Assembly: GCA_025358055.1 (NCBI GenBank)
Contig: JANYKV010000063.1
Coordinates: 75,569-139,568, forward strand
Source of the DNA: Gemmatimonadota bacterium
GTDB taxonomy: Bacteria; Gemmatimonadota; Gemmatimonadetes; Gemmatimonadales; GWC2-71-9
DNA: 64,000 nucleotides
Reading direction: 5' to 3'
The translations under genes were made by a program, and so were the position numbers. The notes under the pieces were generated by a model that was given only the letters and a program-made list of their open reading frames with translations, was not told the origin of the DNA and searched no databases. Each line of letters starts with the position of its first letter. Position 1 is the first letter of the stretch. Positions 1-64,000 of the stretch are shown here, piece by piece.

Positions 1-1
1 G

Positions 2-331
2 CTCGCGAAATATCACGGGGCCAACGTCGATTGCGCCTTCCACGGCTGGAACGACGCCTGGCTCGACCCCGGTTTCCGGACCTGGGACATTCGGGAGACA
101 ATCGCCTACGTCCGCATCCCAATGCTCATCGTCCAGGGTGCCAAGGATCGATACGGAACCGAAGCGCAGTTGCGCGCGGCGGAAGAAGAAGCCTATTGCC
201 CGGTGGAAATTGCGCTCCTCGAAGGCGTTGGTCATGCGCCGCACATCGAACGGCCAGAAGCAACGCTTCGCGCGGCGGTTGGATTCGTTCGCGAGTTGAG
301 AGAAAACGGCGAGGTAACCCTTGATGCATGA
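2..331 (+). CDS. alpha/beta-fold hydrolase, C-terminal part (5' end outside window)
   Basis: The reading frame is open from the first bases of the window and ends at a stop at 331, so only about 109 C-terminal residues are visible. They contain the end of an alpha/beta hydrolase fold: a strand followed by the acid residue (MLIVQGAKDRYG, Asp of the triad) and the catalytic His in a GVGHAPHIERPE stretch. The nucleophile elbow lies upstream of the window. The gene runs directly into boxC, so it is probably co-transcribed with the benzoyl-CoA genes and may act on a CoA-ester or ring-cleavage intermediate. That role is inference from position. The ATG in the ORF track at 122 is internal. Confidence 0.8.
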   Translation, partial: LAKYHGANVDCAFHGWNDAWLDPGFRTWDIRETIAYVRIPMLIVQGAKDRYGTEAQLRAAEEEAYCPVEIALLEGVGHAPHIERPEATLRAAVGFVRELRENGEVTLDA

Positions 332-356
332 GGGCTCACTCGGCGGGGAGATGGGA

Positions 357-2009
357 ATGTCCTCGATCGATTTTCGGACCAGCCCGGACCGGTACCGACA
401 TTGGAAGATCACAATCGATGGGCCGATTGCCTTCCTCCTGATGGACGTGAATGAAAGCGCGGGGCTCAATCCGGGCTACGACCTCAAGATGAATTCGTAC
501 GATCTTGGTGTCGACATCGAGCTTCATGACGCCGTGCAACGCCTTCGGTTCGAACACCCGACGGTAAAGGCCGTCGTGATCCGATCGGCCCAGGAACGAG
601 TGTTTTGCGCCGGTGCCAACATCCGGATGTTGAGCCAGTCGAGTCACGGCCACAAGGTCAACTTCTGCAAGTTCACCAACGAAACTCGCAGTGCGATTGA
701 GGATGCCAGCACCGAAAGCCGGCAGATCTATCTCAGCGCAGTGAGCGGTACCGCTGCCGGCGGCGGCTATGAGCTGGCCTTGGCGACCGAGCACATCATG
801 CTCGTCGACGACCGAAGTTCCGCGGTATCTTGCCCGGAGACCCCACTCCTGGCGGTGCTGCCGGCCACCGGTGGGCTGACTCGTATCGTCGACAAACGCA
901 AAGTTCGCCGAGATCTAGCCGACGTGTTCGGCACGCTCGAAGAGGGCGTGAAGGGCAAACGCGCCTTGGACTGGCGCTTGGTGGATGAGCTCGTCCCTAA
1001 GTCCGTGTGGAACGAAAAGGTCCGGGAGCGGGCCATGGCGCTCGCTCGCCGCTCGGACCGGCCGGATCGTGCGCCCGGCATCACGCTTGGCCCTCTCCAC
1101 CGACGAATCGAGGGCGATGCCATCCAATATCGCTGGGTGGAAGTGGTGCTCGATCGAGCGAGCAGGGTTGGCTACGTCACCTTGAAGGGTCCAACCGAGC
1201 CGCCGCCAAAGACGCCGGCGCAAGTGCTGGCCCAAGGCGATGCGTTCTGGCCCCTGGCCCTCGCCCGTGAGTTGGACGACGCCATCCTTCATCTTCGATT
1301 GAACGAGCCAAAAATCGGATTGCTGGCTTTCCGAAGCGTAGGCGACCCCGTCACCGCGCTCGGGTACGACGCTCTGATCGACCAACATGGCACGGACTGG
1401 CTCATTCGCGAAGTGCGGCTGTTTCTCAAGCGGGTGCTCAAACGGCTTGACCTGACCTCCCGCTCCTTGATTGCGTTGATTGAACCGGGCAGCTGCTTTG
1501 CCGGCACCCTGGCCGAGGTGGCGCTCGCCTGCGATCGCTCGATCATGCTGGAAGGGCCGCTGGTGGTCGGCGCGCCTTCCGCAGTGATCGCGTTGAGTGC
1601 GCTCAATTTTGGCGCCTATCCGATGTCGAACGGGATTTCGCGGCTCGACACGAGATTTTTGGGTGAGCCCGAGAGCGTCATCCGTGCGGCAACGCATATC
1701 GGGGAGCTCCTCGACGCCAAAAACGCCTCCCTCTTGGGGCTCGTCACCTTCACGTACGATAGCACCGATTGGGCCGACGAGATTCGCATCATGTTCGAGG
1801 AGCGGGCGAGCTTCTCTCCTGATGCGCTGACCGGCATGGAGGCCAACCTTCGTTTCGCCGGACCCGAGACCATGGAAACCAAGATTTTCGGCCGACTTAC
1901 CGCCTGGCAAAACTGGATTTTTCAGCGACCAAACGCAGCCGGTGACGAAGGCGCTCTTCGGCGCTACGGCAGCGGCGTGCAACCGAGCTACGATCACAAC
2001 CGAGTGTGA
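357..2009 (+). CDS. boxC: benzoyl-CoA-dihydrodiol lyase BoxC
   Basis: BoxC opens the ring of 2,3-epoxybenzoyl-CoA in the aerobic box pathway, giving 3,4-dehydroadipyl-CoA semialdehyde and formate. The protein has two crotonase-like halves: an N-terminal enoyl-CoA hydratase-type core (VFCAGANI near residue 82, GGGYELALA near 135) and a second, degenerate half (CFAGTLAEVALACD near 377). The length of about 550 residues and the opening FRTSPDRYRHW are typical of BoxC. Several starts are possible (TTG 321, ATG 324, 351, 357). I chose 357 because GGGGAG sits 6 bases upstream and family proteins begin just before this motif. ATG 324 would overlap the upstream stop by 8 bases. boxB follows after 3 bases. 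Confidence 0.93.
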   Translation: MSSIDFRTSPDRYRHWKITIDGPIAFLLMDVNESAGLNPGYDLKMNSYDLGVDIELHDAVQRLRFEHPTVKAVVIRSAQERVFCAGANIRMLSQSSHGHKVNFCKFTNETRSAIEDASTESRQIYLSAVSGTAAGGGYELALATEHIMLVDDRSSAVSCPETPLLAVLPATGGLTRIVDKRKVRRDLADVFGTLEEGVKGKRALDWRLVDELVPKSVWNEKVRERAMALARRSDRPDRAPGITLGPLHRRIEGDAIQYRWVEVVLDRASRVGYVTLKGPTEPPPKTPAQVLAQGDAFWPLALARELDDAILHLRLNEPKIGLLAFRSVGDPVTALGYDALIDQHGTDWLIREVRLFLKRVLKRLDLTSRSLIALIEPGSCFAGTLAEVALACDRSIMLEGPLVVGAPSAVIALSALNFGAYPMSNGISRLDTRFLGEPESVIRAATHIGELLDAKNASLLGLVTFTYDSTDWADEIRIMFEERASFSPDALTGMEANLRFAGPETMETKIFGRLTAWQNWIFQRPNAAGDEGALRRYGSGVQPSYDHNRV

Positions 2010-2012
2010 CCC

Positions 2013-3461
2013 ATGACTGATGCGATGAACGTCGATTACGATGGACTGATCCCCAACAATGTCGGGCTCAGCACCGACGAGCGGGTCAAAAAGGCGCTCG
2101 AGAAGTGGCACCCAGGGTACATCGACTGGTGGATGGATATGGGACCGGAAGGCTTTCAGGAGGCGCTCGTCTATCTCCGGACCGCGGTGGGAGTCGGCTC
2201 GAACGGATGGGCCCGATTCGACTATGTCAGAATGCCAGAGTACAAGTGGGGCATCTTGCTCGCCCCAGCGGTGACCGATCGGCGAATCCCCTTCGGGGCG
2301 AACAAGGGCGAACCAGTGTGGCAAGAGGTGCCGGGCGAGCATCGCGCGATGCTCCGCCGGCTGATTGTTATCCAAGGCGACACCGAGCCCGCCTCGGTCG
2401 AACAGCAGCGCCACCTGGGTAAGACCGCTCCATCTCTGTACGACATGCGCAACCTCTTCCAGGTGAATGTCGAAGAAGGCCGTCACCTCTGGGCGATGGT
2501 GTATCTCCTGCAGAAATACTTTGGCAACGATGGGCGCGAAGAAGCCGAGGAGTTGTTGCGGCGTCGCTCCGGCGATCAGGATTCGCCTCGGATGCTTGGT
2601 GCCTTCAACGAATCGACGCCCGATTGGCTCTCTTTTTTCATGTTTACCTTCTTCACTGATCGCGACGGCAAGATGCAGCTCGAGGCACTGGCTCAGTCCG
2701 GGTTTGACCCTCTCTCCCGAACCTGCCGATTCATGCTGACGGAAGAAGCGCATCATATGTTCGTGGGTGAGACCGGTGTGGGGAGGATTGTTCAGCGCAC
2801 CTGCCAGGCTATGAACCAGGCCGGTATCACGGACCCATTCGAGATCGAGTGCGTCCGCGCCCTGGACGTCATCGACCTCCCCACGATCCAAAAGAAGGCC
2901 AACCTACATTTTTCGTTGACCCTCGACCTTTTCGGATCCGAAGTGTCGACCAACGCGGCCAACGCGTTCCATGCCGGCCTCAAAGGCCGCTATCGCGAAG
3001 ACAAGCTCGACGACGACCATCGCCTGGAGACGGCCACCTACCCGGTTCTCCGCCCAACGGATGGTGTCATCCAATCGATGGACGTACCCGCGTTGTCAGC
3101 GCTCAACATGCGGCTCCGTGACGACTATGTGAAGGACTGTCAGAAGGGCATTGACCGTTGGAACCGCGTTATCGCGAATGCCGGAATCACATTCGAGATC
3201 CGATTGCCCCACGTTGGATTCAATCGGAAAATCGGTGAATTCAAGAGCGTGCTCACGGATCTGGAAGGCAACTACCTGACCCAAGAAGAGTGGGCCGCAC
3301 AGCGGGATCGTATGCTCCCGAATGCGGAAGACCAGACCTTTATCGAAAGCCTGATGCAGACATCGGTCGGCGTGCCGGGTGAGTATGCGGGCTGGATTGC
3401 CCCGCCTCGGGTCGGCATCGACAACAAACCCGGCGACTTCGAGTATGTGAGAATCGCATAA
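2013..3461 (+). CDS. boxB: benzoyl-CoA 2,3-epoxidase subunit B (BoxB)
   Basis: BoxB is the di-iron oxygenase component of benzoyl-CoA epoxidase. With the reductase BoxA it converts benzoyl-CoA to the 2,3-epoxide using O2 and NADPH in the cytoplasm. The 482-residue length fits the family. Two carboxylate/histidine iron-binding motifs are visible, VNVEEGRHLW near residue 153 and TEEAHHMF near 242, in the expected E-x2-H spacing. The gene starts 3 bases after boxC, so the two are surely one transcript. The reductase gene boxA, the ligase and boxD are not in this window; upstream sequence must be checked. No truncation or frameshift is seen. Confidence 0.95.
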   Translation: MTDAMNVDYDGLIPNNVGLSTDERVKKALEKWHPGYIDWWMDMGPEGFQEALVYLRTAVGVGSNGWARFDYVRMPEYKWGILLAPAVTDRRIPFGANKGEPVWQEVPGEHRAMLRRLIVIQGDTEPASVEQQRHLGKTAPSLYDMRNLFQVNVEEGRHLWAMVYLLQKYFGNDGREEAEELLRRRSGDQDSPRMLGAFNESTPDWLSFFMFTFFTDRDGKMQLEALAQSGFDPLSRTCRFMLTEEAHHMFVGETGVGRIVQRTCQAMNQAGITDPFEIECVRALDVIDLPTIQKKANLHFSLTLDLFGSEVSTNAANAFHAGLKGRYREDKLDDDHRLETATYPVLRPTDGVIQSMDVPALSALNMRLRDDYVKDCQKGIDRWNRVIANAGITFEIRLPHVGFNRKIGEFKSVLTDLEGNYLTQEEWAAQRDRMLPNAEDQTFIESLMQTSVGVPGEYAGWIAPPRVGIDNKPGDFEYVRIA

Positions 3462-3513
3462 CGGTACTGGTAGGGTCTAGAACCTGGTGATCAAGGGTCC
3501 AGCTCCATCATCG

Positions 3514-3542
3514 TTGCCCACACCGCATCGCCATCGTAGTAT
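3514..3542 (+). promoter_or_regulatory. candidate sigma-70-type promoter for the GMC/subunit-3 pair
   Basis: TTGCCC (3514-3519), a 17-base spacer and TAGTAT (3537-3542) lie in the 114-base gap between boxB and the GMC gene. Transcription would start near 3549, about 27 bases before the TTG start. The match to TTGACA/TATAAT is 4 of 6 in each box, so this is a plausible but unproven promoter. It would separate the GMC pair from the box operon. Confidence 0.4.
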
Positions 3543-3564
3543 AGCGGGGACATTTTCACATCCC

Positions 3565-3569
3565 GGAGG
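3565..3569 (+). promoter_or_regulatory. ribosome binding site that fixes a TTG start
   Basis: GGAGG at 3565-3569 stands 6 bases before TTG at 3576. No ATG or GTG lies in frame between this site and the FAD-binding motif of the following gene, so the Shine-Dalgarno sequence decides for the unusual TTG start. Confidence 0.7.
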
Positions 3570-3575
3570 TCTGGA

Positions 3576-5366
3576 TTGCCGTCCTCGCCCAGCAAAACCA
3601 AGGGACCCTACGACGTGATCGTTGTCGGCTCGGGAGCCGGCGGAGGCATGAGCGCGTATGCCTTGGCGATGTCCGGACTCAAGGTGCTGATGCTCGAGGC
3701 CGGCCGCTGGTACGATCCGATCCGCGAAACCCCGATGTTTCAGACCCCGAAGATCGCCCCTCTCCGCGGCGGGGGTACTCCGGACAAACCGTTCGGCTTC
3801 TACGATGCCACTGTGGATGGCGGCTGGCGCGTGCCGGGCGAGCCGTATACGAGCGACGACGGCGTGAACTTCGCCTGGTGGCGGGCCCGGATGTTAGGCG
3901 GTCGGACCAATCACTGGGGCCGCATTGCCCTTCGCATGGGGCCGTACGATTTCAAGCCGCGCAGTCGAGACGGGCTCGGCATCGATTGGCCGATTTCATA
4001 CGAAGACCTTGCACCGTACTACGACAAGGCCGAAGCCTTGATCGGGGTGTATGGGTCGAATGAAGGTCTGGAGAATACGCCTGATTCGCCGAATAGCACG
4101 CTGCTCCCGCCTCCCAAGCCTCGCGCGTACGAGCTCTTGGTTCAAAAGGCGGGTCCCAAGGTCGGTGTCCCCATCATTCCGTCGCACTTGGCCATCTTGA
4201 GTCAGAAGCAAGATGCGGAGCGAGTTGCCCGGCTCTGCCACCCCGACAATCCGCGAGCCCGACAGCTGCTCGTAGCATCGATTCGCGGCCGCCAAGCGTG
4301 CTTTTGGGCGACGGAATGCGGCCGCGGATGTAGCATTCGCGCCAATTTTCAGTCTCCCACAGTATTGCTTCCTCCCGCGCTGGCGAGCGGCAACCTCGAC
4401 ATCATCACCAACGCGATGGTTCGGGAAGTTACGATCGACAAGACCGGGCGCGCCACCGGGGTCCACTACATCGACAAAACTACACGAACCGACAAACACG
4501 CCACGGCACGGATCGTCGTCTTGGCCGCGAGCGGCTGCGAGTCCGCGCGCATCCTGCTCAATTCGAAGAGCTCTCAATTTCCGAATGGCCTCGGGAACGG
4601 CAGCGGAAAGGTCGGTCGATACTTGATGGACACGGTGGGCGCGGGCATCGGAGGGCAAATTCCGGCGCTCGAAAACATGCCGCCCTACAATGACGACGGC
4701 GCGTCGGCCATGCACGTGTATAGCCCCTGGTGGTTGTATAAAGAACAGGCCGCCGGCAAACTCGATTTCCCCCGCGGCTATCACATCGAGCCTTCGGGGG
4801 GTAGAGGGATGCCCGGCGCCGGAGCCTTCGGCGGCCTGGAGAGCCTCACCGGCGGAAGCTATGGCAAGAAATTCAAGGAGGACTGTCGGCGCTACTATGG
4901 CACCTTCGTGTACTTCGCTGGTCGAGGAGAGATGATTCCCAACGACGACTCGTACTGCGACATCGACAAGAACGTGGTCGATCAGTGGGGCATCCCGGTC
5001 CTGAGGTTCCACTGGAAATGGGCCGACGCGGAGCTCAATCAGGCGCGTCACATGCAGAAGACCTTCGCCGGAATCATCGAAGCGATGGGGGGCAAGGTTC
5101 AGGGGACGGTACAAACTGATGGCCGGAAGGCGATCGCCGCTCCCGGGGAGATCATTCACGAGGTCGGAACCACCGGCATGGGCAGCGATCCCGGCAAATC
5201 CGTGCTCAATGAGCACGCCCAGTCCTGGGAAGTGAAAAACCTGTTCGTCGCCGACGGCGGACCGTTCGTGTCCAATGCCGACAAAAACCCGACGCTGACG
5301 ATCCTGGCCCTTTCGTGGCGCACGGCGGACTACATCGCTGATCAGGCCAGGAAGGGGGCGCTATGA
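3576..5366 (+). CDS. GMC-family FAD oxidoreductase, catalytic subunit paired with a gluconate 2-dehydrogenase subunit 3 protein
   Basis: A 596-residue flavoprotein dehydrogenase of the glucose-methanol-choline family. The N-terminus carries the FAD dinucleotide-binding motif VVGSGAGGG (from about residue 16); the C-terminal domain has the catalytic His region HEVGTTGMG and the conserved KNPTLT Asn. A Cys cluster (C-x5-C-x3-C near residue 241) is where related FAD glucose and glucoside dehydrogenases bind an Fe-S cluster. There is no signal peptide, although the partner gene, overlapping by 4 bases (ATGA), has a Tat signal. The subunit is therefore probably carried to the periplasm with its partner. 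Likely substrate is a sugar, glycoside or sugar acid; the exact substrate cannot be read from sequence. Confidence 0.88.
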   Translation: MPSSPSKTKGPYDVIVVGSGAGGGMSAYALAMSGLKVLMLEAGRWYDPIRETPMFQTPKIAPLRGGGTPDKPFGFYDATVDGGWRVPGEPYTSDDGVNFAWWRARMLGGRTNHWGRIALRMGPYDFKPRSRDGLGIDWPISYEDLAPYYDKAEALIGVYGSNEGLENTPDSPNSTLLPPPKPRAYELLVQKAGPKVGVPIIPSHLAILSQKQDAERVARLCHPDNPRARQLLVASIRGRQACFWATECGRGCSIRANFQSPTVLLPPALASGNLDIITNAMVREVTIDKTGRATGVHYIDKTTRTDKHATARIVVLAASGCESARILLNSKSSQFPNGLGNGSGKVGRYLMDTVGAGIGGQIPALENMPPYNDDGASAMHVYSPWWLYKEQAAGKLDFPRGYHIEPSGGRGMPGAGAFGGLESLTGGSYGKKFKEDCRRYYGTFVYFAGRGEMIPNDDSYCDIDKNVVDQWGIPVLRFHWKWADAELNQARHMQKTFAGIIEAMGGKVQGTVQTDGRKAIAAPGEIIHEVGTTGMGSDPGKSVLNEHAQSWEVKNLFVADGGPFVSNADKNPTLTILALSWRTADYIADQARKGAL

Positions 5367-6010
5367 CCTCTCGGAGGGAAGCCCTCAAGATCCTGGCCGC
5401 CACCGCAGCGGCCCCAGCACTCGCGGCTGTAGTCCCGACAGAGGGCAGCGCTCAGACACCGGCTCCTCCAGCCTCGGCCCTGGTATCCGGACACGCCGGA
5501 CCGAGAGGCACGCCGTCCGACCCCGATCTCATTCGGCCGATGGTGACGTGGAAGAAGCTCTTGACCGCCCCCGAACTCCACACCGTCGCGGCACTCTGTG
5601 ATATCATCATTCCGGCCGATGCGCATTCGCCTGGGGCGAGCACCCTAGGAGTGCCGGATTATATCAACGAGTATGTGAGCGCACCGATCGAGGGACAGCA
5701 GTCTGCGTTAGTCATGCTCCGTGGTGGGCTCGGCTGGCTCAATACCGAGTCGACGAAGCGATACGGCAAAGCGTTCGGCTTCTTAAGCCACGCGCAGAAG
5801 ACCGCCATCTGCGACGACATCTGCTATGCGCCCAAGGCAAAACCGGAATTCGCTCAAGCCGCGGCTTTCTTCGCCTTCTTCCGGAATCTCACGGCCACGG
5901 GGTTCTACACTACGCCCGAAGGGATGAAAGACCTTCGGTACGTCGGCAATATGGCCCAACCGAAGTGGGACGGGCCGCCACCCGAGGTACTGAGACATAT
6001 TGGGATGTAG
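5363..6010 (+). CDS. gluconate 2-dehydrogenase subunit 3 family protein, Tat signal
   Basis: The small subunit of a GMC dehydrogenase complex (215 residues). The N-terminus has a twin-arginine signal, SRREALKIL, followed by an Ala-rich hydrophobic stretch and probable cleavage after residue 30. The core (LTAPELHTVAALCDIIIPAD, then GVPDYINEY) is the hallmark of the gluconate 2-dehydrogenase subunit 3 family. In known complexes this subunit is needed for folding and Tat export of the signal-less GMC partner. Its start codon overlaps the stop of the GMC gene (ATGA), which implies translational coupling and equal stoichiometry. No cytochrome c gene is adjacent, so the electron acceptor is unknown. 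Confidence 0.88.
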   Translation: MTSRREALKILAATAAAPALAAVVPTEGSAQTPAPPASALVSGHAGPRGTPSDPDLIRPMVTWKKLLTAPELHTVAALCDIIIPADAHSPGASTLGVPDYINEYVSAPIEGQQSALVMLRGGLGWLNTESTKRYGKAFGFLSHAQKTAICDDICYAPKAKPEFAQAAAFFAFFRNLTATGFYTTPEGMKDLRYVGNMAQPKWDGPPPEVLRHIGM

Positions 6011-6052
6011 GAGGGGAAGGGGAAAGGGGAACGGGGAAGGCAAAAACTGTAG

Positions 6053-6073
6053 GGGCCGGATACATCCCGGCCC
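6053..6073. terminator. hairpin between convergent genes, possible bidirectional terminator
   Basis: GGGCCGG-ATACATC-CCGGCCC forms a perfect 7-bp stem with a 7-base loop between the convergent ends of the subunit-3 gene and cutC. On the minus strand it is followed within 6 bases by TTTTT, fitting termination of cutC. The preceding 40 bases on the plus strand are a G/A-rich tract of GGGGAAGG-type units with no coding signal. A dispersed repeat is an alternative reading. Confidence 0.45.
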
Positions 6074-6113
6074 GTTCCTGGCGAGAAAGCCAACACCATA
6101 GCGAAACGTAGGG

Positions 6114-6866
6114 CTACCAGGGAATCCTGCTACGAATGGCCCTGATTCGCTCCGAGCTCGTCACCATCCGCAAATACTCTTGCGGCACGTAGGGTTTCCC
6201 CATCGCGGCGGAATGGTTCCGCCACTGCATGCGGCTCTCGACCGGTAGCGTGCCCCGCACGTGAACTTCCTTGACTCCGGTACGGGCCACGATCTCTGCC
6301 ACGCTGTCCTCGTCGATCCCTCCGCCAGCCAAGATTTGGATCCGCCCCGCCGAGTGTTGCACACAGCGTTTGATGGCGTCGGCGCCCTCGAGTGCGGTAC
6401 TGGCTTGGCCGGATGTGAGGATTCGATCGACACCGAGGTCAATCAACTGATCGAGGGCGGCAATCGGGTCGCGAGTCATGTCGAAGGCACGATGGAACGT
6501 GAAGGGAAGCGGGCGAGTGGCATCGATCAGCTGCTTCGTCCGCTCGATATCGATAGTTCCGTCGGTTGCCAAAGCGCCGCACACGATCCCGTCCATGCCG
6601 TAGTCCCGAGCGAGAGTGATATCGTGCAACATCACGGCCATCTCGTCCTCGGAATAGACGAAATCGGCACCTCGGGCCCGGACCAGAATGCAGATGCCGA
6701 TGCGCACTCGTTTTCGGAGAAGGGACATGGTCCCGGCGCTCGGTGTGGTTCCACCCTCCACCAGGTTATCGCAAAGCTCGAGGCGCTCCGCTCCGCCTAA
6801 CTCCGCGGCAACGCCCGAATCGACCGAATCGACGCAGGCCTCAATCAGGGTAGCGTTTTGGGGCAT
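6114..6866 (-). CDS. cutC: CutC-family protein (copper homeostasis/TIM-barrel)
   Basis: A 250-residue TIM-barrel protein with the full CutC signature: IEACVDS at the start, GGAERLELCDNL, ILVRARGADFVYS, FHRAFDMT near the middle and ILAGGGI near the end. CutC was named for copper tolerance in E. coli, but its molecular activity is unsettled and the family resembles sugar or nucleoside-modifying barrels. The ORF track extends 65 residues further upstream into sequence with no CutC homology; ATG 6866 (MPQNATLIEAC) is the natural start. It is divergent, with a 61-base gap, from the TIM-barrel gene at 6928. Confidence 0.9.
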   Translation of the reverse strand: MPQNATLIEACVDSVDSGVAAELGGAERLELCDNLVEGGTTPSAGTMSLLRKRVRIGICILVRARGADFVYSEDEMAVMLHDITLARDYGMDGIVCGALATDGTIDIERTKQLIDATRPLPFTFHRAFDMTRDPIAALDQLIDLGVDRILTSGQASTALEGADAIKRCVQHSAGRIQILAGGGIDEDSVAEIVARTGVKEVHVRGTLPVESRMQWRNHSAAMGKPYVPQEYLRMVTSSERIRAIRSRIPW

Positions 6867-6927
6867 GGCGGGATAATCTACCCGAGGGTACCGGAATTTG
6901 CCTCCTCTCCTTCCAGACTCGCCGCCT

Positions 6928-7803
<876 letters not shown>

Positions 7804-7848
7804 ACTGTGGACTCAGGGTTCCGAGACCAGCGTAGAATGGAGCAGGGC

Positions 7849-8667
7849 ATGAACCGGCGAGAAGCGGTGCAAATGATGGGGGCGGTAGTAGGGGCGGTAG
7901 CCTGGCGGCCTGGCGCTGCGCAGCTCCGCATGGACCGCATCGGACTCCAGCTCTACACTGTGCGCACCGAGATGGCCAAGGATGTGGATGCGACGCTGGC
8001 CCGGGTTCGCGAGATCGGCTACACCGAGGTGGAATTCGCGGGCTACTTCAACAAGCCCCCTAAGGAACTCCGAGCCAGCCTTGACCGCATTGGCCTTACC
8101 GCTCCGGCGGCCCACGTAGAGTTGGGTCCGGATTGGAAGAAGGTGCTCGATGACGCTCTCGTCATGGGACACCGATATGTGGTCGCGCCCTGGGTGGCCG
8201 CCGAGCGGCGGCGAACCCTCAGTGATTGGAAACGCGTGGCCCAGGAGTTCAACAAAGCAGGAGACCAGGCGCGCGCGGCCGGCCTGCGGTTCTTGTATCA
8301 CAATCACGACTTCGAGTTCGTTCCTCTCGAGGGAAAACTGCCCTACGACGTGCTACTGGCGGAAACGGACAAGAACCTTGTTGGCCTCGAGATGGATCTG
8401 TATTGGATTACCAAAGGTGGTCAGGATCCGCTCGCCTATTTCAACAAATACCCAGGCCGGTTTTCCTGCGTGCATGTGAAGGACATGGACCGGACGCCAC
8501 AGCAAGGCATGGTCGATGTCGGCGCCGGCAAGATCGACTTCAAAGCTATCTTTGCGCGGTCCAAACAAGCGGGCATTGCGCACTATTTCGTGGAGCACGA
8601 TCAGCCGGCCGTGCCGTTCGACTCCATCCGAAATAGCTATCAACACCTCAGAGCATTGACCTGGTAG
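7849..8667 (+). CDS. sugar phosphate isomerase/epimerase family TIM-barrel, exported
   Basis: A 272-residue AP-endonuclease-2-type TIM barrel. Metal-binding segments are visible as LYHNHDFEF, VGLEMDLYW, SCVHVKDMD and FVEHDQPA. Relatives include IolE-like dehydratases and recently characterised enzymes acting on 3-keto-glycosides. The start at ATG 7849 has GGAG 6 bases upstream and opens with NRREAVQMM plus a hydrophobic stretch, a second Tat-like leader in this cluster. The ORF track start at 7807 would put charged residues before the leader. Gap to the previous gene is 45 bases and to the next 29, on the same strand, consistent with one operon. Confidence 0.82.
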   Translation: MNRREAVQMMGAVVGAVAWRPGAAQLRMDRIGLQLYTVRTEMAKDVDATLARVREIGYTEVEFAGYFNKPPKELRASLDRIGLTAPAAHVELGPDWKKVLDDALVMGHRYVVAPWVAAERRRTLSDWKRVAQEFNKAGDQARAAGLRFLYHNHDFEFVPLEGKLPYDVLLAETDKNLVGLEMDLYWITKGGQDPLAYFNKYPGRFSCVHVKDMDRTPQQGMVDVGAGKIDFKAIFARSKQAGIAHYFVEHDQPAVPFDSIRNSYQHLRALTW

Positions 8668-8696
8668 TCGAGCGCCACAACGAGGGGGAGGCCAGC

Positions 8697-9305
8697 ATGG
8701 ACCGCAGAGAAGCATTGAAACTGCTCAGCCTAGCGGCGGGGACCCCATCGTTTCTCAATTGGTCTTCGGACGACCTCGTCGCGGGCCTCCGGGCGCACGG
8801 AGCACATCTGGAGTCGGCCGGCCCCCATCGGTTTCAGACCCTCAACCCACACCAACGGGCCACGGTGGCGGAGTTGTCGGACCTGATTCTTCCCACTACA
8901 GAAACGCCCGGCGCGCGCGCAGCCAAGGTGGATGAATTCATCGATACCATTCTTACGGACTGGGTGACGGAATCCGAACGAACGTCGTTTCTCGCCGGCC
9001 TCGCGGATGTCGACGCCAAGGCCAAGGACAAATTTGGAAAGACCTTTCTTCAGGCGTCCTCCGGGCAACGCGGTGAACAGCTCACCCAGATGGACAGCGA
9101 GGTCGCCGATCTGCGGAAAACGAAGGCAGCCTGGAAAGAAGGCAGCGGACCAAAGCCGGCCGATCCTCATGAGCACTTCTTCCATCGAATCAGGTCGCTT
9201 ACAGTGTCCGGCTACTATTCCAGTGAGATCGGAATGACGCTCGAACGCAAAGTAGAGATCATCCCGGGCCGGTTTCAAGGCTGCGTCCCCGTCAAGGTAC
9301 TCTGA
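8697..9305 (+). CDS. gluconate 2-dehydrogenase subunit 3 family protein, Tat signal (second copy)
   Basis: A 202-residue small subunit for the GMC gene that follows after 2 bases. The leader DRREALKLLSLAAG is a minimal twin-arginine signal. The core LNPHQRATVAELSDLILPTTETPGA matches subunit 3 of gluconate 2-dehydrogenase, and the C-terminal half has HEHFFHRIRSLTVSGYYSSE, the conserved end of the family. A GGGGGAGG Shine-Dalgarno precedes the ATG. It is clearly divergent from the first copy (5363-6010), and gene order is reversed (small subunit first), so this is probably a separate complex with its own substrate rather than a recent duplicate. Confidence 0.88.
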   Translation: MDRREALKLLSLAAGTPSFLNWSSDDLVAGLRAHGAHLESAGPHRFQTLNPHQRATVAELSDLILPTTETPGARAAKVDEFIDTILTDWVTESERTSFLAGLADVDAKAKDKFGKTFLQASSGQRGEQLTQMDSEVADLRKTKAAWKEGSGPKPADPHEHFFHRIRSLTVSGYYSSEIGMTLERKVEIIPGRFQGCVPVKVL

Positions 9306-9307
9306 CC

Positions 9308-10990
9308 ATGCGTGCTAATTCCTATGATGCCCTCGTGATCGGCTCCGGGATTACAGGTGGCTGGGCGGCCAAGGAACTGACGGAGAAAGGCCTCCGCACG
9401 CTGGTTCTCGAAGCGGGCCGCAACATCATCCCCGAGAGGGATTATGTGGAACACGTGCAGCCCTGGCAGCTCAAGTACCATGGCTGGGGCGATCGCAAGA
9501 AGCTCGAATGGGAACAGGCCGTCCAAAGCACCTGTTACGCCTGCGACGAGCTGGGGAGCCGATTCTTTGTCAACGATCTGGACAATCCGTATTCGACCGA
9601 CCCCGACAAACCCTTCTCCTGGATTCGGGGCCGCCAGGTCGGAGGGCGGTCGATCATGTGGGGCCGGCAGTGTTACCGGTGGAGCGACCTCGACTTCGAG
9701 GCGAATGTCAAGGAAGGCATCGCGGTAGATTGGCCCATTCGCTACAAGGACATCGCTCCCTGGTACGATTACGTCGAATCTTTCGTGGGGATCACGGGTC
9801 AGGCGGAAGGCTGGGATCAACTACCGGACGGAAAGTTCCTGCCACCGATGGAAATGCGCTGTGTGGAAACGCACGTCCGCCAGGAGCTTCCGAAACATTT
9901 CGATGGCCGGCGCCGGATGACAATTGGCCGTGCGGCGGTCCTGACCCAACCCCATCACGGAAGGGGAGCGTGTCATTATTGCGGTCCCTGCGAACGTGGC
10001 TGCATCACTCGGTCTTATTTCAGCAGCCCCAACGCGACCCTGCCCGCCGCCCACGCCACGGGACGCTTGACGCTCCGACCGAACAGCGTCGTCAAGAGTC
10101 TCATCTACGATTCCAAGACCGGCAGGGTATCCGGTGTGGAAGTCATCGATGCCGTCACCAAAAAGGCGCTCGAGTTTCACGGAAAAATCATCTTCCTGTG
10201 CGCCTCAAGCATAGAGTCGGCCCGCATTCTGCTCAACTCGAACTCTCCTCGGTGGCCCAACGGACTCGCCAATTCGTCAGGAGAAGTCGGGCACAACCTC
10301 ATGGATCACACGATGGGGGGAAACGCGTCCGGTGAGTACGACGGCTGGACCGACAAGACCTCGTACGGGAATCGCCCCAACGGTATTTATGTGGCCCGGT
10401 TTCGGAATGTGAAGACCACGCATCCGGACTTTGTGCGCGGGTTCGGCATGCAGGGCGGCGCCGGTCGGGGTCACGTCGATCCGGCCGAAATCAGTGGGTA
10501 CGGAGCGGCGTATAAGCGTGCGTTGCACCAGCTCGGGCCGTGGAATATGTGGTTGGGTGGTTGGGGGGAGTGTTTGCCTCGGCATGGGAATTATGTCGAA
10601 ATAGATGCCACCAAACTCGACGCGTGGGGCGTCCCGGCCTTGAAGATTCACTGTGCATGGAGCGACAACGAAATCAAGATGGTGCAGGATGCCGGTCACG
10701 CCGCAGCAGAGATTCTCGAGGCCACCGGCGCCAAGAACATTCGAATCAGTACGACCCCGACACCGCCCGGGCTCTGTATCCACGAAATGGGAACGGCCCG
10801 AATGGGACGAGACCCCAAAACATCGGTGCTCAACGGTTGGGGCCAGGCCCATGACGTGCCGAATCTCTTTGTCACCGACGGTGCGTGTATGACCTCATCC
10901 GCGTGCCAGAATCCCTCGATCACCTACATGGCACTCACCGCGCGCGCCTGTGACTACGCCGTCGCTCAGCTGAAACGGGGCGAGCTGTAA
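9308..10990 (+). CDS. GMC-family FAD oxidoreductase, catalytic subunit (second copy)
   Basis: A 560-residue GMC dehydrogenase. The FAD motif VIGSGITGGWAA begins at residue 11; the C-terminal catalytic region is CIHEMGTARMG, with SACQNPSITYMAL supplying the second active-site residue. A four-cysteine cluster CHYCGPCERGC near residue 221 is stronger than in the first GMC gene and suggests an Fe-S cluster that relays electrons from FAD. There is no signal peptide, so export must depend on the Tat-bearing subunit encoded 2 bases upstream. The substrate is probably a sugar or glycoside (family knowledge plus context). Ends 76 bases before the convergent M20 gene. Confidence 0.88.
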   Translation: MRANSYDALVIGSGITGGWAAKELTEKGLRTLVLEAGRNIIPERDYVEHVQPWQLKYHGWGDRKKLEWEQAVQSTCYACDELGSRFFVNDLDNPYSTDPDKPFSWIRGRQVGGRSIMWGRQCYRWSDLDFEANVKEGIAVDWPIRYKDIAPWYDYVESFVGITGQAEGWDQLPDGKFLPPMEMRCVETHVRQELPKHFDGRRRMTIGRAAVLTQPHHGRGACHYCGPCERGCITRSYFSSPNATLPAAHATGRLTLRPNSVVKSLIYDSKTGRVSGVEVIDAVTKKALEFHGKIIFLCASSIESARILLNSNSPRWPNGLANSSGEVGHNLMDHTMGGNASGEYDGWTDKTSYGNRPNGIYVARFRNVKTTHPDFVRGFGMQGGAGRGHVDPAEISGYGAAYKRALHQLGPWNMWLGGWGECLPRHGNYVEIDATKLDAWGVPALKIHCAWSDNEIKMVQDAGHAAAEILEATGAKNIRISTTPTPPGLCIHEMGTARMGRDPKTSVLNGWGQAHDVPNLFVTDGACMTSSACQNPSITYMALTARACDYAVAQLKRGEL

Positions 10991-11066
10991 GCAACCGCTG
11001 AGGAAGGTCTTCTCACGGCGCGGGTCACCCCTCCAAGTACGGGCCCCCGGTAGAGAGCACGGCTAC

Positions 11067-12401
11067 TTACTTCCCGCCAGCCAAGTAATCCACTGCGAGA
11101 CTCGCCATCGTCCGGACCCCTACGATCAGCGCGCCCTCGTCCACGAAAAAGTAAGGCGAGTGATTCGGTGCCGCGGTCGAGGCATCCTTGTCCTTCGGCG
11201 TGCCGCCGAGGAGATAAAACAGACCAGGGATCTTCTCCTGGAAGAAGCTGAAGTCTTCCGAGCCGGTGACCGGGCGGCCGAGGATCACGGAATTCTCGCC
11301 GACCGTCCGTTTCAGGGTCGGAAGCATGCGAGCCGTCAGAGTCGGGTCGTTATACGTGACCGGGGTTCCCTCACCAATCGTGACCTCGGCGGTGGCGCCG
11401 GCGCTTTGCGCGATTAGCTCGGCGGTTCGTCGGATGCGCATATGGATGTCTTTGCGCATGTCGGGATCGAACGTACGGATCGTGCCGACCATCTCGACAC
11501 TATCCGGAATGATATTCCCTCGGATGCCGCCGTGAATGCTGGCGACGGTGACGATTGCCTGCGCCTGGGTGATGTCCACCTGCCGGCTGACGATTGATTG
11601 CAGTGCGGTGACGATTTCGGCCGAAACGACCACGGGGTCAATACCACGCCAGGGTTGCGCACCGTGGGTCTGACGGCCTCGCACCACGATACGAAGACCA
11701 TCGGAGGCGGCTAGGGCCCCCTCAGGCCGGTACACGATCGTGCCAGCCGGAAACGGAAAGACATGGAGGCCGAAGATGGCATCCGGCTTCGGATTGTCCA
11801 ACACACCTTCTTTGATCATCAGCCCGGCCCCACCCTCCTCACCGGATGGCGCCCCTTCTTCCGCCGGCTGGAAAATGAACTTTACCGTTCCGGCAATGTC
11901 CTGCTTCATCCCCGCGAGCACCTCCGCCACGCCCATCATGATTGCGACGTGATTGTCGTGCCCACAAGCGTGCATTACCCCAACCTGCTGGCCATTGTAG
12001 GTTGCGGTTTCCTTCGAAGCGAAGGGGAGGTCGACCATTTCCTTCACCGGAAGCGCGTCCATGTCGGCGCGGAGCGCCACCACCGGGCCTGGTTTGCCAC
12101 CCCGGAGCAACCCGATGACGCCGGTGTGCGCCACCTCGGTCTTCACTTCGAGACCCAGCGCGCGGAGATGATCCGCCACGAGCTTGGAGGTCCGAAATTC
12201 GCGGTTGGAGAGTTCCGGGTGCTGATGGATATCGCGCCGCCAAGCAATCACCTTGCTTTCGACCGCGGCGGCTCGGCGATCGATTTCCATCGCCAGGCGG
12301 CCTAAGGGCTTAGCCTGTCCCGATACGAGATGAGTGGTGCAGAGCAGCAAAACGCCAAGGACCATCGGCGAAGGACGCGGGGTGGCAAAGATACCACGCA
12401 T
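11067..12401 (-). CDS. secreted M20-family amidohydrolase / metallocarboxypeptidase
   Basis: A 444-residue zinc hydrolase of the M20D type (IAA-amino acid hydrolase, hippurate hydrolase and N-acyl-amino-acid amidohydrolase group). The N-terminal signal peptide runs to about residue 28. Metal and catalytic motifs are in order: RADMDALPV, HACGHDNHVA (near residue 142), QPAEEG (near 180), GLHVFPFPAG and TGSEDFSFF. A dimerisation domain with HGAQPWRGIDPV lies in the middle. It should cleave N-acyl amino acids or small peptides in the periplasm. It is intact, unlike the related broken gene at 34603-35753. Confidence 0.88.
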   Translation of the reverse strand: MRGIFATPRPSPMVLGVLLLCTTHLVSGQAKPLGRLAMEIDRRAAAVESKVIAWRRDIHQHPELSNREFRTSKLVADHLRALGLEVKTEVAHTGVIGLLRGGKPGPVVALRADMDALPVKEMVDLPFASKETATYNGQQVGVMHACGHDNHVAIMMGVAEVLAGMKQDIAGTVKFIFQPAEEGAPSGEEGGAGLMIKEGVLDNPKPDAIFGLHVFPFPAGTIVYRPEGALAASDGLRIVVRGRQTHGAQPWRGIDPVVVSAEIVTALQSIVSRQVDITQAQAIVTVASIHGGIRGNIIPDSVEMVGTIRTFDPDMRKDIHMRIRRTAELIAQSAGATAEVTIGEGTPVTYNDPTLTARMLPTLKRTVGENSVILGRPVTGSEDFSFFQEKIPGLFYLLGGTPKDKDASTAAPNHSPYFFVDEGALIVGVRTMASLAVDYLAGGK

Positions 12402-12500
12402 ACGTAATCTCCCAGAGATATTTGAGGACGTACTTGCAAGGGCTCGAAGTTACGGCAAGACGGAAAGAGCCTAGCAGGGCCGCTGAGAAACCGCAGTGCT

Positions 12501-12535
12501 GTCATTCCGAGAGAGCGTAGCGACCGAGGAATCTC
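12501..12535 (+). repeat. dispersed intergenic repeat, copy 1
   Basis: GTCATTCCGAGAGAGCGTAG and the following 15 bases are repeated at 18690-18724 with 3 mismatches in 35. The ends ATTCC/GGAAT are inverted. It sits in the 165-base gap upstream of the M20 gene, and I see no other element in that gap. Similar short elements are scattered in many bacterial genomes. Confidence 0.7.
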
Positions 12536-12566
12536 AAGCTTGACAACGGAGCCGGTTCTCAGCAAC

Positions 12567-12845
12567 CTAGCTCGCTCGCCGAAGAAACCGCTCCGCAAGC
12601 TGGATCATCCTGTCATCGTCCTTCTCTAGAGCCTCGGCCAAAATCTGCCGGACCTCTCGGATGAGGCGGACGTCACCGAAACGATACCCGGTCGCATCTT
12701 CGGCGCTCTGTGAGTCGCCTTCGCCCGCTCCCCGAAGGAGCGCTCGCGCGGCCGCAAAGGGATAGCCCGGATGGTCCAGCGCTGGAAGCTGATACCGCTT
12801 CGGACCTTCTCCGTCCGCGTCCTCTTTCACAAACGCGCGTGACAA
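12567..12845 (-). CDS. small conserved hypothetical protein (92 aa)
   Basis: Function not recognised. The 92-residue soluble protein opens with SRAFVKEDADGEGPKRYQLP, followed by a Pro-containing linker, a short Ala-rich helix, ATGYRFGD and a C-terminal charged helical region ending LAERFLRR. It has no signal peptide or membrane segment. It begins 3 bases after the stop of the DUF1499 gene on the same strand, so the two are surely co-transcribed. The opening resembles small proteins often found beside GreA/GreB-type factors, but the match is too weak to name it. Confidence 0.65.
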   Translation of the reverse strand: MSRAFVKEDADGEGPKRYQLPALDHPGYPFAAARALLRGAGEGDSQSAEDATGYRFGDVRLIREVRQILAEALEKDDDRMIQLAERFLRRAS

Positions 12846-12848
12846 GGT

Positions 12849-13637
12849 TCAACTGTCTCCCGCAGCGTCGCGCACCCGTCCGAGATAGGCCCGAATGCGC
12901 TTTGCGTTCGTTCCCACGTCACCCCCGCCGAGCCGCGAGACGGAACGGACATCCAGCCGTGTGGCTGAGCTACCCGCCGGCCGGAGCCGGATCACGACAT
13001 CGTCCTTGAACCCGAACCATCGGGTTGTGGCGGTCGCTTCGATCCGTCCCGCCGCGGAGTCCGCCGCGACCATGTCCCAACCCATGGCCTTCGCGGCAGT
13101 CAACGCTGGCCCCCAGGCGCGCTCGGGCGGGGAATGGAGCTCCATGCCGGTGAGGTCGGGGTAGCCCTTGTGCTGCGCTTCGGCCACCTTAGCGCCACCA
13201 TACTCCGAGCCGTTGGGTGCAGTCGCCCGGAGCGGCAGGATCGCTACGAACTTGGGCGGATCGTCCGTGTCCGTGGTCACGTCGTGAATCGGAGGCGTGC
13301 TCGTCGCGATTAGGAACCACCGCAGGAACACACCGACGCCGATCAGACCGAGCCCCAGCGTGATGATCGAAGGCCCGAAGCCCAATTGCTGCGGTTGGAT
13401 GAAGCCGGGTTTGTCCGGAGGTGGTGATGGGTAGTGTCGAGGCCGGCTGGTCACGGCAGCGATGAGTGCGAAAACTACCCCGATCAGGCAGAGAACCGCC
13501 GCCACGAGAAAGAGGAGCAACCCCGCGGTCATGCCCCATAAACCAAGACGAAGCCCGAGGCCGGAAAAAGGAAGCAGGGGGAGACCGGCAATCGTGAAGA
13601 TTTTGGCAACGCGGAGTGTTTTCGGCGCGGGAATCAT
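12849..13637 (-). CDS. DUF1499 domain membrane protein
   Basis: A 262-residue protein with about three hydrophobic segments in the first 110 residues (around 12-30, 33-61 and 88-110) and a soluble C-terminal DUF1499 domain. The domain is recognised by RIEATATTRWFGFKDDVVIRL followed by the Arg/Asp-rich VRSVSRLGGGDVGTNA, which is characteristic of that family. The function of DUF1499 is unknown; the domain probably lies on one face of the inner membrane. The gene is followed after 3 bases by the 92-residue gene and preceded by the 132-residue gene 14 bases away, forming a three-gene unit. Confidence 0.8.
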   Translation of the reverse strand: MIPAPKTLRVAKIFTIAGLPLLPFSGLGLRLGLWGMTAGLLLFLVAAVLCLIGVVFALIAAVTSRPRHYPSPPPDKPGFIQPQQLGFGPSIITLGLGLIGVGVFLRWFLIATSTPPIHDVTTDTDDPPKFVAILPLRATAPNGSEYGGAKVAEAQHKGYPDLTGMELHSPPERAWGPALTAAKAMGWDMVAADSAAGRIEATATTRWFGFKDDVVIRLRPAGSSATRLDVRSVSRLGGGDVGTNAKRIRAYLGRVRDAAGDS

Positions 13638-13651
13638 CTAGGCTCCTTCAT

Positions 13652-14050
13652 TTACTTCACCTCGGTGAGCGCCGCGAGCGCGCTCCGATTCACCAGCACG
13701 CGGATATTGTTGCTAGCCGGATCGATCGGCAACATGAAAAAGAAACTTCCGCGCGGCGGAAAGCGATTGCTGAGCCCCGAAATGCGTTCGCCGTCTTTGA
13801 ATCGGGCTTCGACCCGTTTGGCGCCTTTGAGTCGCGGATCTTCCGGGTCGGGCTCAGTGCGATCGTTTCGCTTTGGATCTCCCTGAAAGGTCTTCACGAA
13901 GAAGAGCGCTTTCATGTCCGCCAATTTGACTTTGGTGGCGGGCTGGCCCTGCGTGACGAGGTGGCAAGTGGGATGTTCCGGGTCGACGTCCATACTGGTT
14001 CCCTTGACCACCCGGCCATCAAGAAAATGCACCACAACGTTGTTGGCCAT
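13652..14050 (-). CDS. conserved hypothetical small protein (132 aa)
   Basis: A soluble 132-residue protein with a beta-rich N-terminus (NNVVVHFLDGRVVKGTSMD) resembling the small beta-barrel found in PilZ-like or Sm-like domains, then a charged linker and a second beta-rich half (VEARFKDGERISGLS, later GSFFFMLPIDP). The two halves look like a tandem of the same domain. I chose ATG 14050 because GGAGGGG stands 5 bases upstream; the ORF-track extension to 14134 overlaps gamma-glutamyltransferase and has no conserved look. Function is not known; a nucleotide-second-messenger or regulatory role is only a guess. Confidence 0.65.
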   Translation of the reverse strand: MANNVVVHFLDGRVVKGTSMDVDPEHPTCHLVTQGQPATKVKLADMKALFFVKTFQGDPKRNDRTEPDPEDPRLKGAKRVEARFKDGERISGLSNRFPPRGSFFFMLPIDPASNNIRVLVNRSALAALTEVK

Positions 14051-14123
14051 GTCACCCCTCCGGATGCCGAGTAGTAGGAGTCCTGCGAGGCGCGTTTGTT
14101 TTCCGGGTGATCGTAGGCCGAGG

Positions 14124-15800
14124 CTAATGCCCAACCGCCATGCCGTCCTTGCGGGGATCGGAACCCGCGGCCCATCCGCGCTTGAGCTTCATGATCGCCT
14201 GTGCTCCGCCCGCGGAGCTCGCGGGTAACTCGATCACTTCGTGACCCATCATTCCCAGGGCCTGCCGCACGGCGTCCGTGAACGGCGCTTCCAAGGCGAC
14301 GCGATTGCCGCTCAGGTGCCGGAACCGCGGCGCATCCACAGCTGCTTGTAGATCCATGCCAAAGACGAGGAGGTTGAGGAGCACCTGCACATGTCCTTGG
14401 GGTTGCATCGCCCCACCCATGACGCCGTAGCTCAGCCAGGGTTCTTCTTGGGTCCCGTCCATGCGAGTAACAAAGGCCGGAATGATGGTGTGGAAAGGGC
14501 GCTTGTTGGGGCCAAAGGTGTTCGGAACACCTTCATCCATGGTGAATCCGGCGCCGCGGTTCTGGAGGGCGAACCCGGTCCCCGGCACCACAACTCCCGA
14601 CCCAAAGGCGCCCGCGAGGCTGTTGATGAAGGATACCATGTTCCCGTATTGGTCTGTCGCCGTGAGATAGATCGTCTCACTGGCGGTCAAGGCCGGACCG
14701 GGCTCTGGCCGCGCCACCGCTTTCGCTTCATTGAGTTTGGCGCGACGGGCGCTGATAAAGCCGTCGGACAAGAGGTGCGCGGCCGGCGTTTTCATGTACG
14801 CGGGGTCGCCGACGAACCGCTCAAGGTCCGCGAAGGCCAATTTCTTCGCCTCGATGAGGTGATGGAGGTACACCGGTGTATTGTGGCCCATCGCCTTCAA
14901 GTCGTAGGACTCCAAGATCCGGAGCATTTCTAGGGCCGCGATTCCCTGCCCGCTCGGCGGAATTTCATAGAGGCGGTAGCCTTTGAAGGGTACTGAAATC
15001 GGCGTCACCCAGTCGGAGTGATGTTTGGCGAAATCCTCCACGGAGAGGAATCCGCCCATGGATTGGAGGTGACTCACGATCCGCTGTCCAATCGCGCCAC
15101 CGTAGAGGGCCTTGATTCCGTCCTTCGCGATCGCGCGAAATGTCCCCGCTAGCTCGGGGTTCCGAAACCACTCCCCCGCGCTTGGCGCCCGTTGGCCGTC
15201 CACCAAATAGAGGGAGCGGGCACCGGGATCGCTTTCGAGCACTTTGATCGCGTCGTTCCAGTCGCCCGCGATGACCGGGGTGACCGGAAATCCTTCTTCG
15301 GCAATACGAATGGCGGGCTCGAGGGCCTCAGCCAGAGTGATCGTCCCGTATTTCTGAAGCAAGTCCGCCCATCCGGCCAAAGCGCCAGGGACCGTAATGC
15401 TCTCCGCGCCGAGCACGGGCATGGTCGTGCGACCACGTTTAACGAGTGTCTCGCGCGTCGCCTGGGTGCCCGAGTGGCCGCTTCCGTTGAGACCGAGGAG
15501 ACGATGCTCTTTCGCGGACCACACCAACGCGAACATATCGCCGCCGATCCCGGTCATCATCGGCTCGGTGACGTTCAAGACCGCGGCGGCGGTCACCGCG
15601 GCGTCGATCGCATTCCCGCCGCGTTGCAACACCGCGAGCCCCGCACCGCTCGCCAACGGCTGACTCGTCGCAATGACACCACGCGGCGCGTACACCGTGG
15701 AGCGCCCCGCCATCGTGAGCGGTCGGGCCGACTGCCCAGCGACTGGTACGGCGCCAATCCCAGCAAGAAAGCTCATTGCCAAAAACGTCCGGGTATCCAT
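14124..15800 (-). CDS. ggt: gamma-glutamyltransferase / glutathione hydrolase
   Basis: A 558-residue secreted Ntn-hydrolase that splits the gamma-glutamyl bond of glutathione and related peptides and can transfer it to an amino acid. A signal peptide covers about residues 1-22 (LAMSFLAGIGAVPVAGQ). The proenzyme self-cleaves before a Thr, here the T of SETIYLTATD near residue 376; downstream are SFINSLAGAFGSGVVVPG and LQNRGAGF, the oxyanion and substrate loops of the YwrD-like branch. The N-terminal half has AAAVLNVTEPMMTGIGGD. It is monocistronic or paired with the GNAT gene 16 bases upstream. Confidence 0.92.
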   Translation of the reverse strand: MDTRTFLAMSFLAGIGAVPVAGQSARPLTMAGRSTVYAPRGVIATSQPLASGAGLAVLQRGGNAIDAAVTAAAVLNVTEPMMTGIGGDMFALVWSAKEHRLLGLNGSGHSGTQATRETLVKRGRTTMPVLGAESITVPGALAGWADLLQKYGTITLAEALEPAIRIAEEGFPVTPVIAGDWNDAIKVLESDPGARSLYLVDGQRAPSAGEWFRNPELAGTFRAIAKDGIKALYGGAIGQRIVSHLQSMGGFLSVEDFAKHHSDWVTPISVPFKGYRLYEIPPSGQGIAALEMLRILESYDLKAMGHNTPVYLHHLIEAKKLAFADLERFVGDPAYMKTPAAHLLSDGFISARRAKLNEAKAVARPEPGPALTASETIYLTATDQYGNMVSFINSLAGAFGSGVVVPGTGFALQNRGAGFTMDEGVPNTFGPNKRPFHTIIPAFVTRMDGTQEEPWLSYGVMGGAMQPQGHVQVLLNLLVFGMDLQAAVDAPRFRHLSGNRVALEAPFTDAVRQALGMMGHEVIELPASSAGGAQAIMKLKRGWAAGSDPRKDGMAVGH

Positions 15801-15816
15801 GATCGTGCCTCCAAAT

Positions 15817-16377
15817 TCATGCGTTCGCTCTCACCAAAGGACGGTTGGCGCCGGGCCAAGCACCGGGGGCTGGAGTGTCATCGCGATCTTCCGCCTCTTC
15901 GCGGATGATCCGAAAGCCGCGAGCCTCATATGCGGCGAGGGCGCTGGGGTGATCCAGGCTGCAGGTGTTGAGCGTCACCCGAGCTGCGCCTAGCTCCCAC
16001 CCGCGCTCGACCGCTTTGGTAAGCAGGTATCCACCCAGTCCCCTGCCGATGAACGCCGGCAGGAGGCCAAAAAACAAGATCTCGACGGTACCCATCTCGC
16101 GGCGTTCCAGCTCGAAATAGCCTGCGGGAGTCCCGCGCACCGATAGCACCCATGTCTCTATCTCCGGGCGCTCCAGATATTCCATCCACCGCTCGAAGGA
16201 CCACGAGAGGCGATCAGTCCAATGCCATTCATCGCCCACGGCGGCATAGAGAAACCGATTGAGCTCCGGCAACGGAATCTCCGCCCGGCGAACCTCAGTG
16301 CGGTCCGGAACCGCTCCGGCGCACGGACGAAGCTCATCTGGACTCGACATCTCGAGATACCAGCGCATGACTTTCAT
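15817..16377 (-). CDS. GNAT-family N-acetyltransferase
   Basis: A 187-residue GCN5-related acetyltransferase. The acetyl-CoA pyrophosphate-binding region is visible as FGLLPAFIGRGLGGYLL (R/Q-x-x-G-x-G/A type), followed by VTLNTCSLDHPSALAAYEARGF, the usual end of the fold. The ATG at 16377 (MKVMRWYLEM) gives the normal GNAT N-terminus; the ORF track adds 19 residues upstream. The opening RWYLEMSSPDEL and the EWHWTDRLSW segment resemble acetyltransferases acting on small molecules. The substrate cannot be assigned. It lies upstream of ggt in the same direction. Confidence 0.85.
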   Translation of the reverse strand: MKVMRWYLEMSSPDELRPCAGAVPDRTEVRRAEIPLPELNRFLYAAVGDEWHWTDRLSWSFERWMEYLERPEIETWVLSVRGTPAGYFELERREMGTVEILFFGLLPAFIGRGLGGYLLTKAVERGWELGAARVTLNTCSLDHPSALAAYEARGFRIIREEAEDRDDTPAPGAWPGANRPLVRANA

Positions 16378-16462
16378 GGGTTCGAAGAGCCTCGGCGTTC
16401 CGGCAATCGTAGGGGAACCAAGGGACGGACGCAAGAAGCACCCCGACCGCTACGGTGACTAC

Positions 16463-18523
16463 CTATTCCGCTCCCACTTGGGTCAGGATGAAGGCATAGT
16501 CCAGAGCAAGCTCCCGCAAGCGATCGTATCGGCCGGAGGAACCGCCATGCCCCGCGCCCATGTTGGTGAGCAAGAGGAGGGGGTTAGCGTCGGTCTTCAA
16601 AGTACGCAACTTGGCCACGTACTTCGCGGGTTCCCAGTACATCACCTGGCTGTCATTGAGTGACGTTCGAACGAGCATCGCAGGGTAGCGTCCCCGCTGA
16701 AGATTGGAATATGGGCAGTACTGTCTCATATACGCATAGTCATCCAGATCCGCCGGGTTGCCCCACTCCTCGTACTCGCCAACCGTGAGTGGCAGCGAGG
16801 GGTCCGACATCGAGTTGATCACATCCACGAAAGGCACCACCGACAGGACGGCCTTGACCCGCTCGGGCCGGAGGTTGACCACCGCCCCCATGAGGAGACC
16901 GCCTGCGCTGCCGCCCTCGATGACGATACGGTCCGCCCGAGTGTAGGCGGCGGCCACGAGGTGATCGATCGACGCAATGAAGTCTGTGAAGGTATTCATC
17001 TTCTGCCGCATTCGTCCGGCATCATGCCACGGCTTACCCAAGTCGCCACCGCCCCGTACGTGCGCAATCGCATAGACCACTCCGCGATCAAGCAGACTCA
17101 ATCGGTTCGACGAAAACGTCGTGGGAAAGGGAATCCCGTAGGCGCCATAACCCTCGAGGAGAACCGGACTGCGGCCGTCTCGAATCAATCCACGCCGATA
17201 GACCAAAGAGATCGGGACGCTGGTCCCATCGGGCGCCTGGGCATGAATTCGCTCCGACCGGTACTGGGAGGCGTCATACCCGCCAACGACCTCGGTCTGT
17301 TTTCGGAGGGTCCGAGTCCGGGTGGACAGGTCATAGTCAAACACTGAGGCCGGTGTGACGAGCGATTCGTAGTGATAACGAACGAACGACGTGTCCCAGT
17401 TCCGATTCTGCCCCGGGGAGACCTCGAACACTGGCTCAGGAAACTCTACTGAGTGGGTTTCCCCCGTGGACCAATCTGTTACCCGGATTGCCGGCACACC
17501 GTCCTCACGTTCGTAACGGACCAGGTACCGCTCGAACACGTCGAATCCCTCGAGCATGATCGCCGCGCGATGGGGAACCACTTCCGACCAGTGCAGCCGG
17601 CCAGACGATGCAATAGGCACCGTAACGAGGCGGAAGTTGCGTCCGCTGTCGTTGGTCCGGATCAGAAACTGAGCGCCGCGGTGATCAAGATCGTATTCCT
17701 GCTCATGGATCCGCGGCGCCACAAGGGTCCAGTGCTCCTCGGGACGATCCGCGGGCAGAAACCGGATTTCCGATGTCGTGTGGCTGCCGACGCTCAGCAC
17801 CAAAAAGCGTTTGCTACGAGTTTCCCCCACGTGCACGTGGAACAGTTCGTCGGCCTCTTCATACACCAGGTCATCGGGACCCGCTGCGCCCAATTTGTGT
17901 CGGTAGAGTCGATATTGGCGTTTGGCCTCGTCCTCGGTGGTATAGAAAAGGGTGCGGTCGTCCGAGGACCACGCGGCCGACCCTACCCCTGGCACTCGCT
18001 CCGGAAGGAGTTCTCCGGTGCGAAGATCCTTGACCCACAACGTGTAAACCCGGAAGCCGGTGGAATCGGTGCTGTAGGCGAGCAGATTGCCGTCGTGGCT
18101 CACCTGGAGCAGCCCAAGAGCCATGAAGCTCAGGCCCTGGGCCATAGCGTTGAGATCGAGCATGATCTCCTCAGGCCCTTCCTCAGAACCGCGCTTTCGA
18201 CAGTATAACGGATACTGCTGTCCCTCCACGGTGCGGGTGTAGTACGCGAAGTCTCCGAGCCCGTAGGGCACGGAGAGGTCGGTCTGCTTGATTCGGCCCA
18301 ACATTTCGGCGTATAGTACGTTTGCCAGCGGCTGAACCCGCTCGAGGACCGCCCCGGCATAGGTATTCTCCGCCTCCAGATATGCGGCGACGCCCGGATC
18401 CGACTTCTCCCGAAGCCAGAAATAGTCGTCTTCCCACCGATCCCCATGCATTGCACGTTGGGTAGGGCGGCGGTCCGCGACCGGCGGGATTGGACCGTTC
18501 GGCTGTTTGAAAGAGCCACCCAT
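16463..18523 (-). CDS. ptrB: S9 family peptidase, oligopeptidase B-like
   Basis: A 686-residue serine oligopeptidase with an N-terminal seven-bladed propeller and a C-terminal alpha/beta hydrolase domain. The triad is visible: Ser in EGGSAGGLLMGA (near residue 537), Asp in TSLNDSQVMYWEP (near 623) and His in GAGHGGSSGR (near 657). The opening RWEDDYFWLREK is typical of oligopeptidase B, which cuts small peptides after basic residues. There is no signal peptide, so it is cytoplasmic. The ORF track starts 77 residues upstream inside an intergenic repeat (IPRSLRSLG); ATG 18523 restores the family N-terminus. Confidence 0.9.
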   Translation of the reverse strand: MGGSFKQPNGPIPPVADRRPTQRAMHGDRWEDDYFWLREKSDPGVAAYLEAENTYAGAVLERVQPLANVLYAEMLGRIKQTDLSVPYGLGDFAYYTRTVEGQQYPLYCRKRGSEEGPEEIMLDLNAMAQGLSFMALGLLQVSHDGNLLAYSTDSTGFRVYTLWVKDLRTGELLPERVPGVGSAAWSSDDRTLFYTTEDEAKRQYRLYRHKLGAAGPDDLVYEEADELFHVHVGETRSKRFLVLSVGSHTTSEIRFLPADRPEEHWTLVAPRIHEQEYDLDHRGAQFLIRTNDSGRNFRLVTVPIASSGRLHWSEVVPHRAAIMLEGFDVFERYLVRYEREDGVPAIRVTDWSTGETHSVEFPEPVFEVSPGQNRNWDTSFVRYHYESLVTPASVFDYDLSTRTRTLRKQTEVVGGYDASQYRSERIHAQAPDGTSVPISLVYRRGLIRDGRSPVLLEGYGAYGIPFPTTFSSNRLSLLDRGVVYAIAHVRGGGDLGKPWHDAGRMRQKMNTFTDFIASIDHLVAAAYTRADRIVIEGGSAGGLLMGAVVNLRPERVKAVLSVVPFVDVINSMSDPSLPLTVGEYEEWGNPADLDDYAYMRQYCPYSNLQRGRYPAMLVRTSLNDSQVMYWEPAKYVAKLRTLKTDANPLLLLTNMGAGHGGSSGRYDRLRELALDYAFILTQVGAE

Positions 18524-18689
18524 GGGACCACCTTCAACACCGGAAGGAGAAGGAAACCTGCCATCTGGCTCACGAATTAAGGCGCTGGAGCCGAGGGAGT
18601 GTAATTCATGGGAGCAGGATTGCCAGATCACTGAGCGCCACAGTGATGAGTTGTATATACAACTACTAAAGGACTCTCCGGAAATTATT

Positions 18690-18724
18690 GTTATTCCGAG
18701 AGAGCGCAGCGACCGAGGAATCGC
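18690..18724 (+). repeat. dispersed intergenic repeat, copy 2
   Basis: GTTATTCCGAGAGAGCGCAG and the following 15 bases match copy 1 (12501-12535) in 32 of 35 positions, in the same orientation. It lies in the gap between the divergent oligopeptidase B gene and the 29-residue-repeat gene (18524-18836). The remainder of that 313-base gap contains an AT-rich patch (TTGTATATACAACTACTAAA near 18650-18669) that may hold promoters; nothing coding is seen. Confidence 0.7.
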
Positions 18725-18836
18725 AGGGCCTGCGAATGAATCCACTTCTGACACTTCCTACCGGCAATTTCCGTATTGAAGCAACGTTTCGGATTGAACC
18801 TGCATCCAATGGTGATGCCCCCTACTTGAGGTCTCT

Positions 18837-20069
18837 ATGCGCGTCCGAACGACCCTTCTCGTCATCGCGGGATTAGTCTGCATCACTGGAGCGGCGGTTT
18901 CGAAGCGAATCTCGACCATTCGACCAGCATCGGTTAAGGAGGTCAGGAACGGTAAATGGACCGGTGAGGTTCGACGTTCTAGGTCTGACGGTTCTTCCCG
19001 TCTCGGGTTGCAAGTGGACCTCCGGGAGTCGGCCGGCTCGTGGAACCAGAACTACGGATTTGAGATCCCAGCCGAAGAGTTGACGGGGCTCAAGAATCTC
19101 TCGCGCGACTATGCAGCCACGGACGTTCACTTCGAACTCGCCCGCGAAGCGGGCCAGGTCAGCTTCGCGGGGTCGTTCCGCGATGGCCAGGGCGAGGGGG
19201 AATATGTGTTCACGCCGAGCCCGAGGTTCGTCGCCGAGCTACGTAAGATGGGCTATCAGGAACCGACTCGGGATGCTCTTCTCGCCTTGACGGTGCACGA
19301 TGTGAAAGCCGCTTGGGCCAAGGGTCTCGCGGATGCCGGAGTGGGAGCCAAGGACGTCGATGACCTGATCAGCATGCGCATCCACGACGTCTCCCCCGAG
19401 TTCGTCCGCGAGCTGCATGATCTGGGATACGACCATGTGGCTCCGTCCGACCTGCTCGCGATGCGAATCCACGATGTGACCCCGGACTACATCCGGTCCA
19501 TGCAGCAGGGTAGCAAACGGCAACCCACCGTCGAAGACTTGATCGCCATGAAGATCCACGATGTGGAACCGGGCCTCCGCGAAGAGCTCGCGGAAGATGG
19601 GCAGGAAGATGTCGACTCGGACGACCTGGTCTCCATGAGGATCCACGGCATCACGCCGGAGTTCATTCGCGACATGACGAGGCTCGGAATCGAAGCGGCG
19701 GATGTCGATGGCCTCTTGTCGCTCAAGATCCACGGCATTACGTCGGACTTCGTTCGGAACCTCGGCCACTTGGGCTACAACCACGTCGATCCCGACGATC
19801 TCGTCTCCATGAAGATCCACGGAATCACCCCGGAGTACATCCGAGATATCGTTGACGCAGGCTTGCGGTCGGTACCGATCGACGATTTAGTGTCGTTGCG
19901 GATTCACGGCGTGGATGGCGCCTTCATCCGCGCAATGCGGGATGCGGGGCGGGCGGTTGATGATGCGGACGACCTGATCGAGCTCAAGATCGGAGGCGAC
20001 CGGCATCACAATGGTGATATGGACGACGACGATGATGAGGACAGCGACGATTCGGACGATCCCAGCTGA
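18837..20069 (+). CDS. secreted protein with nine 29-residue tandem repeats and an acidic tail
   Basis: A 410-residue protein of unknown function. A signal peptide covers about residues 1-22 (LLVIAGLVCITGAAVS). Residues 25-130 form a beta-rich domain (GKWTGEVRRSRSD, LGLQVDLRES, GSFRDGQGEGEYVF). From residue 131 there are eight complete 29-residue repeats and a ninth partial one, with consensus F-[IV]-R-x-[LM]-x-x-x-G-x(7)-DDL-[VIL]-[SA]-[ML]-[RK]-IH-[GD]-[IV]-[TS]-P-[ED]. The end is a run of Asp/Glu (DMDDDDDEDSDDSDD). Similar repeats are attached to M56/BlaR1-type sensors in related phyla; here the repeat region is free-standing and exported. TGAGG 6 bases before the ATG is a reasonable Shine-Dalgarno. 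Confidence 0.85.
   Translation: MRVRTTLLVIAGLVCITGAAVSKRISTIRPASVKEVRNGKWTGEVRRSRSDGSSRLGLQVDLRESAGSWNQNYGFEIPAEELTGLKNLSRDYAATDVHFELAREAGQVSFAGSFRDGQGEGEYVFTPSPRFVAELRKMGYQEPTRDALLALTVHDVKAAWAKGLADAGVGAKDVDDLISMRIHDVSPEFVRELHDLGYDHVAPSDLLAMRIHDVTPDYIRSMQQGSKRQPTVEDLIAMKIHDVEPGLREELAEDGQEDVDSDDLVSMRIHGITPEFIRDMTRLGIEAADVDGLLSLKIHGITSDFVRNLGHLGYNHVDPDDLVSMKIHGITPEYIRDIVDAGLRSVPIDDLVSLRIHGVDGAFIRAMRDAGRAVDDADDLIELKIGGDRHHNGDMDDDDDEDSDDSDDPS
19227..19997 (+). repeat. 87-bp coding tandem repeat (9 units, last partial)
   Basis: Each unit encodes 29 residues starting at a Phe, Tyr, Trp or Leu codon: units begin at 19227, 19314, 19401, 19488, 19575, 19662, 19749, 19836 and 19923, with no length variation. 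The most conserved core is the stretch encoding DDLVSM[RK]IHGITP. Units have diverged in DNA sequence, so the array is old and not a recent slippage product. Confidence 0.9.
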
Positions 20070-20078
20070 AGCATTCTG

Positions 20079-20120
20079 ACGAAACCTATGCGGGGGAAAG
20101 GCAACTTTCCCCCGTTTCGT
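20079..20120. terminator. strong rho-independent terminator between convergent genes
   Basis: A perfect 10-bp stem CGGGGGAAAG (20091-20100), loop GCAA, CTTTCCCCCG (20105-20114), with an outer arm ACGAAAC (20079-20085) that pairs with GTTTCGT (20114-20120). The 3' side continues TTTCGTTTA. It lies 10 bases after the repeat-protein stop and 8 bases before the stop of the convergent aminotransferase gene. The AAAG/CTTT ends let it act in both directions. Confidence 0.8.
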
Positions 20121-20127
20121 TTACCGG

Positions 20128-21288
20128 TCAGCGCGCCGCTTTCGGAAGCGAGCTGAGCCGCTCGGCGGCCTTGCGGAGCATATCGTCGGTTTTGCAGAAC
20201 GCGAAACGGGTATACCGATGGCCTAGCTCCGGGCGACTAAAGAAACTGGTTCCCGGTACCGTGGCAATTCCGCCTTCCTTCACCAACCATTCCGCGAATT
20301 GATCGGACGGGAGCTGGCTCAGGGCCGAGAAATCGGCCAGGATGTAATAGGCTCCTTGCGGCGCCTCACAATAGAAGCCGCTCTCCCGCAGCGCCCCAAC
20401 GAGGAGATCGCGTCGGGCACGATACTCCCCGGCCAATTGCTCATAGTACGAGCGACCCAGCTGTTCCATCGCTACCGCTAGGCCTTCCTGTAATGGGGCC
20501 GGGGCACCGACGGTCAAGAAATCGTGCACCTTTCGGATGGCATTGGTAATCGCAGCCGGCGCGACGATCGTTCCGATCCTCCAGCCCGTGATACTGAACG
20601 TCTTTGACGCGCCGCTAATGGTGATCGTGTGGTCCCGCATACCCGGGAGCGTCGCGAGGGGAATATGCTCGCCTTCGTAATAGATATGCTCGTAGATTTC
20701 ATCGGTGACGGCGAACGCCCCAAAGCGAAGGCAGAGATCACCGATGGCCTTGAGCTCGGTGCGATTGAGCACCCGTCCAGACGGGTTTCCCGGGGTATTG
20801 ACGATGATGGCGCGGGTTCGGGGGGAAAACGCCTGCGCTAGGCGGTCGAGGTCGAGCGGCTCACCCGGGGCCATCGACACGTAGATCGGCCGAGCGTCAC
20901 ACAGGATGGCGTCAGGACCATAGTTCTCGTAAAAAGGCTCGAGAACGATCACCTCGTCGCCCGGATTGACGATGGCGAGCAATGTAGCGGCCATCGCCTC
21001 GGTGGCACCGCAAGTGATCGTGAGTTCGGTCTGGGGGTCCACCTCCATGCCATACCAATCGAAGTATTTCTTGGCCACGGCGTCGCGCAAGCGTTTGGCG
21101 CCCCAGGTGATGGCGTATTGGTTGATGTTGTCTCGAATGGCCTTCGCCGCCGCCTCCTTGAGGACATCCGGCGCGGGGAAATTGGGAAAACCCTGGGCTA
21201 AGTTGATCGCGCCGTATTGGTCCGACAGGCGCGTCATGCCTCGGATGACGGATTCGGTGAATGTGCGGGTACGCTTGGCGGTTTCCAT
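20128..21288 (-). CDS. PLP-dependent class I/II aminotransferase
   Basis: A 386-residue fold-type-I aminotransferase. Motifs in order: INLAQGFPNFP near the start, CGATEAMAA, NTPGNPSGR, AVTDEIYEH and the PLP lysine in SGASKTFSITGWRIG near residue 226, then a C-terminal Arg region HRYTRFAFCK that binds the substrate carboxylate. It is closest in style to the kynurenine/methionine/aspartate aminotransferase (MalY/YbdL-like) group; the amino-acid preference is not clear. ATG 21288 was chosen; a GTG at 21303 would add MSPAF but neither start has a good Shine-Dalgarno. Confidence 0.88.
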   Translation of the reverse strand: METAKRTRTFTESVIRGMTRLSDQYGAINLAQGFPNFPAPDVLKEAAAKAIRDNINQYAITWGAKRLRDAVAKKYFDWYGMEVDPQTELTITCGATEAMAATLLAIVNPGDEVIVLEPFYENYGPDAILCDARPIYVSMAPGEPLDLDRLAQAFSPRTRAIIVNTPGNPSGRVLNRTELKAIGDLCLRFGAFAVTDEIYEHIYYEGEHIPLATLPGMRDHTITISGASKTFSITGWRIGTIVAPAAITNAIRKVHDFLTVGAPAPLQEGLAVAMEQLGRSYYEQLAGEYRARRDLLVGALRESGFYCEAPQGAYYILADFSALSQLPSDQFAEWLVKEGGIATVPGTSFFSRPELGHRYTRFAFCKTDDMLRKAAERLSSLPKAAR

Positions 21289-21303
21289 GAAGGCTGGGCT
21301 CAC

Positions 21304-21616
21304 TGTAAGGAATCGGATTTTGGGGAACGCGAAGCGGGAAAGTATACCGCGGATCCGATCGGCACAAACTGTTGTGGCCGGCGCGGCGCGAAGGGTGGTT
21401 ACGGCACCGCCGACCTGCGGGCGAAAGGCCTGACCGGCGTTGTCGCGGTTACCGATGCGCCTTGCAGAAACGCGATATTGCTTTTAAAGGGGGGGCCCCC
21501 AGCCCAGCCCCACACTTCCGGGAGAACGGCCGGAGGCATCCTCGGCCCTCAGGCGGAAAGCGTTGCCTCGCTACTGAACACCCTACCTACAGGTGAGCGA
21601 GCTGGTCGCGTGCCGC
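21304..21616. other. 313-base intergenic stretch without a gene
   Basis: Between the aminotransferase start and the cdd1 stop. Its left end holds the candidate aminotransferase promoter described separately. A homopurine/homopyrimidine-like patch (GGGGGGGCCCCC near 21489-21500) lies in the middle. Short ORFs here have no recognisable protein character, and I see no tRNA or other RNA-gene pattern. Confidence 0.5.
21341..21368 (-). promoter_or_regulatory. candidate promoter for the aminotransferase gene
   Basis: Read on the minus strand: TTTGTG (21368-21363), a 16-base spacer and TATACT (21346-21341). Transcription would start near 21334, about 45 bases before ATG 21288. The -10 box matches 5 of 6; the -35 box is weaker. 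Confidence 0.4.
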
Positions 21617-21907
21617 CTAAGCCCGGTCCTTCCAGTTCCACCACTTGAGGAGCTCTGGATCGTGGCGGCTCCGAGAAGCGAAGTACACAGCACACCGGAA
21701 TACGTAGAGCAAACAACGGTCGACGTGCATCCCCTTGAGTCGCATGAAACGTTCGTACATCTCCTCCGGGTTTGCGCCCTTGAGATCACGAATTCTACTG
21801 TACCCCAACTCCACGAGGTCCTGCGCAATGCTTGGCCCCACGCCGGGGATTTGACGGAGCTCGCGCAGCGTTTCGTTCGGGATCGCCGCCACTCGTCGCT
21901 GAGCCAT
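21617..21907 (-). CDS. Cdd1-family helix-hairpin-helix protein ("pathogenicity locus" protein)
   Basis: A 96-residue protein with a helix-hairpin-helix DNA-binding motif (LRQIPGVGPSIAQDLVELGY, residues 18-37) followed by IRDLKGANPEEMYERF and a Cys-containing C-terminus (DRCLLYVFRCAVYFA) that ends WWNWKD. This is the complete Cdd1 (PF11731-type) arrangement. Such proteins are small and cytoplasmic and are thought to bind nucleic acids; precise function is unknown. In the ORF track the frame extends far upstream inside the MBL gene; ATG 21907 is the only start that gives the family N-terminus. Confidence 0.85.
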   Translation of the reverse strand: MAQRRVAAIPNETLRELRQIPGVGPSIAQDLVELGYSRIRDLKGANPEEMYERFMRLKGMHVDRCLLYVFRCAVYFASRSRHDPELLKWWNWKDRA

Positions 21908-21950
21908 TGATGCGTCTCCAATCCAAGTACTTCGAGTTCGGGACGGGGTC

Positions 21951-22859
21951 TCAGTAAGTCTCGAGGTCGCGGGCTGAGACCGCCTTCCCATGATAACCGG
22001 CAGACCGGAGTTCGCGAAGAAGATCGTCATCCGAGGCGCCCCAGTAGAGTTGATGATAGAGTACCAAAAGCTTCGGGTGTGCGCGCAAAGCCAGATGTGC
22101 CAATGAGTCGGTGCCGGTGTGTGCGGCAGAGTGGTACCGCTTCCACGGCGCCGGCAATTGTTTGAATCGGGCGGCGGAATAGACCTCGTGGACCAGCACA
22201 TCGCAGCCGTTGCAGGCCGATACGACCGCTTGGCTCGCCCGGGTGTCTCCGGAAACCACAATCGTTCGATCCGGCGTGACGAACCGATAGCCAAACGCAA
22301 ACTTCCAGTCCGCATGGGGTACGGCGAAGGCAAACACCTTCACGTTTGAATCTTCGTACACCAGTCCGGGAACAATTTCGGTGGCCTCGACTCGATAGCC
22401 GCCCTTGGTGGAGGGTTGCAGTCCATCCCGGCGAATCTTGATGTCCTCGGCAAACGCCAACTCGAGATGCTCCATCATTGCCTTGGTTCCGGGCGGACCG
22501 AATGCGTGAATCGCCCCAGTGCGCCCATGGACCCAGCCGGTGTGAATCAAGTCGGGGATGCCGACGGTATGATCAGAATGGAGATGAGTGAGGAAGAGGT
22601 GGTTGAGACGACTGGCCTGGAGGGCTGGTTGCCCCTTGGCCGCCAAGGCCGCGGCCCGACGCACTAGTCCTGGGCCAGCGTCCACAACGTACGCGGTGCC
22701 ACGAACCACTATGGCGACGGACGGTCCCGATCGCTCGGGGTCGGGGTTCGGTGTTCCGGTCCCCAGGATGATGATTTTCGTGGTGTCGGTAAACAGAGAC
22801 GGCGCGGCCGAAGCTCCGACCCCGCCGGCCACCTGGAGCGCCAGTAAGATTGTAACCAT
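21951..22859 (-). CDS. secreted MBL-fold metallohydrolase, RNase Z/arylsulfatase-like
   Basis: A 302-residue metallo-beta-lactamase-fold hydrolase with an N-terminal signal peptide (residues 1-19). The fold is shown by IIILGTGTPNPDPERSGPS at the start, the metal motif LTHLHSDHTVG (near residue 90), AVPHADWKF, VSGDTRAS and a C-terminal LVLYHQL. The GTGTP opening and long insertion resemble the RNase Z/phosphodiesterase branch, but export to the periplasm argues against tRNA processing. Substrate may be a phosphodiester or sulfate ester. The gene starts 15 bases after the amidohydrolase gene and is probably in the same operon. Confidence 0.82.
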   Translation of the reverse strand: MVTILLALQVAGGVGASAAPSLFTDTTKIIILGTGTPNPDPERSGPSVAIVVRGTAYVVDAGPGLVRRAAALAAKGQPALQASRLNHLFLTHLHSDHTVGIPDLIHTGWVHGRTGAIHAFGPPGTKAMMEHLELAFAEDIKIRRDGLQPSTKGGYRVEATEIVPGLVYEDSNVKVFAFAVPHADWKFAFGYRFVTPDRTIVVSGDTRASQAVVSACNGCDVLVHEVYSAARFKQLPAPWKRYHSAAHTGTDSLAHLALRAHPKLLVLYHQLYWGASDDDLLRELRSAGYHGKAVSARDLETY

Positions 22860-22874
22860 TCTTCCCTCCGAGCC

Positions 22875-24413
22875 CTATTTCTCCGGTCGGTTGGCGCGGG
22901 CCTTGGCCACGATCTCCTTCACCTCGCGAAGTAGGGTGGGGCCATGATAGGCGATGCCGTCTTTGATCGTCCATTCCACGCCACCGGTATGCACGGCCTT
23001 TCCGTCTCGGATCTCATCGACTCCAATCGGGTAAAGCACCTTGAGGTTCTCCAGTGGGTTCCCGTTGACGACGATAAGGTCGGCCGTGTAGCCCACCCGA
23101 ATGCGGCCAAGGCGCTCCTCCTGGCCGAGGATCTTGGCGTTGTTGAGGGTGGCGTGCTGGATCACCTTGAGAGTACTGAAACCCGCCTCCTGCTGGAGCT
23201 CCAATTCACGAATGACGCCAAAGCCATACATCTGGTATATAAACCCGGCGTCCTCACCCACACCGATCAGCCCGCCGCGGCGCTCGAATTCCCGGAGCGT
23301 ATTCATCCAGATCCGGTAATTCTCCTTCCAGAAAGTTTCGTCCGTCGAAGTCCAACCAAGGAAATAGGATCCGTGGTTGGCGGGATTGGGGCGGAAGTAC
23401 TCCTCGAGAGTCGGATGCAGATAGTCCTTGTACCAAGGCTGGGCCTGCGCCCGCTGGAGATCCCGGCTGGCCTCGTAGATGACAAGGGTCGGATCCCACG
23501 CCACATTCGCTGCGACCATCGCGTCGAGTAACTTGCCCAGTTTCTCCGGGTCGGCTTCGCGCCAGAGACGTCCCGCATACCGGAATCGGTCCACTTCGTT
23601 GTTGTAATTGTATGTGGGCGGGAACGCCTGTACGGCATCCTTCAGCGCGGCATCGGGCACTCCGTACCAATGCTCAATACTGGTGGTTCCGAACTTCACA
23701 TCGTCCCAGGCATTCGTCTCTTCGACCCCGGTATGATGGGCAATTCGGAGGCCGACTTTGTGCGCTTCATCTTCCATCGCTTGCATGATGTCGCGATCGA
23801 TGCCCAAGACCTTGATGCCGTCCACGCCCATCGCCTTTAGCTCGCGCACGTGGGCGCGCGCCTGCTCCGGCGTCCGCACGCGGTCCGTGGTCACTCCGTC
23901 CGTGGTCACTCCAAATCCCTGGCCGAATACGGCGTAGATGAAGAACCTCGGCGCTTCGAGCGTCCCTGCATTGCTTCGATCGCGAAGGGCCAAGGATTTC
24001 TTGACGTCGGACCCGACGTCGCGCACGGTGGTGATGCCGGATGCCAACCAGAGTTTGAATTCGTACTCGAGCGGCTGCGGCAGCCCGGCCCGCTCATCCT
24101 GGATGTGGCCGTGTGCATTGATGAGCCCGGGGAGGACATATTTGCCGGTCGCGTCAATCACCACATCTCCGGCTGGGTGTTTTGCTCGCCCTTCCCTGGC
24201 GGCGACCGGGTCGAGGGGTACGAGGTCCGCGATCCGGTTGCCTTCGACCACGATGTCGAACGGGCCGCGCGCGGGCGATCCGTTACCGGGAACGATGGTG
24301 GCGTTCCGTATGACGAGCCGAGGGTACCGTTTCCCGTGTTCGGGCAAGGCCTGGGCGTTCACCAGCGCCGAAGACAAAACGAGAGCACCCATGGCGACCA
24401 AAGCCAAGCGCAT
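22875..24413 (-). CDS. secreted amidohydrolase-family protein
   Basis: A 512-residue metal-dependent hydrolase of the amidohydrolase superfamily. A signal peptide covers residues 1-20 (ALVAMGALVLSSALVNAQA). The barrel is marked by GKYVLPGLINAHGHI (HxH, near residue 97), a Lys segment DGIKVLGID, RIAHHTGVEE, TSIEHWYG and IGVGEDAGF with the final Asp; the end RVGYTADLIVVNGNPLENL is the usual beta-sandwich closing strand. It may hydrolyse dipeptides or cyclic amides (imidazolonepropionase/prolidase-like group). The first His is in a His-x-His context (HGH), as expected. The start was moved 19 residues downstream of the ORF track to the signal peptide. Confidence 0.85.
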   Translation of the reverse strand: MRLALVAMGALVLSSALVNAQALPEHGKRYPRLVIRNATIVPGNGSPARGPFDIVVEGNRIADLVPLDPVAAREGRAKHPAGDVVIDATGKYVLPGLINAHGHIQDERAGLPQPLEYEFKLWLASGITTVRDVGSDVKKSLALRDRSNAGTLEAPRFFIYAVFGQGFGVTTDGVTTDRVRTPEQARAHVRELKAMGVDGIKVLGIDRDIMQAMEDEAHKVGLRIAHHTGVEETNAWDDVKFGTTSIEHWYGVPDAALKDAVQAFPPTYNYNNEVDRFRYAGRLWREADPEKLGKLLDAMVAANVAWDPTLVIYEASRDLQRAQAQPWYKDYLHPTLEEYFRPNPANHGSYFLGWTSTDETFWKENYRIWMNTLREFERRGGLIGVGEDAGFIYQMYGFGVIRELELQQEAGFSTLKVIQHATLNNAKILGQEERLGRIRVGYTADLIVVNGNPLENLKVLYPIGVDEIRDGKAVHTGGVEWTIKDGIAYHGPTLLREVKEIVAKARANRPEK

Positions 24414-24456
24414 AGTCCATCCTCCGAAGGAACACGATTTTGGCCACCGTCGACGC

Positions 24457-25410
24457 TTACAGCGCCACACGTTCCAGTTCGTTGATCCGGGTCACGTTGA
24501 GGTGCACGATCCCATCATCCCGCGGCGGCTCGATGATGTTCACGAATCGCGCGCCCATAATGATCTCCTGCCCGGTGTACGAGACTCGGGCATGCACGGT
24601 CTGAGAAAAGGCTTCCTCAGTGGCCGTCAGCAAGACGAAGAGTTCCGCCTCCGCGCCGTGCAATTCCGCCTCGGATACGCCGAAGATCGGACTCTGTTCA
24701 TCGATCGGGTGCACCACCGTCCACGTGAGCGCAAGGAACATGACGTCCCGGCGCTCCAGCTCGAGTTCGAAGAACTGACGATCCTGTTCGCCGGGTTTCT
24801 TCCACGAGAAATACACGCGGGCAGTCACCTGAAACAACTCGTTCCGGCGGATGTTGGTCAACCGGAACATCAAGGCTGTCTTGCCTCGATAAGGGCCAAT
24901 GACCGCGCGTTGACTGAACACGACCCCCGCGGTGGGTCGAGACACCCGCGCGAACACGATCCCGGCGATCATGGAGAACCCAACTAGCCCGACGAAGGAC
25001 TCGATCGTGACCAGGAGGTTCGCTCCGAGGCTGGCCGGACTAACGTTGCCGTACCCTATCGTCGCGAGGGTGTGAACGCTGAAGAAGAAGACTTCCAAGA
25101 AGCGACCTGTCGGATCATCGGCGGCCGCGCCGGTCAGGGCTCCGGACCCGAGCCAGAAATAGCCCAACGCGAAAGCGCAGTTGACCAGCACGTAGGCCCC
25201 GACGGTCATCAATAGGAATCGGGGCCACGTCATTGTGAGAAGAGAATGATAGAGAGAGAGGGAGCGGAAGAACGGCAACCCTTCTCGTCGCGCGTTGAAC
25301 GATCCGTCGCGATTCAACAAGCGCGCGCGACTTTCCCGCGCGAGAACGGAGCCGAAGCCGAGATCGCGGCTTTCGTTTGTGGTCTGGGACACCGAACCCC
25401 GCGCCGTCAT
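24457..25410 (-). CDS. inward-rectifier potassium channel (KirBac-like)
   Basis: A 317-residue ion channel with two membrane helices (about residues 62-85 and 130-155) around a K+ selectivity filter HTLATIGYG (near residue 115-120), preceded by an amphipathic slide helix (YHSLLTMTWPRFLLM). The C-terminal 160 residues form the immunoglobulin-like Kir domain (ALMFRLTNIRRNELFQVTARVYFSW, later HGAEAELFVLL, ARVSYTGQEII). This is the complete KirBac layout. It should form a tetramer in the inner membrane and set potassium conductance. Its ATG overlaps the stop of the DinB gene (ATGA), so the two are translationally coupled, an odd pairing. Confidence 0.93.
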   Translation of the reverse strand: MTARGSVSQTTNESRDLGFGSVLARESRARLLNRDGSFNARREGLPFFRSLSLYHSLLTMTWPRFLLMTVGAYVLVNCAFALGYFWLGSGALTGAAADDPTGRFLEVFFFSVHTLATIGYGNVSPASLGANLLVTIESFVGLVGFSMIAGIVFARVSRPTAGVVFSQRAVIGPYRGKTALMFRLTNIRRNELFQVTARVYFSWKKPGEQDRQFFELELERRDVMFLALTWTVVHPIDEQSPIFGVSEAELHGAEAELFVLLTATEEAFSQTVHARVSYTGQEIIMGARFVNIIEPPRDDGIVHLNVTRINELERVAL

Positions 25411-25934
25411 GCGGCGAGGTACCGCTCGCGCAGTACGCGAAGATGATGAACTTCGTGACCCGCGATTATGTAGGCCAATGCGCGGACCGAGATGGCGTGG
25501 CCGCTCGCGGTGCCCAGCCGGGCAAATGCGTCCGCGTCGAGATTGGTCAGCAGATCCAGCGTCGCCTGGCGCACGTGAGCAAATTCGCCGGACAGATCCG
25601 TGACGGTGCGCCGCGCCGCACCGGACACCCGCGCGAACGCGTTCTCATCGAACCCCGGCAAGGGTGTCTCATCCCCTCGCGCGATCCGCAGAGCACGATA
25701 CGACATAACGCGCTCGGTGTCGGAGACGTGTCCGACGACTTCCTTGACACTCCACTTACCCTGGGCGTAGGCGAAATCTCCCTTGCTGCCGGGAATAGAT
25801 TCGAGGAACGCCCGAGTGTCTCGCATTTGCGCGCGCAAAAATACCAACAAATCGCCATCGGGCACACCTTGGATATACCCAGCGTAAAAAGCGCCATATT
25901 CGGTGGGTGCTGGCCGTGGAATCATGACCGCCAT
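25407..25934 (-). CDS. DinB-family protein
   Basis: A 175-residue four-helix-bundle protein of the DinB superfamily. The metal-binding His residues are visible in KEVVGHVSDTERVM and in the C-terminal AGHEVHHLRVLRERY, the spacing typical of this family of thiol- or damage-linked enzymes. In known members this site holds Ni or Zn; the reaction is usually unknown. GGGAGG stands 7 bases before ATG 25934; a second ATG at 25925 is possible. It is coupled to the KirBac gene by a 4-base overlap and lies 12 bases downstream of the serine hydrolase gene. Confidence 0.88.
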   Translation of the reverse strand: MAVMIPRPAPTEYGAFYAGYIQGVPDGDLLVFLRAQMRDTRAFLESIPGSKGDFAYAQGKWSVKEVVGHVSDTERVMSYRALRIARGDETPLPGFDENAFARVSGAARRTVTDLSGEFAHVRQATLDLLTNLDADAFARLGTASGHAISVRALAYIIAGHEVHHLRVLRERYLAA

Positions 25935-25946
25935 GGGTCTCCCTCC

Positions 25947-27593
25947 CTATTGCCGCCGGAAACGAACATTCAGCGCTCGTCCGGCAAAGAGCGCCAGTCC
26001 ATCGACAATGCTTCCCTTCCCCCGGCTGAATCGGACGGAGAAGAGCTCCGATTGGAATCCATCGCGATCCATCGGCCGGAGGGATATGGCTTTCGTCCCC
26101 CGCCGTCGCACCGCCAACGAATCGCCCTGGAGGAGCACGTCGTAAATCGTCTCGAGTTCGTCGCTGTAGTACGTGCCAACATAGCCTTGCAATTCTGCGA
26201 GTGTCGGGTGTACCGCCTTCGTTGCGACGAACCGAACCGAGTTGCCGTCCGCGCTAATGCGGGTGAGGCCCCGAGCCTTCCCCGCCGGGTCCACGTCGAA
26301 CGCCAAGTCCACGGAAACGCCCACGGCAGTAAACTGATTCACCGCCTTCGCGATCAAGGGGGCCGTCCGACCAAAATACTCGGCGACCAGGGCGTTGTCT
26401 TTGACCTCAACGCGAAGGATGTCCTCGGAGACAGGATCCCGATAGAGCCCTGCCAAAGCCGTGACATCTTGCATCTGCGCGGGCCGAGTGCCGGACGCGG
26501 CCAAGGCACTCGGCGCGGCGGGCAGAAATACATCGGCAACCTGATGGCCGAGGCTCACCGGGTCCGCCGAGGCCAGGTTGCAGAGAAGCGCCACGGAAAC
26601 GTTCTGTTCCGGATAACGGCCCAAGAATGCTCGGTACCCGGCTGTGGCGCCGCTGTGCTGCACCTCAAGGGTGCCGTGATACTGGCCAATCAGGAGTCCG
26701 AGAGCGTAGGAGATGTCCCGTCCATCGCGCAGCACACCGCGGCGGGTCATCGTGTCGACCAGTGCTTGGCCACCCACCACCGGATGGTCGAGGTTCGCAT
26801 TCCATTTCAGCAAATCCCCAACGGTCGTCAGGAGCCCTCCGCTCCCAAAGACGTTCGAGAAGGGCATTTCCAGCCGGAAGCCGCCGGACGGTGTGGTCGA
26901 ATAGGCGGTGGTCCGGCCGGGAAGGACGGCAGCGAAGTCTTCCCGCCAGCGCGTGTGCGTCATCCCCAAGGGTTCGAACAGATTGTGGTGGGTGAACACG
27001 CCGAGCGGCTCGCCGGAAACCCGTTCGACGATGACCCGGAGGAGAATGTACCCCGTATTGCTGTATAGGTATCGGGTGCCCGGCGGAAAATTGAGATCAC
27101 GCTGCAGACTGATCAGATCGAGTACTTCCTCGAGCGAATGCACCGCGGTGCCCGGCTCGCGTCCCTTGAGGGCTAAGAGAGTCCATTGATCACGGAGGCC
27201 GCTGATGTGGTGTAACAGCATCCGAATCGTGATCGGCGTGCCAAAATTGTGAATTTCCGGAAGATACGTCCGAATATCGTCATCGAGCGAGAGTTTTCCA
27301 CGCTGGGCAAGCAGCACCGTCGCTGCCGCGACAAACTGTTTGGAAACCGACCCGGCTTCCGAGATGGATTCCACGGTCAGAGGAGCGCCATACTCCAGAT
27401 TTGCCATTCCGTAGGCCCGCGTGATGCTCATGCCTCCGCTCGTCACCCCGACGATGCAGCCAGGGGACCGTGTGTTGTCCAGCTGAGAAAACACTTGATC
27501 CACTCGATGAGCCACGGAGTCGGGCACCTGAGCGGCCAGCCGGCCGAGCGCCACGAGCAAAAGCGGGCCGAGCGCGGCAGAAGTACTTCTCAT
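25947..27593 (-). CDS. secreted class C beta-lactamase-like serine hydrolase
   Basis: A 548-residue penicillin-recognising serine hydrolase. Residues 1-21 are a signal peptide. The catalytic Ser-x-x-Lys is in EAGSVSKQF (near residue 83) and Tyr-x-Asn in RYLYSNTGY (near 176); the third motif is probably HSGATAGY. After the catalytic domain (to about residue 370) comes a beta-rich C-terminal domain ending NVRFRRQ, common in esterase/DD-peptidase relatives. It may be an esterase or D-aminopeptidase; a resistance role is not supported. ATG 27593 overlaps the stop of the M16 gene by 4 bases; the ORF track start at 27620 precedes the leader. Confidence 0.85.
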   Translation of the reverse strand: MRSTSAALGPLLLVALGRLAAQVPDSVAHRVDQVFSQLDNTRSPGCIVGVTSGGMSITRAYGMANLEYGAPLTVESISEAGSVSKQFVAAATVLLAQRGKLSLDDDIRTYLPEIHNFGTPITIRMLLHHISGLRDQWTLLALKGREPGTAVHSLEEVLDLISLQRDLNFPPGTRYLYSNTGYILLRVIVERVSGEPLGVFTHHNLFEPLGMTHTRWREDFAAVLPGRTTAYSTTPSGGFRLEMPFSNVFGSGGLLTTVGDLLKWNANLDHPVVGGQALVDTMTRRGVLRDGRDISYALGLLIGQYHGTLEVQHSGATAGYRAFLGRYPEQNVSVALLCNLASADPVSLGHQVADVFLPAAPSALAASGTRPAQMQDVTALAGLYRDPVSEDILRVEVKDNALVAEYFGRTAPLIAKAVNQFTAVGVSVDLAFDVDPAGKARGLTRISADGNSVRFVATKAVHPTLAELQGYVGTYYSDELETIYDVLLQGDSLAVRRRGTKAISLRPMDRDGFQSELFSVRFSRGKGSIVDGLALFAGRALNVRFRRQ

Positions 27594-30397
27594 GGACAAG
27601 CGGCTCCTTGTTCCGGGCAAAGGGTCAGCTGAACGTAGTGGGTCCGGTTGAGGTATTCGCGAGCGGCATCTCGGACATATTCCGAAGTGATCGCATTGGT
27701 CCGCTCGAGCATACGACCCAGCACCTCTCCCAGTGGTTCACCATTCTGATCGGAATAGGGAACTTGGCCGAGCCAATACTGATTCTCCTTCAGGTTGGTT
27801 TCGTGGTCCCGCAATTCCGCCTCTTTGACTTTGGCGAGTTCGGCGGGCGTCGCACCGAAACGGGCCACCGAATCGATCTCGGCGAACACGGCTTTAGTGA
27901 GCTCACCGGCGCGAGTGGGCGCGGAACCGAATCCAACCGAGAACGTGTACGTGGACTTCGGGATACGATTGGACTCCGCACCCACGGATACGCCGTACGT
28001 GCCTCCGAGCGCCTCGCGCAGCTGTTCCCGGAGCCGAATCTCGAGCACCGCACGAAGGACACCGAGCCGATGGCGATTGACCGGAGTGAACTCGAAGGGA
28101 CCGGTGAATATGATGTCCGTTTGACTCTTTGGCTCGATTCCTTTGCGAATGACGCGCTCGGTCACCCCGGGCGGCGGCTCGATTCCCGTATCCTTCCACG
28201 AGTCGTCACGCGTGACCGTGGGGAGCCCACCCAGCCATTGCTCCACCAACGGTCGAATACTATCGAGCCGGAAGTTCCCGACGAATAGAAAGGTGAAATC
28301 GCCGGCGTCGGCGAATCGGTCGCGATAAAACGTCATCGCCTGGTCGAGGTGGATTTCCCCGACACGGTCCGCGGTGAACGGGCGCGCGCGCGGGTGATGG
28401 TTCGCGAGGGTGACCTGAACCGAATCCTGGAACACCGCATCCGGGCTGGCGCCCCGGTTGGCCAGGGAGGATCGGATCAAGTCCGTAAACGCGCCGAAGG
28501 CAACTGAGTCTCTGCGGGGAGCGGTGAAGTACAAGTAGATCAACTCAAACATCGTCGTGAAGTCTTTGGGCGAAGCCTGCCCGTTGAACCCCTCTTGCAT
28601 GTCCCCGATATAGGGAAAAACGCGGACCGCCTTCCCCGCAAGTTTCTTCTGGAGCTCAACGGCGCTGAACGTACCTAAGCCTTCACGGCTCACGATGGCG
28701 GTGGCCAGCGCCGCGCTCAAAAGTTGCTCGTCCGGAACCCGCGAGGATCCGCCCGGACTCCAGCCGGTCATTAGAATCTCGTCGTCCTTGAAATTGGTGG
28801 GCTTGAGCAGGACGCGCACCCCGTTGCCGAGCCGCCACTCCGTGATGTCGTAGGTCGTGTCGCGTTTGTCGGACACGACGGCCGAACCCCGAGGAGGATC
28901 GGACACAAGGGGTGCCGAGGAGACGCTGTCCTCGTATGCGGTGAGTGCCTGGCGCGTCACCTTATCAAAGACTTGCAGGAGGGCCGATTCGGTCGGAGGG
29001 GCGAGGCCGGCTTTCTCGGGCGCATTGGCGAGAACGACACGATTGCGCGGACTCAAGCGATCCTTGATGAGCGCGCCCACATCCTCCACTGTGATCGAAG
29101 GTACTATCGTCTTCGACAACTCATATTCGTAGCGAACGCCGGGCGCGGGATCGCCGGTCAGGAAGTGATCGATATACTCACTCACGTATCCGTCCGATTC
29201 AGCTTTTTCTCGTTCGGCGTACGATTGTTCCATCTGGCGCAGATAAATCGTTTTGGCGCGTTCGAGTTCAGTCGGGGTCACTCCAAACCGTCGAATTCGC
29301 TCGGCCTCCGTCAGGAGCGCCTCGAATCCGCGTTCGATGCCACCTTCCTTGACGGCCGTGAAGAGCGAGTAGCCTTCGCGGGACCGGACGAAGCGCCCCT
29401 GTCCGGAGCCCGCGAAGAGAAACGGCGCGTCCGCCTTCTGGGTGATTTCATTCAGGCGCGCATTGAGGATCTGGTTGTAGAGGCCGGCGACGATCCCGCG
29501 ACGATAGGCGGCCACCGTGCCCGACTCCTCGGGCGCACGCAGGACGACCAAGCTCGCGGATGAATTCGTGGCCTCGGCATCGGTGGCTACCGTCGCCATC
29601 TGAGCCTCGTGGTCCGGCACGGGATAGATGACCCGTTTTCGGGGGGACGTCGCCTTTGGGATGTTCCCGAATTGCCGGCGGACCAAGCGTTCGATCATCG
29701 CCCCGTCGAAGTCGCCAACCGCGATGACGGCCATCAAATCCGGTCGGTACCAATCCCGATAAAAACGCCGAAGCGAGGCGATGCCGAAGGTCTCCAGCGA
29801 TTCCTTGGTACCGATCGGAAGCCGGGTGGCATATCGGGAGCCGCGGAACAATATGGGGAACTGCTTATTTTGCATGCGCGCTTGGGCGCCCCGCCCGAGG
29901 CGCCATTCCTCGGTGATGACTCCGCGTTCCTTCTTCACCGCCGCAGGGTCGAAGGACACTCCATGGGCCCAATCCTCGAGAATTTGGAACGCGCGGCTGA
30001 CAATCGCGACGGTGTCCGTCGGAATGTGAAGCTCGTAGGTGGTCTCGTCGAAGGAGGTGGAAGCGTTGAGGTCCGCACCGAAGTGCATGCCGATCCGTTC
30101 GATGTAATCCACCAGCTCCTGTTTCTTGAAATGGGTGGTGCCGTTGAACGCCATGTGTTCGACGAAGTGGGCGAGTCCCAATTGGTCGTCATCTTCGAGG
30201 ACCGATCCCGCATTCACAACGAGCCGGAGCTCCGCGCGCTTTTCGGGCTTTGGGTTTGCTCGGATGTAGTAGCGAAGCCCGTTGCTCAAACGACCGACCC
30301 TCACGGCCGGGTCGAGCGGGATTTGCTGCGCCTGGGTGGAGGAGGCCGGAAGCAGTAGCCCGAGGGTTAACCAAAAGACGAACCAGCGCGAAGGCAT
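27590..30397 (-). CDS. periplasmic M16 (insulinase/pitrilysin) peptidase
   Basis: A 935-residue zinc peptidase made of two M16 halves. The leader (residues 1-24, WFVFWLTLGLLLPASSTQAQ) sends it to the periplasm. The inverted zinc motif HFVEHMAF begins near residue 76 and the third ligand is in KERGVITEEWRLG about 76 residues later. The second half (from about residue 500) lacks the His motif and is the usual inactive partner. Such enzymes degrade small peptides. ATG 30397 opens the signal peptide; the ORF track start at 30478 would place 27 unrelated residues before it. It is followed by the serine hydrolase with a 4-base overlap. Confidence 0.9.
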   Translation of the reverse strand: MPSRWFVFWLTLGLLLPASSTQAQQIPLDPAVRVGRLSNGLRYYIRANPKPEKRAELRLVVNAGSVLEDDDQLGLAHFVEHMAFNGTTHFKKQELVDYIERIGMHFGADLNASTSFDETTYELHIPTDTVAIVSRAFQILEDWAHGVSFDPAAVKKERGVITEEWRLGRGAQARMQNKQFPILFRGSRYATRLPIGTKESLETFGIASLRRFYRDWYRPDLMAVIAVGDFDGAMIERLVRRQFGNIPKATSPRKRVIYPVPDHEAQMATVATDAEATNSSASLVVLRAPEESGTVAAYRRGIVAGLYNQILNARLNEITQKADAPFLFAGSGQGRFVRSREGYSLFTAVKEGGIERGFEALLTEAERIRRFGVTPTELERAKTIYLRQMEQSYAEREKAESDGYVSEYIDHFLTGDPAPGVRYEYELSKTIVPSITVEDVGALIKDRLSPRNRVVLANAPEKAGLAPPTESALLQVFDKVTRQALTAYEDSVSSAPLVSDPPRGSAVVSDKRDTTYDITEWRLGNGVRVLLKPTNFKDDEILMTGWSPGGSSRVPDEQLLSAALATAIVSREGLGTFSAVELQKKLAGKAVRVFPYIGDMQEGFNGQASPKDFTTMFELIYLYFTAPRRDSVAFGAFTDLIRSSLANRGASPDAVFQDSVQVTLANHHPRARPFTADRVGEIHLDQAMTFYRDRFADAGDFTFLFVGNFRLDSIRPLVEQWLGGLPTVTRDDSWKDTGIEPPPGVTERVIRKGIEPKSQTDIIFTGPFEFTPVNRHRLGVLRAVLEIRLREQLREALGGTYGVSVGAESNRIPKSTYTFSVGFGSAPTRAGELTKAVFAEIDSVARFGATPAELAKVKEAELRDHETNLKENQYWLGQVPYSDQNGEPLGEVLGRMLERTNAITSEYVRDAAREYLNRTHYVQLTLCPEQGAACP

Positions 30398-30482
30398 GGC
30401 GGGGGCCTTTCGAGGGCCGAAAAGTGGCTGCGAGTTGGCGGGCGATTGGTGAGACCGGGCCGGGATGACCGCGGCCATCGCA

Positions 30483-30977
30483 TCACCCGATCGGTGAATC
30501 TTCCATTTGACCCTGCTGCCACAGGCTGATCGCGAGTAGGACGGCCCCGATGCTGACGCCCATATCAGCCACGTTGAAGGTCCAAAACCTCCAGGCGCCG
30601 ACCCCCATATCGATGAAATCCACTACCCCGCGCGCCGAGCGGACCCGATCGAGCAGGTTGCCCAGCGCGCCGCCCACGATGAGACCGAGTGCCACCAAGC
30701 GAAGCGTTGCGGCCTCCGGCGTCTCCTTGAGCACGCGCCCGAGCAGAAACAGAACTCCGATACCGATCACAAGGAACCCAGGCCGCGAGAACGCCCCGAG
30801 GGACATGCTGAAGGCGGCTCCCGGGTTGTATGCCAAGGTGAACCGCAAGAAATCGCCGAGGATTTGGTGTGGAATAAATGGGGGAGAGAGGTGCTCGACG
30901 GCGAGCGCCTTGGTGGTGCAATCCGTGAGTAGCACCAAGAGCGAAAGCGGCGCCATGAGCTTGAACTTCCGATTCAC
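30483..30977 (-). CDS. lspA: lipoprotein signal peptidase (signal peptidase II)
   Basis: LspA removes the signal peptide from lipid-modified prolipoproteins at the inner membrane. The 164-residue length and four hydrophobic helices fit. The two catalytic Asp residues are in GVVDFIDMG (near residue 112) and FNVADMGVSIG (near 134); GGALGNLLDRVRSARG and YNPGAAFSM are further family motifs. It starts with GTG at 30977, overlapping the stop of the kinase gene as GTGA. The window also encodes at least two lipoproteins (52826 and 53368) that would be its substrates. Confidence 0.95.
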   Translation of the reverse strand: MNRKFKLMAPLSLLVLLTDCTTKALAVEHLSPPFIPHQILGDFLRFTLAYNPGAAFSMSLGAFSRPGFLVIGIGVLFLLGRVLKETPEAATLRLVALGLIVGGALGNLLDRVRSARGVVDFIDMGVGAWRFWTFNVADMGVSIGAVLLAISLWQQGQMEDSPIG

Positions 30978-32599
30978 CTTTTCCCCCCTTTCGAAATGCG
31001 AGGTGTGCCGGGATCCGCTATCTCGGCGGTGTCAGCGACATGTTGCGCCAAACGATTGATCAACACGAAAAGCTCCTCAGTGCGGGAGCGAGCCTTGCTT
31101 CGGAAGATGCCACGCGCCAACGAGTAAGCCCCGAGAACGATTCCGCCGGCCAATAAACCAGCGGCGAGTGGGGAATGAAGCGCCCCCATTCCGACCCCCA
31201 TCGCAACACCGAAACCGCCCCCACCGAGACCGCCCATGAGGCCCCCGAACAGTCCGCCGGCCAGACCATTGAGACGCTCTTCCACACGAATGCGGGTCTG
31301 CCCGCCGCGGGGCGTGATCAGGACATGCACGTCTCGGCCCACACCCGAGCCCGGCGCGGCCGTCGAGCGCCAGGCGATTGAGTTGCCGAGCGTGCTCACT
31401 TGGCCCACGTTGTTGATCGCCAACCTAATCTCTTCAACCATGGGTACGTACTCGGATTCGGGGACCTCACCCTCGACCACTCGCTCGAACACCAATAACG
31501 CCGGCCCGCCGAGAAACACCGACGGCCTCTTCGCGGCAGCTGGAGGTGTTGCCGAAGAACGCCATTGCGATGCGCGGGGTGCCGGCGAAAGGACCTCACG
31601 GGCGGCACGCCGAACGACCGCGGGTTCGATTCCCACTTCTGCCGCCAACCGCTCGACGCCACCAATCGTCATGGCGCCGGTTAAGGTTGGCTCGGTGGCT
31701 TCCAGCTCCGCGGCGCGATTCACGATCGCTTCCACTTGGGGAGCCGAGTAGCGCAGACGCTCACCAAACGCGCCCGCGAACCGCTGAGCAAATTCGAGGG
31801 GGGTCGCATACCGGAGATTCGGTCGCAACGCCATCGCACGCGCGAGCGTCTGTTCCGCTCCGCCGGGGAGAAGGTCGAGCTTGGCCCGGTGCCCCGGCTC
31901 CGCGTCTTGAAAGTGTCCCAAGCGAACCGCTTCTTCCGAGAGCCACATCCCTGGCGTTTGCCCCACCACCATCTCGTATGTCACCGCGGCGAGGCTGAAC
32001 ACGTCCGTTCGCACATCGAGGTCCATCAGTCCCGCCGCTTGTTCGGGACTCATATATCCCGGCGTCCCGAGCGGGAACCCCGTTCGGGTCAGGTTGACTC
32101 CGCCGGCGGTCGAAACGGCTTTTGCAATTCCGAAGTCTGCGACTACGGCGTGCCCACCGGATAGCAGAATATTCTCCGGCTTGATATCCCGGTGGACGAC
32201 CCCATGCTGATGCGCGTAATTCAGCGCCTCGGCGATTTCCAACGTGAGGCGGACGGCTTCCGCGGACGGCAAGGTTCCACTGCGAGCCAACCAGCCTCGG
32301 AGGGTTTCACCCTCCACAAACGGCATGACGTAATAGAGATAATCTCCCGCTTTGCCCGAATCGATGAGCGTGAGCACGTTCGGATGTTGCAGCTGGGCAA
32401 TGATTTCAATTTCCCGGAGGAACCGGTCGACCCCGATGACCGCGGCCACTTCGGGCCGCAAAACCTTCACTGCCACCGAACGACTGTGTTTCCCATCCTT
32501 CGCGAGATAAACCGTGGCCATCCCACCGCGTCCGAGTTCACGCTCGAAGGTGTACCGGTCCGTGAAGGCCGTGGCGAGCGGTTCGGGAATCTCAGACAT
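30974..32599 (-). CDS. Ser/Thr protein kinase with C-terminal glycine-rich membrane segment
   Basis: A 541-residue eukaryotic-like kinase. Kinase motifs: GRGGMATVYLA (residues 23-33), VAVKVL, HRDIKPENIL (near 135), VADFGIAKA (near 156) and GTPGYMSPEQ. The kinase domain ends near residue 280. The remainder is a linker that includes a repeated helical element, a central segment with LINVEE-like beta strands, and a glycine-rich hydrophobic stretch (GGLFGGLMGGLGGGGFG, about residues 446-490) that likely spans the membrane and ends in a cytoplasmic tail. No extracellular PASTA domain is seen. It is coupled to lspA by a 4-base overlap; 35 bases separate it from the cupin gene upstream. Confidence 0.92.
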   Translation of the reverse strand: MSEIPEPLATAFTDRYTFERELGRGGMATVYLAKDGKHSRSVAVKVLRPEVAAVIGVDRFLREIEIIAQLQHPNVLTLIDSGKAGDYLYYVMPFVEGETLRGWLARSGTLPSAEAVRLTLEIAEALNYAHQHGVVHRDIKPENILLSGGHAVVADFGIAKAVSTAGGVNLTRTGFPLGTPGYMSPEQAAGLMDLDVRTDVFSLAAVTYEMVVGQTPGMWLSEEAVRLGHFQDAEPGHRAKLDLLPGGAEQTLARAMALRPNLRYATPLEFAQRFAGAFGERLRYSAPQVEAIVNRAAELEATEPTLTGAMTIGGVERLAAEVGIEPAVVRRAAREVLSPAPRASQWRSSATPPAAAKRPSVFLGGPALLVFERVVEGEVPESEYVPMVEEIRLAINNVGQVSTLGNSIAWRSTAAPGSGVGRDVHVLITPRGGQTRIRVEERLNGLAGGLFGGLMGGLGGGGFGVAMGVGMGALHSPLAAGLLAGGIVLGAYSLARGIFRSKARSRTEELFVLINRLAQHVADTAEIADPGTPRISKGGKR

Positions 32600-32634
32600 C
32601 CGTAAAAGATAGCGCCGGGGGGTTCAAAAGGCGG

Positions 32635-33084
32635 CTACGGTTTCAGGTGTTCGGACCAATCGTAGAAGCGGAGACCAGGCCCCCCCGGCCGGTACACCTG
32701 GACGGCAACCATGCCGCGCGGTCCGGCCATTGCGGCGTGCCTGACACCTCGAGGAATCCGAAGCGAGCCTCCCTCCTTCAACTCGACCTCCCGGCCGTCG
32801 ACCAGCACCTTCGCGGACCCGCAGACCGCCCAGAGGATTTCATCACCTTCAATATGAACATGCTCAGCAACGGAGCCCGCGGGAAGAATGTTGATCCATC
32901 CGCCGTACAATCCCAGGCTATCCACCTCTCCTCGCGTAAAGATCGGCCGCACCCGAACGGACCCTGGTGGATTCTGCCGAAACGCTCCACTCCCAGGCAT
33001 TTGACACGCCTCCTGAGCGTATGCCTGACGGCACGGTAGCAACACGGAGAGCACGCCACCCACAATGGCAAGGAGTTTGATCAT
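32635..33084 (-). CDS. secreted cupin-domain protein
   Basis: A 149-residue small beta-barrel protein with a signal peptide (residues 1-23, ending AYAQE). The cupin metal motif is partly visible as AEHVHIEGDEILWAVCG (His, His, Glu) with the closing RIPRGVRHAAMAG supplying the last His. Such proteins bind a metal and may act as isomerases, oxygenases or simple sensors; no substrate can be named. It lies upstream of the kinase on the same strand and is divergent from the amidase gene at 33237. The 152-base gap between them probably holds both promoters, but I could not identify a convincing pair of boxes. Confidence 0.82.
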   Translation of the reverse strand: MIKLLAIVGGVLSVLLPCRQAYAQEACQMPGSGAFRQNPPGSVRVRPIFTRGEVDSLGLYGGWINILPAGSVAEHVHIEGDEILWAVCGSAKVLVDGREVELKEGGSLRIPRGVRHAAMAGPRGMVAVQVYRPGGPGLRFYDWSEHLKP

Positions 33085-33236
33085 AAACTCGGGCCTCCAG
33101 GGTCCAGGTAAGGAATATCATCCACCCGTGAGAAAATGCGGCAATGCCCTGAAGGGGGAAGAGAGGTACGTTAGAAGTGGATATTACGCCGTTAGACTAC
33201 TGGCGGCAATAAACCCCAACACTCAAGGTTCCGACT

Positions 33237-34628
33237 ATGGCGGATCCAGCGTTTCTGTTCTCGACCTTGCGCGAACTCGCTAAGGCCATTCGGGAGCACC
33301 GCGTTTCTCCCACCGAAGTCGTCGAGGCTACACTGGCTCGGATCGAACGACTCAACCCTGCCTTGAACGCATTTATCCGAGTGTCGGACACCGCACTCGA
33401 AGCGGCGAGGGCGGCGGAAGACTCCCTCCGGAGAGGGAACCACGCCTCGCTGCTGGGCGTACCGATTTCGGTCAAGGATCTCATCCTAACGCGTGGGATG
33501 CCCACCACCGCCGGATCCAAAACTTTTGGGCCTGGGCTCAAGAGTCGGCGCGACGCCCCGGTTATCGCGCTTCTCCGGCGGGCGGGTGCCATCATCATTG
33601 GCAAAACGAATCTCCATGAAGTCGCGCTCGGTGTCACGAGTGTGAATGAGCACTTTGGCCCCGTTCGAAATCCATGGGCACCCGACCGCGTCGCCGGTGG
33701 ATCGAGCGGCGGGTCTTCTGTCGCAGTGGCGGCGGCCCTGGGATATGGGTCGATCGGAACGGACACGCGCGGCTCCATTCGAATTCCGGCGGCCTGTTGC
33801 GGCGTGGTCGGCCTCAAACCCACCTATGGGCTGGTCTCGGTAGATGACGTCATTCCGTTGAGTCCAAGCCTAGACCATGTCGGACCGATCACGCGAAGCG
33901 TCGAGGACGCCGCCGTCCTCTTGGGCGCTTTGGTCCGCCGAAGAAATGCATCGGAACGGTATCTCAAGGCCGTTGACACACCCTCAGCCCGGCTCCGTGT
34001 CGGCCTTTCGGAGTTTCACCTCCGCGATTTGGACGGCGCGGTCGGAAAATCGGTACAAGAGGCGATCGAGGAATTGAGGCGTCAGGGGCACGTGCTCAGC
34101 CATGTCTCGATGCCCGAATTGGAAGGCAGTCTGGCCGCATCGGGCGTGATCACCGGTACCGAGGCTGTGGAGTATCACGACACCCGACTCAAAGAGCATC
34201 CGGAGGGCTTTGGCCCCAATGTTCGGAGCCGGCTTGAGAAGGGCTATGCCTGGTCCGGAGTGGACTATGTCCGGGCGCAGGCAAAGCGACGAGAAGTCAC
34301 GGCCGCCTATGAAGGCGTTTTTCGATCAGTGGACTGCCTGGTCGGTGCCACCCTGCCGGCGGTGGCACCCAAGATCGTGGACCAACAGGTGTATATCGAC
34401 GGGGTTGCGGTCAATACCGTCGAGGCCTTCGTCCGCTTCAACGCTCCCCAAAATATGGCCGGGCTTCCCGCGCTTTCGATTCCGTGTGGGCGCAGTCCGG
34501 CCGGTCTCCCCATCGGCCTGCAGCTCATCGCGGCTGCAGGTCGCGACGACATCGTGTTGGCCGTTGGCGCGGAGTTCCAGCGCGAGACCGATTGGCATCA
34601 CCCTATTGCCTTACGGTCGGATACTTGA
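33237..34628 (+). CDS. amidase-signature family amidase
   Basis: A 463-residue hydrolase of the Ser-cisSer-Lys amidase family (GatA-like). The catalytic Lys is in PISVKDL (near residue 79), the cis-Ser in AGGSSGGSS (near 154) and the nucleophile in GTDTRGSIRIPA (near 180). The family's usual Gly after Asp-Thr is Arg here, a common variant in malonamidase-like enzymes. No signal peptide is present. No gatB or gatC is adjacent, so a role in tRNA amidation is unlikely; hydrolysis of a free amide is more probable. Its 3' end overlaps the broken M20 gene by 26 bases on the opposite strand. Confidence 0.9.
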   Translation: MADPAFLFSTLRELAKAIREHRVSPTEVVEATLARIERLNPALNAFIRVSDTALEAARAAEDSLRRGNHASLLGVPISVKDLILTRGMPTTAGSKTFGPGLKSRRDAPVIALLRRAGAIIIGKTNLHEVALGVTSVNEHFGPVRNPWAPDRVAGGSSGGSSVAVAAALGYGSIGTDTRGSIRIPAACCGVVGLKPTYGLVSVDDVIPLSPSLDHVGPITRSVEDAAVLLGALVRRRNASERYLKAVDTPSARLRVGLSEFHLRDLDGAVGKSVQEAIEELRRQGHVLSHVSMPELEGSLAASGVITGTEAVEYHDTRLKEHPEGFGPNVRSRLEKGYAWSGVDYVRAQAKRREVTAAYEGVFRSVDCLVGATLPAVAPKIVDQQVYIDGVAVNTVEAFVRFNAPQNMAGLPALSIPCGRSPAGLPIGLQLIAAAGRDDIVLAVGAEFQRETDWHHPIALRSDT

Positions 34629-35753
34629 TGCCGAGCTGCTCCAAGTAGGTCTTGTACTTCGTGGGATCGTAGTAGTATTTGCGCATCTGATCGCGGAATT
34701 TTGCCATGCGCTGGACGTTCAAGTCGGTCGCCGGCTTGTCGTCCGGACGAAGCAACGAAATGTATTTCTGGTCTTTGGTCTGGACTTTGGTGAAATACTC
34801 CCACGCACTTTCCCGAAGTGAAGGGCTGAGCAGTAGGTCCAGCACCGTCATCGCCGCTGCTTTGGCGCCCGCCGTCGCACCTTTGTGGGCAATCGGGGTC
34901 GCCATCGCAATCGCATTGGCCCAGTGGTGGCCGGGCAAGTTGGGGATATTTGGATGGATAGCGGAGCACGATGGTCGGCACGTTCCACGACACGTCCCCG
35001 ATGTCGTCCGAACCACCACCCCGGTTCTGTTCATCGGTCACCATGGTGTCCAACTTCGCGAGCGCGGTATCGAGGCCCTTCTCCAGTACTTTGAGTTCGA
35101 GTTGCAGTGCCTTAGCCAGAGTTTGATCATCCTCGCTCCACTTCGGGAGCCCAATCTGCTGGATGTTCTTGGTCATCGCCTCCGCGATGGGACGGTTGAA
35201 GTACCCGGGCCATGCCGTGCCCAGAATCCGCACCTCCCCTAGTTTCGTGCCGGTCATCATCGCGGCGCCTTGCGCCATCGTCTGACCCAACTCGAATAAC
35301 TCCTTGATGTGGGCGTAGTCGGTTTCCCGAAAGTAGTACCACACCGATGCGCTGCTGGGGACGACATTGGGCTGATCGCCCCCGTCTCGGATGACGTAGT
35401 GGAGGCGAGGTCCGAGCCCATCGCGATCACCGGCTTCCCTCTCCCCCACGTGGCCACCCAACCGGTCTGCATCCCGGCAATCCCTTCCTCGACCGTGAAC
35501 CCATTCTTCCGAAGCAGGGCGACGAGATACTTCGATGTCTCCACTTCTTGGAAGCCCAGCTCGCCGAAGGAAAAAATCTGATCGACTCCTTGCTGGGTCA
35601 GCGTTTTCATCCCCTCGACTTCGCTCACGACGTCGGCCTTGGGCGGGCGATGGTGGCCTCGTCGGCCGCTTGGCCGGTCAGCTTGGATGGGGCGAACGAG
35701 GCGACTAGGCACGCGGCGCCCAAGACGACCCCTTGGAGAGTGCAAGCACGCAT
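34603..35753 (-). pseudogene. broken AbgB-type M20 amidohydrolase (two frameshifts and a deletion)
   Basis: Three ORF fragments on the minus strand join into one secreted M20 amidohydrolase of the aminobenzoyl-glutamate utilisation B type. Fragment 1 (start ATG 35753) is a signal peptide (GVVLGAACLVASF). It shifts frame near 35640 into KADVVSEVEGMKTLTQQ ... FSFGELGFQEVETSKYLVALL. Near 35410 the VIAMGSD stretch joins, in another frame, directly to LHYVIRDGGDQPNVVPS; the intervening zinc-ligand region (over 100 residues in relatives) is missing. A third shift at AAA (34949-34951) leads from TIVLRYPS into NIPNLPGHHW and on to the normal C-terminus (GIKYPTVRQ). The full span equals about 383 codons against about 480-550 in relatives. 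It cannot make active enzyme. Confidence 0.88.
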
Positions 35754-35859
35754 TCGGGAGCTCACGATAGGGTCGGCACGAACAGAGAAGCCGGCCCGCG
35801 AATGCGAACCGGCCCGATAATCTACTGCGCGCCTGAATGGGTCGCGCCCCCCGGAAAAA

Positions 35860-37422
35860 CTACGAGCCAACCCGGACCACGGTGTTCAGGCCGCCGAGGC
35901 CATCTGAGGACTTGTGTGGGTTGCCGGGGTCGTTGAGCCAGCGAGTTCCATCCAGCAGAAATTTGTACTGATAGGTCCCTGCCGTAAACGCCCGGACGGA
36001 GGTCTCCCAAAACCCTGGTTCGACCAATGCGGCCGGCCATGGATTCCGCCAACCGTCCCAGGTCCCGAATACGGCCACGGTCCCTGCGCTGTGATCGTGC
36101 AGTCGAAACGACATCTCCTCACCCGCAAGCACCGGGGAAAACGGCCAGGAGAGTTCGTGACGGTGATGCTCGGCAAGGGCGAACAGCACCGCACGGCCCG
36201 CATCGAGCGCACCGGCCCCCTGCCGCTCGGGTGGTGCACCTTGGACCGGATGGGCAGTGGCGACGAGGGCATCACGAACCGCGAGGGATTCCAGCGCAGG
36301 GTTGGCTTCCAGCATGCATGCGATTGCACTCGCCACCACCGGCGCGGCGAAACTGGTCCCATCGACGTGCATGTAGTGCGGCGTGATCAGTTTGCACTCG
36401 GCGATCGCTTCGTCGGCGGAAGCATCCCCCGCGCGGCGCCGAGCGAAGAGGGCCTGCGCTTGTTGAGCAAGCGGAGTCTCCGGTAGTACCGGCGCCGCCA
36501 CCCAGAGGCTCGGCGCCACAAGCTCGGGCTTCGGATTGCCCCCCTCTCCTTCACCGTAGTTGCTGTGCCAGAGCGTCACCTCGGTATGACTGAAGACGTT
36601 GTGATCGTCGATCCCACCGACCGTGATCGCGAGCGGGGCGGTCGCCGGCGGAATGAGACGGCGCACTCCATCATTGCCTGCCGCAGCCACCACGCTCACC
36701 CCACTGCTGACCAGCGCCATGACCGCATCGTCCACCGGGGAGCCGCCTGGGCCGGTGAATCCATCGCCGCCAACCGAGAGACTCACGACCCGAATCCCGA
36801 AATCGGTTGCATGGTCGTAGACCCACGTAAGCGCGCGAGTCAGATTGGCGTCAGTGATACGGCCATTCTCACCACGGACCTGGATCAGAACTAATTCCGC
36901 CTCGTGCGCGAGCCCTCGATATAACCCGCGGCTCATGAAGCCATTGCCGGCGGCGACGACGCTCGTCATCGTGCCATGCCACTGCGACTCTGCTCCCGCC
37001 CGGGCACCCGGCCAATCGACCGGATCGTCAGGTCCGAGTACCACGACCTTGACCGGATCACCGGTCGCGTCCACCCAGGCGCGAATCCGCTGTCGCGGCT
37101 GGGTGAGATCGGGGTGGGGGTAGAACCCCGAATCCACGAGCGCAATCGTCACCTGGCGACCGACGAACCGAGGATCGGCGTGTAAACGCAAAGGTGTCGG
37201 AATGATCCCGAAGGCCGCCTCGGCATCGAGGGGCCATACCGATTGCACCGACGAATGGAGCGCCGTATCCCCAGCGACCAACAGGGTACAGAGCAGCGTT
37301 TGCTGCACGCACGCCGGGCACGCACCGCTCGAGTCGCGCCAGAAAGCGTACTCATGTGCCTCGGCGAGGACCGCGGGATCGGAGGGGGTTCCACAGAGCG
37401 GACAAGGTACGGACGGATTCAT
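35860..37422 (-). CDS. S8 subtilase with N-terminal zinc ribbon and C-terminal glycogen-binding-type domain
   Basis: A 520-residue serine protease. A CPLC-x24-CPAC zinc-ribbon-like unit (Cys7, 10, 35, 38) opens the protein. The subtilase triad is Asp in TIALVDSGF (near residue 92), His in QWHGTMTSVV (near 148) and Ser in VDGTSFAAP (near 354). The last 95 residues (FSPVLAGEEMSFRLHD, VAVFGTWDGW, GTYQYKFLLDGTRWLNDP) form a CBM48/AMPK-beta-like beta-sandwich. There is no signal peptide, so it appears to be a cytoplasmic protease. The substrate or the ligand of the sandwich is unknown. It is 9 bases downstream of the nadR-like gene. The downstream gap (35754-35859) contains GCCGG/CCGGC arms, too weak to call a terminator. 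Confidence 0.88.
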   Translation of the reverse strand: MNPSVPCPLCGTPSDPAVLAEAHEYAFWRDSSGACPACVQQTLLCTLLVAGDTALHSSVQSVWPLDAEAAFGIIPTPLRLHADPRFVGRQVTIALVDSGFYPHPDLTQPRQRIRAWVDATGDPVKVVVLGPDDPVDWPGARAGAESQWHGTMTSVVAAGNGFMSRGLYRGLAHEAELVLIQVRGENGRITDANLTRALTWVYDHATDFGIRVVSLSVGGDGFTGPGGSPVDDAVMALVSSGVSVVAAAGNDGVRRLIPPATAPLAITVGGIDDHNVFSHTEVTLWHSNYGEGEGGNPKPELVAPSLWVAAPVLPETPLAQQAQALFARRRAGDASADEAIAECKLITPHYMHVDGTSFAAPVVASAIACMLEANPALESLAVRDALVATAHPVQGAPPERQGAGALDAGRAVLFALAEHHRHELSWPFSPVLAGEEMSFRLHDHSAGTVAVFGTWDGWRNPWPAALVEPGFWETSVRAFTAGTYQYKFLLDGTRWLNDPGNPHKSSDGLGGLNTVVRVGS

Positions 37423-37431
37423 GGTGCAACC

Positions 37432-37995
37432 CTAACGCGTTTCCGGTGGCCCGAGTTCCTTTGAACCTGTTTCGGCCCGCCGGCGGAACTCTTCGATTGC
37501 GGATAGTGCCTGTTGGAGCCTCGTTTTCCAGGAACCGCGAATTACCGCGTGAGGGAGATCGAGCGACTCCAGCGTTTGGCGAAAGTAACCATGCATCTCT
37601 GCACGGTCGTTGGGGCGATCTCGTTGCGGGTCCGCCACCCAGGGTACGTCGATATCCAGGAGCAGGTACAGATCGGCGGGATCCCTTCGAAGAGCCTCGT
37701 CGATCCACGACGGACTCTCACCATAGTAGTGGCGAGCGTAGACCATGGTGCTGAGGAGATCGGTGTCGCAGATCACGAGGCTGGGCGATGTGCTCAGCAG
37801 GCCCTGTTGTAGCGCGAGCTGGCCGCGTGCGATGGCCTCCACGTCGTCGCCGGTTAACGGAGCACCCTTGCCGGCGAGATATTCGCGCGCGAACTCGGGA
37901 ACCCAGGAGGCGCCGTAGTGCTGGGCCAGCGCTTGGGCCAGGCTCGTTTTTCCGGTCGATTCTGAGCCGGTGAGGACGACACGACAAACAGGCAT
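37432..37995 (-). CDS. NadR-like AAA-type nicotinamide riboside kinase
   Basis: A 187-residue P-loop kinase matching the C-terminal kinase domain of NadR. Walker A is GSESTGKT (residues 10-17); then WVPEFAREYL, VICDTDLLSTMVYA and the lid/product region LYLLLDIDVPWVADPQRDRPNDR are all present. It phosphorylates nicotinamide riboside to NMN. The adenylyltransferase and repressor domains of full-length NadR are absent. It lies in a run with a DUF481 protein (38 bases) and pnuC, the transporter for the same substrate, which supports the assignment. ATG 37995 was chosen over the ORF track start, which extends upstream into the DUF481 gene's 3' end. Confidence 0.88.
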   Translation of the reverse strand: MPVCRVVLTGSESTGKTSLAQALAQHYGASWVPEFAREYLAGKGAPLTGDDVEAIARGQLALQQGLLSTSPSLVICDTDLLSTMVYARHYYGESPSWIDEALRRDPADLYLLLDIDVPWVADPQRDRPNDRAEMHGYFRQTLESLDLPHAVIRGSWKTRLQQALSAIEEFRRRAETGSKELGPPETR

Positions 37996-38032
37996 CAGGC
38001 GGAAACCAAGGCCGGCCTCGGGAAGACAAATC

Positions 38033-38779
38033 TCAATAGGTGATCTGGATCGCCGTGTTGAAAACGCGATCGGTGTTTTTGAAGGCCGCATGGTTATCGT
38101 GACGGACTATGTAGCCCACTTTGAGCGCAACGCTCGCCGAAAAGGGCGCGACCAAGCTCGACTCAGTATTCAATATCCAGCCGGATGTGTCTTTGAGATC
38201 CTCGAGGAATTCCGCGGTTTGTTGGAAGAAAGACTTCGCACCAAGCATGTGCTTGTAGGCCCCGGCGGCGCGACCCGCTGGGTACTTTTGATCGACCCGC
38301 AAGCCGGTTGAGGTGTCCGGATTGAAACTCTGCTGTTGGATGGCGGAAATGCCGGATGCGAGGGCCAGTTCATCCGTTTTCCCGGCGATGGCTTTCCACG
38401 AGAGTCCGGTGCCCTCCTGAAACCGGTACCCGATGTTCGCGAACGTGTTGCGATCCCACCCTGCCAGGCCATATAGACTGACGCGCGCGCTGAGGGCATC
38501 GTCCGCCCGCAGACCAACGTGGTATTGGTTGGCCGTCGTCTTGCCCTTGCTGCTGCCGACCACTGACCCTGCGTCTTGGCCAAGAGACCAATTTCCGGCT
38601 TTGTATGAAAACATCTCGGCCAAATTGAAAGTCGTGATATCCGTCGAACCCGAGACGTTGACCAAACCGAGGTCCGCCACGAATTTCGCCGGCTTGTCCT
38701 TCTTTTCCTGGGCGGAGGTGGCCGTCGCAGCCGCGAGCGCGAAAATGGTGGCAACGGGCAACTGGACGATACACCGCAT
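38033..38779 (-). CDS. DUF481 outer-membrane protein
   Basis: A 248-residue secreted beta-barrel-like protein. Residues 1-23 form a signal peptide (ALAAATATSAQ). Alternating hydrophobic/aromatic strands (FVADLGLVNVSGSTD, QYHVGLRADDALSARVSLYGLAGWDRN, LVAPFSASVALKVGYIVRHDN) and a final strand ending ITY-COOH match the DUF481/OprB-like outer membrane group. GGGAGG stands 5 bases before the ATG. It sits between pnuC and the nadR-like kinase gene, which suggests it helps nicotinamide riboside or NMN cross the outer membrane. That role is not established. Confidence 0.8.
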   Translation of the reverse strand: MRCIVQLPVATIFALAAATATSAQEKKDKPAKFVADLGLVNVSGSTDITTFNLAEMFSYKAGNWSLGQDAGSVVGSSKGKTTANQYHVGLRADDALSARVSLYGLAGWDRNTFANIGYRFQEGTGLSWKAIAGKTDELALASGISAIQQQSFNPDTSTGLRVDQKYPAGRAAGAYKHMLGAKSFFQQTAEFLEDLKDTSGWILNTESSLVAPFSASVALKVGYIVRHDNHAAFKNTDRVFNTAIQITY

Positions 38780-38872
38780 GACGCCTCCCTTAACGAAATC
38801 TTGAGAATGTGGTGCGAGGACAAGGGGGACGAATGTAATCCAGCCGGTTGTGCCGTTGCAGAGGCCTATGGG

Positions 38873-39454
38873 CTACCGCACGGCCGTCAGGCGGTGCGAA
38901 CGCCGCCACTCCACATAGCCGGTCGCGGCGAGCCCGAGAAAAATCAGGTATTGCACTGCCGTAGGCGCCTGGTGACGGTACACGAACAGCGGCGTGTAGA
39001 CCAAATCAACAGCGATCCAGACGAGCCAGGTTTCCAAGATCTTCCGCGACATCATCCACTGGGCGATGAGGCTCGTAACGGAGAGGCTTGAATCGAGGTA
39101 CGGGATCGCAGCGTTGGTGTACCGGCGGAGAAGAATCCCCAGAACCAGAGAGCCGGCGACCGCAATGGCAGTGAGCCCCAGCGCGACGCGCGGCTTAATG
39201 CGGGACACCTGCAATTCCGACCGAGCGGCTCCTCCATAGAGCCAATGGTACCACCCGTAGACGGAGATCCCCGCGTAGATGACCTGCAGCCCCATGTCCG
39301 CGTAGAGCCGCGTCTGGAAAAAGATGACGGCGAACAGGAGCACATTCACGATCGCGGTGGGCCAGCTCCAGATGTTTTGCCGGGCGCTGAGATACACACT
39401 CACGATGCCGAAGAGCACCGCCACCAGTTCAAATGGGTCCGGCAACCAACTCAT
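38873..39454 (-). CDS. pnuC: PnuC-family nicotinamide riboside transporter
   Basis: A 193-residue inner-membrane protein with about seven hydrophobic helices. Family motifs are visible: FGIVSVYLSARQNIWSWPTAIVNVLLFA at the start, YAGISVYGWYHW in the middle and LVWIAVDLVYTPLFVYR near the end. PnuC moves nicotinamide riboside by facilitated diffusion and needs a cytoplasmic kinase to trap it; the kinase is encoded two genes downstream. The start codon overlaps the stop of the preceding gene (ATGA), so it is translationally coupled to a gene of unknown function. It ends 93 bases before the DUF481 gene. Confidence 0.92.
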   Translation of the reverse strand: MSWLPDPFELVAVLFGIVSVYLSARQNIWSWPTAIVNVLLFAVIFFQTRLYADMGLQVIYAGISVYGWYHWLYGGAARSELQVSRIKPRVALGLTAIAVAGSLVLGILLRRYTNAAIPYLDSSLSVTSLIAQWMMSRKILETWLVWIAVDLVYTPLFVYRHQAPTAVQYLIFLGLAATGYVEWRRSHRLTAVR

Positions 39455-40179
39455 CGAATGATGCCGCCCAGCGTATCGTGGTGGGATGCGATCCAGCGCC
39501 GCAGGTACACGCCGATCGCCCCCCGCGACTCAAACCCCGCTCGCTTAGCCGCGGCGTCCTCTTGGTCGGCGGTCAGTCCCGAGGGCTCCGCGTAGTGGCG
39601 GAGATCGCGATAAAAGCCGACCGTGAAGCAATCCCACGCGGCGCCCGCAATGCGCGTGAACACGAGGTTCGTCGGCCGGCCGATGGCCGCCGAGAACGCG
39701 TCCTCCATCGCCCGCTCGCGCAGCAGGTCCCCTCGGTGAGCCGGCAGCGCGACGAACATCTCGGCGTGGAAGTACCCTGCGGAGTCCGTCGTTTCGTGGA
39801 AGACCCTATGGGATGGCCCGGCGACAAAGATCTCCTCTCGCCACGCCACCAATCCATCCTCTCCGGGCGCCTGAGATTCCGGGCCAACTGAGCGGCGAGC
39901 CGCACTCCACCGCGCCGCCCGGTCCGGTGAAAAGTATTCGCTGAGGGTGCTAATCGGCTCGAGGACCATGATATCCCAATGATCCCCTTGGCTGTGTCGC
40001 AGCAAGAGCGGACGCGGCAGTCCGGCCGCATCGAACACCTGTTGTTCCCGCTTGACGTAGTCGACCAGATTCTGAAGCTGACCGGGAGCGGCCCGCAACA
40101 ACTCGGCGCGGTAGAGACCCGTCGAGTCACCGAAGGGCGCGACTCCCAAGAGGACGAGAGAGAGGAGGAGAGGATTCAT
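39451..40179 (-). CDS. secreted hypothetical protein, possible tandem dimeric alpha-beta barrel
   Basis: A 242-residue protein with a short signal peptide (LLLSLVLLGVAPFGDS). It contains two similar segments: GLYRAELLRAAPGQLQNLVDYVKREQQVFDAAG with LLRHSQGDHWDIMVLEP, and GYFHAEMFVALPAHRGDLLRERAMEDAFSAAIG with VFTRIAGAAWDCFTVGFYRD. Each looks like one alpha-beta repeat of the NIPSNAP/ABM (monooxygenase-like) barrel. The product is unrecognised. Four-base overlaps with pnuC downstream and the DUF3830 gene upstream tie it tightly to the nicotinamide riboside genes. Confidence 0.7.
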   Translation of the reverse strand: MNPLLLSLVLLGVAPFGDSTGLYRAELLRAAPGQLQNLVDYVKREQQVFDAAGLPRPLLLRHSQGDHWDIMVLEPISTLSEYFSPDRAARWSAARRSVGPESQAPGEDGLVAWREEIFVAGPSHRVFHETTDSAGYFHAEMFVALPAHRGDLLRERAMEDAFSAAIGRPTNLVFTRIAGAAWDCFTVGFYRDLRHYAEPSGLTADQEDAAAKRAGFESRGAIGVYLRRWIASHHDTLGGIIR

Positions 40180-40625
40180 CTCACAAGCCTAACCGGTGGG
40201 ACCGCTTCACCACCAGCGTCCGCGAACCGGACGTCTTGGGCACCTTCCCACACCACCCGGCGACCCAACTCTTCGAGGCGATCGAGGTGGGAGATGATCC
40301 GCAGGAAGGGCGTGCCCACGAGCGTTCCATGCTTGCTTCCGAACCGGGTCCGGCCATACGGGAAGAGGATTTCGGTTTCGCTCACGTCGTGAGGGTGAAA
40401 GAGCAACTGCCCCGGTGCGGGCGTGCTGGTGGGACTCTCGAGGCCTACCCCGAGGTTCAGGTCGCCGAGCGGCATCCAAGCCGACTCGCCGCTCCATCGC
40501 GCTTGCAACAATTTGCCGGAGAGCGGCAATAGGGAGCAAAACGCGGCGCACGTCTCGGGCGCGAGCTCCTCGTCGAGATGTGCCGTGAATTCGAGCCCGG
40601 CGGCGACAATTCGGATGGTCGTCAT
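40176..40625 (-). CDS. DUF3830 family protein (cyclophilin-like fold)
   Basis: A 149-residue soluble protein. The DUF3830 core is clear: RIVAAGLEFTAHLDEELAPETCAAF, LLQARWSGESAWMPLGDLNLGVGLESPTSTPAPGQLLFHP and SETEILFPYGRTRFGSKHGTLVGTPFLRI. The family has a cyclophilin-like beta-barrel but is not known to be a prolyl isomerase; in other bacteria it is found with amidohydrolase or catabolic genes. It overlaps the next gene by 4 bases (ATGA) and begins 15 bases after the DUF1572 gene. Function remains open. Confidence 0.82.
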   Translation of the reverse strand: MTTIRIVAAGLEFTAHLDEELAPETCAAFCSLLPLSGKLLQARWSGESAWMPLGDLNLGVGLESPTSTPAPGQLLFHPHDVSETEILFPYGRTRFGSKHGTLVGTPFLRIISHLDRLEELGRRVVWEGAQDVRFADAGGEAVPPVRLVR

Positions 40626-40640
40626 CGCACGGACGTCCGG

Positions 40641-41183
40641 TTAACGCTTCGGCTCACGAGAGTGTGCATTGTGCTGGGCGGATTCTCCCCGTGCGATGCT
40701 CAATGTTCGCCATCGGGGTCCGAGGATGTGCTTGGCCAGAGTGACGATTTGGCCGACGTGGTACCCGTAGTGCGTCAGTTGTCGATTGATGGCGCCGGGA
40801 ATCGTGAGCGGGGCTCCTCGGATGGTGACCGTACGCTCAAGGTCCTCGGGTCGAAGCGAGTCAATTGCGTGAAAGGTGCAGGCCCACCCGGCTTCCCACT
40901 CGTTCAGGATGGCAGCGCGAGACTCCTTCGGGCCGATCTCAAATTCACGATCCCGATTGCGATTCGGCTTCTCCCCATCCGTAGTGAGGAAGTCGGTCCA
41001 ACGCGAAAGCATGTTGCCTGCCAAGTGGTGCATTGTTATCGCGATACAATTCGTTTCAGGGTCGATTGTGTAGCCCAGACTGTCGTCATCAACTTGCTCG
41101 ATGGCGCGATCCGCCAATTTCTTCACCTTCCGGAACTCGGCGGCGGCTTCCCGGAGAAAGATGCCGCGGAAATTGTCGGTCAC
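40641..41183 (-). CDS. DUF1572 (DinB-like) protein
   Basis: A 180-residue four-helix protein of the DinB superfamily, DUF1572 branch. The first metal His is in ITMHHLAGNML, then the last helix has THYGYHVGQIVTLAKHILG supplying the other two. The opening FLREAAAEFRKVKKLADRAIEQV is the standard first helix. The ORF track begins 45 residues upstream in the MBL gene; the GTG at 41183 overlaps the MBL stop (GTGA) and gives the normal length. Activity is unknown. It is the second DinB-type protein in the window (see 25407-25934). Confidence 0.85.
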   Translation of the reverse strand: MTDNFRGIFLREAAAEFRKVKKLADRAIEQVDDDSLGYTIDPETNCIAITMHHLAGNMLSRWTDFLTTDGEKPNRNRDREFEIGPKESRAAILNEWEAGWACTFHAIDSLRPEDLERTVTIRGAPLTIPGAINRQLTHYGYHVGQIVTLAKHILGPRWRTLSIARGESAQHNAHSREPKR

Positions 41184-41983
41184 GCCTTGGCTCCTTCGTT
41201 GGACGCGGTGCCACGGAGTACGCGTACTAGGTTGCGATGCGAAAGGTCGCCCATGGAAAGATAGGCCACGAGAGGCTCCCGTCCCAAGACCCGGCGCGCC
41301 ACAGCTGCGTCGGACCAACCTTGGGCCAGGAGCGCGTCAATCGCTCCGATGGTCGACTCCAGCCAACTCGCCTTGGCCCGAAGCATGTCGACCGGGTTCG
41401 GCACCAGACCTCGGTGCGCATCGAAGAGGCGGCGGGGCCGTCGCTCGATCATCGCGTGGAGGCTCGCAAGCGACGCACGAGGATTCTCGATCGGGCGAGC
41501 CACTCTCAACTTCACCCCGAGGAAGAGGTCTCCAGCAAACAGTGTTTCGGTGAGCGGATCGTACACGACGTGATGGTCCGCGGAATGCCCGGGCGTCGGG
41601 ATCAACTCGAGGTCCTTCGCCTCGAAGCGCTCCCAGGATGCGGTCACGGGCACCGGCAGGCTCCAGGTGTATCGTCGATACAGTCCTGCGACCTCCGGAC
41701 TCCGAACCGCCGCCTCGGTGGCCTCGGCAGCCTGGACGGGAAGGCCTCGTTTGACCACCACAGCCACGTTGCCCGCGTGGTCTTCGTGGGCGTGGGTAAG
41801 GATGACTCCCTCGATCCGCTGATTCGACAGCCAGCGATCAAACTCCCCGGCGAGGTGCGGGAAACCGGTATCGATGAGAGCGCCGCGGACCATGAACGCG
41901 TTGACCCCATAGCCCACGGAGCGAGTCCACCGGGAGGACATCGCGACCTGGGTGACGTCCTGATGTTGCTCGAGGCGAATCAC
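41180..41983 (-). CDS. MBL-fold metallohydrolase
   Basis: A 267-residue metallo-beta-lactamase-fold protein without a signal peptide. Metal motifs: ILTHAHEDHAGN, the later TPGHSADHHVVYDPLTETLFAGDLFLG, and DAHRGLVPNP. This order matches the glyoxalase II-like/hydroxyacylglutathione hydrolase branch, with a C-terminal helical region (DAAVARRVLGREPLVAYLSMGDLSHRNLVRVLRG) common in that group. It starts with GTG at 41983 and no clear Shine-Dalgarno. It is coupled to DUF1572 by a 4-base overlap and lies 18 bases after the methyltransferase gene. A thioester or lactone substrate is likely. Confidence 0.85.
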   Translation of the reverse strand: MIRLEQHQDVTQVAMSSRWTRSVGYGVNAFMVRGALIDTGFPHLAGEFDRWLSNQRIEGVILTHAHEDHAGNVAVVVKRGLPVQAAEATEAAVRSPEVAGLYRRYTWSLPVPVTASWERFEAKDLELIPTPGHSADHHVVYDPLTETLFAGDLFLGVKLRVARPIENPRASLASLHAMIERRPRRLFDAHRGLVPNPVDMLRAKASWLESTIGAIDALLAQGWSDAAVARRVLGREPLVAYLSMGDLSHRNLVRVLRGTASNEGAKA

Positions 41984-42001
41984 CCGATCGCATCCATTCG
42001 A

Positions 42002-42823
42002 TTAGGCGGTGGCATAGACCACCCAAGATGTCATCGGACCTTCCGGAGCGCCGTTTCGAATCGTTCCCTCGAGTCTCCTGCGCACGAGGGAAGTCACCCG
42101 TTCCTGCCGCGCGGCATCCAGGGCGGCGAGATGCGGGCCGAGCGGAGTTCCACTGAGCGCGCGGAGGACTTGCCCCACCCCCTCTTCGAACCGAAGCGAG
42201 CGGGTTTCCTCGAGAAGTTGCATCGCAGAGAATCCAGCTTCCCCAACCAGGGCGGTGAGGGTCTCTCCATCAGGACCGAGGTACGGTACCGTGATCAACT
42301 CTGCGAGGGTGGGTTCCTCCGCCTCTCGGAAAGCCTCTTGGAAGAGGCCAAACATGCCGCATTTTTCGATCCGGCACCACACGCTGAGGGCCAGCCGACC
42401 ACGAGGGCGCAGGGCACGCTTCATCTCCCGAAGCGCGTCGAGCTGGTTCGGGAAGAATTGAAGACCCTGCTGGCACAGGACCACGTCGTAGGCGGTGCTG
42501 GGTACGTCGAGTGGGGCCGCTAGTGACTCGCGATACTCGATCGAAGCCGCCCCCACCTCAGCCGGCTGGGCGCGAGCAACCGCCAACATCGATGGCGAAG
42601 CGTCTACCGCGGTGACTCGGCCCCCGGCACCAGCTCGTCTCGCGGCGGCTCGGGCGACAGTGCCTGGTCCGGTCGCGATATCGAGGACAGCGGCCCCAGG
42701 CGCAATGCCAACTCCGGCAATAAGAGCTTCGGCCCACGGTGCGAAGAGGCGCGGGACGAGGTAGTTCTGGTACTGTTTAGCTACTTCGTCGCTCCGGAAG
42801 CTGAATTCGGCGCTGGGCGGCAT
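42002..42823 (-). CDS. SAM-dependent class I methyltransferase
   Basis: A 273-residue Rossmann-fold methyltransferase of the UbiE/Coq5-like small-molecule type. The AdoMet-binding motif I is AAVLDIATGPGTVARAA (near residue 45), followed by TAVDASPSMLAVARAQP (motif II), YDVVLCQQGLQFFPNQLDALREMKRAL (post-I) and GRLALSVWC. The C-terminal 100 residues are a variable helical substrate domain. No specific substrate is recognisable. It is the first gene of the minus-strand run that leads to DUF3830 and pnuC, and it is divergent from the alanyl-tRNA editing gene at 42955. Confidence 0.88.
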   Translation of the reverse strand: MPPSAEFSFRSDEVAKQYQNYLVPRLFAPWAEALIAGVGIAPGAAVLDIATGPGTVARAAARRAGAGGRVTAVDASPSMLAVARAQPAEVGAASIEYRESLAAPLDVPSTAYDVVLCQQGLQFFPNQLDALREMKRALRPRGRLALSVWCRIEKCGMFGLFQEAFREAEEPTLAELITVPYLGPDGETLTALVGEAGFSAMQLLEETRSLRFEEGVGQVLRALSGTPLGPHLAALDAARQERVTSLVRRRLEGTIRNGAPEGPMTSWVVYATA

Positions 42824-42883
42824 CGAGATTCACCGTCATGTTAGAGAAATAGAGGTCGGCCCGGGAGGAGACCCGGCTGCCGA

Positions 42884-42894
42884 GGTATAATACC
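42884..42894. promoter_or_regulatory. 11-bp palindrome containing TATAAT, possible divergent promoter/operator
   Basis: GGTATAATACC is a perfect inverted repeat around one central base, in the 131-base gap between divergent methyltransferase and AlaX genes. It contains TATAAT on the plus strand and TATTAT on the minus strand. No good -35 box stands at 16-18 bases on either side, so promoter use would need an activator. This is suggestive only. Confidence 0.3.
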
Positions 42895-42954
42895 AAGGGA
42901 AGTAAGCCCGGCTACCGACTGCCAGTTCAAACGGCTCCTGGAGAGATCCTGCGT

Positions 42955-44169
42955 ATGGCGACGGAACGGCTCTACTATGACGATTCATACCTGACGACGT
43001 TTTCGGCGCATGTGGTCAATCGCCGTACCGAATCCGGCCACATCATGATTGCGTTGGATCGGACTGCATTCTACCCAGAGGGAGGGGGGCAACCCGCTGA
43101 CCGGGGCCGCCTCGCAGGGATCGCAGTCTTGGATGTTCAAGTCGACGCCGAGGGAGCTATCTGGCACACCTTGGCTGAACCGGTCGGCTCGGAGGAGGTC
43201 ACCGGAGAGATTGATTGGCCGCGAAGGCTCGATCATATGCAACAGCATCACGGCCAGCACATCCTCTCCGCCGCATTTGAAGATCTCTTTGGCCTCAAGA
43301 CCATCTCGTTCCACCTCGGCGCGGAATCCTCGACCATCGATCTGAGTGGACCCCTGGTAGGCGCCACGCAACTCGACGCGGCGGAAGGTCTCGCCAACAC
43401 GCTCATTTGGGAAGACCGACCCGTATTCGCGCGATTCGTCGACCTGACCGAGCTTGCCACGATCCGACTGAGGAAGCCTCCCACAGTCACGGGTCCCGTG
43501 CGAGTCGTGTCCGTCACGGAGTTCGACCATTCGGCTTGTGGGGGGACGCATCCCAGAGCGACTGGGATGGTCGGCCTGCTTCACATTCGGCGACACGAGA
43601 AGCGAGGCACCGATACCCGTGTGGAGTTCGTTTGCGGGGCCCGGGCCCTGCGCGATCTGCGGAACAAGCACGCATTGTTGGTCCGCGTAGCCGCTCAAGC
43701 CAGCGTAGGCCTCGACGAGCTAGAGGAGGCGGTCGCCCGACTCCGTTCCGGCGAGGCAAGCCTTCGTAAGCAACTCGACCAGGCTGTAGCAGAGTTAGAT
43801 CAGTACGAAGCGGTACGACTCGCGGCCGAAGCCGAGCGGGTACGAGACATTCCTGTTGTCCGGTTGGTGCTCGAGGGGCGAACGGTAGCGCAGGTCCAGT
43901 CTTTGGCCCGGGCCATCGTCGGACAGGAAGCGATCGCGATTCTCGGTCTTCGCGGTGAGAAAGCCCATCTGTTGCTAGCCCGACCGCCTCGAGTCGAGTG
44001 CGATTGTGGCAAGTTGGTCTCCGAGGTGACGAAAGAGTTCGGCGGCCGAGGAGGGGGGCAACCCGGCATGGCTCAAGGAGGTATCCCGAAGCCGGGTGAC
44101 ATGGAGGCCGCAATCGAGCGCGCGGCCGGACGGATCCGGGCTCACCTCGAATCTCCTGGCGCGCCTTGA
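42955..44169 (+). CDS. alanyl-tRNA editing protein (AlaX-L type with DHHA1 domain)
   Basis: A 404-residue trans-editing enzyme that hydrolyses mischarged Ser- or Gly-tRNA(Ala). The editing core has FYPEGGGQPADRG, the zinc HxxxH in QQHHGQHILSA (His98 and His102) and CGGTHPRATG (Cys196 and His200). After a coiled-coil segment (residues 230-290) comes a DHHA1-like domain with CGKLVSEVTKEFGGRGGGQPGMAQGG. The catalytic aminoacylation domain of AlaRS is absent, so this is a free-standing protein. It is transcribed alone, divergent from the methyltransferase gene. Confidence 0.93.
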   Translation: MATERLYYDDSYLTTFSAHVVNRRTESGHIMIALDRTAFYPEGGGQPADRGRLAGIAVLDVQVDAEGAIWHTLAEPVGSEEVTGEIDWPRRLDHMQQHHGQHILSAAFEDLFGLKTISFHLGAESSTIDLSGPLVGATQLDAAEGLANTLIWEDRPVFARFVDLTELATIRLRKPPTVTGPVRVVSVTEFDHSACGGTHPRATGMVGLLHIRRHEKRGTDTRVEFVCGARALRDLRNKHALLVRVAAQASVGLDELEEAVARLRSGEASLRKQLDQAVAELDQYEAVRLAAEAERVRDIPVVRLVLEGRTVAQVQSLARAIVGQEAIAILGLRGEKAHLLLARPPRVECDCGKLVSEVTKEFGGRGGGQPGMAQGGIPKPGDMEAAIERAAGRIRAHLESPGAP

Positions 44170-44173
44170 GGCC

Positions 44174-44635
44174 CTACATCGGGGGGCAGCCCTTGGTCCT
44201 AACGGTGTAGACGATACCCGCAATCTTCCAACCGGTCTCGGTTCTCACCAGCTGGAATGAATCCACACCACAGTGGCTGAAGCTCTCGCCGTTGTGGAAG
44301 TCATAGGGCGCCCATACCGTGGCGATCCCGCCGTCGATCCTCACCTCGGGCGACTGCATCCGTTCCCGTGGCACCGCGGTTCGTTTCGGGATGGCTGCGA
44401 TGAAATCCTCCGCCGAGGTCACCCGCGACGTTGACTGTCCATCCCGCTCCACAACGGCAACGAATTGCACCCCGGGGAGGAGTGCCGCCCGAAGCGCCGC
44501 GCTGTCTCGCTTTTCCATTCCGTCGAATAGCCGTTGGGCGGCTTGCAGGACCGCCTTCTCATTCGGCTGCTGAGCGACGAGTACACCCGTCAGAGGCAAC
44601 GCGACGGAGAGCGTGAGGGACAATCGAAGGATCAT
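44174..44635 (-). CDS. secreted nuclear transport factor 2-like (SnoaL/DUF4440) protein
   Basis: A 153-residue cone-shaped-barrel protein with a signal peptide (residues 1-21, VALPLTGVLVAQ). The fold is shown by NEKAVLQAAQRLFDGMEKRDSAALRAAL, PGVQFVAVV, GGIATVWAPYDFH and the closing FQLVRTETGWKIAGIVYTV. Such domains bind small molecules or act as small hydrolases and isomerases; no reaction can be assigned. The ORF track joins it to 330 upstream residues that are out-of-frame shadow of the Fe-S membrane gene; ATG 44635 opens the leader. Confidence 0.82.
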   Translation of the reverse strand: MILRLSLTLSVALPLTGVLVAQQPNEKAVLQAAQRLFDGMEKRDSAALRAALLPGVQFVAVVERDGQSTSRVTSAEDFIAAIPKRTAVPRERMQSPEVRIDGGIATVWAPYDFHNGESFSHCGVDSFQLVRTETGWKIAGIVYTVRTKGCPPM

Positions 44636-44649
44636 GCAACCTCTCCAGG

Positions 44650-45672
44650 TTATGATATGGATCGGGCCGGAACGTTGTTGACTCGAATCGCTCGCCAGCA
44701 CCAGAATGCCACCAGGGACAAAAACGCCCCGCGCAAGATGGCATTGCCCGAGGCGACGCCCACGGTCGAAAGAATCGTTGGAGAGGCGAACCAGTAATAA
44801 CAGCCAGCGGCCACCGCGGCGGACAAGGCACACACCAGCCGAGCCGGAAGTCGCAAAAGAAGGGTCGCGGCGACGACGAGCACGGAGCTGGCGGCGCTCC
44901 ACGCTGCAAAGTGCAGATACACCTGTCCCGCTGCATCGAGGGGACCATTTCGAGAGGTTCCATAGGCGACCACGAACCCGGGGAATACCGCTGCGAACGC
45001 TCCGAAAGGAGTGAGCAGCCAGGCGTGGCTCCGCCGTGAGGGGCCGAGTGTCTGGGGAATCGCCTTCTCGGCGGAGAGGTCGAGGCAGCCCCGCGGGGTA
45101 CAGAGCTGGCAGGTGGAGCAGCGCGGATTGCCCAGATTGAGCAGCGGCGCCTGACCATAGAGTCGCTCGACTGGGAGCACCGGACACAACGCATTGCAGA
45201 AGCCGGCCTTGGCATCGAACATCGCGCCGAGCACCAGGGCGGCGAGGGCGGCGAGGGCGGTGATGAGAACGAGGCCGGCAAACGACAGCCCATTTTGATT
45301 GAGGAGAAAGCGGCGAGCGGGAACGAGGAGGGCAAGCAGTAAGATCCCAACGGAACTCGTCCAAGCGGCCCAATGACCGACCAATCGCCGGCGCCCGCTC
45401 GGCTGGTTGGTGAGCATGTTGAGGGTGGCGAGCGGGCAGACTCCGCGCCAGAGCGCGGGACTGATCAGCAACGAAAGAGGCACCAGCGGAAGAACGAGGT
45501 TCCAGAAGACCGGAAGCACGATGTCGGGCCACCTTAGGGCACCACCGGCGGTGACCAAGGCAATCACGACTGCCATGCCTTGAATCACACGCCACATGAA
45601 CCGTTGGCGGGGAGTCAGCGACCACGGCTGGAGGACGCGTCGTTTGGTTTCTAATTCAGAGGTGGTGCTCAT
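44650..45672 (-). CDS. membrane-bound iron-sulfur protein, NapH/NosR/CcoG-like
   Basis: An approximately 340-residue integral membrane protein with six to seven hydrophobic helices. Cys clusters suited to iron-sulfur binding are visible: WRGVCPLATLN (first), AGFCNALCPVLPVERLYG (second) and NPRCSTCQLCTPRGCLDLS (third). This layout resembles the membrane ferredoxin proteins NapH, NosR C-terminal domain and CcoG that shuttle electrons to periplasmic oxidoreductases. No partner reductase is adjacent. The start is ATG 45672 (MSTTSELETK) or ATG 45681; I prefer the former because it follows closely on the stop of the small upstream ORF. Confidence 0.82.
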   Translation of the reverse strand: MSTTSELETKRRVLQPWSLTPRQRFMWRVIQGMAVVIALVTAGGALRWPDIVLPVFWNLVLPLVPLSLLISPALWRGVCPLATLNMLTNQPSGRRRLVGHWAAWTSSVGILLLALLVPARRFLLNQNGLSFAGLVLITALAALAALVLGAMFDAKAGFCNALCPVLPVERLYGQAPLLNLGNPRCSTCQLCTPRGCLDLSAEKAIPQTLGPSRRSHAWLLTPFGAFAAVFPGFVVAYGTSRNGPLDAAGQVYLHFAAWSAASSVLVVAATLLLRLPARLVCALSAAVAAGCYYWFASPTILSTVGVASGNAILRGAFLSLVAFWCWRAIRVNNVPARSIS

Positions 45673-45673
45673 G

Positions 45674-45799
45674 TCACGCATTCGCGGCTTCGGTCAACAA
45701 CGCACGCGCGGCTTCAATATCCGGATGAGCAGTTTCGTCACCTGCAGGGCCATCAACGATTGCTTCGGTGCCAAGCGGAGTCGTCGTAGAATTGGCCAC
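45674..45799 (-). CDS. possible small ORF (41 aa), unrecognised
   Basis: A GTG at 45799 has GGAGG 10 bases upstream and opens a 41-residue frame (ANSTTTPLGTEAIVDGPAGDETAHPDIEAARALLTEAANA) ending 2 bases before the start of the Fe-S membrane gene. The Ala/Glu-rich end would be helical. Nothing recognisable is encoded and the gap 45682-45846 otherwise holds only this frame. It may be a leader peptide or not a gene. Confidence 0.25.
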   Translation of the reverse strand: MANSTTTPLGTEAIVDGPAGDETAHPDIEAARALLTEAANA

Positions 45800-45846
45800 T
45801 CGAGACAGGCCTCCGTTGACTTTGACGTCCGGACCTCGGCAACAGG

Positions 45847-46263
45847 CTACCGGGGCGGCAGACTTGACAGCCTGGGGGACACACGGCGGTCGATGTGGCG
45901 GAAAGCGAACCACCCGAGTGCGCAGCCGGCCACCTCCGCAGCAAGCACCACGAAGGTCAGCAGCCGGGGGCGATCATCGGTGAGCAAGCCAAACGAGCGT
46001 CCCAACGCGAGGCCCCCAAGGGTCAAGACCTGGGCAATGAGGCCCGGACGCACGAAGGCATCACGTCGCGAACAGAGCGTAAAAAATATGGCGAGCCCGA
46101 TGTTCAACCCCCCGTAGGTCGACTGGATGTCAACCCGGGCGGTTGCGCTCACGAGACGGATATCGGCAATCCTGGCCAAGGAGACCGGCCAGAACAGGAA
46201 CGTCGCGCCCAACGCACCGAAGAGCACAGCGGAGAGCAGGAGAGAAAATCGCCCGAAAGCCAT
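45847..46263 (-). CDS. DUF4345 family membrane protein
   Basis: A 138-residue protein with four hydrophobic helices. The DUF4345 signature is the sequence ARVDIQSTYGGLNIGLAIFF, followed by RDAFVRPGLIAQVLTLGGLALGRSFGL and a final helix LTFVVLAAEVAGCALGWFAFR. The function is unknown; the family is a small inner-membrane protein common in many bacteria. ATG 46263 was chosen because the membrane helix begins there; the ORF track adds 18 residues from sequence overlapping nothing conserved. Confidence 0.82.
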   Translation of the reverse strand: MAFGRFSLLLSAVLFGALGATFLFWPVSLARIADIRLVSATARVDIQSTYGGLNIGLAIFFTLCSRRDAFVRPGLIAQVLTLGGLALGRSFGLLTDDRPRLLTFVVLAAEVAGCALGWFAFRHIDRRVSPRLSSLPPR

Positions 46264-46347
46264 ATTGGATACAATAGCCCCAAGTGCAGCTGATGTCGAT
46301 GTCCCGGGCCTTGGCAATCGCCCGCGCCAAGGGTCGCCACGGGGAAC

Positions 46348-47265
46348 TCAGTGCCGAACCGGAACCGGATGCAGCGCCAGCCAGGATTGGATGGTTCGGT
46401 TGACCAGATCGGGCGCATCCTGCTGCACAAAATGGTCCGCGCTGGGCACCGTGACGAGGGTGAGTCCATTCTCGACCCAGTCCCACGTTCCGCCGAGCGC
46501 GCCCGCGAGGAGGTACTGATCCTTGAGGCCATGGATCATCAACACCGGCGCTTTTACCTTGACCACCGCGGAGGTGTCTTCCGTGTACGGTTCCCGCGGG
46601 TAATTGCGCTTGTAATAGTTGAGCATCGCTTCAAAGTCGGATCGACGGAATGCCTCTACATACCGGGTCTTCGCCGCGGAATCCGTCACCCAACCCGCCA
46701 ATGCCTCGGCCGTGAGTCGTCCAGCCGCCCCCTCCTGTTGGAAGGCCCTCGCATACTGACTGTTGCGCCGTTGTACCGGATTGTGCGCCAATTCACGGAC
46801 CAATCCACGCAGGTGCGGGAGGTTAAGAATGATCAGGCGATCGGTCAACTCGGGGTACCGTTGCGCAAAGTACCAGGCCACCGCGCCACCCCAATCATGC
46901 CTGACGATCGTGGCAGAATGCGCCCCTAGTTGCTGAATAACCGCGGCCAGGTCAGAGGCCAGTAGAGATAGGTCATACTGCTCGACGCCTTTCGGTTTGT
47001 CGCTCAGATTGTACCCGCGCTGGTCGATGGCGACCACGCGATATTCCGGTGCGAGAGCCACCATTTGATTTCGCCAGGTGTACCAGAAATCCGGGAACCC
47101 ATGCAACATCACAATCAGCGGCCCGCGGCCCAACTCAGCGTAGTGGATCTTGACCCCGTCATGATTCACGAACCCATGGCGCACCCTGGCGTCAAACGCC
47201 GTATCCGACCCGGCCCCCGTGGAGAGCCAAAGAAACCAGGGGAGGCGTAAGGTGGCGAGGAACAT
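46348..47265 (-). CDS. alpha/beta hydrolase, epoxide hydrolase-like
   Basis: A 305-residue alpha/beta hydrolase with a possible N-terminal membrane anchor or signal ([19 protein letters not shown]). The oxyanion motif [10 protein letters not shown] is typical of epoxide hydrolases and haloalkane dehalogenases; the nucleophile is Asp in [12 protein letters not shown] (the usual Gly before His is Arg here), the general base His is in [13 protein letters not shown] and the acid is likely in HGLKDQYL. It probably opens an epoxide or dehalogenates. GGAGGG stands 5 bases before the start at 47265. It is divergent from the ABC exporter by 39 bases. Confidence 0.87.
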
Positions 47266-47304
47266 CGGACCCTCCGAAGCGCGGATTCACGGTAGATTTT
47301 CCCT

Positions 47305-49065
47305 ATGAAATTGCTCTTCTCGTACCTCAGGCGCTACTGGCCGCTCGTGGCGTTGACGCTACTCCTCGCCACCATCAACCAGGTCTTCTCGCTGCTGGAT
47401 CCGTGGATCTTTCGCCACGTGATCGACCAATACGCCACGCGTTTCAGCGACTACACCCCACCGCAATTTTTCAAAGGGGTGGGCCTCCTCCTCGCCGCCG
47501 CGGTGGGGGTCGCGTTCGTGTCGCGGGTCGCAAAGAGCTTCCAAGACTACTATATCAATACCATCACGCAACGCGTCGGCGCTGAAATGTATTCCGACGG
47601 CCTCAAGCATTCCCTCGAACTTCCCTACCAAACGTTCGAAGACCAACGCAGTGGCCAAACCTTGAGCATCCTCCAAAAGGCGCGGACCGATGTGGAGAAG
47701 CTCATCGCCGCGTCCGTCAATGTTCTGTTCACGTCGCTCGTCGGCATCGTGTTCGTGACGGTCTACGCCATCAGCGTTCATTGGGTGATCGCACCCATCT
47801 ATTTCGCGACGATTCCTCTGATCGGGTGGGTCAGCTCGGTATTGAGCCGGAAGGTCAAGACCGTCCAACAGACGATCGTGGCCGAAACCACCGCGCTGGC
47901 GGGATCGACGACGGAGTCGCTCCGGAACATCGAACTCGTGAAGAGCCTCGGACTCGCCCAACAGGAAATCGACCGGCTCAACGGCACGACTGGCAAGATC
48001 CTCAAGCTGGAGCTCAAAAAGGTCAAATACATCCGGAGCCTGAGCTTCGTGCAGGGCACGATCGTCAACGCCCTCCGGACGACAATCCTGTTCGTCATGC
48101 TCTATTTGATCTACGCCCGGCAGATCACCTTCGGGGAGTTCTTCTCACTTTTCATCTATTCGTTCTTCATCTTCGGGCCGCTCCAAGAGCTCGGGAACAT
48201 CATCAACATCTATCGTGAAACCGAGGTCTCCCTCGCCAATCTGGCCAAGATCTTCCAAATGACTCCCGAGCCGAAACCGCTGGCGCCGGCTTCGATCTCG
48301 AACATCCGCACTTTGGAGTTCCGGGACGTTTCGTTCCGTCACCTCACTGCGTCGACCGACGCGCTATCGGGTATCAGCTTCCAGACCGAACGCGGTGAGA
48401 CGATTGCGTTCGTCGGACCATCGGGCAGCGGGAAGACCACGCTGGTGAAACTTCTGGTCGGACTCTATCGCCCGAAGACTGGGGAGATCTACTATAACGG
48501 CCATGCGGGAGAGGAGATCGATTTTGACCAGCTCCGGGAGCAGATCGGGTTTGTTACCCAGGATGCCCAGCTCTTTGCCGGTAACATTCGGGAAAACCTT
48601 CGGTTCGTGAATCCTGGCGCGACCGACGCAGACTGCCTCGAGGTGCTGCGACAGGCCGCGTGTGAACCGCTTCTCGCTCGAGCCAACCGAGGCCTCGATA
48701 CACTCATCGGTGAAGGCGGCGTGAAGGTTTCCGGGGGCGAGAAGCAGAGACTCTCGATCGCCCGGGCGCTGCTGCGCCGTCCGGCGCTGGTAATCTTCGA
48801 CGAGGCTACCTCGAGCCTCGATTCGCTCACGGAGGAAGAGATCACGAGTACGATTCGTGAGGTCTCCACCGCACAGCAGCACATAACCATCCTCATCGCG
48901 CACCGGCTTTCCACGGTGATGCACGCCGATCGGATCCACGTGCTCGAGCGGGGACGCATCGTTGAGTCGGGCGGTCATGACCAGTTGTTGGCCGAAATGG
49001 GCTTGTACTATGCGATGTGGCGGCAGCAGATCGGCGAGCGCGGGGCCACCGCGCAGGCGGCCTAG
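47305..49065 (+). CDS. ABC exporter (fused permease and ATPase)
   Basis: A 586-residue type I ABC transporter half. Six hydrophobic segments fill about residues 10-310; the nucleotide-binding domain has Walker A FVGPSGSGKTTL (from about residue 371), Q-loop IGFVTQDAQLF, signature VSGGEKQRLSIARALL (near 474) and Walker B LVIFDEATSSLD (near 494). Such homodimers export lipids, peptides or drugs. The N-terminal start has no clear Shine-Dalgarno. It is a single gene with no adjacent partner; the substrate is unknown. Confidence 0.93.
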   Translation: MKLLFSYLRRYWPLVALTLLLATINQVFSLLDPWIFRHVIDQYATRFSDYTPPQFFKGVGLLLAAAVGVAFVSRVAKSFQDYYINTITQRVGAEMYSDGLKHSLELPYQTFEDQRSGQTLSILQKARTDVEKLIAASVNVLFTSLVGIVFVTVYAISVHWVIAPIYFATIPLIGWVSSVLSRKVKTVQQTIVAETTALAGSTTESLRNIELVKSLGLAQQEIDRLNGTTGKILKLELKKVKYIRSLSFVQGTIVNALRTTILFVMLYLIYARQITFGEFFSLFIYSFFIFGPLQELGNIINIYRETEVSLANLAKIFQMTPEPKPLAPASISNIRTLEFRDVSFRHLTASTDALSGISFQTERGETIAFVGPSGSGKTTLVKLLVGLYRPKTGEIYYNGHAGEEIDFDQLREQIGFVTQDAQLFAGNIRENLRFVNPGATDADCLEVLRQAACEPLLARANRGLDTLIGEGGVKVSGGEKQRLSIARALLRRPALVIFDEATSSLDSLTEEEITSTIREVSTAQQHITILIAHRLSTVMHADRIHVLERGRIVESGGHDQLLAEMGLYYAMWRQQIGERGATAQAA

Positions 49066-49099
49066 ACTCCGCTATCCAGCAGGCGATACATCGTGCCAC

Positions 49100-50224
49100 T
49101 CAACGCGCCCGGCTCCAATCCTTGAGGAGTTGCGTTGCGGATGTCCGTTGACCTGATCGCCCGACGGGCGATTCGGTCGGCGTTCGACTGAATCGAGGCG
49201 CCACGTTGGGTTGTACTACGCCGCCGTCAGTCAGAAAGGTTTGGCGGGCACGGTTGTGGGGGTCCTCGACCGCCTCATGAAAATCCAGCACCGGCGCGAT
49301 ACAGGCATCCGAGTCCCCGGCCAAGGCCACCCACTCATCTCGGCTTTTCGTGGCCACCGCGGCTGCGATCTGGATGCGCAACGCGGACCAGGTGGCGGGA
49401 TCCCAGCGCGTTTTTTCCAGGTCCGGGTCCAGACCGAGAAGGCGAACCAGAACTGCGAAGAATTCATTCTCGAGAGCGCCGATCGCCACAAATTTCCCAT
49501 CGGCGGCCGGATAGGCATCGTAAAACGGCGCGCCACCGTCCAGGAGGTTCACCCCACGCTCGTCCCGCCAAAACCCCGCGGCCATCAAGGTCAGGGTCGG
49601 CGCAAGGAGCGCCGCGACTCCATCTGTCATTGCAACGTCGACAACCTGTCCTTTCCCGGACCGTTGGGCCTCGAGGAGAGCCGCGAGCATTCCACTGAGG
49701 GCGAACATCGTCCCACCGGCGAAGTCACCGACGAGGTTGAGCGGCGGCACCGGAGTTTGGCCGGCGCGGCCGATCGCGTGGAGCGCCCCAGTGATGGCGA
49801 TGTAGGTGAGATCATGCCCCGCGGTATGGGCGCGGGGGCCGGTTTGACCCCAACCCGTCAGACGCGTGTATACCAATCGCGGATTGCAGGCTAACACCAC
49901 TTCCGGCCCCAAGCCGAGTCGCTCGAGAGTCCCGGGCCGGAACCCCTCGATCAGTGCATCGGCCTGGGTGAGCAGGGCGAGGGCCGACTCTCGATCGACC
50001 CCGTGCTTCAAATCGAGCGTCGCCAGACGCTTCCCTCGATCGGTGAGTTGGTTGGTAATGCCGACGGACGCCGTGGGTCCCCTTCCGGCTGGTCGACCGA
50101 CGACGATGACGTCCGCACCGAGGTCCGCCAGGAGCATTCCGCACAATGGTGCCGGGCCAAGGCCGGCGAACTCGACGACCCGAAGCCCCGCGAGGGGGCC
50201 GGCGGAGTTAGGACTCTCACTCAT
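49100..50224 (-). CDS. CaiB/BaiF-family CoA-transferase (alpha-methylacyl-CoA racemase-like)
   Basis: A 374-residue class III CoA-transferase-fold enzyme. The opening LAGLRVVEFAGLGPAPLCGMLLADLGADVI is typical of alpha-methylacyl-CoA racemases, as are LTGWGQTGP and GHDLTYIAITGAL, which bring the catalytic His/Asp pair. It either epimerises 2-methylacyl-CoA or moves CoA between acids; the GHDLTYIA form favours racemase. This would fit branched-chain or sterol-side-chain degradation. ATG 50224 (MSESPNSAG) is the natural start; the ORF track adds 12 basic residues. Confidence 0.88.
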   Translation of the reverse strand: MSESPNSAGPLAGLRVVEFAGLGPAPLCGMLLADLGADVIVVGRPAGRGPTASVGITNQLTDRGKRLATLDLKHGVDRESALALLTQADALIEGFRPGTLERLGLGPEVVLACNPRLVYTRLTGWGQTGPRAHTAGHDLTYIAITGALHAIGRAGQTPVPPLNLVGDFAGGTMFALSGMLAALLEAQRSGKGQVVDVAMTDGVAALLAPTLTLMAAGFWRDERGVNLLDGGAPFYDAYPAADGKFVAIGALENEFFAVLVRLLGLDPDLEKTRWDPATWSALRIQIAAAVATKSRDEWVALAGDSDACIAPVLDFHEAVEDPHNRARQTFLTDGGVVQPNVAPRFSRTPTESPVGRSGQRTSATQLLKDWSRAR

Positions 50225-50290
50225 TCGTTTCCTCGCCTTGCGGCTGCGTTGCTGAAGCAATCTTTGTCACCGTCCGGTGCGATGCGGGCA

Positions 50291-50332
50291 CAGGTTTCTT
50301 CATCGGCCCTTCGGGCCTCTTCGCAATGACAG
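50291..50332 (-). repeat. dispersed intergenic repeat, divergent copy 3
   Basis: On the minus strand: CTGTCATTGCGAAGAGG followed by CCCGAAGGGCCGATGAAG. It has the same plan as copies at 12501 and 18690 (GTCATT-CGA-GAG core, then CGA-GAAG), with a GGCCC-TTC-GGGCC hairpin in the middle. Lies in the 139-base gap between the CoA-transferase and PQQ genes. The relation to the other copies is by plan, not strict identity. Confidence 0.45.
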
Positions 50333-50363
50333 AAGGGCGATCCATGCCTGGCGTAGAACTTCG

Positions 50364-52304
50364 CTACGGTGCGAGCGCGAATGCGATAAGCTTCCCGTCC
50401 GTCCCGTTTCCACCGACTGCCACCACCACGAACTGCTCACCCGTCACCGTCGCGTAGGTCATCGGCACGGAATACCCTTTGGCACCGAGGTCCGCCTGCC
50501 ACAGCACATGCCCGTTCCCTTTGTCGAGGGCATACAGCGTGGATCCGCCACCGGTGACGAAAATGAGCCCGCCTCGCGTGACGATCGGCCCGGGTGAACC
50601 AGCCACGCCGAGAGGTGGGAGCTTCAGGTGACGGAGCAACGGATGATGGCGGATCTCCGGCGTGTCTCCCAGAACGACCTGCCAACGACGAGCCCCGGTT
50701 TTGAGGTCGATCGCCGTCAGGGTTCCGTATGGGGGCTTCACGATCGGGAGCGCAACGAATCGATTCCGTTCCTCGAGCGATACAGTCGAATCAGGATCGA
50801 GATCGAGACTCGCTTTGAAATCGAGGGCGTACTCCGCGTCGAGCGTGTCACTCTTCGCCGGGCGACGCAGTTTGAGAAGGGCGGGCTCATTCGTCGCTTT
50901 CACATATACCAAACCGGTCTCCGGATCATACGCCGCCCCGCCCCATCCCGACCCACCGATGAGACCAGGAGCCGCAATCGTGCCTTGCACGGACGGCGGA
51001 GTGAAAAGCGGCCCGTACCGGAAGCCTTTCACCTTCTCCAAGGCTCGGCGCTTGAGGTCGGGCGTGAAGTCGATGACGTCCTCGAGTCCAAACCCCTGCT
51101 TGATGAACGGCGCCGGCAGGCTCGGGAACGGTTGGGTGGTCGCGGCACGTTCACCGGGGACGTCGCTCGGGGGAACCGAGCGTTCTTCGATCGGCCAGAA
51201 TGGCTTGCCCGTGACACGATCAAACACGTACAAGAAGCCTGTCTTGGTTGGCTGCGCGACAAAGTCGATCGAACCGGTCAGTTGTCGAAGCGTCCCGAGC
51301 AGCGGGGGTGCCGGCAAGTCGTAGTCCCAGAGGCCGTGATGCACGGTCTGGAAATGCCAAATGCGTTTGCCGGTCTTCGCGTCGAGACACACGAGCGCTT
51401 CGCCGAACAGATTGTTCCCCAAGCGTCGTCCGCCATACCAGTCATTGCTCGGTGTACTGACCGGCAAAAACACGAGCCCACGGTAGACATCGACAGTGAA
51501 CGGCGCCCAGACGTTCGTGTGGCCGGTGTAGGACCAAGACTCGTTCTCCCAGGATTCCGCACCGAACTCGCCGCGTTGCGGAATGGGTGAGAAGCGCCAC
51601 ACGCGACGCCCGGTCTTCACGTCGAAGGCCTGCACGTCACCCGGAGGGTCGTTTCGGTAGGAGAGTTTGTCGGCGACCCCATTCCCCACGATCACTAAGT
51701 CGTGATAGACCACTGGGGGGGACGTGTTGGTATAGTGGAGCTTATTGGTGCGCCGGATGAGATCGGCGGTGAGGTCGACTTCTCCGCCGCCACCAAAGCT
51801 CAGGATGGGCTTCCCGGTCGCGGCGTCCAGGGCGATGAGCCGCCAACGACTGTTGATGAAAATCCGGCGCTCCCGGCCATCGCTCCACATCGCCACGCCG
51901 CGATGCACGAACCCCGTGCCGTTGGGAGGCTGTCCCACGGCATAGGCCTTCGGATCATACCGCCAGATTTCCCGGCCGCTCTTGGCATCGAGCGCGGCGA
52001 CCTGATTGTAAGGCGTGCTCACAAATAGCGTATCGCCGACCATGATCGGCGTGGCCTGGAAAAAGCCCGGTCGCGTCCCAAATTCCGGCATTGGCTGCTC
52101 GCCGGTGCGCCACTCCCACCTTGGTTGTAGGCGTCGCACGTTTCCGCGATTCACCGACATCAACGAAGAATATTTCATCCCCCCAGGATCCCCGCCGTAC
52201 ACCGACCATTCGACCCGATGCTGGCCGGCCAGAAGCGACGGCATGAGTATCGCAAGGAGGAGCGAGCGTCGAACCGAGACGGAGCGTCGGGCGTTGCTGG
52301 TCAC
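50364..52304 (-). CDS. PQQ-binding-like beta-propeller dehydrogenase (quinoprotein)
   Basis: A 646-residue secreted quinoprotein. A basic-hydrophobic signal (SVRRSLLLAILMPSLLAGQ) leads to an eight-bladed propeller whose blades carry repeated Trp motifs, for example DAKSGREIWRYD, DVKTGRRVWRFS, DAKTGKRIWHFQTVHHGLWDYDLPAPP and DKGNGHVLWQADL. The HGLWDYDLPAPP region is diagnostic of membrane-type PQQ-dependent dehydrogenases. No cytochrome c domain or haem motif is present. PQQ synthesis genes are not nearby. Start is GTG 52304 with AGGA 5 bases upstream. Confidence 0.88.
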   Translation of the reverse strand: MTSNARRSVSVRRSLLLAILMPSLLAGQHRVEWSVYGGDPGGMKYSSLMSVNRGNVRRLQPRWEWRTGEQPMPEFGTRPGFFQATPIMVGDTLFVSTPYNQVAALDAKSGREIWRYDPKAYAVGQPPNGTGFVHRGVAMWSDGRERRIFINSRWRLIALDAATGKPILSFGGGGEVDLTADLIRRTNKLHYTNTSPPVVYHDLVIVGNGVADKLSYRNDPPGDVQAFDVKTGRRVWRFSPIPQRGEFGAESWENESWSYTGHTNVWAPFTVDVYRGLVFLPVSTPSNDWYGGRRLGNNLFGEALVCLDAKTGKRIWHFQTVHHGLWDYDLPAPPLLGTLRQLTGSIDFVAQPTKTGFLYVFDRVTGKPFWPIEERSVPPSDVPGERAATTQPFPSLPAPFIKQGFGLEDVIDFTPDLKRRALEKVKGFRYGPLFTPPSVQGTIAAPGLIGGSGWGGAAYDPETGLVYVKATNEPALLKLRRPAKSDTLDAEYALDFKASLDLDPDSTVSLEERNRFVALPIVKPPYGTLTAIDLKTGARRWQVVLGDTPEIRHHPLLRHLKLPPLGVAGSPGPIVTRGGLIFVTGGGSTLYALDKGNGHVLWQADLGAKGYSVPMTYATVTGEQFVVVAVGGNGTDGKLIAFALAP

Positions 52305-52396
52305 GGCTTCCTACTCCCGAGCGATGGGGAATGATGCCGAGGAGGGCGATCGCGAAAAGCGTGGCGAAACCCTCGCCGGACGAGTAAATCTAAAGG

Positions 52397-52798
52397 ATGA
52401 CTACCGTGAAGATGACAGCGCTGTTGGCACTGCTACCAACGGCCTTTCTCCTCGCCCTGTTCATCGCATGGCGACGGCGGATGAATCAGCCCGATGAGGA
52501 TCTCGCGGTCCTTCGCCGGCTGGAACAAGCCGGGCCCAATCCCACCCAGTCGCACCATCCCGAGTTCTTCCTCTACCTGCCGACCCAAGCGGCCGCGGAG
52601 TCCCTCGCGCAAGAGCTCAACGCGGACGGCTTTAGGACCGAGGTCCAAAGCTCGGAACGGAACGGCATGTGGCTGTGTCTGGCGACCAAAGCAATGACCC
52701 TCGACGAATCAACCCTCCGAGATCTTCGGAGTCGCCTCACGGCTATGGCTGAGGCGCGGGGAGGCGAGTACGATGGCTGGGGTACCACGCTGCGCTGA
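52397..52798 (+). CDS. RraB-domain protein with N-terminal membrane anchor
   Basis: A 133-residue protein. Residues 7-27 form a single hydrophobic helix (ALLALLPTAFLLALFIAW) followed by a basic patch. The rest is a ribonuclease E inhibitor RraB fold: DLAVLRRLEQAGPNPTQSHHPEFFLYLPTQAAAESLAQEL, a beta strand with WLCLATKAM and RLTAMAEARGGEYDGWGT. Standard RraB is soluble and binds the membrane-bound RNase E; a membrane anchor on the inhibitor side is unusual. It could regulate an RNase E/G homologue, or the fold may be used for another purpose. It is divergent from the PQQ gene. Confidence 0.8.
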   Translation: MTTVKMTALLALLPTAFLLALFIAWRRRMNQPDEDLAVLRRLEQAGPNPTQSHHPEFFLYLPTQAAAESLAQELNADGFRTEVQSSERNGMWLCLATKAMTLDESTLRDLRSRLTAMAEARGGEYDGWGTTLR

Positions 52799-52825
52799 CC
52801 TTCGACACTTGGGATTGGACCCAGA

Positions 52826-53368
52826 CTACCGGTCAGTGTACCCGATCGAAGCGATCCGCCATCTGTTCTCATGACGCATCAGCGTAATGGCATCATATCC
52901 TTTCCAGGTGTCCACCTTGGCCGAGTCTCCAAAGCGGACGGCATAGGGGACCCAGGCCTGCACGAGGTTCGTGTGCAACCTCAATTCGATTTTCCCGTCG
53001 ATTTTCTCTTCGAAGATTGGCTTGCTCCCTGGGCCGTTCGGGGCCCTTGCCACGAAATCGGGAACCGTGATGGTCACGACCCGAAGCGCGGGCTCCCCTG
53101 GAGGTTGCCAGATTGTGGTGACGACCGCCCCCGGCCAAAAGTGAGCGCTGAAAGCGGTCCAGTCGCGGGCACTGAAATCGGTGTAGTACCGTTCGAGTTC
53201 TCCCAAGATTTCGCGCCGAGCGGCATCAACTGATTCGGTGCCCCGCGTGGATCCGGAATCCGCGCGGTCCACTTTTGAAGCGGGAGGGCGGGAAACGACT
53301 TGGCAGGCGCCACTGGACGCCAGCACCGCCGCCACAAGAAACAACCGGGTTGACCGAGGCGCCCGCAT
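52826..53368 (-). CDS. lipoprotein with SnoaL/NTF2-like domain
   Basis: A 180-residue protein. The leader MRAPRSTRLFLVAAVLASSGAC ends in a lipobox (Ser-Gly-Ala-Cys). The domain following a Ser/Asp-rich linker has EILGELERYYTDFSARDWTAFSAHFWPGAVVTTIW, VARAPNGPG, LHTNLVQAWVPYAVRFGD and DAITLMRHENRWRIASIGYTDR, an NTF2-like barrel. The start ATG 53368 overlaps the stop of the upstream gene by one base (TGATG). It is probably a periplasm-facing lipoprotein of unknown ligand. Confidence 0.8.
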   Translation of the reverse strand: MRAPRSTRLFLVAAVLASSGACQVVSRPPASKVDRADSGSTRGTESVDAARREILGELERYYTDFSARDWTAFSAHFWPGAVVTTIWQPPGEPALRVVTITVPDFVARAPNGPGSKPIFEEKIDGKIELRLHTNLVQAWVPYAVRFGDSAKVDTWKGYDAITLMRHENRWRIASIGYTDR

Positions 53369-53748
53369 CAACTGCCCGGTTGCATCTTGGCAAGGAGAGA
53401 CGTCTTCGCGACGTGGCACCCCGCTTGGACGACCGAAACGCCCTGGACTTCCCAATTCTTGTACCCATCGACATGGACGTCCACCTGGTAGTTGCCGACC
53501 CGCTCGAACGCCGCCGCAAGTTGGGTAATAGTTCCGTTGTCCACCTGGAAGACTTTGAGGCTATCGGAGAACGTACCGTCGTGAACGGCGCCGGTAGCGT
53601 GAGCTGCCAGGGCGTGATTGGTGGTTGAGTCGACGATGGCGACGACTATGCCGGGGACGATCGAGTCCAAACACGGATCGGTGGGCGGGGCGCACGCGCC
53701 GAGCGAAACCACCATGAGCCCCGCGAGGGGAAACCAAACTATCCTCAC
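53368..53748 (-). CDS. lipoprotein with carboxypeptidase regulatory-like domain
   Basis: A 126-residue lipoprotein. The GTG start at 53748 is fixed by GGAGG 7 bases upstream and opens the leader RIVWFPLAGLMVVSLGAC with a lipobox ending in Cys19 or so. The mature part (VAIVDSTTNHALAAHATGAVHDG, FERVGNYQVDVHVDGYKNWEVQGVSVVQAGCHV) has the beta-sandwich pattern of carboxypeptidase regulatory-like/PegA domains, which often bind or display surface ligands. It is coupled with the NTF2-like lipoprotein by a TGATG overlap. Confidence 0.78.
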   Translation of the reverse strand: MRIVWFPLAGLMVVSLGACAPPTDPCLDSIVPGIVVAIVDSTTNHALAAHATGAVHDGTFSDSLKVFQVDNGTITQLAAAFERVGNYQVDVHVDGYKNWEVQGVSVVQAGCHVAKTSLLAKMQPGS

Positions 53749-53768
53749 TTGCCAACCTCCATGAAAAA

Positions 53769-55073
53769 CTACTTGGCGAGCTCTCGAGTCCCCTTCACCA
53801 CCTCGCCACCCTTCATGACGAATGATACACGTTCGAGTTCGGTCAAATCTTTCAGCGGATCGCCGGGGACCGCGATCAAGTCCGCAAAACGACCAGGCGA
53901 AATGGTTCCAACCCGATCGGACCACCCCAAGAGGTCCGCCGCATTGGCAGTCGCGGTCTTGATCGCCTGCATCGGGGTCATCCCCCACCGAACATAGTCC
54001 CGGAACTGTTTGGCGTTGTCCCCGTGGGGGAGCATTCCGGCGTCGGTTCCAAAGGCGATCTTCACGCCCATTTTCATCGCGAGCTTGATGCTGGCCTCGT
54101 GGCCCTGAACTACGGCACCGAGCTTCTGGATGATGATGGCAGGGTAGCCCAGGCTCGGCGCGCGCGCCAAAAAGTAGGAGTCTTCGTAGGAATCCGCGAC
54201 CAGGTATGTGCCGCGCTCGACCATCATCCGCGCGGCCTCCTCATCGAGGAACGTCCCATGCTCGATAGAGGCGACGCCGGCCCGCACCGCCCGTTTGATC
54301 CCTTCCGCGCCATGCGCGTGCGCGGCGACCCGGCGTCCCCACATCTTGGCTTCGTCGACCAGGGCATCCAGCTCGGCCTGCGTGTATTGCGGAGCCTCGA
54401 CCGATTCCTCTTCCGACATGGCCCCCGCGGTCGCCGTGGTCTTGATCACGTCCGCCCCGCGCTTTACCAGCGTCCGAACCATCTTCCGAATTTCCGCCTC
54501 TCCGTCGGCTACCCCGCTGAACTCCTGGAAGCGGATGTAAGGGGAGAGCCCGTTGACGTCGCTATGTCCCCCGGTTGCACCGATCGCGAGAGTTGCCGCC
54601 TGAATTCGCGGCCCTGGTATTTCCCCCCGGTTGATGGCGTTGCGAAGCGCCACATCGATGAACTCCGGTGCCCCCACATCCCGAATGGTGGTGAACCCGG
54701 CCTCGAGCGTGCGGCGAGCGTACAGGTGAACGGTCACCGCGATGTCGATCGGACTCCGACGGAACCGATTGCCGTCTGCAGAGGGGTTATCGGTGATGTG
54801 GGTATGGCAATCGATCAGGCCGGGGAGCACTGTGTACGCGCTCAGATCGATGACTCGGATGCCGGGCGGGATGGCAAGACCTGGCCCGACCGCGGTGATT
54901 CGATCACCCTCGATCAGGATCACCGCGTTGACGATCGGCGCTTCGGCTGTCCCATCGATGAGACGGCCGGCGCGGATGGCGATACGAGCGGGCGCAGGTA
55001 TGGAGGCCTGCGCGCCGAGCATACCGGCCTCGGCTAACATCCAGGCGAGGAACGCAGGGATGAACAGCTTCAT
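53769..55073 (-). CDS. secreted amidohydrolase-family metallohydrolase
   Basis: A 434-residue amidohydrolase. A signal peptide covers about residues 1-22 (LFIPAFLAWMLAEAGMLGAQ). Zinc and catalytic motifs: VLPGLIDCHTHITDN (HxH), ADVIKTTATAGAMSEEES (Lys), RVAAHAHGAEG, VASIEHGTFLD and IAFGTDAGMLPHG. The ending RFADLIAVPGDPLKDL is the usual closing strand. It belongs to the imidazolonepropionase-like/prolidase group and may hydrolyse dipeptides or cyclic amides outside the cell. The lipoprotein gene start lies 20 bases downstream. ATG 55073 and ATG 55088 are both possible. Confidence 0.88.
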   Translation of the reverse strand: MKLFIPAFLAWMLAEAGMLGAQASIPAPARIAIRAGRLIDGTAEAPIVNAVILIEGDRITAVGPGLAIPPGIRVIDLSAYTVLPGLIDCHTHITDNPSADGNRFRRSPIDIAVTVHLYARRTLEAGFTTIRDVGAPEFIDVALRNAINRGEIPGPRIQAATLAIGATGGHSDVNGLSPYIRFQEFSGVADGEAEIRKMVRTLVKRGADVIKTTATAGAMSEEESVEAPQYTQAELDALVDEAKMWGRRVAAHAHGAEGIKRAVRAGVASIEHGTFLDEEAARMMVERGTYLVADSYEDSYFLARAPSLGYPAIIIQKLGAVVQGHEASIKLAMKMGVKIAFGTDAGMLPHGDNAKQFRDYVRWGMTPMQAIKTATANAADLLGWSDRVGTISPGRFADLIAVPGDPLKDLTELERVSFVMKGGEVVKGTRELAK

Positions 55074-55106
55074 GGAAGGCTCCGGCATGAAAGTCAGTGT
55101 GGCGGG

Positions 55107-56435
55107 CTATCGTCCCTCTTGAGCAAGCCGCTCCACGCTCTTCCGGAACGACCCCAATCCGCTGAACAAGAGAATTATCGCGAACGTCTCCGCGGTTCCC
55201 GTTGTAATCGCGAGCGAGATGTTGACCATCTTGTCGTTGTGGAGCACGTGATCGGTGAACCAGCCGACGGCCGTCGGACCGAGCCCGATGCCGATCAGGT
55301 TGATCGTAAAGAGATAGATCGCGGATGCAAGGCCACGAAGCGAATTGGGCATGATTTCAGCAATGGCGGCCGGCGCAGCGCCCCATGGCATGGCTTGGAA
55401 GAATACCGTCGGAATCAGGAGCCAAAACGCCAGGTTCCCATTCGCTGCCAGCATTGAGCTGAGGCCGAACGGGAGCCAGCCGATGGCCGCAACGATCCCC
55501 ACCCACATGTTTCCGTCCACCTTCCCCCGGTGGCGCAGCCGATCCCCGACCCACCCGCCCGTCAAAATACCCAGTGTCCCAAAGATGCCGACGATGACGC
55601 CGTAGGAGACCCCGATGTCGGCGTTACTCCAGCCAAACCGGCGAATGAACATCGTGGGCACCCATCCAGCCGCTCCATACCCGGAGAAGGAGAGGAGGGC
55701 GAAGCCAAGATTGTGGTGTAGGAAGGTCCGCGCATTGCGACCGATGTATCGCAAGGCAACCCGGAGCGGGACCTGCGGGCCGTTCGTACCCGTCTCTTGT
55801 CGGGCCGGCTCCCGAACGGTAAACATGAGCAACGCAAGAAAAACTCCGGGGAGGCCGACGAGGAAAAACACGAATTGCCAGGGTCGAAGCGATCCGAGGC
55901 CGGGGAGTACGACTGTCGCGGTCGTGGTGGCGAACCGGACGACCAGTCCGCCTAACACGGAGGCAAGGCCCGAACCGAGATAGATCGCCATGGAGTAGAC
56001 ACTCATGGCGGTCGTGCGGCGTTCCGGCGGGAAGTAGTCGGCCAAGAGCGAGTAGGCGGAGGGGGAAAGGGTCGCTTCACCCACCCCCACGCCCATCCGT
56101 ACCACGAGCAGTTGCACATACGTGCGTGCCAGCCCACAGGCGGCAGTCATCGCGCTCCACAGGGCCATTCCCACCGCGATGATCGTGCGGCGCTTCCGGG
56201 AATCCACCAATCGGCCGACTGGGAGGCCGAAGAGGGTATAGAATACGGCAAAGCTGAACCCCATCAGCAATCCCATTTGGGTATCGCTGATCCCAAGGTC
56301 TTTCCGAATTGGGGCGACGAGGAGAGTAAGAATCTGCCGGTCGACGAAGGAGCAAACATAGGCGAGCGTGAGCACCCCCACGACGTACCACGCATAGCGT
56401 GGAGGAGGGAACTGGGGGTGCTCATCGGGAGTCAT
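55107..56435 (-). CDS. MFS transporter (spinster-like)
   Basis: A 442-residue major facilitator with 12 predicted hydrophobic segments. Typical loops are DRQILTLLVAPIRKDLGISDTQMGLLMGFSFAVFY and GRLVDSRKRRTII (the R-x-x-R/K signature between helices 2 and 3), and GVGVGEATLSPSAYSLLADYFPPERRTTAM in helix 4-5. This layout is that of the spinster/sphingolipid-transporter-like or hexuronate-type subfamily (PF07690). The substrate is unknown. It is followed after 33 bases by the amidohydrolase gene on the same strand, so it may import the product or substrate of that enzyme. Confidence 0.9.
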   Translation of the reverse strand: MTPDEHPQFPPPRYAWYVVGVLTLAYVCSFVDRQILTLLVAPIRKDLGISDTQMGLLMGFSFAVFYTLFGLPVGRLVDSRKRRTIIAVGMALWSAMTAACGLARTYVQLLVVRMGVGVGEATLSPSAYSLLADYFPPERRTTAMSVYSMAIYLGSGLASVLGGLVVRFATTTATVVLPGLGSLRPWQFVFFLVGLPGVFLALLMFTVREPARQETGTNGPQVPLRVALRYIGRNARTFLHHNLGFALLSFSGYGAAGWVPTMFIRRFGWSNADIGVSYGVIVGIFGTLGILTGGWVGDRLRHRGKVDGNMWVGIVAAIGWLPFGLSSMLAANGNLAFWLLIPTVFFQAMPWGAAPAAIAEIMPNSLRGLASAIYLFTINLIGIGLGPTAVGWFTDHVLHNDKMVNISLAITTGTAETFAIILLFSGLGSFRKSVERLAQEGR

Positions 56436-56618
56436 GCTGGTTCCAGTGCGTGGGGGAGGGGCAGTGCTCCAAACTCTGCCCCTGATGTACGACTGTTCGG
56501 ACCTTCTGACTAGGGGTTAAGGATAAACCCCAAAAGCCTCGCGGCCGGGCCGCTCCTCCAGCGCTTCTCGTAGATTCTGTTTGGGCCGTCCCAGACTCTG
56601 GATCGGGGCGCACCACAC

Positions 56619-56933
56619 TCAGCCGAGGACGCGGAACACCTTCCACTCCTGCGTGCCGGGAATGATATAGGGCCCCAGCGCGTCCGAGTGCGGCTTGAAC
56701 TGAGGCTGGCCCATACCGGCAAGCGCCAGCTCGAAGTCGGCGAGTGAGTTGAAATAGTATTCGTCGACGATATGAGATGCGCTTTCGCCGATGTGCCCGA
56801 CCATCAACTTGGCACCGGTGGCCCGCCGAAACTCCGAGGAAGCAAACTTCTCTTTCCCCCACGCAGTCATGATGGCCACCACGTCACGTTGCTTCCCGTA
56901 CGGAATATCGAGATGCCATTGGCAGACGTACAT
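56619..56933 (-). CDS. small hypothetical protein, dimeric alpha-beta barrel-like
   Basis: A 104-residue soluble protein: YVCQWHLDIPYGKQRDVVAIMTAWGKEKF, GAKLMVGHIGESASHIVDEYYF and LADFELALAGMGQPQFKPHSD. The order of strand, helix and strand fits one unit of the ABM/NIPSNAP/EthD barrel superfamily. Its role is unknown. The preferred ATG at 56933 has GGAGG 4 bases upstream, and this site overlaps the intergenic end of the glycosyltransferase gene. It is therefore the fourth gene of the response regulator-HEAT-GT2 unit. Confidence 0.72.
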   Translation of the reverse strand: MYVCQWHLDIPYGKQRDVVAIMTAWGKEKFASSEFRRATGAKLMVGHIGESASHIVDEYYFNSLADFELALAGMGQPQFKPHSDALGPYIIPGTQEWKVFRVLG

Positions 56934-56946
56934 CATTCCTCCTTTT

Positions 56947-58365
56947 TCATCCGTTGCTCGTCACCTCAAATCCGGCTCGCTCCATCCGCCCCCATCCCTT
57001 CTTCCCCCGGAGCGCTGAAATCGTCCCACCCAAGCGCCAGGCCGACGTGAGCTGCCGGTAGCCAAAATTCTCTGCAATACCGAGCCAAATGAGGCGCAAG
57101 AGATCACCGGTATTGGAATACCGGCGAAAGCTAAGCTCTTCAAGTGCCACCGCCGAGACGGAAAGCACGGCCCCGAGGACGACCGCGACGACGAAGAAGG
57201 TCGTGATATAAATCGGCGAGGCTCGGTGAAACGCCACTGTCAACGCAAAGGAGAGGTAACCGCCGGTTTCGATCAGGGGCCCCAGCATCTCGAGCAGGAA
57301 GAAGTACGGGTAGGCCACGAGCCCGATGCGGCCGTAGCGGGGGTTGAACAGCATCACGCGATGCCGCAACAGGCTTTCGATCAGCCCGCGCTGCCAGCGA
57401 TCACGCTGCCGCCGAAGTATCGCCAGTCGCGTCGGTGACTCCGTCCACGCCACCGGATCCGGAACGAACGCAATCTGATACTCGAGACGACGCTCTCGGC
57501 AGTAGCGATGCAAGCGGACGATCAACTCCATGTCCTCTCCGACCGTGTCCGTCGCATACCCACCGGCCTGAACCACGATATCGCGACGGAACACTCCGAA
57601 CGCACCCGATATGATCAGGGTCGCCCCGGCTGCGTGCCAACCCATCCGTCCGGCGAGGAACGCCCGAAGGTACTCCAGCACTTGGAGCCGAGGAAGAAGC
57701 GGGCGCGGTAGTCCGACTCGAAGCACCCTCCCGTCGCGAACCACGCAACCGTTGGCGATCCGAATGATTCCCCCGGCGGCCACCGTTGAGCCATTCTCCA
57801 AAAACGGCCGCACGATCCGGGTAAGGGCATCCCGCTCAAGCAGGCTGTCGGCATCCATGGCACAGAAGAGTGGAGTGCGGCACTGGTTGAGTCCGGCATT
57901 CAGAGCGTCCGCCTTCCCTCCGTTCTCCTTGTCGAGCACCCAAAGATTCGCGTGGGTGCGACTGCGGTAGGTTGCTCGCACCAACGCTGTGGGAAGCGCG
58001 CCAGTCGCCAGTCGTTCGCCCGGCACGAGGTCGAACGCCTCGCGAAGGCGGTCAACGGTCCCATCCTTCGACCCGTCGTTCACCACGATGATCTCGAATT
58101 CGGCATACCGCAGGGCAAGAAGGGAGCGGAGCGATTGGACGCACGTTGCCTCTTCGTTATAGGCCGGCGTGATCAGAGTCATCGGGGGCACACCGTGGCT
58201 GGCCAGGAGGTCGTCGAGATCCAAGGCGCGAAGCCGGCGAATGTACCGTCGCAAGGCGTGAAACGACACCAAGCTTGCCACGAGATAACTGGTGTTGAGG
58301 ATGAGAAAATATCCCAGAACGATTCCATTGATCCAGAAAATGATCTGCCACATCCGTTCGATCAC
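56947..58365 (-). CDS. glycosyltransferase family 2, processive membrane type
   Basis: A 472-residue inner-membrane glycosyltransferase. An N-terminal helix (IIFWINGIVLGYFLILNTSYLVASL) is followed by the GT-A domain: PPMTLITPAYNEEATC, VVNDGSKDGT, CAMDADSLLE (the DxD site), GEDMELIVRLH and RQRDRWQRGLIESL (the QxxRW of processive synthases). C-terminal helices follow. The features are those of BcsA/PgaC-like poly-beta-linked polysaccharide synthases, so the product is probably an exopolysaccharide. The start GTG 58365 overlaps the HEAT gene stop (GTGA); ATG 58353 is an alternative. Confidence 0.9.
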   Translation of the reverse strand: MIERMWQIIFWINGIVLGYFLILNTSYLVASLVSFHALRRYIRRLRALDLDDLLASHGVPPMTLITPAYNEEATCVQSLRSLLALRYAEFEIIVVNDGSKDGTVDRLREAFDLVPGERLATGALPTALVRATYRSRTHANLWVLDKENGGKADALNAGLNQCRTPLFCAMDADSLLERDALTRIVRPFLENGSTVAAGGIIRIANGCVVRDGRVLRVGLPRPLLPRLQVLEYLRAFLAGRMGWHAAGATLIISGAFGVFRRDIVVQAGGYATDTVGEDMELIVRLHRYCRERRLEYQIAFVPDPVAWTESPTRLAILRRQRDRWQRGLIESLLRHRVMLFNPRYGRIGLVAYPYFFLLEMLGPLIETGGYLSFALTVAFHRASPIYITTFFVVAVVLGAVLSVSAVALEELSFRRYSNTGDLLRLIWLGIAENFGYRQLTSAWRLGGTISALRGKKGWGRMERAGFEVTSNG

Positions 58366-59429
58366 GATTGTGCCTCGCTCCGCAACGCCCGTTGAAACTC
58401 ATTGGAGATTTCGGGTCCTTGCGCTATGCGCTGGAGAACGGTCGTGGCGCCCGCGGCGCGGAGCGCTTCGATAACTCGGATCGGAACCCACGGGGAGGGG
58501 TCGTTCATCGCGCCGCGCAGCAAGGACAGGTCGGCTTGATCGTCCAAACGAGCAATCGTGGCGAAGGCCCGGGCCCGAACGATCGGCTCGTCCGAGCTCA
58601 CTAACGCCCGCACGGGCGGCAGGTGCCTCTGGTGCCCTACCTCCATCAGAATGCCCAAACAGGCGACGATGAGGTTTCGATCGGACGTAGTCGAAAGCAC
58701 GACCGCGGCGGGAACGGCGGATTCCGGATCGTTCAGCTCTCGGAGCGCATCGGCCGCCACGACGCGGACGGCGATGTCCGTGTTGGGGTCGAGGAGGGCC
58801 TCCCGAAGGGAGGGGGCGATCTCGGGCCCGACTCGCGCCAGCATCGACGCCAAAAAGCTGGATCGCCACTGGCGGAATCGCGCCAGGCGGCGGATCACCG
58901 CAGATGCGAATTCAGGTGTGCCTGGCTGGCTCAGCGATCGTGCCGCCACCATCGCCACCAAGTCGGACCGGTCATCCAGAGCCGCGACGACGATATGACC
59001 ATACTCCTGCAGGCCGAGCGCACTAATCGTTTGCACCGCGCGCGCCCGAAACTCGTCATCGCGGTGTTGGAGCCGAGCCACGAGAATGGGAAGGAGCGGC
59101 CGGGCCAATCGTTCGATGGTGGCTCGCTCCTCGCCTTCCAGACGCCGCGCGAAACGCAGGAGGTAGTCGATAAAGAAAAGAGCTTCGGCGGGGGACACTT
59201 GCGCGTGAAGGTCCGCATCGGAGATCCGTCCGGCGATGGACGCAAGCACCAGCGGCTGCCAGCGTTCCTCTAGTCCAATCCACCGAGCCTGAGTTCGGTT
59301 ATTTCTCGCCCGGAGCCGGAGAGTCGTCCCGATGAGCGCCACGATCAGCGCGAGGAGCGCAGCCAAGGCGGCGCCAAGGACCCAGAGCTCGGGGTCACTC
59401 TGAAGCACGCCCACGAGGTCAGCGGTCAC
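58362..59429 (-). CDS. membrane-anchored HEAT-repeat protein
   Basis: A 355-residue protein with an N-terminal membrane helix (LWVLGAALAALLALIVALIGTTLRL, residues 15-40) and a C-terminal array of about seven HEAT-like helical pairs (for example ALGLQEYGHIVVAALDDRSDLVAMVAARSL, EALLDPNTDIAVRVVAADALRELNDPESAVPA, ALVSSDEPIVRARAFATIARLDDQADLSLLRGAMNDPSPWVPIRVIEAL). HEAT arrays bind protein partners. It starts with GTG at 59429 and ends inside the GT2 start; both overlaps are 4 bases, so response regulator, HEAT protein and synthase are translationally linked. Confidence 0.85.
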   Translation of the reverse strand: MTADLVGVLQSDPELWVLGAALAALLALIVALIGTTLRLRARNNRTQARWIGLEERWQPLVLASIAGRISDADLHAQVSPAEALFFIDYLLRFARRLEGEERATIERLARPLLPILVARLQHRDDEFRARAVQTISALGLQEYGHIVVAALDDRSDLVAMVAARSLSQPGTPEFASAVIRRLARFRQWRSSFLASMLARVGPEIAPSLREALLDPNTDIAVRVVAADALRELNDPESAVPAAVVLSTTSDRNLIVACLGILMEVGHQRHLPPVRALVSSDEPIVRARAFATIARLDDQADLSLLRGAMNDPSPWVPIRVIEALRAAGATTVLQRIAQGPEISNEFQRALRSEAQS

Positions 59430-60181
59430 GATGGCCGTAAGAGACGCTGAATGCGCGCAAGGAGCTCTGAGGGTGAGAAGGGCTTTCGCAGGTAGTCGTC
59501 GGCGCCCCGGCGGAGTCCGCGGACGGCTTCCTGTGCGCTCGCCATGGAGCTCAGGATGATGACCGGTGTGTGCCGATGGCGCTCGGAAGAGCGGAGCCGG
59601 GTGAGAACATCGAAACCGTCTAGACCCGGTAGCTTCACGTCGAGAATGATCAGGTCGAAGTCGGTCGCGAGGGCCGTAGCGACCGCGTCGGTTCCATTGT
59701 CTCGATGCGCTACTTGAAACCCTTCCTGCTCGAGACGGTGTCGAATCAGATCGACCGTTAGATCATCGTCTTGAACCACCAGCACTCTTCCCGGCGCGGC
59801 CAATGTAGCCATGTCGCTACCGGCGGGTGTTTCGTTGGAATCCTTAATGGCGCTTGATTTGTTGCTTAGCGAGTCGATGAGGGTTTCCAACGTTTCCAGC
59901 AGCGCGGTTACGGCCGACTGAAGCTCGTCGGCGGTCGCCTTCTCCACCCGCTCCGCCGCCGGCCGAAGGGTGCCCAGCCCCGGAGTCATTGCCAGTTTTT
60001 GCAGTTCACGAGCGGTATGGAGAATCGGCAACACTGCCTGAAGGAGCGACGGTGCGAGAGCGATCCAGGCGCGAAGATCGCCGGCGGCCGCATACATGGC
60101 GGGGCGGAGGTCGCGAAGGAGTGTGCTTCCGCTCACGATGCCTTCGTCGTCGGACGAAGTTTCCATGGGTCCTTGCGTCAT
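59426..60181 (-). CDS. response regulator with N-terminal helical domain and C-terminal receiver
   Basis: A 251-residue protein. Residues 125-248 form a CheY-type receiver: VLVVQDDDLTVDLI (acid pocket), IILDVKLPGLDGFDVL (phospho-Asp), VIILSSMASAQEAV (Thr/Ser switch) and DDYLRKPFSP (Lys). The first 110 residues are helical (SLLQAVLPILHTARELQKLAMT, ELQSAVTALLETLETLIDSLSNKS) without a recognisable DNA-binding or output domain. It overlaps the HEAT gene by 4 bases (GTGA). A sensor kinase is not adjacent. Output could be by protein contact with the HEAT or synthase proteins. Confidence 0.88.
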   Translation of the reverse strand: MTQGPMETSSDDEGIVSGSTLLRDLRPAMYAAAGDLRAWIALAPSLLQAVLPILHTARELQKLAMTPGLGTLRPAAERVEKATADELQSAVTALLETLETLIDSLSNKSSAIKDSNETPAGSDMATLAAPGRVLVVQDDDLTVDLIRHRLEQEGFQVAHRDNGTDAVATALATDFDLIILDVKLPGLDGFDVLTRLRSSERHRHTPVIILSSMASAQEAVRGLRRGADDYLRKPFSPSELLARIQRLLRPS

Positions 60182-60221
60182 CGTGGTCTTCGTTGTCGGT
60201 CAGTGAAAAGGCCATCGGCCT

Positions 60222-61202
60222 TCAGAGACTCTCTCGGCCTGCATCGAGGGCGGCTCGGGTACCTGCGACCAATTCTTCGACGATGCCGGCCGCCGACATG
60301 ACATCACGTGCGAGCCCCACCCCCTGCCCGGCGTAGAGCGCGAGTGCTTCCACATCTCCGGTCATATCGGGCAAAGCCATGATATCACTATAGCGAAGAA
60401 TGGGGGCACCGTCGCCCCTTCGGGCAACGATATCGCCTTCACCCGGTCGACGGCCGCTTGGCACATGACCCTGGGCCGCCCATCGGCGAAACGTCGAATT
60501 GTCCAAGACGCGGTGGGGTGCCTCAGGCCAGCCGAGGTCGAACACCTGGCCATACCGGGTATCCGTTTCGGTGGCCAACGCGAGGCGTGAGCGGTAAACG
60601 GGGTGGATCGCGGCTTCCTCGGAGAACAAGAATCGGGTCCCGACCCACGCACCGGCCGCGCCGAGCGCCAAAGCCGCGGCGACCCCTCGCCCATCGGCGA
60701 TTCCGCCCGCGGCGACGACCGGCGTGAGGCCCACGGCATCGACGACCCGTGGAACCAACGCGAGCGTGCTGACTTCACCCTGCACGTGGCCTCCCGCTTC
60801 CCACCCCTGGGCAACAATGACATCCACGCCAGCATCGCGGGCCACCACCGCTTCCGCCGCAGACGCCACCATGTGCACGACGCGGGCCCCAGCCGCCTTC
60901 ACCGCGGAAACGAGCGGGGCCGGGTCGCCCCAGGAGAAAGAGACTGCGGCAACACCCTCCTCCAGCGCGGCATCGAGCCCCGCACGCGCATACTGGCTCA
61001 GAACGAAGTTCACCCCGAAAGGTCGGGCAGTGAGCGATTTCGTTTCGCGGATCAGCCGTCTGGCCTGGTCCGGGTGTCGCCACGTAAGGGCAAGGGTGCC
61101 AAGCCCTCCAGCATTGGAAACCGCGGCGGCAAGAGCGGGCGTCGTGGCACTACCGATTGGCGCTTGGAGAATCGGATGCTCGATCCCTAAGGACTGGCGC
61201 AA
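60222..61202 (-). CDS. nitronate monooxygenase (2-nitropropane dioxygenase-like)
   Basis: A 326-residue FMN-dependent TIM-barrel enzyme. Signature parts are HPILQAPIGSATTPALAAAVSNAGGLGTL at the N-terminus, VIVAQGWEAGGHVQGE in the middle and VVAAGGIADGRGVAAALALGAAGAWVGTRFLF near the end, which bind FMN. Such enzymes oxidise alkyl nitronates such as propionate 3-nitronate; related forms act as enoyl reductases (FabK), but the missing Fe/Ca motifs and the catalytic HVQGE favour the monooxygenase class. It is 40 bases upstream of the response regulator gene on the same strand. No functional link is evident. Confidence 0.88.
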   Translation of the reverse strand: MRQSLGIEHPILQAPIGSATTPALAAAVSNAGGLGTLALTWRHPDQARRLIRETKSLTARPFGVNFVLSQYARAGLDAALEEGVAAVSFSWGDPAPLVSAVKAAGARVVHMVASAAEAVVARDAGVDVIVAQGWEAGGHVQGEVSTLALVPRVVDAVGLTPVVAAGGIADGRGVAAALALGAAGAWVGTRFLFSEEAAIHPVYRSRLALATETDTRYGQVFDLGWPEAPHRVLDNSTFRRWAAQGHVPSGRRPGEGDIVARRGDGAPILRYSDIMALPDMTGDVEALALYAGQGVGLARDVMSAAGIVEELVAGTRAALDAGRESL

Positions 61203-61279
61203 ACGAGCGAGAGGTGAAGTCGGGGTCTGGAACGTTTGGAATCCACGGTGAGAGGCGTTGACCGTCTGATCTAGAAAAT

Positions 61280-61306
61280 GTACCGCCCACGGCCAGAAAG
61301 CGGTAC
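61280..61306. other. intergenic hairpin GTACCGC/GCGGTAC
   Basis: A 7-bp inverted repeat with a 13-base loop in the 118-base gap between the nitronate monooxygenase start and the next gene's stop. No T-tract follows on either side, so it is not a standard terminator. It may be an operator-like site or chance. Confidence 0.25.
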
Positions 61307-61320
61307 GCGAGGTCGGCCGC

Positions 61321-61641
61321 TCAGCTAGGTGAATCCCCTCGAGGCCGGATTTCGGGAGACCGCGGAGTGGGGTCAGGGTTGGATTTATCTCGGTCGGGAG
61401 ACGACAGCAAACGTTCGGCGAAATCGAGCCGCTCTTGCACCTCAGTCATTTCGCCGCGCAACCGGTGCAACTCCTCCAGCATGTCCTGTTGTAGGGTATG
61501 ATCGGGCTTGGGCTGAAAGAGTCGGGCTCGCAGCCGCCGGCCCCACGGCGTGATGGCAAACAGCGCCACAAAGCCAGCGAACGTCGCAGCCTTGAAGACG
61601 AGCACTCCATAGGTGATAAGGAGGACACCGAGGGAATTCAT
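61321..61641 (-). CDS. small membrane protein with coiled coil (106 aa)
   Basis: A 106-residue protein of unknown function. An N-terminal hydrophobic helix (VLLITYGVLVFKAATFAGFVALFAI) is followed by a basic patch (GRRLRARLFQ) and a heptad-like charged helix (DMLEELHRLRGEMTEVQERLDFAERLLSS), then a Pro/Ser/Arg-rich disordered tail. This is the layout of PspB- or FtsB-like small membrane proteins, but no family can be claimed. Its start overlaps the stop of the upstream gene (TGATG). Confidence 0.65.
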   Translation of the reverse strand: MNSLGVLLITYGVLVFKAATFAGFVALFAITPWGRRLRARLFQPKPDHTLQQDMLEELHRLRGEMTEVQERLDFAERLLSSPDRDKSNPDPTPRSPEIRPRGDSPS

Positions 61642-62054
61642 CAGGGCTTGATCACCTGTTCCTGGCCGTCCTTGTTGCTCAACTTCAAGGAGGTGCTCCC
61701 ACCTTTCGTCAGGATCTGAACACCGGTCGGGTCAGACTCGCCGGCGAGATACATCCCTCCCCCTTGCTCCGAACCTTCAATCTTTACCATGGGCCGTCCG
61801 TTCGAACTGATCAGACGCAATAGCACCGTCTCAGGATATCCTGTGCTGCCATCCGGCATCCTCACTGCGGGGTCGGCCGGCAGTACTGTGATGCTCGCGC
61901 GGAGGCGCCCACGAGCATCCACGAGTTCAAGCGCACGACCGCGGAGTACCGGCACGACGCCTTGCGCGCCCGCCGGACCCGGGCGAGCCAGGGAGAACGT
62001 CAGCACAGCGATATTGACGGCGGTGAGGGCGATGAGCACACGCTGATTCGACAT
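61641..62054 (-). CDS. secreted hypothetical protein (137 aa)
   Basis: A protein with a leader (VLIALTAVNIAVLTFSLARPGPAGAQ) and a beta-rich mature part: RGRALELVDARGRLRASITVLPAD, VLLRLISSNGRPMVKIEGSEQGGGMYLAG, VQILTKGGSTSLKLSNKDGQEQVIKP. The strands look like a short right-handed beta helix. The family is widespread and uncharacterised. ATG 62054 has GGGGGAAGG 5 bases upstream; the ORF track start at 62144 adds 30 residues with no signal character. It is coupled to the next gene by one base. Confidence 0.72.
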   Translation of the reverse strand: MSNQRVLIALTAVNIAVLTFSLARPGPAGAQGVVPVLRGRALELVDARGRLRASITVLPADPAVRMPDGSTGYPETVLLRLISSNGRPMVKIEGSEQGGGMYLAGESDPTGVQILTKGGSTSLKLSNKDGQEQVIKP

Positions 62055-62163
62055 GACCTTCCCCCTGATCGGCCTGCTGAGTGGATGACGTGCTGCGAAC
62101 TGATTGTGCGCTCGAATGAGGTCGAACAGGCCGTATCGGAGCAACCGCCACCCTGAACGCCGC

Positions 62164-62769
62164 CTAGGGCATCAGCACCCGAACCAGGCCCGATCCCAAC
62201 TTCAAAGACCCTTCAACCGGAATCTGAATCAGAAGGTCCCGCCCTGACGCGGTGAGAACCGGGTATCTCCGCCCCACCTCCAGCAACACATTTTGGAGGA
62301 CGAACTCCGGAATCGCCACGCCATTCAAATACACCGCACGCAATCGAAAGCGGGCCAGACCCGGTCCAGCGGGGGCCGGCGTCACCTCGGCCTCGAGCGG
62401 AGTCGATGGGTCGACGATGGCAAGGAGAGGACCCATCAGCGCGCGCGCATCAGGCGGGAGATCCATGATTCGACCGTCGATTCGGATCCGAGAGGTATCG
62501 ACCGTAACCTCCAGCCGGAGACTGTCCGGAAAGGGACGGACCCCGAGTCGGGCGATCAGGTACGAAGCGAAGTCGCCGCCACCGATCGAACCCTCCTTCG
62601 ACCGCTTGTCGACAAACACCGAATCCACGGTCGCGGAGGCCCGAAGAACGCCCGCGCTACTGAGTAATTTCGTTGGTGGCAGCGCGGGAGGGGCCGAATC
62701 AGACTGGCCCCGGATCGCCGTGCCGCTCACAACGACCATCCCGCCTAGAACCAAGAGATATGAACGCAT
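62164..62769 (-). CDS. secreted hypothetical protein (201 aa), LmeA-like fold possible
   Basis: A 201-residue protein with a signal peptide (residues 1-21, MVVVSGTAIRGQ). The mature part has long alternating strands (LRLEVTVDTSRIRIDGRIMDLPPDARALMGPLL, PLEAEVTPAPAGPGLARFRLRAVYLNGVAIPEFVLQNVLLEVG) with a conserved-looking AIPEFVLQNVL segment. This is reminiscent of LmeA/DUF2993-type lipid-binding barrels, but the match is not firm. No catalytic motif is seen. It is 36 bases downstream of DUF2306 and 109 bases upstream of the next secreted protein's start. Confidence 0.65.
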   Translation of the reverse strand: MRSYLLVLGGMVVVSGTAIRGQSDSAPPALPPTKLLSSAGVLRASATVDSVFVDKRSKEGSIGGGDFASYLIARLGVRPFPDSLRLEVTVDTSRIRIDGRIMDLPPDARALMGPLLAIVDPSTPLEAEVTPAPAGPGLARFRLRAVYLNGVAIPEFVLQNVLLEVGRRYPVLTASGRDLLIQIPVEGSLKLGSGLVRVLMP

Positions 62770-62805
62770 GATGACGTCGCTTCAGAAATAGGTGAACGCC
62801 TCGGA

Positions 62806-63447
62806 CTATGTGACTGCGAGCCGGGCCACCTCGCTCGTCGCACGAGTGCGCGTCGCCCGCAGATACAGCTCCGCGATCAATAGGTTCGGAACCCAAGCGA
62901 GCCAGGCCACCCATTGGTAGGCGGGGAGAAAGTTACCTTGGTACAGGACGACTAGCAGCGGCAACTCGACACGGAGAGACACCGCACCGTAGATCAGGGC
63001 AAAACTCCGCACCATCCACTGACGATGCGGCCCAATCTCCCGCCGAGTCGCCCGCCAGAAGGCCATGCCGGTGGTCACGAGAAGGGCGAGGGCCAGGAGC
63101 CCGAACCCGAGGTGGGTGACGGGACCACCGAAGGAATAGAACGCCATGTATCCACCCGCGACACCGACCAGGGCACTCGCAACGACATAGATCTTGCCGA
63201 TCAGGCGGTGCAGCGCTCGGCGGCGCAACAAGAGATCGCGCCGGAACTGGAGGATGCCGGTGACCAAGGCGACCGATCCGAACAGGGCATGCGGATAAAT
63301 TCCCCAGGGGCGTGCTCGGAAGGATTCGCTGAGATTCTCGGGGAACATCCTGGGTCCGACCACCACGTAGGAGAGCCCGTAAAGTGCGATTGGAGCGGCC
63401 AGAAGGGCGACCACCCACCAACGCCAGGCGGACAATTGAGATTTCAT
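62806..63447 (-). CDS. DUF2306 membrane protein
   Basis: A 213-residue inner-membrane protein with about seven hydrophobic segments. DUF2306 features include WGIYPHALFGSVALVTGILQFRRDLLLRRRALHRLIGKIYV in the N-terminal half and REIGPHRQWMVRSFALIYGAVSLRVELPLLV in the C-terminal half, both with conserved His residues that could bind haem. The physiological role is unknown. GAGGTGAG stands before ATG 63447 with normal spacing; the ORF track start at 63489 (a GTG or similar) adds 14 residues without leader character. Confidence 0.85.
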   Translation of the reverse strand: MKSQLSAWRWWVVALLAAPIALYGLSYVVVGPRMFPENLSESFRARPWGIYPHALFGSVALVTGILQFRRDLLLRRRALHRLIGKIYVVASALVGVAGGYMAFYSFGGPVTHLGFGLLALALLVTTGMAFWRATRREIGPHRQWMVRSFALIYGAVSLRVELPLLVVLYQGNFLPAYQWVAWLAWVPNLLIAELYLRATRTRATSEVARLAVT

Positions 63448-63582
63448 ACTCACCTCGCCCCTTTTAGACGTTTTTCCGATGTCTAACACTTACGATGCCG
63501 TCTCGATCTCGGTTTCGAGCTAGGTAGCCCGCCCTTCCCCTCCCCGAGGTCCCCCCTTTCAGGACCAAGGGTTTTTCCTAAG

Positions 63583-63611
63583 TTGTGTGTTGGCAACCGA
63601 TGCGGTATGGT
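63583..63611 (+). promoter_or_regulatory. candidate sigma-70-type promoter for the last gene
   Basis: TTGTGT (63583-63588), a 17-base spacer and TATGGT (63606-63611) end about 35 bases before ATG 63647. Four of six bases match in each box. It lies in the 199-base gap between divergent genes, which otherwise shows a C-rich stretch and nothing coding. Confidence 0.45.
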
Positions 63612-63646
63612 CAGACCCATCGCACACCTTCACTCCGGAGTGGACC

Positions 63647-64000
63647 ATGGCAAAGGAACGGAAGGACGGTCATCGAATTTCGCTCGACCAGGGAAGCAAG
63701 CTGACGCGAACTTACCGCCAGCGCTACGGGAAGAGCAAAGGCGCGCTGCGGCCGGTCGCTTATACGAGCGCCATTTTCGAGGCCATCCTTGGTCAGCCGG
63801 GCTGCGCCGGGATCCGTTTCTACCCCGGAGTCGACGCGAAAGGAAGAACGACCCTCGTCATGGTCGGGTTTACGCAAGTCCGGGTGGGGAAGAAGACCCG
63901 CTACGACGATCTCGTCGGCTCCGGTGCGATATTGGCCGGGATGAAGCTTGGAGCCGCACTCAAGGTGGCCGGAACTGCCGCAGGTATCGTGGGAGATGTG
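63647..64000 (+). CDS. conserved hypothetical protein, 3' end outside window
   Basis: The frame stays open to the last base, giving 118 residues of an incomplete gene missing from the ORF track. ATG 63647 has GGAG 6 bases upstream. The N-terminus (AKERKDGHRISLDQGSKLTRTYRQRYG) and the block QPGCAGIRFYPGVDAKGRTTLVMVGFTQ are seen in small uncharacterised proteins of several phyla. The visible C-terminal part is Gly/Ala-rich and could lead into a hydrophobic segment. Function unknown. Confidence 0.7.
   Translation, partial: MAKERKDGHRISLDQGSKLTRTYRQRYGKSKGALRPVAYTSAIFEAILGQPGCAGIRFYPGVDAKGRTTLVMVGFTQVRVGKKTRYDDLVGSGAILAGMKLGAALKVAGTAAGIVGDV

Follow-up and report, generated by a model that had tools for sequence, protein, structure and literature searches.

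A putative BlaR1-type circuit that pairs a solenoid sensor with a secreted sister protein, and an orphan member of the family in a Gemmatimonadota genome

Receptors of the BlaR1 type are known chiefly for sensing beta-lactams. In the BlaI/BlaR1 and MecI/MecR1 systems of Staphylococcus aureus and Bacillus licheniformis, a BlaI-family repressor is paired with an M56 membrane protease, and the same pair occurs in an operon of Acidobacteriota described here. The two systems are also alike in that the protease carries a C-terminal domain after its last membrane helix, in the palindromic operator-like sites at the operon's own promoter, and in having one exported product. In BlaR1 this C-terminal domain is extracellular (PMC9834060). 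The Acidobacteriota operon differs, however, in that it has neither a penicillin-binding sensor domain nor a beta-lactamase; a two-helix solenoid is the predicted sensor, and the exported product joins a beta domain to a solenoid of the same kind. A second comparison is with M56 proteases that have HEAT-repeat C-termini, which likewise combine M56 with an alpha-solenoid and have a BlaI gene directly upstream, although their HEAT repeats match Pfam strongly and the 29-residue units of the present family do not match HEAT. Literature searches returned no relevant report, for these phyla, of a BlaR1 relative that bears repeats and lacks the penicillin-binding domain.

Here we analyse a gene within a 64,000-nucleotide stretch of a Gemmatimonadota genome (the window), which is an orphan member of this family.

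An exported beta-domain and repeat protein

The open reading frame is intact, with 410 codons plus stop, and the features of the gene and its surroundings are as follows.

18649–18664, no strand assigned: palindrome AGTTGTATATACAACT, 16 bp, perfect and AT-rich, between the divergent prolyl oligopeptidase and repeat genes (sequence)
18828–18831, + strand: GAGG, Shine-Dalgarno-like, 5 nt ahead of the ATG (sequence)
18837–20069, + strand: whole gene, exported beta-domain and 29-residue repeat protein, 410 aa (open reading frame, homologues)
18837–18911, + strand: N-terminal hydrophobic signal sequence, aa 1–25 (sequence; model helix 2–26; hydrophobic N-termini of relatives)
18945–19217, + strand: six-stranded beta domain, aa 37–127 (model; relatives at the N-terminus of secreted alpha/beta hydrolases)
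19209–19295, + strand: unit 1, degenerate, aa 125–153 (sequence, model)
19296–19991, + strand: units 2–9, eight in-register 29-residue two-helix units, aa 154–385 (sequence, model)
20016–20066, + strand: Asp/Glu-rich tail, aa 394–410 (mostly pLDDT below 50; not conserved in relatives)
20090–20115, + strand: intrinsic-terminator-like stem-loop, 11 pairs with a T-rich tail (suggests a single-gene transcript)

The signal sequence was called from the sequence and the predicted N-terminal helix, without a dedicated predictor. The gene is flanked by a divergent prolyl oligopeptidase gene on one side and a convergent aminotransferase gene on the other, and since the stem-loop follows it, the repeat gene is most likely transcribed alone. 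The palindrome AGTTGTATATACAACT is a possible local operator. It was considered as a shared operator or regulon motif and dropped, as no second copy was found in the 4.4-Mb window genome even with two mismatches allowed; it also differs from the TACANNTGTA type that precedes this genome's own blaI in C39. Elsewhere in the window, a Kir-type (inward-rectifier) potassium channel gene lies at 24457–25410 on the − strand.

The sequence-only reading had described an exported protein of exact 29-residue repeats with an N-terminal beta domain and a helical-repeat array, and this description was borne out. Nine units are spaced by exactly 29 residues from aa 125 to 385, with the eight after the degenerate first in strict register, and identity within the array at an offset of 29 was 0.38, compared with a maximum of 0.16 in shuffled sequences (n = 10,000, offsets 20–40 scanned). 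AlphaFold2, given an alignment of 21 sequences, returned a model with mean pLDDT 85.9, in which six strands (aa 37–127) precede eighteen helices, each unit contributing two and most scoring over 90; confidence was low in the acidic tail and where the signal sequence ends. The array is therefore modelled with confidence as a two-helix alpha-solenoid. Mean pairwise identity between units was 38% for protein and 52% for DNA, and Tandem Repeats Finder did not report the array, which is explained by the divergence of the units at the DNA level and indicates that the array is old.

Other parts of that reading needed correction once relatives were compared. The 29-residue period, taken to be structurally constrained, is strict in the window protein, yet relatives mix periods of 28 and 29, hence the strictness is this protein's own property. 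The IHGITP core is looser than had been stated, and what recurs in the eight good units is the hairpin H-[DG]-[VI]. The tail of Asp and Glu is real, but it is private to the window protein and outside the family build, as Gemmatimonadota relatives have mostly basic tails or none, and those of Acidobacteriota stop at the last repeat. The window protein (pI 4.4) otherwise follows the family, whose members are mostly acidic, in being exported and in carrying the six-stranded beta domain followed by two-helix units whose hairpins read H-[GD]-[VI].

The view that the protein falls in no obvious known family stood. Neither Pfam nor NCBIfam contained a family for it, and a fold search of the PDB and viral models returned no natural protein matching the whole chain; the sole PDB match below E 0.001 was a designed nanocage (TM 0.24–0.29). 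As for a closed calycin barrel as the fold of the beta domain, lipocalins and streptavidin appeared in the whole-chain search only at E 0.1–0.9. For the array, there was no Pfam match and no natural PDB fold match to HEAT/ARM or another described solenoid. Pfam matches of relatives to LYTB, Glycos_trans_3N, SAM_GIDA_C and DUF732 were discarded as short summed fragments.

Distribution of the family and its BlaI–M56 operon

A first scan of a genome collection using the window protein alone returned no relatives. Sequence searches of 61 genomes from the same family and phylum detected proteins of the same build in seven, the window's own included, and a profile search of 395 Gemmatimonadota-like genomes of the phylum was positive in 41, about 25 of which had the same build; the remainder matched mainly the beta domain. 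When 84,980 species genomes were searched with an alignment, 23 loci emerged, mostly in Acidobacteriota. The beta domain is also common to secreted alpha/beta hydrolases (L039 and L040, profile E 1e-8 and 3e-8, profile positions 5–143), where it precedes a hydrolase domain, whereas in the window protein it precedes the solenoid. In a tree of beta domains, in which many inner branches were weak, the window copy grouped with other Gemmatimonadales, with copies of family f5, and with one copy from Acidobacteriota subdivision 6.

In Acidobacteriota loci with enough DNA, blaI was immediately followed by the gene for an M56 (BlaR1-type) protease that ends in an array of sister units, and that gene immediately by the secreted gene, the exception being L044 (subdivision 6), an orphan copy as in the window. 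Matches to the BlaI HMM and to Peptidase_M56 fall on adjacent genes in these operons. No penicillin-binding (transpeptidase-like) domain was matched by Pfam in their sensors, and the BlaR1/MecR1 NCBIfam models matched the protease part alone, far under cut-off. The secreted protein is the sole non-regulatory product of the operon. The sequence-only reading had called the protein free-standing; such a free-standing secreted protein is no exception, being in Acidobacteriota the regular third gene of these operons. The operon also occurs at L063, whose contig was binned as Candidatus Marinimicrobia; since the beta domain there clusters with those of Acidobacteriota, this may reflect transfer or mis-binning.

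Because the first loci had been fetched with the secreted protein, a reverse search was seeded with the sensor array. Among 121 genomes around the Acidobacteriota isolate KBS 96, arrays were present in 15, and in 12 of these the M56/array gene adjoined the secreted gene (in two of the 12, the sensor frame was cut by the fetched stretch or contig). Of the other three, two were split by contig ends and one had a single array. The pair of M56/array and secreted genes was also present in two Gemmatimonadota genomes (G199 and G353). A third (G178) encodes an M56 domain and, behind it in the same protein, two full beta+array modules, hence the module that is free in the window elsewhere forms the C-terminus of an M56 protease. 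Taken at the family level, the association of the secreted protein with BlaI/M56 circuits is well supported by these sequence comparisons.

The sensor and secreted arrays are of distinct types. A His precedes the hairpin Gly in 68 of 74 secreted units from Acidobacteriota and in 75 of 86 from Gemmatimonadota plus subdivision 6, while Gln occupies the hairpin position in 57 of 63 Acidobacteriota sensor units; the period is mostly 29 in secreted arrays and mostly 28 in sensor arrays. All eight good window units have the His, or secreted-type, hairpin. As this His recurs at the same place in each unit, metals are suggested as candidate ligands of the secreted array. The sensor's C-terminal array, too, was modelled with confidence as a solenoid; it lies behind a membrane helix and a disordered linker, and the protease part was modelled poorly.

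Upstream of blaI in the Acidobacteriota operons is a double palindrome, TACGAA-N4-TTCGTT-GACA-N-TACGAA-N4-TTCGTA, which overlaps the TTGACA promoter element in all 14 complete promoters with small variations. From its position and symmetry, BlaI is predicted to bind this sequence at its own promoter. An exact single site was present at the operon in each of six whole genomes, with only two elsewhere in them, the first within a glycosidase-like gene and the second away from any gene start. By exact match, a search in which weak sites are missed, BlaI would thus have one target, its own operon.

The orphan copy and its setting

The window gene is an orphan family member without a cognate sensor, as are most Gemmatimonadota copies. 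Unlike in BlaI/BlaR1, it has neither repressor nor protease alongside, no BlaI or M56 gene adjoining it, and the TACGAA operator is absent at the gene and in the window. The window genome is 93% complete and carries the array in this gene alone, with no array-bearing M56 sensor elsewhere. The co-occurrence with array-bearing M56/BlaR1 sensors raised by the earlier reading was found in the Acidobacteriota operons and in the gene pairs of G199 and G353, but not in the window genome. Two M56/BlaI pairs do occur there, of which one ends in HEAT repeats and the other in a plug-like end. The M56 protease of the former (C39, L071 2206–4401, − strand) bears a strong HEAT-repeat array at its C-terminus, and a BlaI gene with ACTACACATGTAAT in its upstream region precedes it; this is another BlaR1-type receptor with a solenoid in place of the penicillin-binding domain.

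Neighbouring genes of family copies vary in nearly every genome. Some orphans of families f5 and f6 lie near PadR and MacB/FtsX-permease genes, and one lies beside a histidine kinase. Beta+array genes at L078, L083, L084 and L088, from other families of the class, are near PadR regulators and MacB/FtsX-type permease genes, and at L034 (G353) a secreted array gene is directly followed by a His_kinase-family (LytS-like) histidine kinase and a response-regulator frame. At L038 (G189), a Ser/Thr kinase reads directly into a beta+array module, with no membrane helix by eye; this fusion was left out as evidence owing to its short contig, fragmented genome and incomplete kinase domain.

Possible roles of the secreted protein

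We consider it about an even chance (roughly 0.5) that the window protein is a ligand-binding solenoid of the envelope, either a detached copy of a BlaR1-type sensor or its partner, and probably feeds back on that sensor. It would be a periplasmic binding protein in which a small beta domain leads into an alpha-solenoid with nine two-helix units. In the complete operons, the sister-unit solenoid of the M56 protease would lie outside the cytoplasm and the BlaI repressor would occupy the double operator in the promoter of its own operon. The sensor and secreted solenoids may recognise the same ligand or each other, such that ligand bound by the sensor would lead to cleavage of BlaI and more secreted protein, which would then capture ligand or sensor and close the loop; we infer both the ligand and the direction of the secreted protein's effect. 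In the window organism, where the array-bearing sensor is missing, the protein would be an orphan binding protein or be read by another regulator. A bolder reading, which we put forward tentatively, is a self-contained loop in which a BlaR1-type protease has been freed from beta-lactam sensing, has a solenoid ectodomain, and has as its sole output a secreted copy of that ectodomain, a sensor mimic; orphans such as the window's would be detached mimics acting on other partners. Several observations run counter to the main reading: the window gene has no BlaI or M56 neighbour and no TACGAA operator, the two M56/BlaI pairs of its genome have HEAT repeats or a plug-like end in place of the array, most Gemmatimonadota copies are orphans that must act without an array sensor, and some copies lie beside PadR/MacB-FtsX or histidine-kinase genes.

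The set of PadR and MacB/FtsX-type permease genes is often linked to antimicrobial peptides, and its presence beside other copies favours a role for the secreted protein as an effector guarding the envelope by binding a toxic peptide, antibiotic or damaged polymer, with the sensor merely detecting the same thing. The protein's place as sole non-regulatory product, held by the beta-lactamase in bla operons, points the same way, but it has no enzyme or lytic motif and no known fold, and we regard this role as somewhat unlikely, while noting that it and the feedback model are compatible and can both be true. More doubtful is that orphan copies such as the window's are scaffolds, chaperones or inhibitors for secreted peptidases. 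This is suggested by the divergent prolyl oligopeptidase, by an M13 peptidase gene just upstream of the copy in L087, by a long secreted protein, tricorn-type protease-like by eye, following the copy in L089, and by the beta domain shared with alpha/beta hydrolase N-termini. Such neighbours differ in nearly every genome, however, and the prolyl oligopeptidase gene runs on the opposite strand, while the repeat gene has a terminator of its own.

A structural or adhesive surface repeat protein without a signalling role, with the Acidobacteriota operon linkage as a separate specialisation, would suit the dominance of orphans in Gemmatimonadota and a long acidic tail that could bind cations; it is improbable given that the same module forms the C-terminal domain of an M56 protease, that the tail is private to the window protein, and that the arrays are short. 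Least probable, and by our estimate very unlikely, is that the repeats are helix-hairpin-helix motifs binding nucleic acid outside the cell. The units resemble HHH_5 domains in their layout of helix, Gly-containing hairpin and helix, and one window unit matched HHH_5 weakly (E 0.013). This match, at 16.4 bits, is far under the Pfam gathering cut-off of 27 and occurred in one of 21 members, hence membership was dropped; unlike HHH_5, the units have one Gly only, with the second hairpin glycine replaced by Thr, Ser or Asp, and form an exported array that is acidic in most members.

The feedback reading remains our preferred one. On sequence evidence, the underlying circuit is of the BlaR1 type, with a solenoid as sensor in place of a penicillin-binding domain and with a secreted protein of sister repeats; the window gene is an orphan of this family. 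BlaI/M56 circuits of this kind, with an evident operator, are present in abundant soil phyla, having by exact match one target operon, the sole non-regulatory product of which is a secreted sister-repeat protein. What such receptors sense, and what the window orphan does, may now be tested.
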